Shown one piece after another: positions 1 to 64,000 of a stretch of 64,000 nucleotides of DNA. The stretch is from NCBI GenBank assembly GCA_024195265.1, contig JAJLRJ010000009.1, forward strand, positions 16,751,210 through 16,815,209. The letters are read 5' to 3'. Made by a program: the position numbers and the translations under genes. The stretch comes from Dendrophyllia cribrosa (taxonomy: Eukaryota > Cnidaria > Anthozoa > Scleractinia > Dendrophylliidae). Under the pieces are notes generated by a model, which saw only the letters and a program-made list of their open reading frames with translations, searched no databases and was not told the DNA's origin. Within the stretch, counting starts at the first letter, position 1, and each line of letters opens with the position of its first letter.

Positions 1-240
1 CGTTCGTTCCTTCGGTTAATGCCTTCTGGTGACAAAGTGTTCCCTCTATGAATTAAAAAGGCCTCGCGTGCTTTTCGACGGGAAGCATTGATGGTAGGTT
101 GCAGTTCAAGCGGAATGAGGACTCATCCCGCTTGAACTGCAACCTACCATCAATGCTTCCCGTCGAAAAGCACGCGAGGCCTTTTTAATTCATAGAGGGA
201 ACACTTTGTCACCAGAAGGCATTAACCGAAGGAACGAACG
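1..240. repeat. Near-perfect 240-bp palindrome at the window edge
   Basis: Bases 1-119 are the reverse complement of 122-240, with one mismatch seen near the centre and a 2-base loop at 120-121. The outer end is cut by the window, so the arms may extend further left. Such a structure could be a foldback transposon or a fold-back sequencing or assembly artefact. No ORF spans it. I cannot assign a family. Confidence 0.9.
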
Positions 241-398
241 CTGAAATCATTTTGTATCATACACTATATATGTCATATATTATTTTTATCTTATGTTTAC
301 AAGTGCGCTGTCTACATGTCATGTATTAGCCAATCATTTATAACCATGTAATTTTCAAATTTTAGGAGCCGTTACAATATTTTCTTTCAGTACAGCCC

Positions 399-441
399 TG
401 GCCCTGAGGAAGACTAATACTATTAGTCGAAATATTGGCCA
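399..441 (+). ncRNA. Minimal hammerhead ribozyme-like motif (Penelope type)
   Basis: The core CTGAGGA is at 404-410. A 7-bp stem II with a 3-base loop follows, then GAAA at 429-432 and a NUH cleavage triplet ATT at 434-436. Stem I pairs TGGCC (399-403) with GGCCA (437-441). Stem III is almost absent. This is the 'minimalist' design described for the terminal repeats of Penelope-like retroelements, which are thought to act as dimers. The pairing is seen directly; activity is inferred. Confidence 0.7.
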
Positions 442-1465
442 TTAAAAAATCTGCCCTTTGCCGTAGTGCCAGGGTAATTTGGACCTGATTTTGAGCTGCC
501 CTGACTCCCTACCCTAAATATGCATTACATATGCATAGGTCCAAGAGAAAATCTAAAATCTGGAGAACAGATCCCCCTTAGTTCGATGTCATACAGCGTG
601 GGGTGGCGTGGTTATTTTAAAGCCGACACCTGATTGGTCAGTTTGATTGATGTCATGTAAGTTTATAGTTGGCGTGTTTGTTGATATTCACAGTCTCTTA
701 CACAACACGCGACTTCCCTTCGCTTTACAAGCAAAATAGCTCCAGCATGATATACACGAGACCGTGCGGTTATGGGAGCGAGAATCCAAATAACCGTCAG
801 AGTATAGGCGCAAGCTAATATTAGGTTTAAAATAATTATTATAGGACACGGGGCTCTGTTCTCTTAGCTCATTTTCTCTTAATAGAACTTGTACCTTCTG
901 ACCAATGCGATTAACAACGTTTTGTTTTCTTTCTACAGGCGATGAAGACCCCACTTCTGATGCAGACAAAACACCAGCTATAGTCAATTTGGAGTCAATA
1001 TTGTAATATTCAAGAAAATTAGTTGAATTATAGCATTGGTTAGCTCCGTCTTTGCTGTTGTCGTTTTTACCAGGTTGTTGGCCCGATGGATACAAGTTCA
1101 AACTTTCATCGGCTCCGTTTTAATTTCACACGATTTATGTTGGCACCCTCGCGATTAGAAAACATTTCTAAAGAAGCGTTTATTCACTGACATACCATGT
1201 TTGATGTTTTTTTTAGCGCCAATTTCATACCGGCTAATTTCGTTGCTAATTAACAGTGATTCAGCTTGCGGATTTTTATGCTACGAGAGTGGAGCGCTTG
1301 CGCCTTGCGATGTCACCTTAACAAAACCCCAACGGATCTTAAAGGTTCTTTTTTGCGAGGCGAGCATTACATTTGCTCTGAACAATATTTCAAAATCACA
1401 ATGAAATTGCAGTGAAATAGTCATAAAATCACGAACAATAAATTTTCTAGAAAGAGGTCATTTGA
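442..1465. other. Gene-free stretch
   Basis: I see no ORF with gene-like features here. A 137-codon open frame on the minus strand (688-1101) has no recognisable domain or signal peptide and no splice context. The sequence before the start of the next repeat looks like ordinary intergenic DNA, possibly part of the Penelope remnant marked by the hammerhead. Confidence 0.5.
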
Positions 1466-1580
1466 GATTTGCCTCCTCTCTCCTCCTCTCTCTCCTCTCT
1501 CCTCCCCAGCTCACTCGGCAAATTGTGACTGAGAGAAATCTGGGGCCTGGGAAAAACCAAGATGGCGGGAAGTGTATTTC
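1466..1580. repeat. Polypyrimidine tract plus dispersed repeat shared with 16805-16872
   Basis: A CCTCTCT-type pyrimidine run (1468-1506) leads into a block that recurs at 16812-16872. The shared parts are CAAATTGTGACTGAG, then CTGGGGC and CAAGATGGCGGGAAGT. A second, more diverged stretch around 2130-2150 (CATGGCGGAACCA) also recurs near 17025-17037. The two loci therefore look like copies of one old repeat family. The CAAGATGGCGG core resembles a YY1 site. Confidence 0.6.
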
Positions 1581-1895
1581 TTTACGTTGTTCCACTATGT
1601 ATGGCATTTTTCGTTCTGCAAAACCTATGCAGTAATTTGTTTGCACTAAGACAGTCCTCCCCTTGAAAATAGAATAGCCCATGCCTTTTAGTTGGAGTAC
1701 GTAAAGAATAAAAGACTATCCGTGCAGCTGCATCGTGTCAGCAAGAAACACAAACTAGAGAAAGACGTTATATTTCGGTACAAGATATGCAACGATTCAC
1801 GATGCGCGATGCGATGGCCCAATTCACAGTTGTCTGCTTAGTGACCCGGTCTTTGAGTGGAAGCGAGGCTGAAGTTGTCGTTGCTTTGATATAAA

Positions 1896-1970
1896 CCTTC
1901 CTGCTTTTCATATGTAAATCATATTGTTCTAATGCTGACTAACATGATTTACATATGAAAAGCAGGAAGG
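1896..1970. repeat. 27-bp inverted repeat hairpin
   Basis: The arm at 1896-1922 is the exact reverse complement of 1944-1970, separated by a 21-base loop. It looks like a short foldback MITE. No target-site duplication is obvious. Confidence 0.85.
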
Positions 1971-3180
1971 CCAGGGTACTAAGCACACTACTGTATTGGT
2001 CTACTGGTCCGATTGCCCTTTATTGACGTTATCCTTCATATACCCAATGGTGTCCTCAATCTAACATCGATAGTTATGGACTGCAGAAACGCGGCTTTGT
2101 AAGCTACTTTGTTCAGTGCCGGAAAACTCTTGATCTAATGCCATGGCGGAACCAATTAAAGTTCAAGGAGATTTCTACCGAGCTTTTGGTAGGTGAACAT
2201 TAACCCTATTTAGCTTGGGCTTTATTTGATTTCCTGAGCCATTGTTCCCCCTCCGTAACTTCAAGAGCATTAAAGTCATGGCAATGAAACTTGTCCGGTG
2301 TAAAGTACGACCAAAACGTTTTCCTTTGAGGTCCACAAAACGGAACGATGACGTCAAATGACGCGGGGATTACGTCATTTGTTTTGCACAGCCGCCATCG
2401 TGGATTATTGATTTCTTTAAGAGCACCTGTCTGTAAAAGTCAAACAAATCGCGGCAAGTGAAAAAATTGGATTCTTTTGATATTTTAACGTTAGATAGAT
2501 TAAGGTATAACAAAAATCACTGGATACCTTTTTTGGCCAAATATCTTTTAATTTTAGAGAAAAATGCAGAAAACGAAATCACGTTAAAATCGTCATTTAA
2601 GGCGGAAAATTATTGCACAACTTTAACAGTCTCGCTTACAAAAACAAGTAGCGCTACGGAATTTATAACATGAAAATCGTATTTTGCAATCTTTAGCTAT
2701 CTAGAAAAGTGATTTATGGAATTATTATGTTGTTCTTTGCGTGCAAAATAATTTTATTTCGAAGACATACATTTTGCTTCTTTAAAAGTACCTCGTAAAC
2801 AAAACAATTTTTCACCATGTGCTAAACCTTCAAACGGATTAAGTTTCTGTTGGTTAATTTTTATAAAGATGATCTCAAGATTGCCGTAAAAATTTCCTTG
2901 GGCAAATGATTCAGAGCGATGCGAGAGCATTTCAAAGTTCGTTAAAATTAAGAGTTATTTGACCTTAGGAGGTCAACAATCAATTTGCGGGTCACACAAA
3001 TATTCTAACTTCTGCTTCTGTGTTATCCCATTATGAAATTAAAATAGCCACATTGAAAAACATTGAAATTTCCTTACCTCATTTGCGGTAGAAGACAGAT
3101 TCAGAGACCATTTTTGTGTATAAATCCCTTCTTTGTTCATCGTATTTTTAATTTATAACGTCCGATGCACGCCGACCGCG

Positions 3181-5380
3181 GACTGCCATGCAAAGACGCA
3201 CGCAAACCTCTGTTAAACTTTCGACACATTTCAGCATTATGGCATCTTATTTAAAGGCTATAGCATTTGTCGAATGTTCTTCGTTTTGAAGTTAACGGAT
3301 AGATAAATCTAATCACTGCTTGAGAAGTACTGAATGAACAAACATGTCGGGCCGTTTAGCCGTGATCGTGACGGCAGTTACAGTATTTGCGTCGTCACGC
3401 AATGCAGCTGTTCTTCGGTATTTTAGCGGGGTAGGGGTAGGGCTAAAGAGCTGGAAAACACCGAATCTATGTCTGAAACTCTTGCAGCGGAGAAAAAAAA
3501 TACAAAGTCTTTTCAGTTACGTTAGCACATTTAAGCGCGTTCAGTCTCTATTGCTCTACTCCGGAAAGATTATTCATTCGCCGTTGCACAGAATAAGGTA
3601 AAAACGACATGTGTGAAATGCAAATGACATCACTAGCTTTTTACCTTATTAAGATCACTGTGGTATATAGCTATTTCTGTCCTTTTTTCGTATTGGTTTT
3701 TCTTTTTATCAGAAGGATACTGTCTTCATGAAACATTATGCGAAAAAGGGAAAATCAGTCTAATATTCGCCACATGCACGGCCCCCAAAATATATCAATT
3801 TGTACAGTGCAACTAGTGATGTAAACGTTTGTCAAACGTTACACACCGCAACTGATGTTTTCTTTGTCTCTTAATTGACCGAGAGGGAGCCTCAAAAGAG
3901 CACTTATTTGGATGTTTTCTACTTGTAAATAATCTTACTGTGAGTTTGGGTTACCTGTGGTTCGTGGGACCATTTACCTCGCTCGTGAATTTTCCGTCGA
4001 TGATATGTACCATAGATGTGGGGGAGGGAGCTTCTCCCTACCTTAGTTCAAATTCATGTCATGCCTTAATTCAGAACCATTTGTTGCATTTTCTTTAATT
4101 TAAAATTTGACTCAATGGGACTAATGTTTGGCTAATCTATTGTCGGTGTTACAAATTAAGTAAACCTAAATAATTGAAAACCCGCTCAGATTTACATGTA
4201 AAAGTTAATAACGAGAGAATATCTAAAAATTGAAGAACTTACTAAGCTTAATATAGTAATCGCCAATTGTCGAGAAGAAAACTAAATGCTGTTTAAATAA
4301 TGCAGTTGACAAAAAAGTAAACAATACTTGCTAATTACCTAGTGCCTTTGTTTACTTGAAGGCGGCGATAAAGTGCATGTTTTTGTACATCAAAGATTCG
4401 AGTTCAGTTCCAAGTATTACACAAAAATGGAAGGCACTTGTTTGTTTAAGTCCTTTGTTGGTGGAGTTTGTGGTTATGACACTGGGGATCGAAAGCGTGG
4501 AATGGAAATTGTCCCTTTACTTTCGCGCTCAAAGGACATCTCTAATCACATGTCTGTCTTGAAATTCACCGGACCTGACTCATTCTGAGATGAGATCGAA
4601 CTTATTTTATGTCGAGCAGCGTTGTTTACTAGAAATGTAAAGGAAGTAGTTGTAAACTAAAGTTGTCGAATTTAGTTCAGTGGCGGATCTAGAGAAGCGG
4701 CCCCTTTCCACCCCTTTTTTGGCCAAGAAAATGACTCGAGGGACCGAACATTTTTTCAGAACCATTTTCACTCCCCCTCCCACCCCCTCTCCTTATAAGC
4801 AAGCTGGATCCGCAACTGGAAATTTATAGTGAAAAAGAGATCACATGCATGATGCTATCCACAGGAAGCCCTGGTATACCCATCTTTCAGGGGCAGCTCC
4901 ATCAAGTAGAGCACCTCGACTCGTATGGTAAGAAGGTAAATTTAGGAAACGAGAAAAAATCATCCAACATGGAAAGCAAGACTGGGAGAGGAGTTAAAAA
5001 TCGTTGCTCGCAAAAGGCTATTGCCACCAATTAATATATTTTAGAACATATTGACTAACGAAGAAAGTTAAATGGTGCCGAAATATATTTCTAAACAGTT
5101 ATTGTTTTTTACTTGCAAAAGTGTTTCAATTTAATTGCCTTATCCGCACCCCTACCCCCTTAAATGCAAACAAAACTGCATTGCGTGACATAACTGAAAG
5201 CAAACGTCCGACATGTTTTGTTTGTACTTCAGAGTAACATTTCAAATCTTTTAGCGCACTACAAAACCGAGGAACGTTCCAGAAGGTACTTAGCCCTTTT
5301 AATAGATGCCGTGATTCTGAAAAGTGTCGAAAGATTAAGAAAGATTGGCTGACCCGACCGTTTAATATTTATACGTTGTT
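3181..5380. other. Unique core of the long-TIR element; no gene recognised
   Basis: The core carries only short open frames (for example 3344-3601 and 4356-4588) without recognisable domains. It contains a small inner element at 4678-4818 and a G/C-rich patch. I see nothing that encodes a transposase. Confidence 0.5.
4678..4818. mobile_element. Short MITE with CAGTGGCGGATC ends
   Basis: The left end reads CAGTGGCGGATCTAG and the right end CTGGATCCGCAACTG, an imperfect inverted pair. CAGTGGCGGATCCAG-type ends are common in animal hAT-like MITEs. The expected 8-bp duplication is not visible, so the class call is tentative. Confidence 0.45.
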
Positions 5381-6338
5381 GTCGTCCGACGTTTATCGGA
5401 CGTTGCAAACAAGGGACATACGATGAACGGTGAAAAAATACAAGAAAATGATCTCTGGATAAGTCTTCTACAACAAATAAGGTAAGAAAATTTCAAAACA
5501 TTTTTTCTGTGGCTACTTTAACCTTATTTGTGTTAAGACATGTGGTGGAAAGTGAAATGTTTGTGTGACCTGCAAATTGATTGTTGACCTCGTAAGGTCA
5601 AATAACTATAATTTTAACGAACTTTGAAATGCTCTCGCGTCGCTCTGAATCATTTGCCCAAAGAAATTTTTACGGCAATCTTGAGATCATCTTTATACAA
5701 ATTAACCAACAGAAACTTAATCCGTTTGAAGGTTTAGCACATGGTGAAAAGTTGTTTTGTTCACGAGGTACTTTTAAAGAAGTAAAATATATGTCTTCGA
5801 AATAAAATTATTTTGCAAGCAAAGAACAACAAAATAATTCCCTAAATCACTCTACTAGATAATTAAAGATTGCAAAATATGATTTTCATGTTTTAAATGT
5901 TGTAGCGTTACTTGTTTTTGCAAGCGAGACTGTCAAAGTTGTGCAATAATTTTCCACCTCAAATGGCGATTTTAACGGACTTTCGTTTTTTGAACTTTTC
6001 TTTTAAATAAAAAGATATTTGGCCGAAAAAAGTATCAAGTGATTTTTGTTATACCTTAATCTATCTAACTTTAAAATATGAAAGAAATCGAATTTTTATT
6101 ACTTGCCAAAAAATTTCAAATTTGTCTGATTTTTACGGACAGGCGCTCTTAAAACCTAAGAAAGCCGTGTAAATTGACTAAAAAATAACCAAGACCAAAA
6201 AAGAAACGCAAAAATGCCCAATAAGCTTAAAATTTTCCATTAACAGGTAAAAAAATCCAAATTTTGAAAAGCATTGCGTTACGCAATATCATACCAAATT
6301 GTTACCAGATAATTTTTAAGAAAAGTCACGAAGATTGG

Positions 6339-6573
6339 TAGACTTGGCACAAGTCGACCTCACGAGTTTCACAGTAAAGCGAGCGACGAAGTCACGAGAG
6401 GTCGACTTGTCTCACTTGAAGGGTTTTGATTTGCGTTTCGCGCCAAAAATGGGGAGTGGCGTGAGTCCTTGACATGACTTGACGTATTGATTTTTCCAGT
6501 AAAATCCTTCGTCTTATATGGCCCGCCGGCCGCTTAACTGTGAAACTCGTGAGGTTGACTTGTGGTAAGTCTA
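6339..6573. repeat. 235-bp inverted-repeat unit with TAGACTTG ends
   Basis: TAGACTTGGCACAAGTCGACC at the left (first 20 bases used) pairs with the right end, which in reverse reads TAGACTTACCACAAGTCAAC. The arms run about 40 bp and include CTCACGAGTTTCACAG. It looks like a MITE unit and forms the left part of the 9-bp-flanked element. Confidence 0.75.
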
Positions 6574-6610
6574 GTATTGATTCAACTCCGACCAAAACAA
6601 TCGAACGTGT

Positions 6611-7032
6611 GTGCGCTTCGCCTGCATCGAAAGACCAAATTTGTTTACTTTGTGCAAAAGTTATCACAATTTTAATAAGGATTTCAAACGAAAGTTAACG
6701 ACATCGGGCGGGCGAATAAAACCCAAAACTTGTTTAAATCTCAAGTTGATAGTTGAAAAGGAGATCTCCAGTGACGAAGGCTATTTGACAAACATCTTGT
6801 GCCGAAACTGTGCAGACAACAACATAGCAACGAAACCCCAGTTCGGAAGCTTCATGAAGTCAGAGAAAGCTTCGAATCGTCAAGGAAGGCCATCGCATCA
6901 GAGAAAGGAGGGATAACTTCCGTAAAAAGGCTAGAACGCACTCTAGATCCCGATCTAGATCGTGATAAGCACGCGCCGGGCGATGAAGAAATTCGCATCA
7001 ACAAGAGAGCGCTGTTTGTACCCGGTTTGTAG
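6611..7032 (+). pseudogene. Frame-broken exon of a CxxC...CxxC (ZAD-like) protein
   Basis: Three reading frames must be joined to follow one protein. The first gives DQICLLC near 6630-6650. The second runs through KTCLNLKLIVEKEISSDEG to ILCRNCADNN (about 6660-6830). The third continues NETPVRKLHEVRESFESSRK to a stop at 7030-7032. The paired CxxC motifs about 60-70 residues apart, followed by a helical charged tail, resemble the N-terminal zinc-knuckle exon of multi-copy coral proteins. At least two frameshifts make it non-functional. Its position inside the 9-bp-flanked element suggests capture. The function of the parent is unknown. Confidence 0.5.
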
Positions 7033-7435
7033 CGAGTGATGATCGCTCTTCGACCGGCACTTCGACCGCGGCGCTACGATCCAGAGAGGCAACAAGACAA
7101 GTGGACTTCGGGGATTTCCATAAGGAAGAGAGCATTTTACACACTTGATTGGCTTGAAAAACAATTATTCGTGGTTATGATTTGCCAGGAAAAACCGGAA
7201 AGATAGATTTATCTTCAGGAAACTTGAGAATCGCTTGAGCTACAAGCAAGTTACGTTTCATTGCGCCTAATACCTTGTGATTGACAGTTTTGTCCCAAGG
7301 GCTACTCTGATTGGTCTAAGCGCAGCGACCCGTTTTTGGGTCGCTAAAAATGGCACCAATCAAGTGTGAAAAGTCCCTCGTCCGGCGGGCTATAAATATA
7401 AGACGAGGGACTTTATTGAAAGTCTAGAAGATTGG

Positions 7436-7530
7436 TGTTTGAATGTTCAAAGTCAGCTAGCGCGCGCTTTTTGTGTCCCCCGCCCCCCTCCCCCCCCCCC
7501 CCCCCACCCCCTCCGGGCTGAATAGGTTAA
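7436..7530 (-). mobile_element. Solo end of the AACC(C)TATTCAG MITE family
   Basis: Read in reverse, the segment goes AACCTATTCAGCCC, a G tract, CACAAA, then GCGCGCTAGCT. The same order is found at the left end of the intact element at 25724-26269. Only this end is recognised here, so it is a truncated copy. The C tract (about 7486-7511) is part of it. Confidence 0.55.
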
Positions 7531-10500
7531 TGTAAGCCTTATTTCCATAAAATATTAACGTGACTAAAAAAACAATACTTAAATATTATTTTCTCCCCTA
7601 TTAAAATTTTAATCTTAATTGCATTTTTATATATTTATAATTGTTATTAGTTTAATTTAGGTAGGTTTTAACACTGTTAATGTTAAGTGCTTTAGAATAT
7701 TTTATAGTTTTTATCACTAAACAAATAAGACTATGTTATGATTATTTTTAAAAAAATTCTGTTTTCGCAGTTACTTTGCGTGATTCTTATAACATTATTC
7801 TTGGTGGATGGTAAATGTTAGGCTCGGTAGAGAAATAAATCAGAAAGATGTTATGTTCATCAACTCACGAGCGTGTTTTTTTTTCTTTGTCCCACGCTCT
7901 TGACATAATGAAAATTACATTTTCTTATTATTCTTCGTCTTCGTTTTCGTCTTCGTCTTCTTCTTTTTAATCATTATAATTATCAATACGTACATTTTAT
8001 ACTGTGTTATCAACTTAAGTTTTGAAGACGAAAGATGCGAGAAAAAGGAAATTACTTTAAATGCCGGATGGTTTTGCGGCTATTTACGAACTAAATCACA
8101 AAACAGTGTGCCGAGAATTATTTCATTTATTTGCATTAGAGATTTTAATAACGCATGACACTTGCGGCGAGAAGCCATTTAGTACGAAATGAACAAAATT
8201 GAAGGACGTTTACTTCGCAAGTTACAGAATATTTCACGCAAAACCCATGCCCACTTTAAATGAAAAGGGATTTAATGGAACTGTCTTCAGGTAGAAATAA
8301 TCTTTGCCTTGTAACAAAACAAAGAAATGTTCGTGCCTAGTTTGCGTGCAAACGATTTTGTCAGGCTTAATTAATGTTTACCAAAGAGCAATCGCATAGT
8401 TTTAGATAGTAGAGACACCTCCGAAATTCGTTGCCTTTTTAAAATTGCTTGCTTCCAGTGTATTGAGAGTGGAAAGGAAGGTGATAAAATCTAAGAGAGG
8501 AGACGCGCATCCATTTGGAAAGATTGGATTAATTTTGTGGGAAGAGATTTAGTATAAATACATTAAGAGTATCAAGGTTGAAACCATTTGCTTGTATTTT
8601 TCTTCAGTTGCAGAGTTCTGGCTAGCTTTTACGCTTGTTCTTTCGTCAGATTCCAAAGAGGTTTGTATTATTATGTGTTAAGAACATCATTCGAAAGGGG
8701 ACTTTTTCCCCCTTTTCAGTGTTTCATTGTCTTGAGCGAAAAATCATTTTCTGGTATTTTTGAATGAAAATTGCATGTAAATTCAAAGACCAGAACTTCA
8801 CAAACGATGTATTATATGGTATATTTAAATTTTGTTTTAACATCATCTGTAGCTTGTAAATTTACAGTTGATAAATTGATCTTTCTTTTTCTCGGCCAAT
8901 AACTAATTTTTATTCAGCAAGACATCGAAAAAAAAAAGGTTTCAGTTGTTTTCAACAAAGTCAGTGATCGTGAGCGATAGATTTTCAAATTTAAGTTCAG
9001 CCGATAAAAACCATAATACAAGGTTTATTCCTTTTTGGAAACTTGATTTTTATCACAGAGTGAATTTCAAAGAAACTGCAGGTCTTGCAAAACGAACAGA
9101 TAGCAAATATTTATGCTGAGTGATCCTGGTTTTCACTAATATACCTTTTTAATGTAATTGACTAAAAGTGAAAAAAAAAAATAGAGTAGTTGAAATCAGG
9201 AAATATGTAAATAATTGTGTTGTGTCGCCGTTCGAAGTCCTTCGCAACGGTCTTCAGTTTCCCTTCATAGAATAAGCCTCTTTAATCATCTTTCTCAAAT
9301 TTTGAGATTTCATCTAACCAACTGAATCCAGAAGCAGAAAGCCTGTAACTAATTTTAACCCTTTTTGCTATTTTATCCAGTGATAAAATTTAAACTTTCT
9401 GATATATTTTCCATTTGGGAGCTTTTGTTTATCTTATAAACCTTTCAGTGTTACTTAAGAAATTTCATTTTCGTTTTAAATCCATTTGATTAGTTCTGAA
9501 GTCTAGTGAGAAATCAAGTTACTTAGGTTTTAAGATTTTCAGGGGGAGAACGGCTTGTTGCTCTCTAGAAAATAATTTACTATGGGTGTGGCCCCTTGCT
9601 CTTCTATTATTTTCATAAACACGTATATTGGCTGTTTACGACTTAATTCTTCCAAAACATTTTCTGACAAGATTTTGATGATTTTATTCCTTCGTCTTCT
9701 CTGTATTTACAAGCTATTCCAAACACTCGAAAGAGTGATTCATCAGGTATCCAAACACCTCGAAGTGGGTTTAAAAATCTCTGCTGTGCCTCGTTTTTTC
9801 AACCTTCGTCTCTAATTTGATATATTACGTTCTTGTTCTAGGTCTTGTGATTACTAACATTTGAACTGCAGTGTCATTTTTAATCAGAATCTACCATTGA
9901 AGCTATATGATTATACAATATAGAGACAATTGTTGCAAATCTAGAATTGATTTATAAAAAAACACTGATGCATATAACTTATATATTTTTTTTAAATTTA
10001 ATCAGATAAAATCTACTTTTTAAAGCACTCACTCAAAAACATTTCACTGGAAAATCTGCTCGGAAGACCTTAGTCGCCTTAGATATTCGCAAATAATTAG
10101 ATTAAAAACTAGATTTTCTTAAGTTCTTATGTCACCTCCAACTTCCGTAACGTATTTACCATAAAGGTATCAGTAAGTTAAACGCCTTTTACTTTAAGCT
10201 AAATTAAGGCCTTATAATAAGTATATGGGAAACAGAAAGCGACCCTCTTAAGTCTTTTCCTAAGCTTTCCTGTCTTGTTTTTTTGTCACTTTGAAACTTT
10301 TATTATTTTCATAATTAGTTTGTGTATTTTTTAATTGCAAAAAGAACAATTAACAGACGTAATAGACTCGATAAGCATACAACATTACATTTGACACAAC
10401 TTATATATATTACTAGACTACGTAATACATATATTACTCATTGTAAATTTTTCATACTTTATTTTCAACATTACGTCCTTTTATACACAACAATACACTT

Positions 10501-10850
10501 ACATATACTAATTTTATACCTGACTAACAGCACCACTTACTACTCACACTACATACTTCATTTAAGATGGTTTCGTCTGTATTTATCTCGATGGGGAGGC
10601 GAGGGGAGGGTGTTAGTAGTTATGAACTGTTTACAATTATCCTTATACCCTCTTGATATACCAGCCTTTGTTAAGATCAGATAAGGGAGAGGGAGCATTT
10701 TTGTAGGCAAAGCTCCACGGTTTTTTTTAACTAATTGTTTCAACCGCTGACCAAACGAATCGTGGTATCTGGGGTGAGAATGGATGGGAAGGGTGTGCAG
10801 AAAAATAACTTAAAAGTTGCTCTTATTTTTGTGCTAGTTTGAGAAAGAAA
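7531..10850. other. AT-rich gene-free stretch upstream of the secreted-peptide gene
   Basis: I see no transposon ends, RNA genes or credible exons across this 3.3 kb. A pyrimidine-rich CTTCGTCTTCGTTTTCGTC run lies at 7937-7970. The open frames at 9582-9815 and 10322-10684 are low-complexity AT translations. The proximal part may include the promoter of the gene starting at 10851; no clear TATA box is assignable. Confidence 0.5.
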
Positions 10851-12596
<1,746 letters not shown>

Positions 12597-12788
12597 CATC
12601 TCAGGTAATTAAATACCCTTGCTACTACAGCATGCCGTATAAAGTTTCGAGAGTAGCGAAACTGCTTACTTTTGTAGCTCTCTATAATTGCCACTTTCCA
12701 GATTAATTTATATACATAGTTTCAGATCAAGTTGTAGTTTTATATTAAATTGTTAATGCCTGATGTATTTACCGTGTTTTTAAATAAA

Positions 12789-12825
<37 letters not shown>
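12789..12825 (+). repeat. (GAT)12 microsatellite
   Basis: Twelve GAT units lie just before a G-rich tract (about 12832-12872). No coding frame is supported. Confidence 0.9.
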
Positions 12826-12872
12826 CCTGAGGGGGAGGGGGGGGGGGGGGAGGGGGGGGAGGGGGGGGGGGG

Positions 12873-14270
12873 GCAAAATGCTCATATAATCTTTGAAATT
12901 ATTACCTCTATTAAAGGAACACCTCTATTAAGGGGACACTTCTTCTGATCCCGGCCGGCAAAACGCCCATATAACCTTTGTAACTATCACTTCTATTAAA
13001 GAGACACCTCTATTAAGGGGACACTTCTTCTGATCCCGGCCGGCTAAACGCTCTTATAATCTTTGTAATTATCACCTCTATTAAAGGGACACCTCTATTA
13101 AGGGTACACTTCTTCTGATTCCGGCCGGCAAAACGCTCTTATAATCTTTGTAATTATCACCTCTACATTTATTAAAGGGACACCTTCATTAATGGGACAC
13201 TTCTTCTGATCCTGGTCGGCAAAACGCTCATATAACCTTTGTAATTATCACCTCTATTAAAGGGACACCTCCATTAAGGGGACACTTCTTCTGATCCTGG
13301 TCGGCAAAACGCTCATATAATCTTTGTAATTATCACCTCTATTAAAGGAACACCTCTATTAAGGGGACACTTCTCCTGATCCCGGCCGGCAAAACGCTCA
13401 TATAATCTTTGTAATTTTCACCTCTATTAAAGGAACACCTTCATTAAGGTTACAGTGTACCTTCAGATCGAAAATTTATTGAATTTTTTTTGGCGTCAAA
13501 ATAAAGTTTACAGAATGAACTTTCATCCAAAAAAAATTATCGAAAAATAATAGTGAAAATTGACGGCGAAATGACGGTATAACTTTTGTGGGCGGAGTTT
13601 GTTTATATAGCGATATGTTTTTCTAAGCGCTGTTTTCTCAATGTTAATTTTTCGCTTGTAGGGGACACTTTAAAGAGCTACAACTCAAAGGGAATTCGTT
13701 CGATTTTCCTCAAATTTGGACAGAAGCTAGGTTAACATATAATCAACAAAAACATATCGGCGAATTTCTTATTTCCGAAAACGTTTTCGTCAAGAGCCAT
13801 TTCCGTGCGATCACTCCAATTTTTTTTCTCCCTTTTTCGAAAATATTCTGTAACTTTTCACTGCAATTGAATATAGGAAATCGCCGACACGTTTTTTAGC
13901 GCTTCGTGTCCGAAAATCCGAGAACAAATCAAATTAGCAAAATACAATAATCGCTTTGAGTTATAGCGTTTTAAAGCTGATTCGGACGTTCGAATTTAGA
14001 CGTCGTAAAAAATTCGACAATTCATTTTATTACCAAATGGTTTCCATATTTAGATAGCCAGCTCTATAAGCTTTAATTTTATATCTGGGTTTAGGTATAT
14101 TAAGTGTAATCTTAAGACGCTACAGCTGTTATACTGGAGACAGCCCCGAAGGTACACTGTAACCTTAAGGGGACACTTCGTCTGGTCCTGGCTGGCAAAA
14201 CGCTCGTATAAGCTTTGTAATTATCACCTCTATTAAAGGGACACCTCTATTAAGAGGACACTTCTCCTGG
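12873..14270. repeat. 85-bp minisatellite, about eight units, split by an insertion
   Basis: Units start at 12873, 12958, 13043, 13128, 13219, 13304 and 13389; the fourth carries a 6-bp expansion. Each unit contains CTATTAAAGGGACACC and ATTAAGGGGACACTTC. The array is interrupted inside a unit at 13448 and resumes at 14165. It ends near GTCCCCTTAATGGCGG (about 14282-14297), which looks like the end of a host transposon (reverse: CCGCCATTAAGGGGAC). The array is therefore probably internal to a larger MITE. Confidence 0.9.
13448..14164. mobile_element. 717-bp TTAA-flanked transposon inside the minisatellite
   Basis: The ends read GGTTACAGTGTACCTTC inward from both sides. They are flanked by TTAA at 13444-13447 and 14165-14168. 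Removing the element restores an ordinary minisatellite unit (ATTAAGGGGACAC), so insertion site and orientation are clear. TTAA sites point to the Kolobok or piggyBac superfamilies; the GG start favours Kolobok. No transposase is encoded. Confidence 0.8.
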
Positions 14271-15033
14271 TCCCTATGGTGTCCCCTTAATGGCGGTTCC
14301 ACCGTATGGTCGATTTATCTTTGTGAACTCACGGCAGATTAAAACATTAATGGTAGTTATCAGGGATTCTGAAACAAATGACTTTGTTCTTTGCAGTCTA
14401 TTTACGATATAAAAGACAGCTGAAAAGGGTTATTTCTCGAGCGCTCTTAGATTATATTGTGAGCCGATAGGATGAATTGTTGGAACGCTCCCAGGATCTT
14501 TCCGCAGTTGTTTCCTTTTGCTACTTTTCCTATTCCACGCGGTTACTGGTCGTTTCGCTGCATCTCGAAGTCGTCGAGTCGCTACAACACCTGTAATCTG
14601 TAACGTTTCGACGTAACCGTTTAGCGACGCGAGGATTTTTTTTTTAATTTTCTCTACCGAAAAACTGAGTTCTTGCTCTGATACCCACCTGAACTGCAGA
14701 ATAAAACATCCCTTCACTCCCTTGACACAACTCCTCAACTAAGGGCTTGAGCGGAGCATCCTCTGTCTGACATGCCTGGTTGTATTGTTGTGTTCCTTTT
14801 AAAAATGTTGTCCTGTATCAGTGTTTTGGTGATTTAGCTTGCGAGAGCGCTTTTCAAAGCAACAATTTGAGTAAAACGTTTTGCAAAACCGCTCTCGTAA
14901 ACCTCAAATCAAAGCCTCGAAACACAGAACAACGGTGAAAGTTTTATACGATTTAAATCGTTACAAAACTGCATCAGAGCTAGTGATGCTGTGGAAGACA
15001 CGAGACAAATAACAAATTGAAATTATTTTTCAG

Positions 15034-15160
15034 ATATTGAAGACCCCATGTACTTCTGAGGCATACGAAACGACATCTGCAGTCAAACTAATGTCAAAAT
15101 ATTACATTTCACAGATGAATATCTGAAAAAGACATTCAATAAATTATGGATAAGAGGCTC
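15034..15160 (+). other. Terminal exon of the secreted-peptide gene (alternative C-terminus or 3' UTR)
   Basis: A good acceptor (ATTATTTTTCAG) ends at 15033. The exon can encode NIEDPMYF and a stop (15057-15059) if joined from the donor at 12567. It is pure 3' UTR if joined from the donor after the exon-2 stop. An AATAAA at 15138-15143 fits its 3' end. The splice choice needs transcript data. Confidence 0.55.
15138..15143 (+). terminator. Polyadenylation signal AATAAA
   Basis: A canonical AATAAA lies about 80 bases after the putative last stop of the secreted-peptide gene. It is consistent with the transcript ending near 15160. Confidence 0.5.
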
Positions 15161-15341
15161 TTTTTGTTTGTTTGTTTGTTTGTTTTCTGTTATTCCCTTG
15201 TTCCCAGGGCCGTTTCCTCTTCTTTCCTCAACAAAGGAGGGCCGAAAAGAAATTACCATCATGAGAACGAGGTTGAATTTGATCCTCCCTTTTAACTTAT
15301 TGCAAAGTTAAGAGAATTCAACGCGGATTGGTTTGGTAGAA

Positions 15342-15687
15342 TAGGGAGCTTAAGCAACCACGACGCCGACGGCAGCGAGAACGGCACAAAACAATAGGTT
15401 TACGTGCGTTTTACATTTTGGTACATTTCTTTGGCGTTACCTGCAAAACAACAACGTCAAATGATCAAATTGTAGGTTTTGTGGAGAACGTGAACACGCG
15501 ACGGTTAATTTTCCTTTCTCCATTTGAACTGGAAAGCCATCCCTTCAAATTCAGCTCCTGGACAATCCAGTCACACGAGACAAACTAAACTAATTGAAGC
15601 AACTGCAAAGTAGTTTGAAATAACGCGAATCCTTTTTTCAAGTGACGTTTTCCGTGGCGTCGCCGTCGTCGTTGCTTAAGCTCCCTA
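15342..15687. mobile_element. MITE with TAGGGAGCTTAAGCAAC ends
   Basis: Inverted ends TAGGGAGCTTAAGCAACCAC and TTAGGGAGCTTAAGCAACGA (reverse) bound 346 bp. The outermost TA may be the target duplication. An internal block (about 15437-15510) is shared with 35517-35583. The family is very abundant in corals as far as I recall; no protein is encoded. Confidence 0.8.
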
Positions 15688-15855
15688 ATATCTATTAGGA
15701 ACGCCTTACATGTAATAGCCTCAAATGGGATGTAAACCTAATCTATGGAGTTGCCTTTGGTGAAAGTGTCACCTGGAGCTTTCTCGTACTACAAAGTTAA
15801 CCAATGAAAACGCTTTTCTCGCGCTCTAATTGACTACTCAAACTCGGGATAGTTA

Positions 15856-15962
15856 ACAACTATTCACCTCAGTGTAGGTGGGTAGTGGTGGATAGTTACC
15901 GAGCCGCGAAGCGGCGAAGTAAATATCCACCACTACCCACCTACACTGAGGTGAATAGTTGT
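15856..15962. repeat. 44-bp-arm hairpin element
   Basis: 15856-15899 pairs with 15919-15962 with few mismatches (ACAACTATTCACCTC ... GAGGTGAATAGTTGT). The loop contains CCGCGAAGCGG, itself a small hairpin. It is a foldback MITE of a type I associate with cnidarian genomes. Confidence 0.85.
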
Positions 15963-17604
15963 TTTAGTATATAACAGTGAGATAATATAACGAAAATGAT
16001 GCTTTTTAACTCATTTATTCCTGTCAACGATTACAATTATCGCGCGCAAATTGCTGTGAGGTGAATATTCCGAGTTTCAGTAGCCAATCAGAGCGCGCCA
16101 ACAATGCTATCCACTGTTTCAGTATATACTAATATTTGTTATTCATCATCACTTCGAGGAATAATGAAAACACAAACTGAAACAGTTTTTATTAAACCAT
16201 TTTGAATTGTAGTTAGTATTTTTCAGTAATCTTAGTTCTAGTTTTAAATCTTAGTTAGTCTTAGTTTTTAGCCGTATTTAGTTTTTGATGTATTTTTGAC
16301 CTTCATTTAGAGGACCCTCCTGAAAACCACCATTGGGTGATTGGAGGCCTCCTCTTAAAATATTATTTTTGATCTAAAAGCAAGAAATTAAACAACAAGG
16401 TTTGAAACGTAGAGCGGGAAGTTTTGAATAAAAACAACGTAAGTTCTTTGGCAGAAATAACAATATTGCCATCACATGAGAAAAAAGCCTAACAAAATGG
16501 TGGTTTAGTGGATACACGTTCATATTTTTGCTGTGATAATATCGATTCGGGCAGTGATCATAAAATAGATGGAATAACAGTCCAATTTTACTTCTGCGTC
16601 CTGTGCGTATTTTCATACGGTATAAGTGGCGGCCATTTGGTGATCAAGTTGCCTCAGACCTAGAAAATGTGACAATCTTCTCTCTAGGAGAAAATATATT
16701 CACACTTCTAAATAATATTTGTATAAAAAAAACTCCAAAAATTCACGAACAAAAATTATTCCAGAAAGGTTTCGTGTGAGAAGGAATCACCCCTCTACCC
16801 CACATACAACTCGCCAAATTGTGACTGAGTGGAGCCTGGGGCTAGGAGGAAAACAAGATGGCGGGAAGTACTCCTTGTTCAATGGTAGTATTGGGCAGCA
16901 GGAACGCGGCTTTAACGTCCAACATCGCTTTAGCGTATTTGTCAACGTCTGTCTCATTTACGGTTCTATGAAAATAAGGTGCTTTTCTCCTAACCGTGAA
17001 GCTCTTTTGTTGGTATGACAGTGGCATGGCGGAACCAAAGTTTGGCTTTGCGCCATGTTTTGGTAGATGAGCATCAATATAAGCTCGAGTTAAAGCTTGT
17101 ACATTTTCACAAAATGTTACTTATCTTAGCTTAGAACTCGGCCCTTTCTCGATATATCAACAACAATGGCTTAGTAGTCTATGAATATTCCATAAAACGA
17201 TTCAACACAAAAGAAAAAAATAACGTAACAATGGATAAAAAGAACGAGGTATTGTTGTATTTAATTTCGTTGTTGATATATCGAGAAGTTACCTAGAACT
17301 CAGTCATTTCAAATAACCTCATTATTATTAATTATTATTATAATTTGCTATTAAATATTCAAGTTAACCCTTGTTCGGATGGAACGACGCGACACCATTT
17401 TGATTCGACTCAACTCCCTCAATTCTTATTTCATGTAAGATACAATGGACTTTAGAGCGCACGTGTAAATACTTTATATACGTAACATCACTTAATTTCC
17501 TTAAAAGAAAAAATAATTGGCAAAACGCAGGCACAATTTTACATGCATAACTTGTTCTGAAAACATATGCTCTGTATAAAAATACTAAATCTGTTTTGTT
17601 TTTT
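15963..17604. other. Gene-free stretch with one dispersed repeat copy
   Basis: Contains the second copy of the CAAGATGGCGGGAAGT repeat (16805-16872, continuing to about 17040). An imperfect inverted pair around CTCGATATATCAACAA (17153) and TTGTTGATATATCGAG (17270) suggests another MITE of about 135 bp. No credible exon is seen. Confidence 0.45.
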
Positions 17605-17607
17605 TAA

Positions 17608-17860
17608 GGGACGGACCATTATTTTTTTGACGGGGGGGGGGGGGGGGGGTTGGAAAATTTTAAAATAATTTGTTTGCAGAGGCTATAAACACTGAAATAA
17701 ATTGTACGCAAGCAAAAAATAAGAAAAAATTGTTTGCTGAAAGTATGGCAGTTGGACGGAGACACAAAAAAATTGTTTGCAGCAGGTGCCGCATATAAAA
17801 ACAATTGTTTGCATGTGAAAATTTCCCCCCCCCACCGGTCAAAAAATAATGGTCCGTCCC
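17608..17860. mobile_element. 253-bp Harbinger-like MITE, GGGACGGACC ends
   Basis: Ends GGGACGGACCATTATT pair in inverted orientation, each followed by TTTTTGACGGG or its complement with a G or C tract. The flanks are TAA at 17605-17607 and 17861-17863. A 3-bp TWA duplication is the hallmark of PIF/Harbinger. The interior repeats the word TTGTTTGC five times. A second, interrupted copy lies at 61178-61611. Confidence 0.8.
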
Positions 17861-17948
17861 TAAGTCCATCGAACAAAAATACAATTATAGTGTTCAAAGT
17901 CTATGCAATAATTTTTTTTAACGTTAGGTAACATCTCAGTCTCTTAAA

Positions 17949-18171
17949 GGGGCAGTATCACGAGGTTCCACGCGCGGCACTGTTCACTATTCTTGCACCG
18001 GAATTTTGGACATATCACTGTTAAAAGTGATTTTTTCTTTCTTTCGGCTATCAAAACGGATTTTTTGATTCAACAAATACCTCCACTTCTCGACGGCCTT
18101 TTTGAATTTGTGGAATCACACTTGAAAACTGGGCCGACGTTTTCAAGTTTCGACCTTGTGATACTGCCCCT
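17949..18171. mobile_element. 223-bp TTAA MITE, AGGGGCAGTATCAC ends
   Basis: Inverted ends AGGGGCAGTATCACGAGG and AGGGGCAGTATCACAAGG (reverse) are flanked by TTAA at 17945-17948 and 18172-18175. No protein is encoded. It is similar in site choice to the elements at 13448 and 35845. Confidence 0.8.
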
Positions 18172-18775
18172 TTAATCTTGGCGGCAGACGAATACCCCTG
18201 GTTCTTGTTTGAATTGCAAATACATATAGCTAGACTAATTAACAATTCATTATTTATTATTCATTTTTTTTTCGCACCTTCACCACGAGGAAAGCGAAGG
18301 AGGCTGAAGGAGTTGTATTCATGTTGACAGATAATTACAGATTGCAAACGGAACTTAAATAACTTTAATGTTGTTTGAGATGAGTAACAAAGTCATCTGC
18401 CCCAGCATGCAGACCACAGCATTTTCTGAAGCAAAGATGTATTTTGTCAACACGAGGATAAATGACAATCAGACTTTGAAACGTCTTCTTCAAACTACGT
18501 ACTTTAGGTAAGAAAAATATTATATTGTTATACAGTTTTCTTGCAGCATGAGGGTTGTTTTCAAGCAATGGCTAAAACGATCGGTTGGTTCAATTTACAC
18601 TCGACGCTATTACTGATATAACCGCTGTATATGGTTTGAGACGATACACACAGACGGACGCAGACGTACACGGCAATTTTATTATGGTCAATTCACCGGA
18701 CGCTATAAGTGTATAAGATGATGCTACTTAGTCTACAACTTAACATGTCAGCCATATTTAACAATTCCGTCTCAA

Positions 18776-19237
18776 ATAATCGGGTGTGTAGAAAATAACC
18801 GTTGTATACAGTCTTTTGATTAAACGTTGTCATTGATCGGTCTCATCCCCTACGCGACCAGACCGAAAAGGATTATGGAGAGAAATCAATATCCCTTCAA
18901 CAACTGCACATTATCAAAATACGGAACGTCCTTAACGGAATATGTATCGAAGCGACTCTTGTTGTCTTTGCGTAACACGCGAAGACAAACGTGAGTTTTG
19001 TTCTCTATTGTAAACACGATAAAGAATAATTAATCATGCATTTTAATTCACCCATACTCCCTTTCGGTCTGGTCGCGTAGGGGTAAGACCGATCAATGAC
19101 AATGTTTAATCAAAGGGCTGTATGGTTATACACACAATCAAATCAATTTCAATCAATCAACTTGAAATTTTGATTGATTAAAAAATTGATCGATTGATTG
19201 ATTGAAATAATCGGGTGTGTAGAAAATAACCGTTGTG
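18776..19237 (+). repeat. Direct duplication AATCGGGTGTGTAGAAAATA flanking an inverted element
   Basis: A block of about 30 bp at 18776-18806 is repeated at 19207-19237. GTATGGTT..ACACACA blocks recur before each copy and after the second. Between them lie the inverted element at 18813-19115 and a (CAAT/ATTG) simple-repeat palindrome (19139-19208). Replication slippage or a tandem duplication with later insertion would explain it. Confidence 0.65.
18813..19115. mobile_element. 303-bp inverted-repeat MITE, CTTTTGATTAAACG ends
   Basis: The outer arms of about 55 bp pair (GTCATTGATCGGTCT ... AGACCGATCAATGAC, plus CTACGCGACCAGACCGAAA). The interior has no ORF. No target duplication is certain. 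Confidence 0.75.
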
Positions 19238-19259
19238 TATGGTTATACACACAGACTGA

Positions 19260-20585
19260 TGCGATATATTACAGCAATTTTATCAGTCTGGTACCAGTGT
19301 CGAATGTGTTGCTATTGTAAAGTATGGGAAAATAAATCGCAGCTTTCTATTTACTTTTCTTCTTAAGCAATATTCTTTGAATTATGGAACAGCAGGGGGG
19401 AGGGGGTGTGTTAATTTATTCATAACTTGGTTATTTCAATGCCAGAACCAAACATTTCCTTGTCTTATGTGGTTCTAACTTTTCAGACATTTCCGGTCTT
19501 ACAATTTTGCAAGATACGAGGTGGGCGGGGGTAGGTTTGGGGGGATCCCTCGGATCCACCAATGGTTCTTGTATGGCACGGACGAGAAAGGAGAGGGAAT
19601 CGCCAGTTAGTTTGGTATCCACTAGCGACATAACGATTTTAATCATAAGCGCTGTCATTTATGTCGCTTAAGGCTTAGTCTCAGTGGGAGCGACCTGAAA
19701 AGCATACTCGTAAGAGCGCTTATAATCGACATAATCATAATAGGGATAATTTATTTCTCTCCAGGTAAATGTCAAACAGACGCGGATGGAAGAATGTGGC
19801 AGACACCATCAACCTCATCATAAATTGTTTCTGGAGGTGAGATTTGGAAAATCATTTCATGATTAGATGTAGATCTTATGGGTTCGTGTCTAAAAGATTA
19901 GTTTCATACGACTCATACGACTCTCGGGGATAATCGAGCGAACAAAATACGCGAGAGCGCGAACAAATCGCCTGTTTTTCAGGAGACATGACTCACCCGC
20001 GTGTCTCACTCGCGGGACCTTCCTTGCGGAAAGAAGACAGACGACAACTCTCTGCCTTGAATGGTTTCCAACGAGCAGGCGCGATTCGCTCGGGGGTGTT
20101 TCGCCCTCGCGACTATTCCTCAGGAAGAAATAAGAGGGAGAATAATCGTAGTCTGGACAAATTAAACGGGTAAAAATGACTATATCCTTTGTCCCAGTAA
20201 ATGTCAGTGTTATGAGATCAAGACAAATCTTCCTCAAAAGAAATTTGGACCAGGGAGAGTGGAGGCTTCAGTCCCGTTTAACTTCCGGCATACGAATCTT
20301 TAGTTAGATGGACACATTACCCAGCGATTACCTATACTTACATTATAGTTTTCCTTTTTAGGTTAAACACGGAAATGAGAAACCATAGCAGAGTTCCATC
20401 AACTTCGACATGATAATGTTTAAAGAGGTGAGTTGATTGATAAGCTTTAATAGATATCTTCCGTAACTTCTGTAGTGGGGGATTAAAAAAGAAAGAATGA
20501 AAACTGAGTCGATATAAAGGTAAATTAGCTACCAGAAGGAGATTCAAAAGGTGACATTTCTAGCGCCAGCCGTTCATCATTTTGT
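19260..20585. other. Gene-free stretch
   Basis: No RNA gene or supported exon is seen. A GC-richer patch at 19920-20160 with CGCGAGAGCGCG and CTCACTCGCGGG suggests a degraded MITE. The minus-strand open frame at 19890-20237 has no recognisable domain. Confidence 0.4.
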
Positions 20586-20590
20586 GATTC

Positions 20591-20624
20591 GCTCTGACGA
20601 CGGACTTGCGCTTGAAACGTCAGC
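20591..20624 (+). ncRNA. Minimal hammerhead ribozyme-like motif
   Basis: CTGACGA (20594-20600), a 13-base stem-II segment, GAAA (20614-20617) and cleavage triplet GTC (20619-20621) are present. Stem I is short (GCT with AGC). Downstream TTTTTACGGTGGCC resembles a Penelope 3' region I recognise from coral DNA. Stem II is poorly paired here, so this copy may be decayed. Confidence 0.5.
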
Positions 20625-22150
20625 TGTTGAATCTTTTTACGGTGGCCAACTTACCTTATTTAAAAACTCAGTTGATGAAAATTAAAATTCGTGTCTACCT
20701 TTTTGATATCCAAAAAGTGATGGCATTTATTGATGTAATTTGGTTTTATTACTATGCAGGATACAAGGAAACTATGAATGCCAGAATGAAAAAAGGAAGA
20801 AAGTTAGACAACCAACCCAAACAAAGAAAGAGGTAGAGAAACTAGTTTTACTTTAAGTGCATCTCAAAGAATACCTTTCTTCAATTTTTTTTATCGCTGC
20901 CAAATTCGAACATAATTTTCTTAGTTCAGTCGAGATACAGTGCAACACAGATATAAAAAACTTCGCTGCGTGGTTTAACAAACAAATTCCAGACCAAATG
21001 ATAAATGACAACACAAAGAGAATGAAACTTTGAAATCGAATAACTGCATTTTCATCCATATATTTTAAGTTAAGAGAAAAAAAATATAAATTTCCAGGGA
21101 ACAGTTAGGTAATTTCAACTTTAATGATTAATGTTAAAGTAGAATCACAAATTCTCAATGTTATAACATTCGACCGCTTTAAAATGTCGGCCCTTAGTAT
21201 GTCGTCAGCAAGGACGTTAAAATCGATGCAAATTGGCAAAAAGTTGTTTAACGGTTTTCATCAAGAGAAAGTAGGAGTAGATAAGACTTCTTTTTCCAAG
21301 TGGAGCTATCAGGCCATTTACTGCTCTCAAGCATACCTGTAGCTGTAAATAAACGTCCAAAGAATACGTCATGCTTGAGAATTGTCTAGAATAAACCAAA
21401 CAAATATTAAGGTGGTATTATACTCAAAATTTGATGTTTAGCTTGCAACGTTGGTTTTTTTGAAAATGGCAAAATTTTAATCTTAAAGCACTTGAGAATA
21501 CCATTTTGAAAGAATTTCTGTAAATTTGCAGCACTAAACAAGTGAACTATAAGATAAGTGAATAGTGGTATAAAATTTCCCCATGGCAACGGCCCTAACA
21601 ACCATCGTTTATATTAGTTTAATGCTCATAAAACGTTCTAAATGAATGCATGCAATCACCCCGTGGCCTATAATTTATCTAGAATCGATTCTATTTTTCT
21701 CAAATGGTAGATTTTGACCAAACACTTTGCAGCTGAAACCTTCTCTTTGATAGAATATTTAATCTATGTTGATCAATTTTGCTATAGGCTTTTATGAATA
21801 GTTCTTCTATGATATGAATCTAACAGTACAATAGTTTTCCAAATTTAGTACATAAGTTTTGGAAAAAATGCCGATGGGTGTGGCCAGAAATTGTTGTGTT
21901 TCTTTTTTGCACCCTGTTAAATGAAGGAAAATTAATGTGGTTGTGATTTTTTAGGTTCATATCACAGATCTGTGTGTACTAAACAAGCTCCAAAAGTTTT
22001 AGAATCAAATGTTGTTTTAACAACAACAAACAACAAAAAGTCTTTATTTTCAAAAACACAGTTACATTTTAGCTGCCCGCGTTTAGCAAAGGCTATTCTA
22101 GGCGGGCAGATTAAAGAAAAGTACATGAAGAAAGTTATAACTTTTTACAA
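20625..22150. other. Gene-free stretch
   Basis: No transposon ends, RNA genes or credible exons recognised. The open frames at 20606-20836 and 21124-21342 lack domains and splice context. Confidence 0.45.
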
Positions 22151-22960
22151 TTAGAGAGATTAGAGAGATTAGAGTGATTAGAATTGAGAGAAAATGAATA
22201 AATAGTTAAATAAATAAAATAATTGTTGTTGAATTTAACTAGAAATCAATTTTTTATTATCAATTAGGCGTTTCAATATAGTCATTTTCGTTTTGTAAAA
22301 TATCAAGTAGCAAATTGTGTAGTGTTTTTTAAAAAAAATTTTCCTAGGGAGATCTCTAATATAGTGAGGTATCTCATTCCAAAGTTTAACGCCAAATCGA
22401 GAGAGTGAATTTTTGAGTTTATCCATCCTGGAGCTTTTCACATAAAATTTACCAGAGGTCGATGACCGCGTATTGTATGAATGAACACTGGAAGTTTTTT
22501 TGAAATAGGTTTAAGATATTTTGTGGTGAAATGTTGTTATTTATGTCATGCATTATACTAGCTATAGACTTGTAATACATGAACGATACAGGTAAGATGT
22601 CAGTGTCAATAAATAGCGGGATCGCATGCTCACGAGTATCCACAAAATATATCATGCGTAGAACTTTCTTTTGGAGGATTAAAATTTTATTTAGATGAGT
22701 CTTGCATGCCTGACCCCAGACAGCAAGACCATAGCTTATAAAAGGTTGAATTAATGTTCGATAAATATGAAGTAAAACAAAACGAGGTAAGAAATGTCGT
22801 AACTTGGAGATAAGTCCTACAGTTTTACTGATTTTTGTCGTGATAGCGTCAATTTGGTATTTCCAGGAAAGATTATTGTCAACCAATACACCAAGATATT
22901 TAATATAGTTTTTAGATTCAATATAGTTTAATATAGTTTTTAGATTCAAGAGCAACAGTG
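22151..22960 (-). mobile_element. 5'-truncated LINE 3' end with (TCTCTAA) tail
   Basis: The minus-strand unit runs from the RT C-terminal domain (22955) to a microsatellite tail of TCTCTAA-type repeats at 22190-22151. Simple-repeat tails rather than poly(A) are usual for CR1/L2-like and related LINEs. The 5' junction lies within a small local duplication at 22905-22945 (AATATAGTTTTTAGATTCAA twice). Confidence 0.65.
22235..22955 (-). pseudogene. Non-LTR retrotransposon reverse transcriptase, C-terminal part
   Basis: Two frames on the minus strand cover the protein end. The first (22955-22449, 168 codons) has NYIKYLGVLVDNNLSW, then KLRHFLPRFVLLHIYRTL, PFISYGLAVWG and QKKVLRMI, matching the RT thumb and connection of jockey/CR1-like LINEs. 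The second (22441-22235) has RFGVKLWNEIP..IRDLP, the usual C-terminal end. A stop and frame change separate them, and the catalytic palm (YADD region) is missing. It is a dead 5'-truncated copy. Confidence 0.75.
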
Positions 22961-24742
22961 AAGGTTATAAAACAGAGGGCTTGGGGCGTGGCACGGTTGC
23001 CATGGAGACCATATATGTGATAACACATGTCAAACAATTTCTCTTGATGAGTGTAACCACTTAGTATTAAAATAAATTTGCTCAACCTTAATGCAAACTT
23101 TTGCATGTTTTAGGATACCATTACAACCATCGAGTAGACACATGTACGCGTTGCGGACCTATTTTTCTTATTGATGTAATACTGTTTTTGCCCTAACAAT
23201 ACCAGACGTAAAAAGTCAATAAGAAATTCATTTATGGACCAATTTATTCGTGAAAATCGTACTCCGTGTTAAGTTTCCAGCCAAAGTTATATTTTAAAGT
23301 CATTTTGTCCATTTAACGTGTCAATGTTTAGTGAAGACTGGATTTTAATGTTTTAAAACAGCTCAGTAAAAGCCGTTAGGGCGTGCAATTCAACTGATGG
23401 TTTGTCATCAGTTTTCAGTAAAGGTTATTAAGTTACAAAACGATTTCTCAGAGTAAATTGACTAGAAGGGTTTCTTTTTCTGTTTTCAATAAGGGTTATC
23501 TCAGTAAATATCATGGGCCATTTTGCGTCTTTGGAAAAATGTCTCAGCCATTTTATCCGATTAATGTCGTATTAGGGATTACAACTTACAGTAATCAAAA
23601 CAATTTTTTGGTAAAAATGTAAGGACACGTTTTCGGTGTTCAGTATCAATTGTTATATATATTATACACATAATTTTTGTCGTCCTTTTCTATTAACTTT
23701 TGCGTCCTTAGGGTTTTCATCAGATTTAACAAGCGACAAATAGAGAGAATCACTGTTACGGCGTATTCATTTAGTTCCTCTGATATTAGTAACTTACTTG
23801 CTTCAGTTTCCAGTTGTACGAAGAGATGTTGCTTTGAAACAGTAAATTGCTTAGACAGAGCTTGAACTGAAAATCAAATAGCAGGTAAATTGTCTGGCCT
23901 TTCAGAATGATGTTACTGAGTTACAATTTCTCATTGTTTGGCCATTTGAATGCAGTAAGATATAACACATCAACAAGGACATTGAAAGCAAGAGTAAAAG
24001 GTTTGGAAAATTTCCCACTTTGTTAAACTATAAGGCACACGTGTACAAACTATTTCTGAACAGGGAAGTCATTCGTTAGTAGTTTTACCATTTGTTTCTA
24101 ATTTGAATTTTGGCTTTTTTCTTGCTTTGAATATTTGACGGTGAAAATGGAACGTCATTTTTTTCTGTTTTTAATTAAAGTTCAGTTGTTTGTCTTTGTC
24201 CACTAACAAGGTTTTTAAGGCCGCATTTACACAATATCGCAAAGAAATGAAGGTTAATTTCTGTTGTGAGTTCAATTTTGGCCAATTACGATTGCAAGTA
24301 AATTGTAGGTATATTTTTTTTCATGCAGCACAAGTGTCACAAAATTTGCTTCCACTGATGTAGTTTTGATAGCTAGAATAAACTAGAATAGTGTGGCAAA
24401 TTGAAACCTGTACAGTACGGAAGTAAAACATCGTTAAAACCTGAAACATTTAGTGAAGGATTGTATCACTGGTATCCACATATCATCAGTGTTTGAAACA
24501 GTTTTGTAGGATGTATAGTTTAGATTTTTTAATTTTTATGACGTCATGTACAAACCAAGAATATGCTTGACACAGAACAACAACACGATAGACTTGACCA
24601 AAGAACACCACAACAGACTTGGTATTTCGAACATCACCTGCACATGCAACAAGCTTGACAGTGTAAAAACTTTCAGGTTAAAACAGGCATTTTCCACATT
24701 CAAGGCATTCAAAGTAAAGTTTAAGGTTGAGACAGTGATTTG
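22961..24742. other. AT-rich gene-free stretch
   Basis: No RNA gene, transposon end or supported exon. Loosely similar phrases (GGCCATTTTG.., CAACAAGG.TTTTTAAG) recur at irregular spacing here and at 26.3-30.7 kb, hinting at an ancient diverged repeat. Confidence 0.4.
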
Positions 24743-24745
24743 TTA

Positions 24746-25305
24746 AGCCCGGTTTCCATATGATCGCTACGATCGCTGCGATCGCTGCGATCGCTGGAAA
24801 AAAAGTTCAGCGATCGTAGCGATCATATGGAAACCACTCTCCGGCGATCGTAGCGATCACAGCGATCGCAGCGACAACGATCGCTGCGATCGCTGTGATT
24901 CTATCTCAGCGATCGTGGCGATCGTAGCGATCATATGGAAACCACTCTCCAGCGATCACAGCGATCGCAACGACAGCAAAAATACCAGGATGCACTGCGT
25001 ACGCTCACTCAAAGGGTGCGATTTGGTCCTTTTTATGGAAGAAGTGCAAAGATAGGACTGTCTTTATAACAAATTTTAAAAACAATTCACAGCGCCATGT
25101 TGAATTTCAAGAATAGAACAAAACGATATTGTCAGACCCAGGCCCCCTCGATCTTCATTCACTTTCTCAGCAATCGTAGCGATCGCAGCGATCATATGGA
25201 AACCATCAATCGCTACGATCGCTGAACCATTTTTTTCAGCGATCGCAGCGATCGCAACGATCGTAGCGATCGTAGCGATCGTAGCGATCATATGGAAACC
25301 GGGCT
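24746..25305. mobile_element. 560-bp Harbinger-like element built of GCGATCGC-rich repeats
   Basis: Ends AGCCCGGTTTCCATATGATC pair in inverted orientation, with TTA at 24743-24745 and 25306-25308 (3-bp TWA target site). Behind each end are 9-bp units of the type CGATCGCTG/CGATCGTAG. The module GATCATATGGAAACC recurs internally near 24829, 24931 and 25190. Only about 24980-25165 is unique. No transposase is present. It shares its terminal word with the element at 47790. Confidence 0.85.
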
Positions 25306-25436
25306 TTAGTTTTCAACCCAGTCTCATTACATTTGATCTTATACACGATTCCTCTGGTGGCCTCTTTCTCGATCTTGTCTTTTGGCTTTTCAATCTCAAA
25401 TCATCAGGACGCCGTTAGACATTTGCATTTTATCTT

Positions 25437-25474
25437 TTGCTGAAGAAGGCAACAGTAGTTGCCGAAACGTCCAA
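25437..25474 (+). ncRNA. Minimal hammerhead ribozyme-like motif
   Basis: CTGAAGA (25440-25446) is followed by stem II GGCAAC/GTTGCC with an AGTA tetraloop, GAAA (25464-25467) and cleavage triplet GTC (25469-25471). Stem I is TTG with CAA. All core bases are intact and stem II is fully paired. It belongs to the Penelope-associated minimal class. Confidence 0.7.
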
Positions 25475-25541
25475 CACAACATTTTTAGCCAGTGTCAACT
25501 TTTTTAATATTTCTAATTGTAGGTTACTTTGGCTGTTTCTC

Positions 25542-25709
25542 AATAGACCAATTCCGATATATTAAAATTCACACTTGGCTCCGAGGCTTAGGGGAATAAA
25601 ACAAAAGAAATAAATTATTCATACCTGAACCTCGATGTGATTTCTTTTGTTTTATTCCCCTAAGCCTCGGAGCCAAGTATGAATTTTAATATATCGGAAT
25701 TGGTCTATT
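25542..25709. repeat. Hairpin MITE with ~70-bp arms
   Basis: 25542-25611 pairs with 25640-25709 (AATAGACCAATTCCGATATA ... TATATCGGAATTGGTCTATT) with few mismatches. The 28-base loop has no coding content. Confidence 0.9.
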
Positions 25710-25723
25710 TGCAGTTACGACTT

Positions 25724-26269
25724 AACCCTATTCAGCCTGGGGGGGGGGGGGGGGGGGGGGGCACAAAGCGACGCGCTAACTTTCAACATTCATAACTTCT
25801 TTAATATGTATTCAAACGCCATCAAACTTTGTGACTTTTCCTAAAATTTATCTGGCAACAATTTCATATGACAATTTATTGATCACGTGACTTGATGTTT
25901 CCATGGCAACAAGATTTTGACAGTCACGTTTTTTGAAATTTGCATATATGTACCTTTGAATGAAGAAAAACAATGTTTATTGGTACAACTTTTATATTTT
26001 TACGTCATTTAGCGTTTATTTATTGGTTTTGATTAATTTTGAGTCAATTTGGACGGTTTTTAAGAGGTTTTAAAAATTTTCAGAAATAACTAATTACCTA
26101 ATAACTACGTCATATGACGTCAGCGTTCCATTGTGCGACCGCAAAGGAGACAGTTTTGGACGTACTATGTACCCTCTAGGTTTCATTGTCATAGCCTTAA
26201 TGTTCTTGAAGTTTCGACCTCCCCCCACCAGGCTCAGGAACTCAAAAACAGCCAGGGCTGAATAGGGTT
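25724..26269. mobile_element. 546-bp MITE, AACCCTATTCAGCC ends with G tract
   Basis: The left end AACCCTATTCAGCCTGG runs into 23 Gs (25739-25761), CACAAAG and a CGACGCGCTAACTTTC block. The right end in reverse reads AACCCTATTCAGCCCTGG. The same order is seen in truncated form at 7436-7530. No ORF and no clear target duplication. Confidence 0.75.
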
Positions 26270-27960
26270 ACGGTAACCCATGAATGAGAACTGAAGGCTT
26301 AATTTTGTCATCTGTTTCCGATAACGATTTCTTAGTGACAATTATTAGTTGGGTGTTTTCTTTTGAGTTATAATTTCTATATTTGTGTTAGTTTTGTCTG
26401 CTTACCAGTAAGTTTTAAAGCATTTATTCTAAATGAAAATCAGATGCCATTTGTATGTGTTTTGTAATTTTATTTAAAAATTAAGGTTTCTTGTTAATTA
26501 AACGATTTATCCGGCAGTGAAGCTATTTTGTCCGTCAAGGCCCATGTTTTTAAATAAGTTTTATCCAAACGTGAAAGCAATGCCACCTGATGTTTCTTTT
26601 AATTGTGTCTCTTAGTTTTATAACTGTACTGATTTTCTGTTATATTTTCATCATTTTATAATGGATCAGTTTACAGTTATTCGTTTAGAGTAAGGTGCTA
26701 GCCTCTACGGTTACAAAAATATTTCTTTTTTATTGAAAAATCAGGCTAGTTTTTAATACTCAGTGGAAATCGTGGATTAATCTGTCGTTCTCTTTGTTAG
26801 TTTTCAGTTAGATAACCCAATGTTTTTTTTTGCTTTTTTATTTTGGGTAATGTTCACCAAGGGCTTCTGAGGTTAGGAAACGTTTTCTCAACAAATAAAA
26901 TATTGTATGTTATTAGGTTACAGTTAAAGGGACAGTGTACCCCCAAAATATTACAATTTCTCTTTCCTAATTTGCATGTTATATTGCCAAATACCACCAT
27001 TGTCCAAGATGGATAAAAAGATTGGACAAAAAGATTCTACAGAGCAAAAGAGAACAATTTGTTTGGGAATAAAGTGCGCAGGATTACAAGAATGGAAGTA
27101 GATTACAGTTCATCTATTCTTATTGTATTTCGTGACAGGTGTTCCAGAAATCAAAATTACCGATCTGGTGGAACCGTAAATTTGTCTCTTTAGTATTATT
27201 TTGTTGTTTTTCAGGGCGAGTTTTTCTTTCTATTTCAAGACAATATAGAAATCGTTCAGTTGAAGTCAGTATAGGCGATTCTGTCTGTTTGTCAGTTGTT
27301 CGTTAAAGAAAAGAATCGACTTATAAGTAAATCAAAGGACATTTCGTGTGTTCTATTTACCCAAAGTATTGTCAGGTTCTAAAAGTTTTAACGACTAACA
27401 CAATTATAAAGGGCGATGTTTTCTGTATTTTTTTTTAGTTTAAATATTATCTATTATTTTCAGTGATAACTATCCCTTTTTCTGTTACAATTAATGTATT
27501 CGGTTATCAGCTTTATAGAGCACAAGAGATCTGACAATATTCGGAAGAGTCATGACACTTTAAAAAACCTTGGGCCTATCACAGCTTATTTATTCAGCAT
27601 CAAATCTTGTGAATTTGATGAAAACGAAATCTAATTTCAAATTGTTCTGGAGAAAAAAAAAAAAAAAAATAAATAAAAAGATCTGGCCTGTATCAAGATC
27701 CTGAAGATGGTGAATACGCACGACTGATATCAACCAAATGTTCAAAGCCAGGGTGTCTGACTCCTTAACAAATGCTTCTTTACCAGTATGGATATTGCTT
27801 TTGTTCTGAATGACACTGCATAGATCAATTTAGGTAAGGCTAGCTCGAGAGACCTATATAAATTGCTTAATGATAAAACCCACACAGAGACCCAAACCGG
27901 TCCCAAACGATGGAGTAAAAAATCTTTCTCTAAGTGAAAACTCGTGGAGTAGGATTTTTA
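26270..27960. other. AT-rich gene-free stretch
   Basis: Nothing beyond an A run (27652-27669) and a decayed CTGAAGA-containing repeat at 27701 is recognised. Confidence 0.4.
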
Positions 27961-27963
27961 TCG

Positions 27964-28537
27964 CTCGGACGTACACGCAAACTTATACCCCCACCGTGGT
28001 ACAAGGGGAGGTTGTTGCAACCACCCCCCCCCCCCCCCTTGGGTTTTTGCGGTGTTACATTATTTCGAAAATATTTTACATCTAATAGATAGCCTGTGAT
28101 GTGCTCTACAAGATTAGGTTAATATTATGGGTTCTAGCGCTGCTTGGAGTCCGTGACGTCATCCAAAATGGCCGACAATATTGCCGCCATCTTGGATTTT
28201 ATAAAAAATCAACTTTATCTGGAAAATGCGGAAATTGCAAATATTTTTTGCTAGAGTTGCAAAATATGATACAATTAAACATTTTGCTGCTTTTGGTAGC
28301 ATTTTTTTTTTCGCAGAAAAAAGGTGAAAAACACGCATTTTATTAATGGCTTGACCTCATGCTACTTATGACGTCATATCTTGTTACTATAGCAACCGGT
28401 TGTCGCCAAACTTTACCAAAATGTGTCAAAAGAATAAACGAACAGCTACTGAAGACGGCCATTAATGCTCTTGAAAACATCCGAGAAATATCTTAAGGGG
28501 GAGTGGCATCCACCCCCCCCCCCCTTGTACGTCCGAG
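27964..28537. mobile_element. 574-bp MITE, CTCGGACGTAC ends
   Basis: CTCGGACGTAC at 27964-27974 is inverted as GTACGTCCGAG at 28527-28537. A C tract lies near each end (28023-28039 and 28512-28524). The interior carries GTCATCCAAAATGGCCG and CCGCCATCTTGG. I recognise the right end (GTGGCATCCACCCCC) as a common coral repeat. The left end is partly degraded. Confidence 0.6.
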
Positions 28538-28570
28538 GGTTAAGTCAGTGAAACAGGTCTGCAGCGAAGT

Positions 28571-28938
28571 TAAAGACCCAGAATTGTCCATTATGCATTG
28601 TCCATTATGCATTGCGTGCTGTGAGCATCGGCGGCCATTTTCTTGATGTTGAAAAATCGGGTAGGTCTTATAGCTCTTTGTAATCCGTTTGCATTGGCCA
28701 CGTCGTTCGTTAAACGTTTATTCGAGTACCTTATTTATCAGGCAACACTTAAGAACGTAATTTAATATAAAACGTTTGAACAGAACAGAAGCACGAGACG
28801 ATATAATTCCTTTCCACTCGATTGAATGTTTGCCTCGAGAAAAGCAAAACCCCGGAAAACAATGGAAACCTCGATCCCGTGCAAACCAAAACAATAACAG
28901 AGGCGCGTGAAGCATAATGGACAATACTGGGTCTTTAA
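28571..28938. mobile_element. 368-bp MITE, TAAAGACCCAG ends
   Basis: TAAAGACCCAGAATTGTCCA at the left pairs with the right end, which in reverse reads TAAAGACCCAGTATTGTCCA. CATTATGCATTGTC is tandemly doubled just inside the left end. No protein encoded. Confidence 0.75.
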
Positions 28939-28941
28939 GCT

Positions 28942-30798
28942 AAGAGTTTCAATTTCAATTCATATTTAAATTCGGTAGCTTTCAGTAAATGTCTTCAGTT
29001 GTCCCTTATTTTTGAGTATGGGTTTTTACGTTGAAAGAAATCCTATTTTTTATTGTGAAATAATTAAGACCATTCTTTAAACTTTAATGTCAGTGAAACC
29101 ATAATTTAATTGTCAGTTACAATTTTTTAATTTCTTAATTTCTTAATTTTTTAATTTTCTTAAATTTGTTTTCCTCAATTTTAATAAAGCTTTTAAGGTT
29201 ATCAAACGCTTTCCCAGTGGATATTTGAGGCCATTTTGTCTGTTTACCGTTTTTGCTTATAGATTTTTCTCTGTTTTTACAAGATATTATTTATTTGTGA
29301 GTGTGAAATTAGAAGTTCACTGTATTTATTTTTAGTTTAGATCTTGTCACTGGTCACTTTTCTGTTAGACATTTTCGTTTGCTTTGTTTTGACTCTTATT
29401 GTCAACTTTCAACAATAATTTTAATAATTTCGTAGTAAAAATCAATGATGAAAATCCAGTTATCAATAATTAAGGCCATTTTTTTCTGTTTGAGAGTTTT
29501 CAGTGAGCAGGGTTTTGAAATTAAAAAAGCAATTCGTTTTTCTAGTTTTTTTGTCTGTTTCCAAGAGATTTTGTTTGTTAGTTTGCAGTATGAAATTAGA
29601 AGGCCAGTTTATGTTCACAAGGAGGGGCTTAAGGCTTCGATTCGAATAGATTACTTATTGGAAATAATAGTTCATTTTGTCAGTTCAAATTTTTCTTTTT
29701 AATGTCAGCTTTCAACAAGGATTTTAAATGAGCTCGTAGTGAAAATCGATAAGAATAATCACAACGAAGTCTATTCTTAAAAAGATGATGAACCGTGAGC
29801 AACTCAGTTTCTTCCTTTATCTGTTATTAATACGTGAATCTTTGTTTACAATTGCGCGTCATTCTCTAATCAAACTACAGGGTAAAACACAATTAGCTTT
29901 ACCTGGAAATTTGAGCGCGATATACTAGAAACTCTTTGTGCTATGTTGGTTTTACAAAGAATGTATGGCTCATTAGCAGTTTTGATGGCTGAAAACAAAA
30001 TAAATTGGAAAAATCAGGCTTACATCAAGCACCACCCAAACCTGAACTTTAAAGAGTATTATCATTGGTATTTTTCGAAGTGGTCTATTCTTTATGAACT
30101 GTTTATACGTTGCTAGCATCGAATTACTGTGAGGAAAATCTATTTCACTCTACAGTTTTAAGGCTGCGAACTGGCTTTGTACTATAGACACTAGGCCGTT
30201 GTCAAGGACTTTACAGTTAAAACAACTTCCCGTTTGCCCTTTGTCAGTCTGCAACAAGTTTATTCACGTTGATCGGAGATCATTTCGTTTCTGTCTCACG
30301 TACGTTTGACAGTTTATCAGCTTTCTCTGCTAGGAATTTTGGTTTTTAACGATCAGCAATAGTTTTCATCGACTTTATGCAAATAAACGTTCTACATTTT
30401 GCGTTTAAGTACGTTTGTTATATCTGTGTTGCACTGTGTCAGTACTTAAAGGCAATTTACACGGTACAAAGTTTGCTTACAACAGACTTTTATATGCTGC
30501 ATTTATAAAACAAAGTGGCAATATCGTAGGTATTTCTGATCGATTGAAAATTGTTTTCAAATCCACGAAAACTTATCGGGTTGTTTGTAGCAGTCATAAG
30601 CAATTTGTAACTTGAAAACTTTCCGTTTACAAGATTTTTAAGAACGGGAACAAATGCTCAATTTATTGCTTAGAAAACCACTAGACTTTTTTGCGTTAAG
30701 AAAAAATCTGTAACTATTCAGTACAATTCTTTCTCAGCGATTTCATTGTCAATTGCTTATTAAAAAGCTAATTTAACTCGGCTTATTCAAATTTGTAA
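28942..30798. other. AT-rich gene-free stretch with weak long-period repetition
   Basis: Segments near 29405-29455 and 29705-29760 share TTTCAACAA..ATTTTAA..CGTAGTRAAAATC. This suggests an old ~300-bp tandem duplication. No credible exon or RNA gene is seen. Confidence 0.4.
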
Positions 30799-31103
30799 AA
30801 TTTTCCCGCCAAAAGACTTAGAAAAAATACAGGCGCCAAAAATACGCATGCGCCGTTTTTTTAAAAATTTTTTTAAAGCTATATTTTAATATTCAGTAAT
30901 GTTATATTGTATTTAATAAATAATCACAAGTCAACAGCAATAAAATAGTTCTTTTAGTTTCATTGTATTCTTTATTAGTCTTTTATTTCTTTTGTACAAT
31001 ACCTATACAATAACTTAATTACTTAAGTAAAAATCAGTCAACTAATTAAAAGGTGTGACAATTTTTTCTTCCTATATATACTAAGTCTTTTGGCGGGAAA
31101 ATT
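30799..31103. mobile_element. 305-bp MITE, AATTTTCCCGCCAAAAG ends
   Basis: 30799-30821 is the exact reverse complement of 31081-31103. The interior is AT-rich with CGCATGCGCCG. The minus-strand frame covering 31038-31229 is a by-product. Confidence 0.8.
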
Positions 31104-31790
31104 AAAAAAAATTTGCACAGCGTTTCCCCTGGTAACAAATTTAGCAAAAAAAAAATTAAAGGAGTACAACTTAAAATTTAAACCCGCCAAAGAATGTATA
31201 CAACATCTCGTGCAAAAAAATTGTAACAAACCTTACAATTTAACGCTGATTTTCACAAGCGACATAAGTATAAGCAAAAATATAAGAAAAATAAACATAC
31301 TTGTTCTTATGTTGTTCCCATTAGAAATTAATGCGATATAAGGATAAGTTTGTTGTTTTTCTCGTGCCTATGCTTATGCCGTCTCAATTCCTACGAAGAC
31401 AGCATAGGAAGAACAAGTATGCTCATTCTTCATATGTTTGTACTAATATTTCTGTCGCCGGTGAAAACCTGCCTTAAATCTTCAAAATTCTTGCGCGAGA
31501 CAGTGTATACATGAAGGATATTAGAAGAAACATGACAAGCTATTAAAAAATGCGTGAAAATGTTTTGTTTCAGTACTAGACAAAACGTTTTGGATAACTA
31601 AAATTAAAGCTTAAGTTCTCTTATTATTTTATTTAATAATTTTTGCTTCTGATTTCATTCGATACTGGACATATTTAGATTTTTCATAGCTTGCCATATT
31701 GCTTTTAATAACAAGACCTTTAAATATTGGCAAATTTCCTTTGTAGCACAGAAAAAAATGACATAAAGTACGTAGAATAAGCACCAAAAA
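31104..31790. other. Gene-free stretch
   Basis: The plus-strand frame at 31090-31341 (83 codons) overlaps a MITE end and is Lys-rich low complexity. Short inverted words GCCTATGCTTATGCC/ACAGCATAGG near 31367-31412 suggest a further small foldback. Nothing else is seen. Confidence 0.4.
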
Positions 31791-31799
31791 GGTTCTTTT

Positions 31800-32130
31800 G
31801 CTAAGGTTGGAGCAAGTGATTCAATTTAGAACATTCAACAGACAATTGAGTGGCTCCGTTTTCATTTTAGCGATACATCGAATTGTGCACGAGCCCAATT
31901 TATCAAAATCTTTATTTAATTAGTACTGTTTGCCAAGTTTGGAGCAAGTGAAATAATTTAAAGTATTCAACAAACAATTGCTTGGCTCCATTTCCTTTCT
32001 AGAGAATAGTAAACTGTATACAAGCCTAATTTTTTAAAATGATAAAAGTTTTCTAAGTTTGGAGCAAGTCATATAATTTAAAACGGCAACTTCCTAGATT
32101 GTTGTGCACGAGATCAATTTATCAAAATCA
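31800..32130 (+). repeat. Three diverged ~125-bp tandem units
   Basis: The phrase (G)TTGGAGCAAGT recurs at about 31805, 31940 and 32060. Each is followed by ATTCAACARACAATT and TGGCTCC, then a CGAATTGT/TATACAAGCC segment and TTTATCAAAATC. A single further unit lies 7 kb away at 39345-39475. Confidence 0.75.
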
Positions 32131-32849
32131 AACTAAAATGTTACATTCTGTGCTACATCGAATGCCAACAGAAAAACGTCTTTTCCTCTACTTAAAAACT
32201 AAATTTAAGAGAGCCCATTTATAATACCCATTGCCTGGTATTAAGTTTTACCGGCTAAACACGTTTATTTTTGACAATTGAAATATATGATTGATTGAAA
32301 CAAACAATCAATGGCCTAAATCAAATCAAGATGTTATACAGTCTATCATAATAATGATTGGAGCCAAAGTAGAAATAATCAGTCGTCTTTTTATAATCGG
32401 TATTGTATCTCTTGTCCAAATTAAGATTTGTGAACGTTTAATAAAATATCCGGCAGCATCAAAACAACAGAAACATTTCCTTTAGACTAAAATATCAATT
32501 TATAATCTAAACGCCACGTTATTTTTTTTTAACAAACTGTGCGACTGAATTCATATTTTGCTCAGTATTTTAGTGTGTCGAAATTGTTGAAACAAACAAT
32601 ACACAAATTGCGATGTGAAAATGGTTTGAAAATTGACTTTGAAGGATAAACGATATTTAAAAACCTGAAACATCATTTTCTTAGATTTTAAATTGAGCAA
32701 CAAAGTAAAAAATGGTAAACTAAACTATTTTTTTTGAAGTGTTTATGCAGTTGACTTTGAGACGTTATCTGTTGTTCTTCCTCAAGGGATAGCTTTTGTT
32801 TTTTTTCCTTTGGTCTGTAGTATAACAAGTCTAAATTTATATTGTAGTT
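32131..32849. other. Gene-free stretch
   Basis: AT-rich; the 64-codon frame at 32291-32485 has no domain. The right part is probably 3' flank of the minus-strand Penelope remnant. Confidence 0.4.
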
Positions 32850-32875
32850 CTGAAAAGAGCTGTTGTTGTTGCCAA

Positions 32876-32920
32876 TGACTGACATTTCGACTACCTGAGC
32901 GGAAGTCATCTTCAGAGCCA
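32876..32920 (-). ncRNA. Minimal hammerhead ribozyme-like motif (minus strand)
   Basis: On the minus strand CTGAAGA (32915-32909), a stem-II segment, GAAA (32888-32885) and GTC (32883-32881) are in order. Stem I is TGGCT with AGTCA, including a G-T wobble. It is nearly identical, in opposite orientation, to the motif at 34335-34379. Confidence 0.65.
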
Positions 32921-33141
32921 TGTGAATCATTCACAGGCAGTGCCTGTTGAGACTCAAGTCAGTGATTGGTGCGTTTCGATCCGTGCATTAATAGTGTAAT
33001 CTTTGTTCGTGTTGTATTGTCTGTTATGTTGAAAATCGTTTGTAGTAGTGAGTGGCACTGCGCATGAGTAGAAAAACTGAGCATCCGGTGAATTACGCAT
33101 TTCCGGTGACATACTGTAATCCCATGTAAATGTTGTAGTTA

Positions 33142-33423
33142 ATGTTTTTATCTCGGGTAATTTTTATTTTTCCATTGTTTTTGGGTATGGTAATATATGC
33201 TCATGAATTTGAAACAAAGGAAAAACAAAAATTACCTGAAATAAAAAATGAACTACAACATAAACAACATAAAACTCCCGTACCGCGAAGTTTGAAAACA
33301 AAAAGTAAGAGTTATAAAACAAAGGTAGAGAAAAAGTTTGTTTCGTTGAAAAGTTTTTTCATCGTTCAAGTTTCAAGCGTTTGCACCAAGGGGTTTGGTG
33401 TTTGCACCAACAACGAAATATGA
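33142..33423 (+). CDS. Possible secreted basic protein or first exon
   Basis: An ATG frame of 93 codons begins MFLSRVIFIFPLFLGMVIYA, which looks like a good signal peptide. A Lys-rich stretch (KTKSKSYKTKVEKK) and two cysteines near the C-terminus follow. An AAG|GTAGAG donor near 33323 could end an exon after the basic region. It sits inside a Penelope-rich interval with no visible neighbour exons, so it may be chance. No family recognised. Confidence 0.3.
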   Translation: MFLSRVIFIFPLFLGMVIYAHEFETKEKQKLPEIKNELQHKQHKTPVPRSLKTKSKSYKTKVEKKFVSLKSFFIVQVSSVCTKGFGVCTNNEI

Positions 33424-33619
33424 ACAAATAATTTTTGCATTGCATTTTTTCACAAAAAACAAGTCTTCACTCCATCTCGAAATGTATTCATGCAAGAACC
33501 GATCGTGTACGTAGCATAATTTTCTTCGGTTTTGGTCCTTTCATCATTGCATCTAGAAAATCTAGGTCTGTTGGTTCATGCAGAAGTGTTGTGTTTAACG
33601 GACCGGAAGTGCTTGAAGT

Positions 33620-33785
33620 TTACGCATGCGCAAACGTTCTGCCGCGGTGCCGTAGTGAGTACTGTAAGGTAACGCATTCGGCAGAGTCCCAGTCAATTCT
33701 GTGATTAGTGTGCAAACGGTGTTCAGCAGTGTGATTGTTGACATCACCATTTTTCGTCGCCCGTTTGCGTTCAGCCAGTCGTGTC
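33620..33785 (-). pseudogene. Penelope GIY-YIG endonuclease fragment
   Basis: The minus-strand frame reads RLAERKRATKNGDVNNHTAE, then HRLHTNHRIDWDSAECVTL. The spacing of Arg/Lys-rich helix, AEH, NH.IDWD matches the C-terminal half of the GIY-YIG domain of coral Penelope elements as I know them. The N-terminal GIY..YIG part is missing and the C-terminus diverges after about 33650. It is a short dead fragment. Confidence 0.55.
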
Positions 33786-33790
33786 ACAGC

Positions 33791-34233
33791 TACCCCAAGC
33801 TCAAGTGATGTTAAAACGTTGTAATTTGAACGTCGTGGTAACTGTTGCGTAATAGCGAAATTATAAAGGATTTGTATGGGGAAAATTCGCTTCGAATTTG
33901 AGCGCAAAATTAGGAACGATATTATAATTTGAATGAAAATGGCTCACCTGAACTTCTTTGTGAGCTTACTTGTGTCTCGAGTGTTATTTGGTCGATTCAA
34001 AGCGATTAAAACTCGGTGAAATCACTTCGAATCGACCCAAAAAACAACGCTCACGACACAAGAAAACACACAAAGTAGTTCAGGTGAGCCATTTTCATTC
34101 AAATATCGTTCCTAATTTTACGCTCAAATTCGAAGCGAATTTTCTCCGTACAAATCCTTATAATTTTGCTATAACGCAACAGTTACTACGACATTCCAAT
34201 TACAACGTGTTAACATCACTTGGGCTTGGGGTA
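33791..34233. mobile_element. 443-bp foldback element, TACCCCAAGC ends
   Basis: The two ~205-bp arms pair across a centre at about 34012 (TACCCCAAGCTCAAGTGATG ... CATCACTTGGGCTTGGGGTA). Mismatches and small indels are few. Internal words include GGCTCACCTGAAC and TTCGCTTCGAATTTGAGCG. Open frames on both strands are shadows of the palindrome. Confidence 0.85.
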
Positions 34234-34319
34234 CCTGGTCTCAGCATTTGAACTTGTATACTGCTCCTTGTAGGTTCTAGGTTTGTCTTTAACATTTGTT
34301 AGTTGTTGTCGTAAAGTAC

Positions 34320-34460
34320 CCCTTTCGATTCACATGGCTCTGAAGATGACTTCCGCTCAGGTTGTCGAAACGTCAGTCATTGTCAACAACAGCAGTTCTT
34401 TTTAGAACTACGGACGATCACACTCTTAATACTCCTGGGTTTAAACCATTAACAAGGTCT
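34320..34460 (+). mobile_element. Penelope-like terminal repeat, plus strand
   Basis: This is the opposite-orientation partner of 32850-32935. It contains the hammerhead, then AACAACAGCAGTTCTTTTTA and CTCCTGGGTTTAAACCATT. No coding region of the same element lies immediately upstream. Confidence 0.5.
34335..34379 (+). ncRNA. Minimal hammerhead ribozyme-like motif
   Basis: CTGAAGA (34340-34346), a stem-II hairpin closed by GAC/GTC with internal mismatches, GAAA (34367-34370) and GTC (34372-34374) are in order. Stem I TGGCT pairs with AGTCA. The downstream text (ACTACGGACGATCACAC) matches Penelope 3' terminal repeats as I know them from corals. Confidence 0.65.
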
Positions 34461-34954
34461 ATATTGATCATCGAAAATAGCGGTATTCCTCAACACCAGA
34501 CATCAGAGCTTATAAACTTTTTCCTCCTAAATATATACGTACGATCGACAAGAGAACATAGGCACTCAATCTCGCGAAAAAGCTTCCTAATAATTTTTTA
34601 GCATGGGCGACTGAGAATAATATTCCGTTGATTAAAGAAAAGAAAACAAGTAAAAAGAAAGAACGCAACTTGTAAAAGCCTTTGTTCTCTTGTCATTCAG
34701 TTGATGTAGGGAACGTGTGAATAATTATAAGGAGGCACAGACAGGCACGTGGTGTCTTTAAATATATTTTCCAAATAATTCCATTTTTATCACAATGCAT
34801 GCCAGACTTTGGTTAAATTGAAAAATAATTGAATAAAATTTGCCTTCTTAATTAACTAAAATAATTTTGAAAAGAAAAGTTATACCACGCCGGGGAATTT
34901 TTGCTCTGAAAGCGGCCATCAGTTTATGTGGGCGCGTGATAGGATGCATTAATT
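34461..34954. other. Gene-free stretch
   Basis: No RNA gene or supported exon is recognised. The region may include the 3' flank of the Penelope end. Confidence 0.4.
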
Positions 34955-35516
34955 CTCGAGGTTATAACTTTGGTTGTATTTATGGTATTAAATTAAAATT
35001 GACACATACCATACGGCCCGGTGAGAGAAATATTTTGCACTTAAAGTTACCAAGGTTACTGGTCACGTGACTATATACAGACCAAAATTAATTTTGAAAA
35101 CTCTCAGAGTTTTTTTTACTTCTTCAATATTAAGCCTACAATCAAGATATCTTGCATGAATGTAGTACACAAAAATCGGGTAAACTTGTCAGATTTAGAA
35201 TCTAAAATTTCACTATTGTGACGTCACAATTAAAGATTTTATACATGGAATGCATGGAATGTTGACAATGGCTGCGGCCGCACTACTTGGTGAGTAAACT
35301 GGGTTAATTTTTTAGTAACACGGTTAAAATAACTCGGTGAAAAGGTATTTGTAATGAGACAACCGAGTTTATTTTTCTGAGCGGCCGCATTTCAGAAGAT
35401 TGAACTTTGAACGTGAGAGATCATATTATCATATGCTAGCGAGAGCTGCAAAAACAATACGATAAATGAGCGAAAACAATGCCTCTGTACGTGCATTTTA
35501 CATATTGTTATTCCCT

Positions 35517-35583
35517 GCAAAACAACATCGTCAAATTATCAAATCATAGGTTTTGTGGAGAACATCAACACACGACGGTTTTC
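35517..35583 (+). repeat. Block shared with the MITE at 15342-15687
   Basis: The stretch CTGCAAAACAAC..CGTCAAAT through TAGGTTTTGTGGAGAAC..CGACGGTT is shared with 15440-15506. The TAGGGAGCTTAAGC ends are absent here. It is therefore a related internal module within a different element. Confidence 0.65.
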
Positions 35584-35844
35584 CTTTCTCTATATGAAAT
35601 TGAAAGTCGTCCCTACGAAGGTCTACGAATTCAACAGGAAGCCAAAAATTACCGCGTAAGCAAAGATGATTGACAGATCAGGAAAGTTAACCTGCACTTA
35701 ACTACCTAGCGAGGTGGTTTGAATAAATTTAACCAGGTTAAAAAGATCCATTGTTCTTTAATTAATTTCCATGTAAACCGCTAACACGGTTAAAATTCGG
35801 TGAAAAATACGCGGCCGCATCAGGAATTTTGTTAAACCAGTTAA

Positions 35845-36896
35845 GGTGGCTCGACTGGGTTTTTTGGCGACACAACATCCAAACTTTGAACGGCTGATAC
35901 TTCACTGTCTGAGCTCGGTCAGGCAAGCTGCTTCACACATATACTAGAGATGAAATAAACTTTCCAAAAAAGTAGATTTGATTGACATCGGTGTTACCAT
36001 AACAACAATCTGATGACGTCATGTTTTTTTTGCATATTAGTAATTTTCTCAACATCTAAACCTAAACTTTTAAAATGACTGTATGCCTCATGTAGTCTCA
36101 TGAGATGAAAGAATGTAGAATGTAGACAAAAGAGAAAGTCCTGAAATAAACCAGCTGTCAACAAATAATACGGTAATGAAACTTTGGAAGACGAATGCAA
36201 AAGTCCCCTAAACTTTTAATTTTATTTCGCGTCCTTAAAATGATTCAGTGCACTTGAAATTTGCAGAGATAGTGCATTACATGTACAACTTTACATCAAA
36301 AGATTTTAAAAAAATTTCATCGACTAGGTTTTAAATAAACGCTTCCCTAACAAAAGTGTTACTTCTATGAGTAGAATGAGCATATTTAAGACATTGCTTC
36401 TGATCACATCAACTGAAATCTAGTATAGCAAACAGGATGAAACCTTCAAGGAATGTAGTTTTATGGCACATGAATAATATAAGGTGAAAATATTGTTTCA
36501 ATTTGTCAGGAAAACGCTGGCATCGACGAAATAACAGAAAGTAATGCGAATTTTTAAATTTGATTGAAAATATTCAACCCAATTTTATTCGAAAACGCTC
36601 CCATAGAATTTTTTCAAACTTTGCAGTCTTGAAGACATACATCTAGACTATAAGAGGCATACAGTCGTTTTAAAAGTTTAGGTCCAGATGTTGAGATAAT
36701 TACTAATATGCAAAAAACATGACGTCATCAGATCGTTGTTATGGTAACATTGACGTCAATCAAATCTACTGTTTTGGAAAGTGCATTTCATCTCTAGTGT
36801 ATGTGTGAAGCAGCTTGCCTGACCGAGCTCGGACAGTGAAGTATCAGCCGTTCAAAGTTGGGGTGTTATGTCGCCAAAAAACCCAGTCGAGTCACC
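35845..36896. mobile_element. Innermost nested element: 1.05-kb TTAA transposon
   Basis: Ends GGTGGCTCGACTGGGTTTTT and its partner GGTGACTCGACTGGGTTTTT (reverse) have arms of about 250 bp. The flanks are TTAA at 35841-35844 and 36897-36900. Arms include GAGCTCGGTCAGGCAAGC and CATGACGTCATCAGAT. No transposase. A Kolobok-like class is suggested by TTAA plus a GG start. Confidence 0.8.
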
Positions 36897-37345
36897 TTAA
36901 TTGCAAATAACCGGGTTAACTACTCTAGTGCGGCCGCAGCCAATATATCCCAAACTATAAGTGATAATGAAATGCAGCTTTCAGTTATGTATTTTGCTCT
37001 ATAAGGTGATAACATTTATTAATCTTTTAGATCAGTACGGCTAAAGGCTGAAAATCCCCATTTATGACGTCATTGATTGTGACGTCATAAAAATAAAATT
37101 TGAGATTCTAATTCGGACAAGTTTTCCCTATTTTAGTGTACTGCATTCATGCAAGATAGCTTGATTGTAGACTTAATATTGAAGAAGGAAGGAGAAAACT
37201 CTGAGAGATTTCAAAATTAATTTTGGCCTGTACATAGTCACGTGACCAGTGACCAGTAACCATGGCAACTTTAACTATAAAATATTTCTCTAACCGGGCC
37301 GTATGGTATGTGTCAATTTTAATTTGATACCGTAAATATAACCAA

Positions 37346-37722
37346 AACAAGAGGCTAAACATAGCCTATACTCATGCGCATGAGACTCTAAGACACGTTG
37401 ATTGAAGCTACCAATTTTTCTGTAGTCACTTTGAATATTTAATTTATTGATTCTGATCAAACCCACACTAGTGTAATACTTCCCAAACGTTAACTGTGAA
37501 TTATTTCTATTACATTGGGTTATTCCAGAAAGAATCCACCCCCCCCCCCCCCCCCCCCCCCCACCACCGACGGATGGCAAGATTGTTTGACCCCTTCCCC
37601 CCTCTCTCCCGCCTGGATTTCCAAGCCCAGAGACCCCTTCTCCTGCCCGGATTTCCAATAAATTTGTGGAAGCCCTAAATTTACAAGTAATGAAAAAAAT
37701 ACATGTAATCGGTGATGAGTGC
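37346..37722. other. Gene-free stretch with a 24-base C tract
   Basis: C homopolymer at 37539-37562, followed by ACCACCGACGG. Open frames through it on both strands give Pro or Gly runs and are artefacts. Confidence 0.6.
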
Positions 37723-37909
37723 TATACACCTTATTCCAAAATGGCGGGCAATTTATTATTCTTTTGTATGCATGTCAAGCAGCCCTCTTTGCCTCATTTT
37801 CGCGTGAAAATTCTGTTGTATTTTGCACATGCTGACGAGGCAACAAGGGCTAATTAACATACATATAAAAGAATAATAAATTGGCCGCCATTTTGGAATA
37901 AGGTGTATA
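37723..37909. mobile_element. 187-bp MITE, TATACACCTTATTCC ends
   Basis: The ends TATACACCTTATTCCAAAAT pair exactly with the right end (ATTTTGGAATAAGGTGTATA). ATGGCGG or its complement follows just inside each. TA may be the target duplication. The family is one I recognise as common in corals. Confidence 0.85.
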
Positions 37910-39344
37910 AATTGGTGAAACATTTTAATAAAAATAAATATTGCGTGACACATCATGACCCCCGTTTGATTTCAAGTCCAAATCGAAATGAAATTTTTCT
38001 ATAAAGCTAGTTCTTTAAATAACTGCTTTGATTTTGCCATGTATTAGTTTTTTCCAGGCTTCACAGTTTTTTTTAAAGTGTTGTCGCAAATACACTTCTT
38101 TCATATATGCAAATTTCGTGTGGAATGTAATTCGATCGTGCGCTGCTTGAACCAAAATATTTGTTCTAAAGGTCAAAACTTTTTAATGAAACTCGTATTT
38201 CCTTGAATGAAAATGTCTTTCCCTTGAATAAAAGAGTTAAACGCTTATCAGAATTCAGTGATTTTCTGCTTCCGGAAGGCTTGGCGATTTATTTATCCTC
38301 ATTGCAGCGCGCAGCGCTGGCGTCTGCGAATCACAAAGTAATATTTAAATTCAGCAACCTGCTTTATTATATCTAGTGTTTTCTAAAATTTCCGACTTTT
38401 CTTGTGTATATAGAATGCCATTCTTATCCATAAAGATGATTCGCATAATGTTTTCGCGAATCAAAAAATCTTGAAAGCAAACTTTATTTCAGAAAGCGCT
38501 ATTTAATTCAATTATATTTACTAGTGTGCCTTACCATAATTATTGGCTGGCTTCATGAAGAAAACATTCGAACAAGTTTGCGTCTAATGTTTCCCAAACC
38601 GTGACTGCTTTCTGTTACATTTGAAAAGACTACTTTTAAAAGATCCTTAAAATCAGTAAACGACCGGGTTATTTTTCAATTTTAGCAATTCTCAAAAACT
38701 GTATTACGCGACAGTCCGTTGACTCTGTGTTTAGAGTGCACAAAAGCTCACAAAAGCAACTTTTTCTCGGTCTAGAATAACAAGTATGACACAAAGAAAA
38801 AGTCAATCACAAATTGGTATCAACATAAATTCTCACCGAAAAATGAAATTTCTTTTATGGTAAAGTCCCTCGCCTGCTTGAAAATTCTTTAAAACTCCGC
38901 TTCTTCGGATTTGATCGCCCCGCACTGATAAAACTTGAAGCAAGATTTTCTATAGCTCTCCTTTTTCTCCACTACAGCGGCTTCTGAGTATTCTTTAAAG
39001 CTTTCTCTTTCCATTTTGAGTATTGTGAATGTGTGTTATTATTCCGACAAGACAAAACTATGGTTTTGAAAACCAAGCACATGCCGAGCGCGGCAGCCAT
39101 TTTTGTAGAATTTTTATGTGACCTGCGACCCGGTTAGTAATAATATATGCGTGCATAAATTTGCATGCACTAATGTGACAAAAAGACGAAGAAACGCAAC
39201 CCATTTTCTACCTCATGCGCTTACTGCGCATGAGTAATTAGAATTCATGCAACCTGTCACACCCCCACATAAGTTGTTGGCCGCTGTTAGGTCAAAAAAT
39301 ACCCGGCGTGTACATAGTATTATACGCAGCTAATTTGACGTGTC
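37910..39344. other. Gene-free stretch
   Basis: No exon, RNA gene or transposon end identified; only ordinary AT-rich DNA with short GC patches (AGCGCGCAGCGCTGG near 38305). Confidence 0.45.
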
Positions 39345-39475
39345 CATTTTCATTCGAGCGATAAATCGAATTGTATACGAGCCCAATTTATCAAAATCTT
39401 GACCGTTTACTAAGTTTGGAGCAAGTGATTCAATTTAGAACATTCAACAGGCAATTGCTTGGCTCCATTTTTAAC
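39345..39475 (+). repeat. Solo unit of the 31800-32130 tandem family
   Basis: It contains CGATAAATCGAATTGTATAC, GAGCCCAATTTATCAAAATC, AAGTTTGGAGCAAGTGATTC, and CAATTGCTTGGCTCC, in the same order as the tandem units 7 kb upstream. Confidence 0.75.
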
Positions 39476-41300
39476 ACAATGACTTAAAAATAATTGAAGA
39501 AAAATTTGCCCTTCTAAATTAACTGAAATGCTTTTTTTTATCCTGTTCTGGAAAACTCGCGAATTTGTGGACAAATTCGTACAAAATCGTACTTCGTTTC
39601 AAATTTCGTTTCAAAGTATACAATTACCGATGAACATATGGAAAAAACATATGGAAAGAACATATGGAAAAATAAATTTCTTGTTCACAACAGACAATTT
39701 TACGTGTACTGACAAAAAATAAGTTTTCGAGAAACTGTCAGTACCACGTTAATATCAAATAACTTTAGAAAAGGAAAGTTATTTTATAACAGCCAGTGTG
39801 AACATTGAAACAAATAATTTGACGTGTAAAAATAAGGAATTTGAATCCCAGTTGATGAACTGTCAGTGCCACCTCAATGATACAAACACCCACCACATCA
39901 ACTGAGGTTGTAACTTTAACGTTTATACCCACACGCTAAGCGATCGACCAAACAAAATCATATTTCCTTTGTAAGGGAAGTTTTGTGAGCAATTAAATTA
40001 TATTTTGAAATTTGTTTTGCATGAAAATATCTTCACCGAAACAACAAAAAAGGCCGTAAACTGAATCGTCAAATCATCAACCGTACTGATATCAAACGAT
40101 CGCTCAACGCGTCCAAATGGTGGCTTATAACGATTAAAATTATTAGAACTTATTATACCTAAGACGTTCCTCTCATTGCAAAATCTATGCTTATTTGACG
40201 GTCCAGACAATAAGCAGTCAGCCAGTACGCGATTCAGCAAAATGAATAAACTTCAATATCCCCGGTTCTCTTCATGTTAATTTGATGAGTAAATTCACTC
40301 AATTAGCAGTCAGATCCGAATTGGCTCTTCCCCAGAATTAATACATTTAATGCCATTACAAACTAAAGTATTTTCCATTGTTCAGCCACCATTTGTAAAA
40401 AAAATTATATGAACTAAACAAAGTTCTTATCTTTGAAGAGATCCCTCCGGTGTCGTCCTTTGCAGTTTGTCCTCTTGAGTTGTTTTTCATTCCTCCATGT
40501 TCCTGCCGGACTTTTATACTCTTTGAAGTTCCTGAATATATATATGAACGATTGATAAGATAAAATGTTCAATTTTTGTTATTTTACAGATTACTAAGGT
40601 TGAAGTTTAGGTGCATTATACGTAATTTCATCAACAGTTAATGGCATGAAGGAATGAACGATTTCTAACAGGACTTCAAAATCTTTTTTTAACATTTGTT
40701 TCAAGGCCTTAGATCTACATAATGTTTGTTTGAAAATATATGCAGCTTGAACGAAATCAACCAGCCAGAGAATTTTTTAGAAACACAATACCAAAACACA
40801 GAGCCGTCGTCAGACGAAGAGAAGCTTAACGCACGCGGTTCACTTCAACGAGCAAAATGTTCAGTACTACTTTATTAAACAAATGTAAATATTTTTTTGC
40901 GAAGCGACTCTTACCTTCCGTTGGAGTTGTGGGGCGACTTTTTCCCTGGCGGTACGTTTTTCCGGAGTCTTCCAAGTTCCCTCAAGAGCGCCATAAAGTT
41001 TAACAATTTGCAAGACATCTTCACACACGTACACGACCTGCTTGATTTGCGGCGAGGGCTACGATTTTTTCATGAATATTGATTAGTAACTTGAGCCAAT
41101 CGCTGACAAATACGTTTGCATGCTTTTAAGTGATGAAACTGCAAATAAAGAAAGAAAAAACGTGATAACAAAGTTTGCATTCAACAAAACAAAACTGCTT
41201 CAATACAGTGCTGCGAGAGAAAAACATTTTTTGGCATTTTTGGACGCAGTGCGCCTTCTATCGAATTACTCTCTAGCGCGTTTGATTTTGTTATTCAGAA
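39476..41300. other. Gene-free stretch
   Basis: A short tandem ACATATGGAAA repeat (three units) lies at 39634-39672. Other open frames (39998-40240, 40897-41082) have no recognisable domains. Confidence 0.45.
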
Positions 41301-41327
41301 GGGGGGGGGGGGGGGGGGGGGGGGGGG
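41301..41327 (+). repeat. 27-base G homopolymer
   Basis: Uninterrupted G run followed by ATTTTCATTAACCC. It may be the end of a G-tract-bearing MITE similar to 25724, but no partner end is seen. Confidence 0.85.
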
Positions 41328-42553
41328 ATTTTCATTAACCCTTGGGTATACTAGGAACGGGCATACCACCCCTCTCAATTTTTTTTTCGTACGACACGTG
41401 ATGTGGCCATAACAGCCAAATTTTAATAAGCATGCCGTCTGAAGTTGAATGTTATTTTCTATTATATTCTCTTTGTGGTAAGTTTCTTTGTTATCTGCAC
41501 TTTTACTGTCTATTTATTTAAGAATTAATTTTGGATCAACAGAGCTGATTTTCTGGAAAGCAAAATACACAGCATAGAGGATTAAAGATGCCGGGTCTAC
41601 AAATAAATGCCGTCATGTGACGTCATCACCGACACATGACCAATTTATCGTGTAAAGTACACAATAGGCAACCTGTTAAAGATAAAAGGAGGTAAAACAT
41701 CGTAACACAGAAAAATACCAAGAGGTCAAAAGGTGGAGTTTAAGAGGACATGGCCACTAGCTACTTTCAGGTCCGAAAGGGAAAGAGAGAAGAAAAAATG
41801 CCTTCGACATAAACCGATCTTACTATGAAGCTAGTCCCTTGGGAATTGTGCCGAAGAGTAACGGAAACACACGTACACGAGTATTTACCAAGGTTGATTA
41901 CAGAATCAAAAAAATGTCCAATATCACACCTCTCAATAACTTGGGGATATCAGACTACCTGATACTCCTCGTTAAAAAGGCCAAATTATGTTTTAGAAAA
42001 GTTTGAATTTGAGCACGTTCTTATAAATATTTTTCAAAAGCTAACAATAACGCAAAGCAAAAGTCAATCTAACATTTATAGCGACGTAAATTCACAACTA
42101 ACACTGAACGTAATTCCCCTTATCGTTAATGTTCCTAGGCTGCTCGAAAATTCTTAAAACACCGCTTCTTCGCTAATTCACTGCTTCAATTGCAGACATA
42201 GCCCACGACCCGATCGATATCATCGCTTTCAGCTTAGTAAATTCCATTTTTAAAGCAAACAAATATTCTTTAGGCCTCTTTTTTTCTCGTCTTGCAACGT
42301 GTGTTTCAATCCGGTAATGGGAGTTGATGTTTTGTCATTAGTGCATGGCGTAGAGAAATCAGATCTTCTTGTCAGAGTGACAAGGCTTTCCCCTTCTCTG
42401 AATAAAAACTGCCTAGGCGGAAAATTTAACTTTGCCCTCTCCCAGTAAAACGAATCTTTGTGTCTTTCAGATACATTTACCAGTCATCTTGCCTCGATAA
42501 GCCCCGATAACAGTTATCGGGACTTACTAGGTGAGATTTTTACTTACAAAAAT
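41328..42553. other. Gene-free stretch
   Basis: No exon, RNA gene or mobile element recognised. Confidence 0.4.
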
Positions 42554-42873
42554 CCCCGGGGGGTGGGGGGGTACTGGGGTATATTTTTGGTGGGTATGTG
42601 CCACCCGGGTCTCCAAATTTGGACCCCGTTTTAGAAAGAATGTGCATTCAAAATGATACCCAGTTCTAGAAATAGGTCAATTTTTAATACCCAGTTGTGA
42701 GAAAAAATGGCTGCTGATAATCTGAAGCTTTCGTGCGTTCGAAATATTATACCCCGTTCTAGGAAACGTTTCTAACATGAATACCCCGTTCTAGATCAGG
42801 AGTCCCAAAATCACGACCCCGTTGAGCGGCACATACCCGTATACTTGGGTATTTTGAGGGGAGTACCTCCCCG
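42554..42873. mobile_element. 320-bp MITE, CCCCGGGG..GTACT ends
   Basis: The left end has CCCCGGGGGGTGG, GGGTACTGGGGTATA and GGGTATGTGCC. The right end has GGCACATACCC, GTATACTTGGGT and GGGGAGTACCTCCCC, so the ends are inverted copies with gaps. The interior repeats (A)CCCCGTTCTAG and ACCCAGTT. I recognise this as a widespread cnidarian repeat. Confidence 0.7.
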
Positions 42874-43801
42874 TGCAAAAAACATGAAGTGAGAGTGAGT
42901 GATTAACTCTCTCCAGAATAGAAGAAATTTCCAGATCCTGATCACACATCGTCCTACCCTTATCGGGACTTTTTCCTACCGCACACAAGTAAGTACTTTT
43001 GGTCCAAGACGGTCCAACGAAAGGACAAACCAAGGACCGTACATGATGCCATAGAAGATATTTTGCATAATTATGCAAATTAACTTTTCAAAAAATGGAT
43101 GTTGTTGCCAGCTTAACTTTTTATTTTGCAAAACTCAGTCTTTAGTCAGTGCTTGGTATAGAAATATCATTTCAGAATAAAGGATTTATGTAAGTTAAGA
43201 AACTTATTTCGATGTTATGCATTTGTATGGATGGATTCAGTTAGTGTGACGCTGTGATTGAAATTTTAATATTCGTTCTTGTGCTGTGTACACGATCTTA
43301 TCTTGGGACATGTTGGAAAAGCTATAAAATAGCTGTAGAAAGAAAACCATTCTACGCAACTACCTGTATGATGAAAGATAATCACATATTATATTTAACT
43401 TGGTGCCCCGTTGTCTGGAAGCATACAAGATTTTATTTCACTCTCCCGAACACTTTGACCCGCAACGAAAATTTCTTAGCAAATCGGTGAACCCTGGAAA
43501 CCGACCAACCTGAATATTGATTGACACTTTGTTACTGACGACGTCCCAAAGATAAATCCAATTTATACTTGTCAGTCAATACTGAATAATTTAGTAAAAT
43601 ACCCACCATCCCGAATTTCGTCCATTTAGTCTTGTTTACACGCAACGCAAGCTTACTGATGTCAATACAGAGTTTGTATGGGAGTTCAAACGGGGTTTTG
43701 TGAAGGCGGTCGAAAGTAGAGCTGTCCACTTACGAAAGTGTCCGTTAAGAGAGCTTCCAATGTGCATCGCTAACACAAACCAGTTACAAAACAACATTAT
43801 A
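42874..43801. other. Gene-free stretch
   Basis: The 95-codon minus frame 42791-43078 overlaps the MITE end and has no domain. The frame at 43254-43490 lacks an ATG start in good context. Nothing else is supported. Confidence 0.4.
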
Positions 43802-43953
43802 GGTGGTTTTCACGTTACGTCACGGCGGCCATGTTGGTGCACACCTACAAAAGAATTTTAATAAACTTCTTTTGTTATGTGCACCAACATGGCCGCCGTG
43901 GCCTTTGTCATTTGAGTCCCACAGGACTGAAGGTCACGTGAGTGAAAACCATC
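43802..43953. mobile_element. 152-bp hairpin MITE, GGTGGTTTTCAC ends
   Basis: Ends GGTGGTTTTCAC and GATGGTTTTCAC (reverse) are flanked by TA/TATA. Inside, GGCGGCCATGTTGGTGCAC pairs with its reverse complement at 43890-43908. Arms carry the GGCGGCCAT word common to several elements here. Confidence 0.75.
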
Positions 43954-44161
43954 TATAGCTGAGCATCCAACAATTCGTTATAAATTTGGGTGAAAGCCTA
44001 GAAAGTCTACAGGCCACAAGAATTTTTTTGTTGTTTCAAAGTCGTTTTAAACTTGCTGGAAACTACTCTCAGAAGGATGGAAATGCTATTTCAGAGACCC
44101 TATATTTCAAAAAATCCACGGACCTCCCTAGAAACCCGTGCCTTCGGCGCGAGTTCTGCCC

Positions 44162-44197
<36 letters not shown>

Positions 44198-45469
44198 AAT
44201 AATTTTAACCGTGCTTCGGCTCTGCTCCTTACTTGCTAAATTTACATGAAAATGAACCACGAACTATTCAGCGCCAGTTTCCGTTATGCCCTCAAATATG
44301 AGAACTCCTTCCAAATATATTGCAAAGCTTCAATCTGGCTCGAGGGTCAACTCTTTTTAGATTTGTAGAGTTGTAAATTATTGTTCTTTTGTTTTGAAAC
44401 TCAGCAAAAGCTGAATCAGTGTTTTTGACATAACAGTTTACCTTAGCGACTTCCGCAGAGCAGATAAGTATTTACAATGCTAAAAGACTATGTTTTTTTT
44501 ACGAAAAACCATCTCCGGAAACAGTAAACATTATAATATTGGCCAATTAAAGAGCAAACACTAAAAATTATGGGTAAATAACACTAAACACTAAGCCCCA
44601 TTCAGACCCTCTAATAAGCCTTTGCTAGCGTTTAATAAAGTGCTTTAGCTTCACCGTATAATGAACCTAAAGAAAATAATTAGATGATTTTCTCTTAAAT
44701 CAGCTTATTGTGATATCTGAGCATTCTGGGCCTATCTGATACATTTATCTACTTAAAAATTTAACAGTAGCTCATATATCATAAGTGAATGAGAATTTTT
44801 GATAATCCGAAAATAAGGTATCATGTTGCCGAGCCTTAATCACTTATGACTAAAATACTCACCCCTCTCCCCCCCTCCCTCCTTTTTTGCCGGATCTTGC
44901 CGGAATACAAATACCACCACTTCTTTATCTTCTGTTACACTCTCCACCCATTCTAGCACTGCATTTCCCATCCAATAGAAACAAAAGGCTCTTCAATTTA
45001 ACCGCGCGCATTTTGAAAGAAGTTATCTCAATGCCTACTATGCTAAAACGCTCCGGCATAGAGATCTTCAGAAGCTCTCTTTTAGTTCACAATTCGTGCA
45101 AAAATTACTTGAACTCCAGGGAAGTATTTTCGATAGAAAATAAAGTCAACGATAAACGTGAAACAAAACAAAAACAGGCATAATCAATTTTGCGCATTTT
45201 AGTCACTTAGTTATGTCGGGGGAAGTAAATAGAAATATGCAGATACCCCGATCCGCTGCATTTTGATAGAGCCGAATCTGTCGATCCGCAAAATTTATGC
45301 TCAAAATCGCATCCGCAAATTATTAGTGAACTTTTGAAATGTTATAAAAACGTCCTGACTTGAATCCTTGCAAATGCCGTGTAAGGGAATAAATTGTTTT
45401 TGAAAAACGTGTTCTTGAGTTTTCTCGCATATTGAGTGTACTTACGCACTCGCATATTGAGTGTCACTT
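43954..45469. other. Gene-free stretch with a 33-base C tract
   Basis: C homopolymer at 44163-44195. The 98-codon frame at 44887-45183 has no family I recognise. No RNA gene seen. Confidence 0.45.
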
Positions 45470-45640
45470 ACGTGACCGGCGGCCATATTGGACTGCTAAA
45501 ACAATAGGAAATGTTTGAATAAGAATAGACCTAAAGTCACATAAGATTCGTTTAGGACACCAATATGGCCGCCATTTCATTGTTTTGGGACACCAGTATG
45601 GCCGCCGTGATGTCACATGCAAACGCTCTATTGCGTGAGA
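45470..45640. mobile_element. Degraded GGCGGCCAT-bearing MITE
   Basis: GTCACTTACGTGACCGGCGG at the left is echoed by CCGCCGTGATGTCACATGC at the right in inverted sense. ACACCAATATGGCCGCC and ACACCAGTATGGCCGCC occur as a direct pair within. Boundaries are approximate. Confidence 0.5.
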
Positions 45641-46804
45641 AGCAACAGAACAGGTTGACTGCACGTGATCTCGGCTGTGACGGGAACAAAAGAACAACAG
45701 GACAACAGGCGTTTTAAAGGTTAAAACTGTTAAGATCCAAGATCCTGGGAACTATATCAGAAGCAAAAGCCAAAATTCGGACCTCAAAACGGGATAAGTC
45801 CTTAATGCGCTGCATTGGTTAAGGAACCACAAATCCGTTGAAATTTTTCTCTGTATCCATACAAAACTATTTTAATAATCCTATTAATTTCCCTCGTTAT
45901 ACATCAACCATTAAGTCATAGAATACTAATTAAATTGTTGAAGTGTGAAATTGTAATGGATGAGTAACCAAACGGTGATATCGCTTTTATACTCTTTTGC
46001 ATTTCTAGTTTGTGATGACAAAAGTACTTAAAGGCACATCTTCTGATCACCTGCTGGGCTAAGATATTGTTTCTTTTCTGTTTTAAAACAGGTGTTTTGT
46101 TAACACTCGCGATCTGGTTGGTTTATTTAGGATGATGCGAAAATCTTCTAGAAATCAAGATAAATCAGTAGGGTAGGGGATTCTGTTGCAAGGGGAGGGA
46201 GGGGGGGGGGGGGGGGGGGGGGGAAGCGGAGTAAAAATTGAGAGGCTAAGGCTTTTCGGCCTTATTTTTTGCAAGATAAGGGGGTGCCCCACCCCTGCCC
46301 CTAGATTCGCCACTCAGTGAGTGGTACAGTTCTCGTAGAAAGGTAGAATTCATAAGGGGTACCGAACAACAAAATCAATTTGCACACACAAGCACAGCCC
46401 AATAGTTTTAAGGTCTCTGTTCACATGTGCGTTATTAGTATCACATCGGTATAGACTCAAAACAAAGCAAATTCTCGTGACATATATATCTTTAAACACG
46501 GTCATTATTTAAAGAGAATCCGTACGAAGAGCTCGCAAAACGTTGTATATAGAAATGGCCAAAACCATATATGGCCAAAACCATGGTATAAACTAGAGAA
46601 GACGACCGTTAATTTTTCCTACAATTTGTATATCCTATTCTATTTTTATATTATGCCATCATATTTACTGTTTATCGACTTAGTTTAGCTTTATCCCCAT
46701 TCGCTGTTTTAAATTCCTAGCTTGTATCATATATCAAATTATAACCGTTTCACAATTTGTTTACTATAAAAAATATTGTAACGACTTTCCGTATCTCCAT
46801 TAAA
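45641..46804. other. Gene-free stretch with a 23-base G tract
   Basis: G homopolymer at 46201-46223. The segment after it (GAGGCTAAGGCTTT..CGGCC.. to CCTAGATTCGCCACT at about 46313) shares GAGGCTAAGGCTTTCCG with 11433-11449. It may therefore be a dispersed repeat with a CAGTGGCG-type end. Confidence 0.5.
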
Positions 46805-46845
46805 TCCCCTGAAGAAGGACAGCTTGACTGTCCGAAATATCGGGA
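46805..46845 (+). ncRNA. Minimal hammerhead ribozyme-like motif
   Basis: CTGAAGA (46809-46815), stem II GGACAG/CTGTCC with a CTTGA loop, GAAA (46834-46837) and cleavage triplet ATC (46839-46841) are present. Stem I TCCC pairs with GGGA (46842-46845). Every core base is intact and both stems are perfectly paired. It is the cleanest copy in the window. Confidence 0.75.
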
Positions 46846-47647
46846 AACCTCATTCTCTAGTTGTATATTTTTTCTTCGCTGTTTCTCTTCATTATAGTTT
46901 TTAATATTTTACAAGCCTGGGTGGAAGGCAACTCGGCGCTATGCTTTTCACTGGATATTTGTCGTCTCACTCGCATCTCACGCGCAAAGTTAGCAGCACC
47001 TCAGATAATTTATTTTGGCGCTGAATATCATAGAGCAAACCTCATTAAACCCGCCTTAGTTACGTTACACTATCGAAACGTGAAATTTGGTTAGCTGATT
47101 TAGTCCAGCCAACATGTTTATTGTCCTAATTCGTTTTTCACTATTATTTATACATTCATTTCACTTGTTTTTCAGAAGCCCCATCACAAGCCAAAGGGTC
47201 GATTTTATCGATCACATTAGGGGTCCATATTCGCCTTGGAAATTCACACGTTTAAATAAATCTTAATTAGTTTTCACACATTCCTGTTCGCACCCAGTTA
47301 TCCCTATCTGTCTAAAGTAATCGTTTCCTGTGGGTAAAAACAGCCTTAAAACTAAACTAGAGGTTACAAATTGTAATGATAATGCTGCGAGCAGATGCTG
47401 GGCAGTAAAACATAACGGAAACAGTAAATTTACATACAAATTTTGATAATTTCATAAATTTATTTATTGGCTTAATTACCATCATTTTCGAATTACATAA
47501 ACGAAAAAAAGCAAGGCTGATTTGCTATTATTCATAGCTGATTAGATCCTCAATTTGGATCCGGTGCTTCTGTTTTGTTACGTTGGTCCTTGCCATCAAA
47601 ATTGCAATCGAATTACATACCATATAAGTAGTTCTTTGTGATCCATT
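46846..47647. other. Gene-free stretch
   Basis: Probably 3' flank of a Penelope remnant at first. The frame at 46861-47094 has no recognisable domain. Nothing else is seen. Confidence 0.4.
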
Positions 47648-47770
47648 GTTCAATCGGCAAACTCTGAGCACGTAACTACGTTGAAAAACTCATAAAACAA
47701 AACATTGCCTTCCCCGCGAAATGTCACTAAATCGTTCGTGACCTTGATGAATGCTCTTTGTGATCCATTG
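47648..47770. repeat. Segment duplicated at 48535-48650
   Basis: TTGTTCAATCGGCAAACTCT, GAGCACGTAAC, CTTCCCCG.GAAATGTCA and TCGTTCGTGACCTTGATGAA occur in both copies. The start of the block (TTTGTGATCCATTG..) is repeated once more at 47757-47787 directly before the transposon at 47790. On the minus strand copy A keeps an open frame that copy B loses by a 2-base deletion. Confidence 0.75.
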
Positions 47771-47789
47771 TTCAATCGGCAAACTCTTA

Positions 47790-48391
47790 AGCCTGGTTTT
47801 CACTAGCGACGCAAGCACAAGCACAAGCATAAGCGCAAGCATAAGAGTCCTTATTTCGCCGTGAAAACGAGCTTGACGCAAGCATAAGCACAAGCGCAAG
47901 CACAAGCACAAGGATCAAAATATTTTGATCCTTGTGCTTGCGCTTATGCTTGCGTCGCATGTGAAAACGGAACATAACACAAGCACAAGAAAAAAAGCAG
48001 TGATTCTGATATGATTTTGAAGACATTTTTGAACAAAACAAACGTTAGTTAAGAAAATCATCTTCGAAAGTCATTCAGTTGTGAGTTATTCACTTATTTT
48101 GCTTGCCTTGATTCTACGAATCTTGCTGGTTACAAACGTCGTTGCCGTGAAAACTGTTCGTTTCTTTTTCAAGCGAAAATAGCATTATTTGAGCTGTCAG
48201 TCAATGAGTAAAACAAATAGATTCATGTTTTCCGTCAGTCAAATGCACAAAAACCTGGTTTTAACAAAGATCAAATCTTGCTGGTGAATATTTTGTTGTG
48301 CTTGTGCTTGCGTTCGTTTTCACTTGCACAGAATTCTTATGCTTGTGCCTATGCTTGCGCTTGTGCTTGCGTCGCTAATGAAAACCAGGCT
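47790..48391. mobile_element. 602-bp Harbinger-like element built of AAGCAC/AAGCGC hexamers
   Basis: Ends AGCCTGGTTTTCACTAGCGA and AGCCTGGTTTTCATTAGCGA (reverse) lie inside TTA duplications at 47787-47789 and 48392-48394. Behind each end run degenerate 6-bp units AAGCAY/AAGCRC. An inner palindrome is centred near 47925 (CAAGGATCAAAATATTTTGA). The Cys/Ala repeat ORFs on both strands are translations of these hexamers. No transposase. Confidence 0.85.
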
Positions 48392-48578
48392 TTAACGACT
48401 GCGTACCGCGTACCGCATAGTCAAGAAAATATGTTATCTTGTCATGTCTTCATACTGCCACTGCGTACCGCGTACAGACTTTTTTCCTTAGGCACTCGAA
48501 ATGGCAGGGTATATTCTGCAGTTACTCCGGTCCATTGTTCAATCGGAAAACTCTGAGCACGTAACAACGCTAAAAAGC

Positions 48579-48932
48579 TCATAAAAAAACATTGTCTTCC
48601 CCGTGAAATGTCATTAAATCGTTCGTGACCTTGATGAATGCTTCCAGCAACAAATAAGTAGTTTGAATTTGGCATGATACCTTGCAAATATCGAAGAAGC
48701 GAAGAGACTGGCGAGCATGTTCTATGGACGGATATGGAAAGATGCATCCAGATCCAGGCGCATCTAAGTTATGATGACACCGCTGGACGTACGCTTGCTC
48801 AAAATCATCGTGACAAACATCAAAAATCGAGACTGTAACAGCATAACATAAAGTGCAGGGAACCCAAGCAACCACAGGCAAACCAAAGATTAGTGTGCTA
48901 CTCGCCTGGGGGCTCGCAGCAAATAGGCTCAC
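48579..48932 (-). CDS. Uncharacterised ORF (117 codons), possibly an exon
   Basis: The minus-strand frame runs MSLFAASPQASSTLIF..., has eight cysteines and ends shortly after FIKVTNDLMTFHGED. The last part lies in the duplicated block; the sister copy at 47648-47770 extends this frame further before its stop. I recognise no family. Balanced amino-acid composition makes it a better candidate than the neighbouring frames, but there is no splice or expression evidence. Confidence 0.25.
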   Translation of the reverse strand: MSLFAASPQASSTLIFGLPVVAWVPCTLCYAVTVSIFDVCHDDFEQAYVQRCHHNLDAPGSGCIFPYPSIEHARQSLRFFDICKVSCQIQTTYLLLEAFIKVTNDLMTFHGEDNVFL

Positions 48933-49107
48933 TCTGTGTTTATTAAACGGAAGCCAGCGATATACAGTATGGTCAGACTGGCACAGAGTATAACAAAGTA
49001 GCCACTTATCAGCCGCTTTAGTTTATATTTATAGTCAGGTTCTAGTCGACGAGAGTATCCAATTAAAATAATTCAGTCATCATTTATCCTCAGCAAAAGC
49101 TCAGTAT
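48933..49107. other. Short gene-free gap
   Basis: Nothing recognised. Confidence 0.4.
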
Positions 49108-49468
49108 TATCTTTAGTCGATAAACAAAGCCGAATTCTAGAAGGAATTTTTTCATTGTGTCTTTGGTCCAGCGAATAGCCATCGAATTTAGTCATCCGGA
49201 TCCGGATCACGTTCAATCACAACTAGCCGAGAAATAACTTATCATAAAATGCAACTTTGTTATTTATAGATCGTTTTCATTTTCGTAAGCAGTTCGTTTT
49301 CTGGCTATGAGAATAACCCCAGAGAAGGATGTTGCAGGGAATGCCAAATAAAAGAAATAAGAAATTTTTGAATACAGATAAATTTTCTCTATAATTACCG
49401 TTAGCGATACATACGTTCAAATGGACAGAGTAGGATCATTCTGTCGCTTTTTGTCTACTAGCTAGATA
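49108..49468 (+). repeat. Left copy of a direct duplication (partner 56936-57630)
   Basis: Both copies start AGTCGATAAACAAAGCCGAA, share AACTAGCCGAGAAATAACTT and ATTTATAGATCGTTTTCATT, and end near GATCATTCTGTCGCTTTTTG. The right copy has about 360 extra bases (57204-57565). The 7.2-kb transposon lies between the copies. Confidence 0.85.
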
Positions 49469-49703
49469 ATATGTCGATACATGTAAAATTCACCTTAGTT
49501 AGTTAATTGGTGCTTCCAATTGGAGACGTTCACTCAACGAGATACACAAATAATCTAATTTAACTCAAGTCATTCTCTTGCTTAAGGCAGGTAGCATTAC
49601 GAAACACTTTGAACTTTCCAAACCGCGTCTTTACAACGACTAATGTCATTGAAAGACGCGGTTTGATAAATTAGTTTTTAATTGCGGTGTGGGATTTAAG
49701 TAT
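49469..49703. other. Spacer with a 15-bp hairpin
   Basis: AAACCGCGTCTTTACAACG..GACGCGGTTT (49619-49666) forms a small hairpin. No gene. Confidence 0.6.
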
Positions 49704-50087
49704 TAGGCCTGTAAACGAATGACCGAAGTTGGACAAAAATGTTAACAAAGCTTTTTCACCTGAAATATATTCCTTGGGGGTAGGTTAGTGCACACATAAA
49801 AGTCCACCCGAATCCAACCATGGCAACCTTGTTTTTACGTGACCGTGGGAAAATCCAAGATGGCCGCCAAATCCAAGATGGCCGCCATGACATAAATCAC
49901 TCTATCTTTGGAAAGGAATGACTGAAAAACACGTATGATATGCCGAATCCCACTAAATCCGACATGCGCATTCGTTTAGTGATGTCTTCAGGGTCATTAG
50001 AGGTCAAGGTCAGGCTAAAAGGTCAAGGTCATGGCAAAAAAACGACAATTTGAAAGGAAAATCGGAGGTGATCATGATAGTCTGCTT
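49704..50087 (+). repeat. Left terminal inverted repeat of the 7.2-kb transposon
   Basis: It aligns in reverse with 56523-56928 through TTGGACAAAAATGTTAAC, CCTTGGGGGTAGGTTAGTGC, GTCCACCCGAATCC, AAGATGGCCGCC and AGGTCAAGGTCAGGC. The copies are clearly similar with scattered substitutions and indels. Confidence 0.85.
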
Positions 50088-50309
50088 ACAACTAAGAATG
50101 AAAACTGTTAAGAGCAAATCCGTGCAAAAATCAAACATTACACGGCAAAGTTAAAAAAACTAAAATTCGCTCTTCTTTTGCATACAGGTAGCCTTTAGTA
50201 AGTATACAATTGCTGTGTAGTTTTTTTCTTGAAAAACTTATTTGTTTCTGGGAAAACGAAAACATTAGTTTTTAGCCCGGGGTCGATTTGACGACACCAA
50301 ACAGGCTTA

Positions 50310-50825
50310 AAATAAGTCATGATTTACTCGACTCGCGCATCAAAACTACTGCGCCAGAAAAAGCTGTCATAGCTCCGGTTTGTTGTACAACTTGTCAGTC
50401 TAAATACCATAATTTCATAAAAATTAGACTAATCTAAGTATTCAAATGAAGTCAAAAGCTTATGGCTGTCCCATTCTCCGTAAAACGGTAGGCGAAAAAC
50501 AGCGATGATTTTGAGCATGTGCCTTTGTTTAGAATTTCGTAATATTATGAATGACAATACTAGAGTTGACGATCTTTCAAAATATGTAAAGTTTAGTTTG
50601 GGGAAATGAATTTGGGATTTTGAAAAATTTGTTGAAAATCGTGAACGAAAGACGTAAAATCACGCCATCTTGTGTGTGCGTGACCAACAACAAAAACAAA
50701 AACGTTTTTCCTTGAGAAATCTTGGCAACTCTGATGCCAAAAACAAAAAAAACAATGAAAATATACAAACCTTAACTTGGATATGACATTTTTGATACGC
50801 GAGTCGAGTGAATCATGACTTATTT
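50310..50825. mobile_element. Nested MITE, AAATAAGTCATGATT ends
   Basis: AAATAAGTCATGATTTACTC at 50310 is inverted at 50798-50825 (GAGTGAATCATGACTTATTT). It sits just inside the left arm of the 7.2-kb transposon. The 114-codon minus frame across it has no domain. Confidence 0.7.
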
Positions 50826-51173
50826 CAACCCTGTCTGCATGTGTTTGGGATTGCCAAATTGTGATCTGAGATGATAACGACTTTCTTCGTTTTTCTCGGA
50901 AACAAATAGATATTTCATGGAAAAAACTGCATTGCATTCATGTACTTACTATAGACTATCTATATGCAAAAGAGGAGCGAATTTGATTTTGTTCAGCTTT
51001 GCCGAAGATTTTCGATTTTGTTTGATTCTTGCACGAATCTGCTCTTAATATTATTGCATTTATAACACTGCAGTTGGTACACTTCTGTTGTCTCGATATT
51101 GCGAAAAGGGAGTGGTACACAGGAAGCCCAATATCTATAGTTAATCGCAAACTTAACATTAAGTACCTATCAT

Positions 51174-53831
51174 TTAATCGTCATCGTTTTCCTCTTCGGT
51201 TTCTACTTGGAGTGTATTCAAGCAAGAGTTGCCCCGGCACTGACCACATGCAGATGTACAATGGAGACCATTTTTGCGGCAGGTGCAATTCCGTTTGTCA
51301 CAGCGTCCACCACAGTTGCATCTGATTGTTCTAAAAAGTGATTCCGGGGCTGCAGATTGAGACATTCGGACTGGCACCAAACCGCCGGATGATTCTTTCC
51401 AGCCCCAGTCTGTCGATGGGAGGTTATTACCTTGCCATGTCTGTACCTGATGATACGTCCTGTAACTGTGGAATGATGCTGCATCCGTTGTCGGTGGAAG
51501 TTTTTCAGGAGGCACATATCCTGCTAAAGTTACAACCTTCTCCTGAAACCTTTCCACTCTAGCTGAATTCAGGGATGGTGCCCGTTGACATCCGTATATT
51601 TCAAGAAGGACCTTCTCTCCCGCTGTTTTCACATCTTTCTTGGAGGATGATGGACTCATGAAAGTGTCGATGGCGTTTCTCAGGGCACTAACCTTCTTCA
51701 GTACCGTCGCTTTACCAATTCCATAAGGCCGTGATGTTGTGTCGCAGCCGCTGATTGCATGAAGAAACAAAAGACCTCGTGATAAGAATGGATCCAGCTT
51801 TTTCTTCAAGATATTGATAGACACTGTTTGTTTGGACATAACCATATAAAGATCGAAATCCTCAGCATTGGCATGGTGTATCAATAACTGGAAGACGTCT
51901 GTATCGTCGGCGATTACAGCAGTTGGCTTTTCAGTTGAAGAGCTACAAGCCATCTTACACATTGTAAAATCGGCATCCTCGTCTGCATGCTCAACCGCGA
52001 TTCCTTCCTTCTGCATCTCCTCGGGTAGTAAGTAGATCAAGGCCTGCTTGTTAGCGCTGTTGTCAAGTAATGCTTTCTTGATCATGGTAAGACGCATTTC
52101 GCCTGAAACGGACACACAGGCACCAACTTCAGTTCCCGGGCTTCAGTCCCTGTTCTCCGACTATGGGCTTCGTCCTTAGTGCTTGGTCCGTGATAACCAT
52201 CAAATATGACCAACGCTTGCCCATAGCTAACCTTCACGTGCCGAACGTACATTTCACAAATCTCAGCGTAGGTCATGTGCTTTGGCCATGCGAACGTATG
52301 CAGTAATCCTCCGCCATCAACAACGTACTGTAAACCAGTTGCGGGAAGGGTTGGGACAATACAAAGAGGTGCAATCTTCAAACGATAATTAATAAGTTCT
52401 GCTTTGTCTCCAGTTCTCATTTGCATGTTATTGTCAAATAATGATGCAGGCAAACAGCACAATTCAAATCTCAGGAGATCGGGTAGAGGGACTTCCCCAA
52501 CGCCCATAACAAGCAGACACTGATAGAGATGCCCGGGATCCATAGTAGACTCAGAATATGATGAGCAAAACCCCAAATTATATAGCAAATCAATAAGATC
52601 ACGATGACCGTACTTGTGGTCAAGTGTGACACTTAAGCCGACTTGTAAGGGTGACAAAAAACGTCTCGGACAGGTTGCGCTCATAATAGCTTGGCCGATA
52701 GATGCGCAGCGCAGTTCTGCAGCTTTGCGTTTGATGATGGTTCTCAAGAGTAAACTCAAAGAGGGTGGCAATAAGGAAAGGTTGTGGTCCATGGACTTCA
52801 TTTCAGATGCTTCTGGATATACGCCTTTATGCTTTTCGGTGCTCTTGATTTCGCTTCTAATATGTTCGCCGACAACTTCAATCATAGTGTTAATGTATGT
52901 CGAGTCTTCAGTCATTCTCGTATGGGTGTCATGGATCATTTGCTTCACATTGGACGATAACGTGACTATGAGCGGATTTTGCATTGATGACGTAATCGAT
53001 ACCCTGTCTCCCTAATGGGCACGTAACTGTCGCTGAAGTGATTTTCTTGGAATATGTATCCTCGTCACCTGCCTGACTTTGCATTATTTCAAAAAGTTCG
53101 TCCAGTGTTATTGTTTCGTCGTCGTTCTTTTCCAAATAATCAATTACTTGTTTAAAAGCATTGTTCTTCCTCTCATCCACAGATCCACTAGGTCTTCCCC
53201 ACTTTATTGGAGGTACTCCATCTTTGGTACAACGGATAGCGTTTCTAAACTAAGATTTCTAGGTGATATAAAATACTGAAAGCATTTCCTATGGTAGGTA
53301 GCCTCCTCCGCTGGCAGATCGTGAATGCATAACATTCGATGAGAGACCGCATCTGCCCACTCATCCACTTGTTTTGTTTTTTTGTCGACGTTCCGCACAT
53401 CTTTTTGTAATCGTTTCTTTAACAGACACAGTCGTTGCACTGCTGTATTCATATTCTTGATTGCTTGGATGCTTTCTAGCCTTGACTTTATCTACTGTTT
53501 TTTTCCGCATAGAAAGCAGTCAGTGCGAAAACTGAATGTCGTTTTATCCGAACGAAGTTTTGGGGCTGAGTCTTTTTCAAGAGCTCTTTTTCTGGTTTGT
53601 GCATACCGTCGTTCATTCAGGTGTGACCTTTTCGGCACTTGATGTGGACGTAAAACCGGTTTCATTTTTGTCATAAACGTAAATTGGGATTGGATTTTCA
53701 GGATACACATTATTATGCTTGACAGAATACTCATTAATTTTATCAAGCCATTTTTGTCCTACACACGAATACTCACTCGAAGGGCACGATAAACCCTCCA
53801 TGCATATCAAACAGACATCTGAGCTGGCCAT
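51174..53831 (-). pseudogene. PIN/XPG-like nuclease plus Tesmin/TSO1-type CXC protein, frame-broken
   Basis: Six minus-strand frames tile one protein. 53831-53613 has a CLIC..C zinc-knuckle start, and 53746-53492 ends FRTDCFLCGKK. 53452-53204 has DEWADAVSHRMLCIHDL..YHRKCFQYF, and 53180-52929 has IDYLEKNDDETITLDEL. 52984-52082 has SIGQAIMSATCPRRFLSPLQ, DLLYNLGFCSSYSE and DGYHGPSTKDEAHSRR. 52115-51174 has VIADDTDVFQLLIHHA, LLFLHAISGCDTTS..GIGKAT, then DWGWK, and a C-terminal CNCGGRCDKRNCTCRKNGLHC. The acidic DDTDV and GCDTTS..GIGKA motifs fit a PIN/FEN1-XPG nuclease fold. The ending is a CXC zinc motif. The family is multi-copy in cnidarians and other invertebrates. Several frameshifts (near 53660, 53480, 53190, 52950 and 52100) make this copy inactive unless some are introns or sequencing errors. 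Confidence 0.75.
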
Positions 53832-55139
53832 AGCAATACACTATTTCACTATGAAAGAAAAGAAAAGAAAACTAATTAAGCTGTCGTTGTTTACTTAAAA
53901 CGAAGACCTCTTTAGAATTTCATGCGAGGTTACCAAGCTACATTTTCACGATGACGAACCTCACTATAGTCTCTGTAAGTTATCACAGATGTCTCTCAAA
54001 TTCCAAAATATTATTAGCAGTAAGTTTAACTCGACTCCGTAGATAAGTTTTAATTCATAAGTTAGCTAAGAAAAGTTTTCTTCTGGTGAAAAAGTTATGG
54101 AAAGAATTTCCATTTCTCTGCTTTCAGAGTATGCTTATCCATCGCCCAGAATGGCGCGACACATCCGGGACTTTCATGCGTGACTCGCGCGAAAATTGAA
54201 AGTCAATCAGGATGCCAGACGCTCAGACAATAAAGAAAATGACCTAAAGACGGCCAACAGCGCGCACGTTTTGCGAGTTTACGAGCTTACTAATTTAGTT
54301 TCACAATAGTTAGCATATGGCTTTTGCAGATGAGACATCAATGGAAAGAATGAGATATTTTCCGATATTTTACCAACAGTGAAACCGGTCGCAAATTTTG
54401 CTCGAATTTGGTCTATTTCAGGGATGTTTTTGTATGGGAAAATATTTCGAGGCCGAATTTTTCATCCCTATAGTGCTCATCTTAAAAGTTAGCATATGGC
54501 TTTGATTGTTTGTTCATTGAAGAAGCCTTATGACAAGTTTCAAGTGAAAATACGGGTTCAAAGTGGTCGCAAAATCCAACTTCCCAACGTTTCTTGCTTT
54601 CCCTCTTCTCGGAGACTCGCATGACAATAGAACGGACTTGCTTTGAAATTCCCGCGAAATTCGAAGCTCCGCCTCCAAAAACAATAGGGCGCACGCCGCC
54701 GCAATTAAGCATTGAAATTGAGGTGATATATAAAACAGCACTTTAAATCTCTAAATCGGGAATTGGTTTGAAAGGGAAATAAAGCAAAATTATAGGTTCG
54801 AGGCTATAACGCTCGTAGCAAACTCTTGAAAATCAGCGCTTTAACGAGAAACATAACGATAACATCATTCAATAACGATGCGTAAAAGCCGGGATGATGT
54901 CTGGCACGCTTTGACATGATGTTCCAAAGTAGATTTTAGCAACTGAATGGATAAAAATATAACTTAACCTTCTATATTCTTTGATCGATTAAAACGGATC
55001 CAAATTTGAATAATTATCTCAACACAAACAATATCGAGTCCCTCGGGGATGAGCCTGCTCGAGGCGGCAGTTTGCATTTTGCTTGTTGTTTTTCCTGATC
55101 TGGGCAGTGTTAACGGTCGTTAACCGGTCGAGTAAAAGA
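53832..55139. other. Non-coding interior of the 7.2-kb transposon
   Basis: It probably holds the promoter side of the minus-strand gene. The phrase GTTAGCATATGGCTTT occurs twice (about 54310 and 54487), suggesting a small local duplication. No RNA gene seen. Confidence 0.4.
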
Positions 55140-55810
55140 ATGGAGCGGTGCCGTATACAAGCGAGTGACCCGTGCATCGCACTCACTAATTGAACAACTT
55201 TAAAAAATACATGTTCTGATGATCGTAAGTCTTTTGAGTCAAATACAAAAAATGTTGCTGCACACGAATTTGTGACATAATGCTTTGTAAAGAGCGCGGC
55301 CGGCGAAGCGAGTCGGTGACCCGACCCATCGCGCTCGCTATTTGAACAACTTTTTAAAATCCCCGTTCTGCGTAAAATTATTTCAGCTAACTCATATAAC
55401 GTTTTGCATCGCTCTCTGAACATCGCGAGTCTATCGAGTCAAATACAAAATATCGCTACACACGAATTTGTGACAAAATGTTTTAATAAGAATTAATAAG
55501 AACGCGAGCAGTGAATTACAAGCGAGTGACCCGCCCATCGCGCTCGCTATTTGAACAACTTTTAAAAACCCTGTTCTGTATAAAATTACTTAATCTAACT
55601 CAGATAACGTTTTGAACATCGCGAGTCTATAAAAAATAACGCTGCACACGAATTTGTGACAAAATGCTTTGTAAAGAGCGCGGCCCGCCTTTAACAAGAA
55701 CGAGAGTAGTGGATTGCAAGTGAGTGACCCGCGCATCGCGCTCTCTATTTGAACAACTTTTTAAAAAACCCTGTTCTGCGTAAAATTACTTCAGCTAACT
55801 CAGAATTGTG
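55140..55810 (+). repeat. Four-copy ~200-bp tandem array near the right arm
   Basis: GTGACCCG..CATCGC.CTC is followed by TTTGAACAACTTT, CCTGTTCTG.TAAAATTA, CACACGAATTTGTGAC and AATG.TTTGTAAAGAGCG. The order repeats with starts near 55156, 55313, 55520 and 55718. Unit length varies (about 157-207 bp). The minus frame 55019-55423 reads through it and is not a gene. Subterminal arrays of this kind are often transposase binding sites. Confidence 0.8.
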
Positions 55811-56522
55811 AAGAGCGAGGCGCTATTGTTAACTTTATCGCACCTTGATATTTACTTCACACTTCCAACGTTTGATTGACAGTAGCTGAATTTTGTGAAG
55901 AGACCCAAGTATTCCCAAAGCTAAATCTGTTGACCAATCACTGCCGACCAGTTATGATCATGCAAATTATTATGCCGCGCGTCACAAAATGGGGCACCGT
56001 AAGTACATGTCGCAAAAGACAATGCCATTCTGGGCGATGCGGAGATTTGAGTCTAACTGCACATTTAAAAACACAAACATTCATTCAAAAAGTTAAAAAG
56101 AAAACAAAATATGCAAGTATTATGTAGCAACCTTAAATATCAGAAAAAAGTGGATGAAAATACGTGCAAATGTAGATCACTCACCTATGACACTCACCAG
56201 CTTGACAAACAATGATGATGTAAAGATAACCGCTGACCAAAGTACAACACGTTCAGTCCCAGTCCACTTTTTGCATCAAATACATATCCTTAATACATTT
56301 GTTCTTGATAAAACTCAAAGCGACGTTTTGAGTTTATTAGTTTGCACGTATCGTGATATTTTTTGGCTTTTGCTTCTTATTTATTTTTCAAAATAATCCT
56401 GACTTGACTCATCAACTGGAGCTCTAAATATCCTTGTACAAAGCTTTAAAAATGATTGTGCTGATTTTCGCCCACTTAACATGATTTATAAATTGATTCT
56501 TTTGTTTTGTTTATTTTTTGCA

Positions 56523-56928
56523 TGCAGACTGTTGCCATCAGATCTGATTCTATTTCTAATTTCCTTTTAAATTGTTGTTTTTTTTTACCATGACCTTGAC
56601 CTTTTAGCCTGACCTTGACCTCTAATGACTCTGGAGACATCACTAAACGAATGAGCATGTCGGATTCAGTGGGATTCGACATATCATGCGTGTTTTTCCG
56701 TCATTCCTTTCCAAAGAAAGAGTGATTTATGTCATGGCGGCCATCTTGGATTTGGTGGCCATCTTGAATTTTCCCACGGTCACGTAAAAACAAGGTTGCC
56801 ATGGTTGGATTCGGGTGGACTTTTATGTGTGCACTAACCTACCCCCAAGGAACATATTCCAGGTGAAAAAGCTTTGTTTACATTTTTGTCCAACCTCAAG
56901 TAAAAAAAAAAATTCGTTTACGGGCCTA
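56523..56928 (-). repeat. Right terminal inverted repeat of the 7.2-kb transposon
   Basis: Partner of 49704-50087. It contains paired GACCTTGACCTTTTAGCC words and CATGGCGGCCATCTTGG, and ends ATTCGTTTACGGGCCTA. A T/A run before the end differs from the left arm. Confidence 0.85.
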
Positions 56929-56935
56929 TATGTTT

Positions 56936-57630
56936 AAGTCGATAAACAAAGCCGAATTCTAGAGGTATTTTGTCATTGTGGCTATGGTCTAGCGAACAGC
57001 CCTCGAATGTAGTCGACTTAACAACTAGCCGAGAAATAACTTATCATAAACTGCAACTTTGTTATTTATAGATCGTTTTCATTTTCGTACGCAGTTTGTT
57101 TTCTGGGTATGAGAGCAACCCCAGAGAAAAGATGTTAAAGCGAATGCCGCAAATAAAAGAAATTAAAAATAAAGCTAAATTTTCTTATTACTGTTTCTGT
57201 TCAGTTCAAAGATTCAAAAGACCACTGATTTGCATCCTCGCTTTAGAAAAGTCTTTTAACTAAGTGAAAAATACTTGTTTTAGTTTCGCACATGGACTGT
57301 CAGCTGCACGGCCAAAAATTAAAAATACTACATCTCCAAAGCAATGTTGCTGATATTATGAAGAACCTGTTGATAGATATGCCGTGCTTTGAATGGTTTG
57401 ATGAAGCCATTGGAGCGTTATGTAATCGGAGGAGTGGAGTTAATGTCCAACCGTACGAGAACTGGCGACAGTCCTACTGATTACTGAAATGACTACGACA
57501 AAATCGTAACCCGCTTAAATAATTATCAACAACGTAGCAATAATAAACAATCGTTAAACTAAACTAGCGAAACATATATTCAAATGGACAGAGTACGATC
57601 ATTCTGTCGCTTTTTGTCTACTAGGTAAAA
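56936..57630 (+). repeat. Right copy of the direct duplication (partner 49108-49468)
   Basis: Same borders as the left copy but with an extra segment (about 57204-57565) that contains a 62-codon ORF and an AATAAA. Either the left copy lost this segment or the right copy gained it. Confidence 0.85.
57292..57480 (+). CDS. Possible terminal exon of an unknown gene
   Basis: The frame reads MDCQLHGQKLKILHLQSNVA... to ...YENWRQSY stop, with a composition like a real protein. A TTGTTTTAG acceptor-like site precedes it at about 57280, and AATAAA at 57545 follows the stop. It is present only in the right copy of the duplication. No family recognised and no upstream exons found; chance ORF remains possible. 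Confidence 0.3.
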   Translation: MDCQLHGQKLKILHLQSNVADIMKNLLIDMPCFEWFDEAIGALCNRRSGVNVQPYENWRQSY

Positions 57631-58216
57631 TCCTCGCCGGGTCTTTGTTTTCGTTTTAAAAAAATTGTTAATACCGCTATTTTACACAGAGTTCCTTATC
57701 AAGATATGTTCCCGATTTTCAGCCACGGTAACGCAATTATTCGGCTTTAATATAATTAATGGATTTTGAACAGACATGAAACAAAGCTCATTAAGTTTAA
57801 CATTAATGACAGCTACAAGACATGTTTCGGCCTCTTTTGATGGAATATCCCTGTTCATTCGAAACAAAGGATTCACACCTAGCGCGCTAATAATCCCCCA
57901 AAAATATTTGAAGAACGCGACGTTAAACGTCGGCTTGGTCCTAAAATCGGAGCTCTGGCTTGGGGGCTTTAAGTAGTAAAAGGTATTCTGTGTTAATAGT
58001 TCTCTAATAATACTGGAATATATAATGTTCTGACACTTCTCACTTATGTAATAATCATTACAGAGTGGTGTTCAGTCAAGAGTCGAAACGATCAAACCAT
58101 CTGACCAATTATAAGAGACACAAAAAACGCAATGGATCAATAATAATTCGAAGCAAATTCACGCGACTGACGCCAAACGCGGGAAAACGTGCCTGGGTGT
58201 AAAATAATTAATTGTG
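57631..58216. other. Gene-free stretch
   Basis: No exon, RNA gene or mobile element recognised. The opposed frames at 57682-57876 and 57776-57976 have no domain. Confidence 0.4.
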
Positions 58217-59038
58217 GTTTTACCACAGGGAGCAGAGGAGCCAAATTTGACCTAATACGCGTTCGATCTTTGAGCTTTATACGCGCACTGTGTCTTGCGT
58301 TATTCGATCTGTTGTTTTCGAGTTTTTTCCCCAGCGGGACCCCAAGCGTGATCGGCGCTTTCCGGAAAGCGTAAGCTTTCCGAGTGAGGCACGAAGTGCC
58401 GAGAAGAAAAAGAGACAAGGGAAGAAACATAGTACCACGTGATTCGTTGGATGTGGACCGCAACATACTGGTGACGGAAGTAAAAACTCCGAAAGTGACA
58501 TGCCGTCAATAAAACGGAAGTTACGCCAACCGTTTAAAATTCAAAACAACACGGTAGCTGATCGGAGCGCAGGGAGATTTAAAATGAAACGCGTTGCGAA
58601 TGAGGAAAATCTTATAATGTCGTCTAGTGAAGCTCATTGCATGCGAAGAAACTCAGAACGTATACAGTGCTAGTCACAAATAATATTTTTCTTAAGTGTC
58701 AACGCAAGAAGTGGCCCTGAATTCATCTACAGCTTAGCCTAAACAATCATATGGGTTTTAACAGAAGTTTCAATCAGCTTGACATTAAAAGCTTAGACGG
58801 ACCACAAGAGCATGGACCACAAGAGGCGTGAAAACTTCTCACCTTGCATCAGACATGCCTTGATTCTTATTACTGCGTAACGATTTTGTGGCGCCCACAG
58901 TCAGGAATCTGCGGTTACCCAACGGAAAGCTCCGATTACACTTGGGGTCCCGCTGGGGCGAAAACAGACTCGTAAACAACAGATCGAAGATCGAACGCGT
59001 AATGGTCAAATTTGGCTCCTCTGCTCCCTGTGGTTTTA
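58217..59038. mobile_element. ~820-bp inverted element with GGGAGCAGAGGAGCCAAATT arms
   Basis: 58217-58362 pairs with 58923-59038: ACCACAGGGAGCAGAGGAGC, CGCGTTCGATCTT, CAGCGGGACCCCAAG. The left arm has about 30 extra bases. A small CTTTCCGGAAAGCGTAAGCTTTCCG palindrome (first 20 bases: CTTTCCGGAAAGCGTAAGCT) sits at 58358-58382. No protein encoded; the arms are diverged. Confidence 0.75.
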
Positions 59039-59936
59039 CTTCATGAATGAATACAGTAGGGTGGTGGAATATGTTTTGGAACCAATGACAGAGCTCAATA
59101 TCACAGCATAATTTGTTTTCAGTGGCGCTTGACATCAACAATTCCATATTAACACTTTAATCCCCAAAATTTGGTCTAATAGAATGCACTTTGTTGCATT
59201 CCCATTTTGCTTGGATCTATAATTTAAAACACTGGTATGGCCTCACCATACAGTTCGTCGCTTTATTTTGGAAAAGAAATAGAAATCGATGTCCCTTGCT
59301 ATCCAATGCAAACACTTCTTGTGGAAGGTTTGTGTAATTTGCCTAAGGACACATATGAATCAAGGTATTGGCGGATGAGCCGAGGATCAAGACACTTTCC
59401 TGTCAATAGGAGATAGAAAAAATGCATTTAGAACTTAAAACGACGAAAACAAATTGATTGTATAGCAAGAACTTGTCTTAGCGCCGGACAAAAAAGTCGC
59501 TACAAACCGGCTTCGAGAGGGGACGAGTACAAAACTAGCTGATGGATGTGACAGACTCATTCTAGGCAGTACACTTCGAGAATAAATAATTAGCCCCCAA
59601 AATTAAAATTGGACTAATGACACATACAAGCGCCTGCCTGTCTGTGCGATTCTATTCAATTATTGTGCAAATGTTTCCATGCGTTTTTAATTTTATCTTA
59701 TCTCGATTTGTTATCAACTGCATTCAATGATTGACGGTATTGAGAAATGCCTTGCTAGTATCTTGTAGTTCTGTCCTGTATTAATTTTGATTGATAAAGA
59801 TAACATTACAGGAAGAATTAGCTTATTGTAATATCTGGACATAGTACATTTCTCTGCTCAAAAATTTACAGTAGTTTACAAATAATAAGTGAGAGTTTTT
59901 GGTAATCAGCAAATAAAGAAATGTCGTTGTTGTCTA
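59039..59936. other. Gene-free stretch
   Basis: No exon, RNA gene or mobile element recognised. Confidence 0.4.
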
Positions 59937-60104
59937 GCTTTACTCCATCCTCGAAGACCCAGGGGCAGTTAGTCGGGGAGGGACGAAGCAAAAACTCGGC
60001 AAAAATCAGCGCGACGAAAGTTTTCAAGAGCGAGCGAACGAGCCCCTGGGTTTCTACACTTACCGAACCAGTTCCACGACCATTTGAAATCCCCGTCTCC
60101 GATT

Positions 60105-60146
60105 GGGCAGAAAATTTCTGGCATTGTATTTTTCTGCCCAATCAGC
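60105..60146. repeat. GATTGGGCAGAAA hairpin inside the MULE arm
   Basis: GATTGGGCAGAAAATTTCTG pairs with ATTTTTCTGCCCAATC. The mirror copy is in the right arm near 63121-63162. It may act as a subterminal protein-binding site; role unknown. Confidence 0.7.
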
Positions 60147-61177
60147 GAGCTGCATCTATCTCGCCATTTTCGTGCCTTCTTACACGAACATTGTTTTTCC
60201 TTGATCGCCATTGCGTTGCTCGTTCAACTGAGGCGGCTCGCTTGGAAAGTTTTTAAAAAAATGTATGGCCTCAAAGGCAAGGATAATCGTGAGATTCAGC
60301 GTGGCCGCATCAAAATCAAACACTCACTGTCACATTCAAATGTATTGTATCCTTTCAACTCGTAAGTTGTTTTTTTGGTAGACGTGGTGGATCCCACGCC
60401 GAAGATACACTTAAAGTTTTCGAAATCTACGCCATGCAGAGTTCTATGAAACCTGAAATATGAATGAATCACTGATCACAAGCCGGAATACTATACGCCA
60501 AAGACTGCAATAGTACGCCGCAGCGGCCTTTGAGACCCACGCCATAAAAAGATACACACGAAGTGGACACTGGCGCTCGAAATCATTATAAAAATTGTTT
60601 GGTTGACCAAAAACAAAATTACCCTGTTTTATTACCGGGCAGTGGATAGCTAATCTCTAACAGAAACTTTCCATGTAAAAGAATATTCCTTTACACGGGC
60701 CACGCGGTTAACGTTCCTGACTTGCTTTTCGTGCGAATTTTAAAAAGAGGTAAGCTTATACATTGTAACTTCAGCTTAAATAAAAAAAAGAATGAATAGT
60801 AACAGCTCTCAAAATGTCTTAGTAATGATTGACCCAGCTCATTATTTATGGGAGGGGGAGGGATGGGTGAGAAAATGGGGGGACCTGAAATTTTAGCCAC
60901 TGTTAGTAGAACTATAGTTAAGACTTTAATAGTTGTTTATTACTATCACAACCGAGACTCATGATCAGTTGGGCTGTATAAAGATTTATTGCAATATACA
61001 AAACCACTGCTACTGAGCTTACCCAGAAACCGGGAGTGGTGCACGTGGGTGGGTTGACTCACTTACAAGGATGACAAGGGACGAACTAATAACTACAAAA
61101 TTCTACTAACAGTTCTTCAACTTCATGTCCATGTAGCAGATCAGGAAAATTCCTTTGGCGAGGGTTACAGATACTAA

Positions 61178-61611
61178 GGGAGGGACCATTAGTTTTTGAC
61201 GGGGGTGTTGGAAAGTTTTGAAATAAATTGTTTGCAGAGGCTATAAACACTGAAATAAATTGTATGCAAGCAAAAAATAAAGAAAAAATTGTTTGCTAGA
61301 AGTATGGCAGTTGGACGGAGACACAAAATAAATTGTTTGCGGCAGGTGCCACATATAAAATTTTTTATTTTTTTTTAATTTTTTATTTCATAATAATCAC
61401 TACTAGATTACAGTTTAGGATATATATTAAAAATAACTAGTAAGTAAAGAAAAGAAAAGCAAAAGACAGTGCTTTGTGTGTTACAAACAAAAGACAAAAA
61501 AGTAAAAGTTACAGCAAAAGTCATTAGAAAAATAGGGCTTGTGGAACACTGCAAACTGTTTGCATGTGAAAATTTTCCAACACCCCCCGTCAAAAAATAA
61601 TGGTCCGTCTC
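61178..61611. mobile_element. Second GGGACGGACC Harbinger-like MITE, interrupted
   Basis: Ends GGGAGGGACCATTAG and GAGACGGACCATTATT (reverse) lie inside TAA duplications (61175-61177, 61612-61614). It matches 17608-17860 throughout but has about 195 extra bases (61360-61553). The extra piece begins with a T-rich run and reads on the minus strand as an A-tailed SINE-like sequence. The MITE lies in the spacer of the 3.4-kb MULE. Confidence 0.8.
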
Positions 61612-61716
61612 TAATTAATACTTTTAACGTCAATCACTAAAACCCTCCAGTTTAATACTGTTACAATCCAGTAATATGTTTAATGATGGGTTAAAACTTT
61701 AAGCAATGTCGTGTAC

Positions 61717-61965
61717 AATCCACCGTAGGAAAAAAGATGGCGGCTGGTACATTTACCCATAATTCTTAGCGCACAAAAACCTTAACAACGTTCATAAAAA
61801 TGTAAAGAAAAGTTATAAAATCTTCAAACCTAGTCTACACATTGTCCTTAGTACTGGAACAAATATTGTAAAAATTGGGCTTTCTTTGTGCCTAATGTGC
61901 TGTGTTAGGTCCGCAAGGTATTGTGGTAAAATGAACAGCCGCCATCTTTTTTCCTACGGTGGATT
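61717..61965. mobile_element. 249-bp MITE, AATCCACCGTAGGAAAAAAG ends
   Basis: AATCCACCGTAGGAAAAAAG with GATGGCGGCTG just inside is perfectly inverted at 61936-61965. No certain target duplication. No ORF. Confidence 0.85.
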
Positions 61966-62085
61966 ATGGCAGTACCAAATAAAGAAATTGAAATTATAAA
62001 TCATGCTCCATGACTGCACTAATAAAAATACTGTGCAAGGCTGTGCTCTTAGAAGAATCATAGAGAGCCCAAATGCTCCTAGCCA

Positions 62086-62230
62086 TAGCCCGTTTCGCGG
62101 ATACGGCAGCCATATTGATTTTGCCCCCAGGGCATCCCATAATGAACATTGAAAACAAAGGAATATATTAATTTAAATGCTCATTATGGGATGCCCTGGG
62201 GGCAGTTTCCCGTATCTGCGAAACGGTCTA
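62086..62230. mobile_element. 145-bp hairpin MITE, TAG(A/C)C.GTTTCGC ends
   Basis: TAGCCCGTTTCGCGGATACG pairs with the right end (reverse: TAGACCGTTTCGCAGATACG). GCCCCCAGGGCATCCCATAA follows in both arms. The loop is about 35 bases. Flanking TA or AT may be the target site. Confidence 0.8.
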
Positions 62231-63330
62231 TGAAATCTGGGGTGCCCCGCTGTTATTGGTACACTGTAGTTATGTTTTCGCTTTTTTATTTAAGACATCA
62301 TCTGTTCAAAATTTTAAAACCCTACTCCATAACAAAAACATTTCCCCCAGGACCCCCCCTTTTGCAGTGGCTAAAATTTCAGGTCCCCCCATTTTCTCAC
62401 CCATCCCTCCCCCTCCCATAAATAATGAGCTGGGTCAATCATTACTAAGACATTTTGAGAGCTGTTACTATTCATTCTTTTTTTTATTTAAGCTGAAGTT
62501 ACAATGTATAAGCTTACCTCTTTTTAAAATTCGCACGAAAAGCAAGTCAGGAACGTTAACCGCGTGGCCCGTGTAAAGGAATATTCCTTTACATGGAAAG
62601 TTTCTGTTAGAAATTAGCTATCCACTGCCCGGTAATAAAACAGGGTAATTTTGTTTTTGGTCAACCAAACAATTTTTATAATGATTTCGAGCGCCAGTGT
62701 CCACTTCGTGTGTATCTTTTTATGGCGTGGGTCTCAAAGGCCGCTGCGGCGTACTATTGCAGTCTTTGGCGTATAGTATTCCGGCTTGTGATCAGTGATT
62801 CATTCATATTTCAGGTTTCATAGAACTCTGCATGGCGTAGATTTCGAAAACTTTAAGTGTATCTTCGGCGTGGGATCCACCACGTCTACCAAAAAAACAA
62901 CTTACGAGTTGAAAGGATACAATACATTTGAATGTGACAGTGAGTGTTTGATTTTGATGCGGCCACGCTGAATCTCACGATTATCCTTGCCTTTGAGGCC
63001 ATACATTTTTTTAAAAACTTTCCAAGCGAGCCGCCTCAGTTGAACGAGCAACGCAATGGCGATCAAGGAAAAACAATGTTCGTGTAAGAAGGCACGAAAA
63101 TGGCGCCATAGATGCAGCTCGCTGATTGGGCAGAAAAATACAATGCCAGAAATTTTCTGCCCAATCGGAGACGGGGATTTCAAATGGTCGTGGAACTGGT
63201 TCGGTAAGTGTAGAAACCCAGGGGCTCGTTCGCTCGCTCTTGAAAACTTTCGTCGCGCTGATTTTTGCCGAGTTTTTACTTCGTCCCTCCCCGACTAACT
63301 GCCCCTGGGTCTCCGAGGATGGCTTTACTC

Positions 63331-63717
63331 ATTCGTGACCGAGATCCTTCATTGCCTGAATTGACACCTACCGCCCTTTCTTTAATTTATCGTAAAACGC
63401 GCCATTCTTCCATTTATCTTTTTAATAATAATATAACCCATCCAATAGGAACACAACACGTAATTTCTTTTTTGTAAAATATGCATTTTAAAAGTTGCTA
63501 CCTCGATACCTAACTAGCCATTCCAGCGAGGCAGGGTGGAAACTCAGACGCTGTTGTTACTGAAACTTGTATCCCATCCCATTATTTGGTGATCAGATCA
63601 GAGGTTTGCATCTCCACTGCAAGGTACGCTTCCATTACAATTCTCTTAGCGATGAAGAGGGGATCTTTCACTTACTAATACATATTATACTCACAGATAA
63701 TTAACTTTTCGACTCGC
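63331..63717. other. Gene-free stretch
   Basis: Flank of the MULE insertion; no exon or RNA gene recognised. Confidence 0.4.
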
Positions 63718-63718
63718 A

Positions 63719-63785
63719 GGCTTGATAGCTTAGTTGGTAAGAGCGTTGCACCAGCTGGTATCGCAAGTTCATGGGTTGCTCTTTC
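63719..63785 (+). repeat. tRNA-like head of a coral SINE
   Basis: TAGCTTAGTTGG at 63726-63737 matches an RNA polymerase III A box. It is followed by TAAGAGCGTTGCACC.GC and AAGTTCATGGGTTGC, where a B box (GGTTCGAATCC) would be expected but is degraded. I recognise the phrase from abundant coral tRNA-derived repeats. It is not a functional tRNA: the acceptor stem partner and a proper B box are missing. Confidence 0.5.
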
Positions 63786-64000
63786 TTACCTTCTTTGCAA
63801 TCCTTGAAGTTGCAAAAAGCTTTTTGAGGGTCTTCCAACGATACAACTCGATTATTTTATTAAACACTCCTAGTTTAATTAGTATGCAAAAAGAGTGGCG
63901 GGAATAACACTTCATCGAAGTAAAGTTTTAAAGAGAAAACACAGGACGAACTCTCGTTCGTTACTAATTAATAATCCTTCTATGAAAATTGGTCGTGCCC
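63786..64000. other. Unassigned tail of the window
   Basis: Nothing recognised; may include the body of the SINE. Confidence 0.4.

Follow-up and report, generated by a model that had tools for sequence, protein, structure and literature searches.

The element at positions 49,701 to 56,931 of the window (the whole 64,000-nucleotide stretch of Dendrophyllia cribrosa DNA that was analysed) is very probably a dead, decayed, non-autonomous copy of a family of DNA transposons with long terminal inverted repeats (TIRs), descended from a deletion form mobilised in trans, in which the intact protein of about 1,500 amino acids would unite a DDE transposase core, an XPG-like nuclease and a cysteine-rich CXC tail. 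An internal deletion in one ancestral copy removed the D-D-E block with both TIRs being kept, and transposase from another source would then have spread the deletion form to at least a dozen sites. Decay of the copies followed, the one in the window additionally taking up two inserts.

The features of the window element are collected in Table 1. Its TIRs are identical at 337 of 369 aligned columns (91%) and share an ungapped core of 318 nt with 95% complementarity, which bears out the repeat pair of the preliminary description with the length amended from roughly 400 bp to about 360 bp; the TAT duplication reported there does bracket the element. With up to three mismatches allowed, the terminal 17-mer has exactly two matches in the window, at 49704-49720 (+) and 56912-56928 (-), against a mean of 0.28 in the shuffled window, in which two matches were reached in one of 100 shuffles. 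As had also been described, a single broken gene is enclosed by the TIRs; it lies on the minus strand, is spread over several frames and is interrupted three or more times by frame breaks or stops. The length of 7.2 kb first given to the element is that of the window copy, being due to two nested inserts without which about 4.4 kb remains, and was rejected as the natural size in view of these inserts and of the spacing of the tips elsewhere in the genome, which puts that size at 4.2-4.4 kb. Nested insert 1 has TTAA on either side (50108-50111 and 51045-51048), and by this motif alone it might be typed as non-autonomous and piggyBac- or Kolobok-like. Nested insert 2 has 16-bp perfect inverted ends, a duplication of 1 bp at most, and three to four direct repeats of about 200 bp in its interior.

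Table 1. Features of the transposon copy, in positions of the window
Feature	Positions	Strand	Basis
Target-site duplication TAT, left	49701..49703	none	sequence letters
Left TIR, tip TAGGCCTGTAAACGAAT	49704..50060	+	self-alignment, 17-mer scan
Nested insert 1, 933 bp, imperfect inverted repeats of ~250 bp starting GAGCARATYCGTGCAA	50112..51044	none	self-alignment, copy comparison
Remains of the gene, with a zinc-binding-like region at the N-terminus, a helical region, the XPG/FEN1-like nuclease and the CXC tail, without the DDE block	51216..53831	-	translation, alignment to P0001
CXC cysteine-rich tail (CNCGGRCDKRNCTC...CGQC)	51216..51320	-	translation, alignment
XPG/FEN1-like nuclease domain, approximate limits	51640..52335	-	motif search, alignment
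Junction of the internal deletion	52543..52544	-	alignment to P0001
Nested insert 2, ~1.9 kb, ends CATCGCCCAGAATGGC / GCCATTCTGGGCGATG	54140..56040	none	self-alignment, copy comparison
Right TIR, tip (reverse complement) TAGGCCCGTAAACGAAT	56560..56928	-	self-alignment, 17-mer scan
Target-site duplication TAT, right	56929..56931	none	sequence letters

Two observations were made on the neighbouring sequence. Flanking repeats of 81-94% identity lie at 49108-49464 and 56929-57627, the right flank repeating, in diverged form and direct orientation, sequence that lies 8 kb upstream; they were considered as an empty-site paralogue and rejected, the match lying only to the right of the site. Further along, positions 59945-63322 form a near-perfect inverted repeat (arms 59945-60902 and 62365-63322, 958 nt, 99%) with the outer tips CCATCCTCG, flanked by a direct repeat of CTTTACT (7 bp) or GCTTTACT (8 bp), and look like a recent 3.4-kb long-TIR element.

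The window's own genome (627 Mb in 22 contigs) was searched for the tip 17-mer, giving 28 exact matches and none with a reversed-pattern control. These resolve into 12 convergent pairs and four lone ends, that is, 16 elements; the spacing is 4.16-4.39 kb in eight of the 12 pairs, and 6.0, 7.2 (the window), 21.1 and 22.0 kb in the others. The 15 other elements were taken as 17 loci, the two longest being represented by end parts, and none of the 17 gave a blastn match to either nested insert. The gene is present in all 16 elements bearing the tip TAGGCCYGTAAAC, the window's included, with approximately 95-98% identity in the main blocks. Nine pairs are flanked by 3-bp duplications (TAT in the window, TTG at L011, TAA at L012, GTA at L014, TTA at L015, AGG at L016, TTT at L017, TTA at L018/L019 and ATA at L020/L021), two by the 4-bp duplication CGAG (L009 and L010) and one, L013, by no target-site duplication. 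L009 and L010 lie 32 kb apart, diverge by 0.2% and have identical flanks over 12 letters to the left and to the right; their CGAG duplications probably represent one event, the insertion and its surroundings having probably been duplicated as a block.

Of 7,992 candidates scored with a read-through query of the window gene, at least 44 proved to be relatives; ten have lengths of 1,449-1,535 aa, and P0001 (1,535 aa) shows 59% identity in the part that aligns. The source names include those of a spider, a rust fungus and, for a more distant relative, a rotifer; no Pfam domain was carried by the 44 relatives among the matches listed. Three acidic residues, D455, D612 and E927, are invariant in all 13 alignment rows, as would be looked for in a DDE transposase, and the intact protein probably holds an RNase H-like D-D-E transposase core. 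The nuclease of the relatives has both fold and sequence matches to Exo1/FEN1/XPG (about 15% identity) together with the seven acidic metal-binding positions of that superfamily, and its motifs were found in the window copy and in exon 2 of locus L047. Most full-length members have the CXC tail; P0041, a protein named for the rust fungus Austropuccinia psidii, lacks it while possessing the DDE and nuclease parts. Several searches were unproductive: none of the Pfam DDE families matched any of 13 members at E <= 0.01, Pfam gave nothing above cut-off for six window pieces, a PDB sequence search with one window piece gave nothing useful, and Foldseek on the N-terminal half gave no match at E <= 0.001. 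No paper on a protein with the layout of DDE, XPG nuclease and CXC was among the matches listed from the open-licence PMC literature.

These results qualify the earlier statement that a PIN/XPG-CXC protein is the only gene: this is true of the deletion derivative, and the intact protein adds the probable DDE core. Of the two roles offered for the protein, transposase complex or accessory, the first is favoured in so far as the nuclease is part of a probable transposase polypeptide and not a separate accessory.

Further families carrying the same gene were encountered when the genome was queried with P0001, at least nine loci with both gene halves being found among the 30 scored of 1,141 candidates. 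They make up a sister family (tip TAGTCCAG). In eight of the nine loci, each half of the gene has its own open frame, of 811 aa for the 3' half and of 776-777 aa for the 5' half, and the GT...AG-bordered stretch between the two frames would be an intron; at the ninth, one side is longer and the other split. Over 6.7 kb, one sister copy matches three others at 99.5-99.6% identity, and these copies end in inverted repeats of 168 bp that are 76-80% like those of the window element. Eight of the nine have perfect 3-bp duplications (TTC, AAC, AAA, ATA, TAA, AAT, TAG and TTC), one tip of the ninth copy not being found by exact match. Judged by its sequences, the sister family is probably autonomous. 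Two more distant families, L050 and L051, are represented by one copy each, have TIRs starting TAGTCCAGTC and duplications of TTA and ATA, respectively, and are about 35-42% identical to P0001 over the main parts (37.8% and 41.8%, respectively, over the C-terminal part). Just past the right tip of L051, ATAGTCCA (8043-8050 of that locus) holds the duplication and then the start of another tip-like motif. TIR ends of the form 5'-TAG(T/G)CC and a 3-bp duplication accompany the gene in all four families examined. The suggestion that the gene family is transposon-encoded is supported by the 16 tip-bearing elements and three further TIR families of the same genome; neither TIR-less copies nor unrelated cargo, either of which would have spoken against the suggestion, appeared.

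As to classification, the Academ superfamily and its AcademX lineage were reportedly described by Kapitonov and Jurka and by Kojima in 2020. The Academ nuclease bears the XPG label and is accompanied by a Cys8 zinc finger, and AcademH belongs to the same superfamily of long elements. PMC10045372 assigns 3- or 4-bp duplications to AcademX and 9 or 10 bp to AcademH, tied to nuclease and helicase, respectively. The present elements resemble AcademX, so described, in having an element-encoded nuclease and duplications of both lengths (those of the tip family, the sister family, L050 and L051 being 3 bp with the exceptions given above). They further share a probable DDE-type transposase gene and great length, the sister family measuring 6.7 kb and the curated bivalve Academ elements of PMC10294476 a mean of 5,565 bp. 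AcademH was rejected on its longer duplications and its helicase, no helicase family being detected by Pfam at E <= 0.01 in the 13 members. Membership of AcademX is the likeliest placement, judged by published description. A placement outside Academ, in a DDE-XPG transposon superfamily of its own that has yet to be described, is unlikely; it would accord with Academ being known here by description only, with the lack of a Pfam DDE match and with the best Pfam resemblance being to DUF6589, below the curated cut-off in two of 13 members (best E 5e-5; 22.6 bits vs 27), but the pairing of the nuclease with both duplication lengths is that given for AcademX in PMC10045372. A profile search for distant relatives returned at least 33 proteins, none labelled DUF6589 among the matches listed. 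PIF/Harbinger elements also have a 3-bp duplication, and distant kinship is possible, with no Pfam DDE_Tnp match at E <= 0.01 in the 13 members. What is new is the anatomy and the natural deletion series, not a new kind of element.

The deletion itself took away residues ~430-1082 of P0001, including all three D-D-E residues. Its junction is common to 15 of the 16 elements, three of which have 5 extra bases there; the deletion therefore happened once and its product then reached many sites. The remaining element, L025, has a different deletion (P0001 ~373-839) and keeps part of the DDE block, which the ancestor must therefore have had. All five nuclease blocks with the seven conserved acidic residues are kept in the window copy, across two frames. 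Lacking D455, D612 and E927 and having a broken frame, this copy itself contributes nothing to transposition. No stop-to-stop frame longer than 362 aa exists in nine copies examined. Among 15 aligned sequences (L013, being rearranged, was excluded), variable sites at codon positions 1, 2 and 3 number 126, 115 and 113 of 827, 827 and 825, and variants in at least two copies 30, 30 and 33, such near-equal variation indicating that the copies drift neutrally. Their mean pairwise divergence is 2.6%, with L023 nearest to the window copy at 0.5%.

Two functional readings of the deletion form have to be weighed against these figures. KP derivatives of P elements act as repressors, and the protein of the deletion derivative might likewise have been a repressor or helper that favoured its own spread; the retention of the N-terminal region, nuclease and CXC tail and the predominance of one class over the others would fit, yet the codon-position counts and the absence of an intact frame in nine copies make this quite improbable, although a sample of 15 sequences may accommodate a brief early phase of selection. 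It is more improbable still that the XPG-like nuclease serves as transposase by itself, the 4.4-kb DDE-less element being the complete autonomous form: this form is indeed the commonest in the tip family and the window copy retains all nuclease motifs, but the extra block with the invariant D-D-E is present both in intact relatives and in the young sister family, L025 preserves part of it, and the same frame and codon data count against it. A DDE-less gene, whether as full transposase or as selected repressor, was accordingly rejected. Chance flanking, in which an unrelated TIR element surrounds a host gene or the gene of another transposon, might be entertained for a copy that does hold two nested inserts, but is refuted by the gene's presence in 16 of 16 elements, as well as in three other TIR families, and is exceedingly improbable.

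Returning to the favoured reading of a transposase with a fused nuclease, the combination of a DDE-type core with long TIRs and a short duplication of fixed length is the hallmark of cut-and-paste transposition, by which these elements would move. The TIRs would be bound by the CXC tail together with the winged-helix and zinc-like regions of the N-terminus, the D-D-E core would cut the 3' ends and join them at a stagger of 3 bp, and the XPG-like domain may cut the other (5') strand at the element ends. Nucleases of the FEN1/Exo1 class cut single-strand/double-strand junctions and 5' flaps, and second-strand cutting would explain both the fusion of the nuclease and its conservation. The Exo1/FEN1/XPG (Rad2) enzymes are known in repair; the present nuclease differs from them in its low identity and in its position behind a probable transposase and before a CXC tail. 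In Tn7, TnsA acts beside TnsB, so that two nucleases serve two strands, and in a comparable manner two different nucleases could cut both strands at the element ends here; TnsA has another nuclease fold, the Tn7 proteins are separate and bacterial, and no homology is claimed. The fullest version of the scheme is put forward only tentatively and is rather doubtful: the intact protein might be a single-chain two-nuclease transposase with the logic of TnsA plus TnsB, its D-D-E core acting on the 3' ends and its FEN1/Exo1-type nuclease making the second-strand cut or removing flaps, and the 4.4-kb derivatives would stem from a natural deletion leaving only the nuclease half.

A widespread, multi-copy and uncharacterised protein family gains a transposon origin from these findings. 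One genome holds young, near-identical open-frame copies beside deletion derivatives, and the presence of both kinds makes the role of a fused repair-type nuclease in eukaryotic transposition directly testable.
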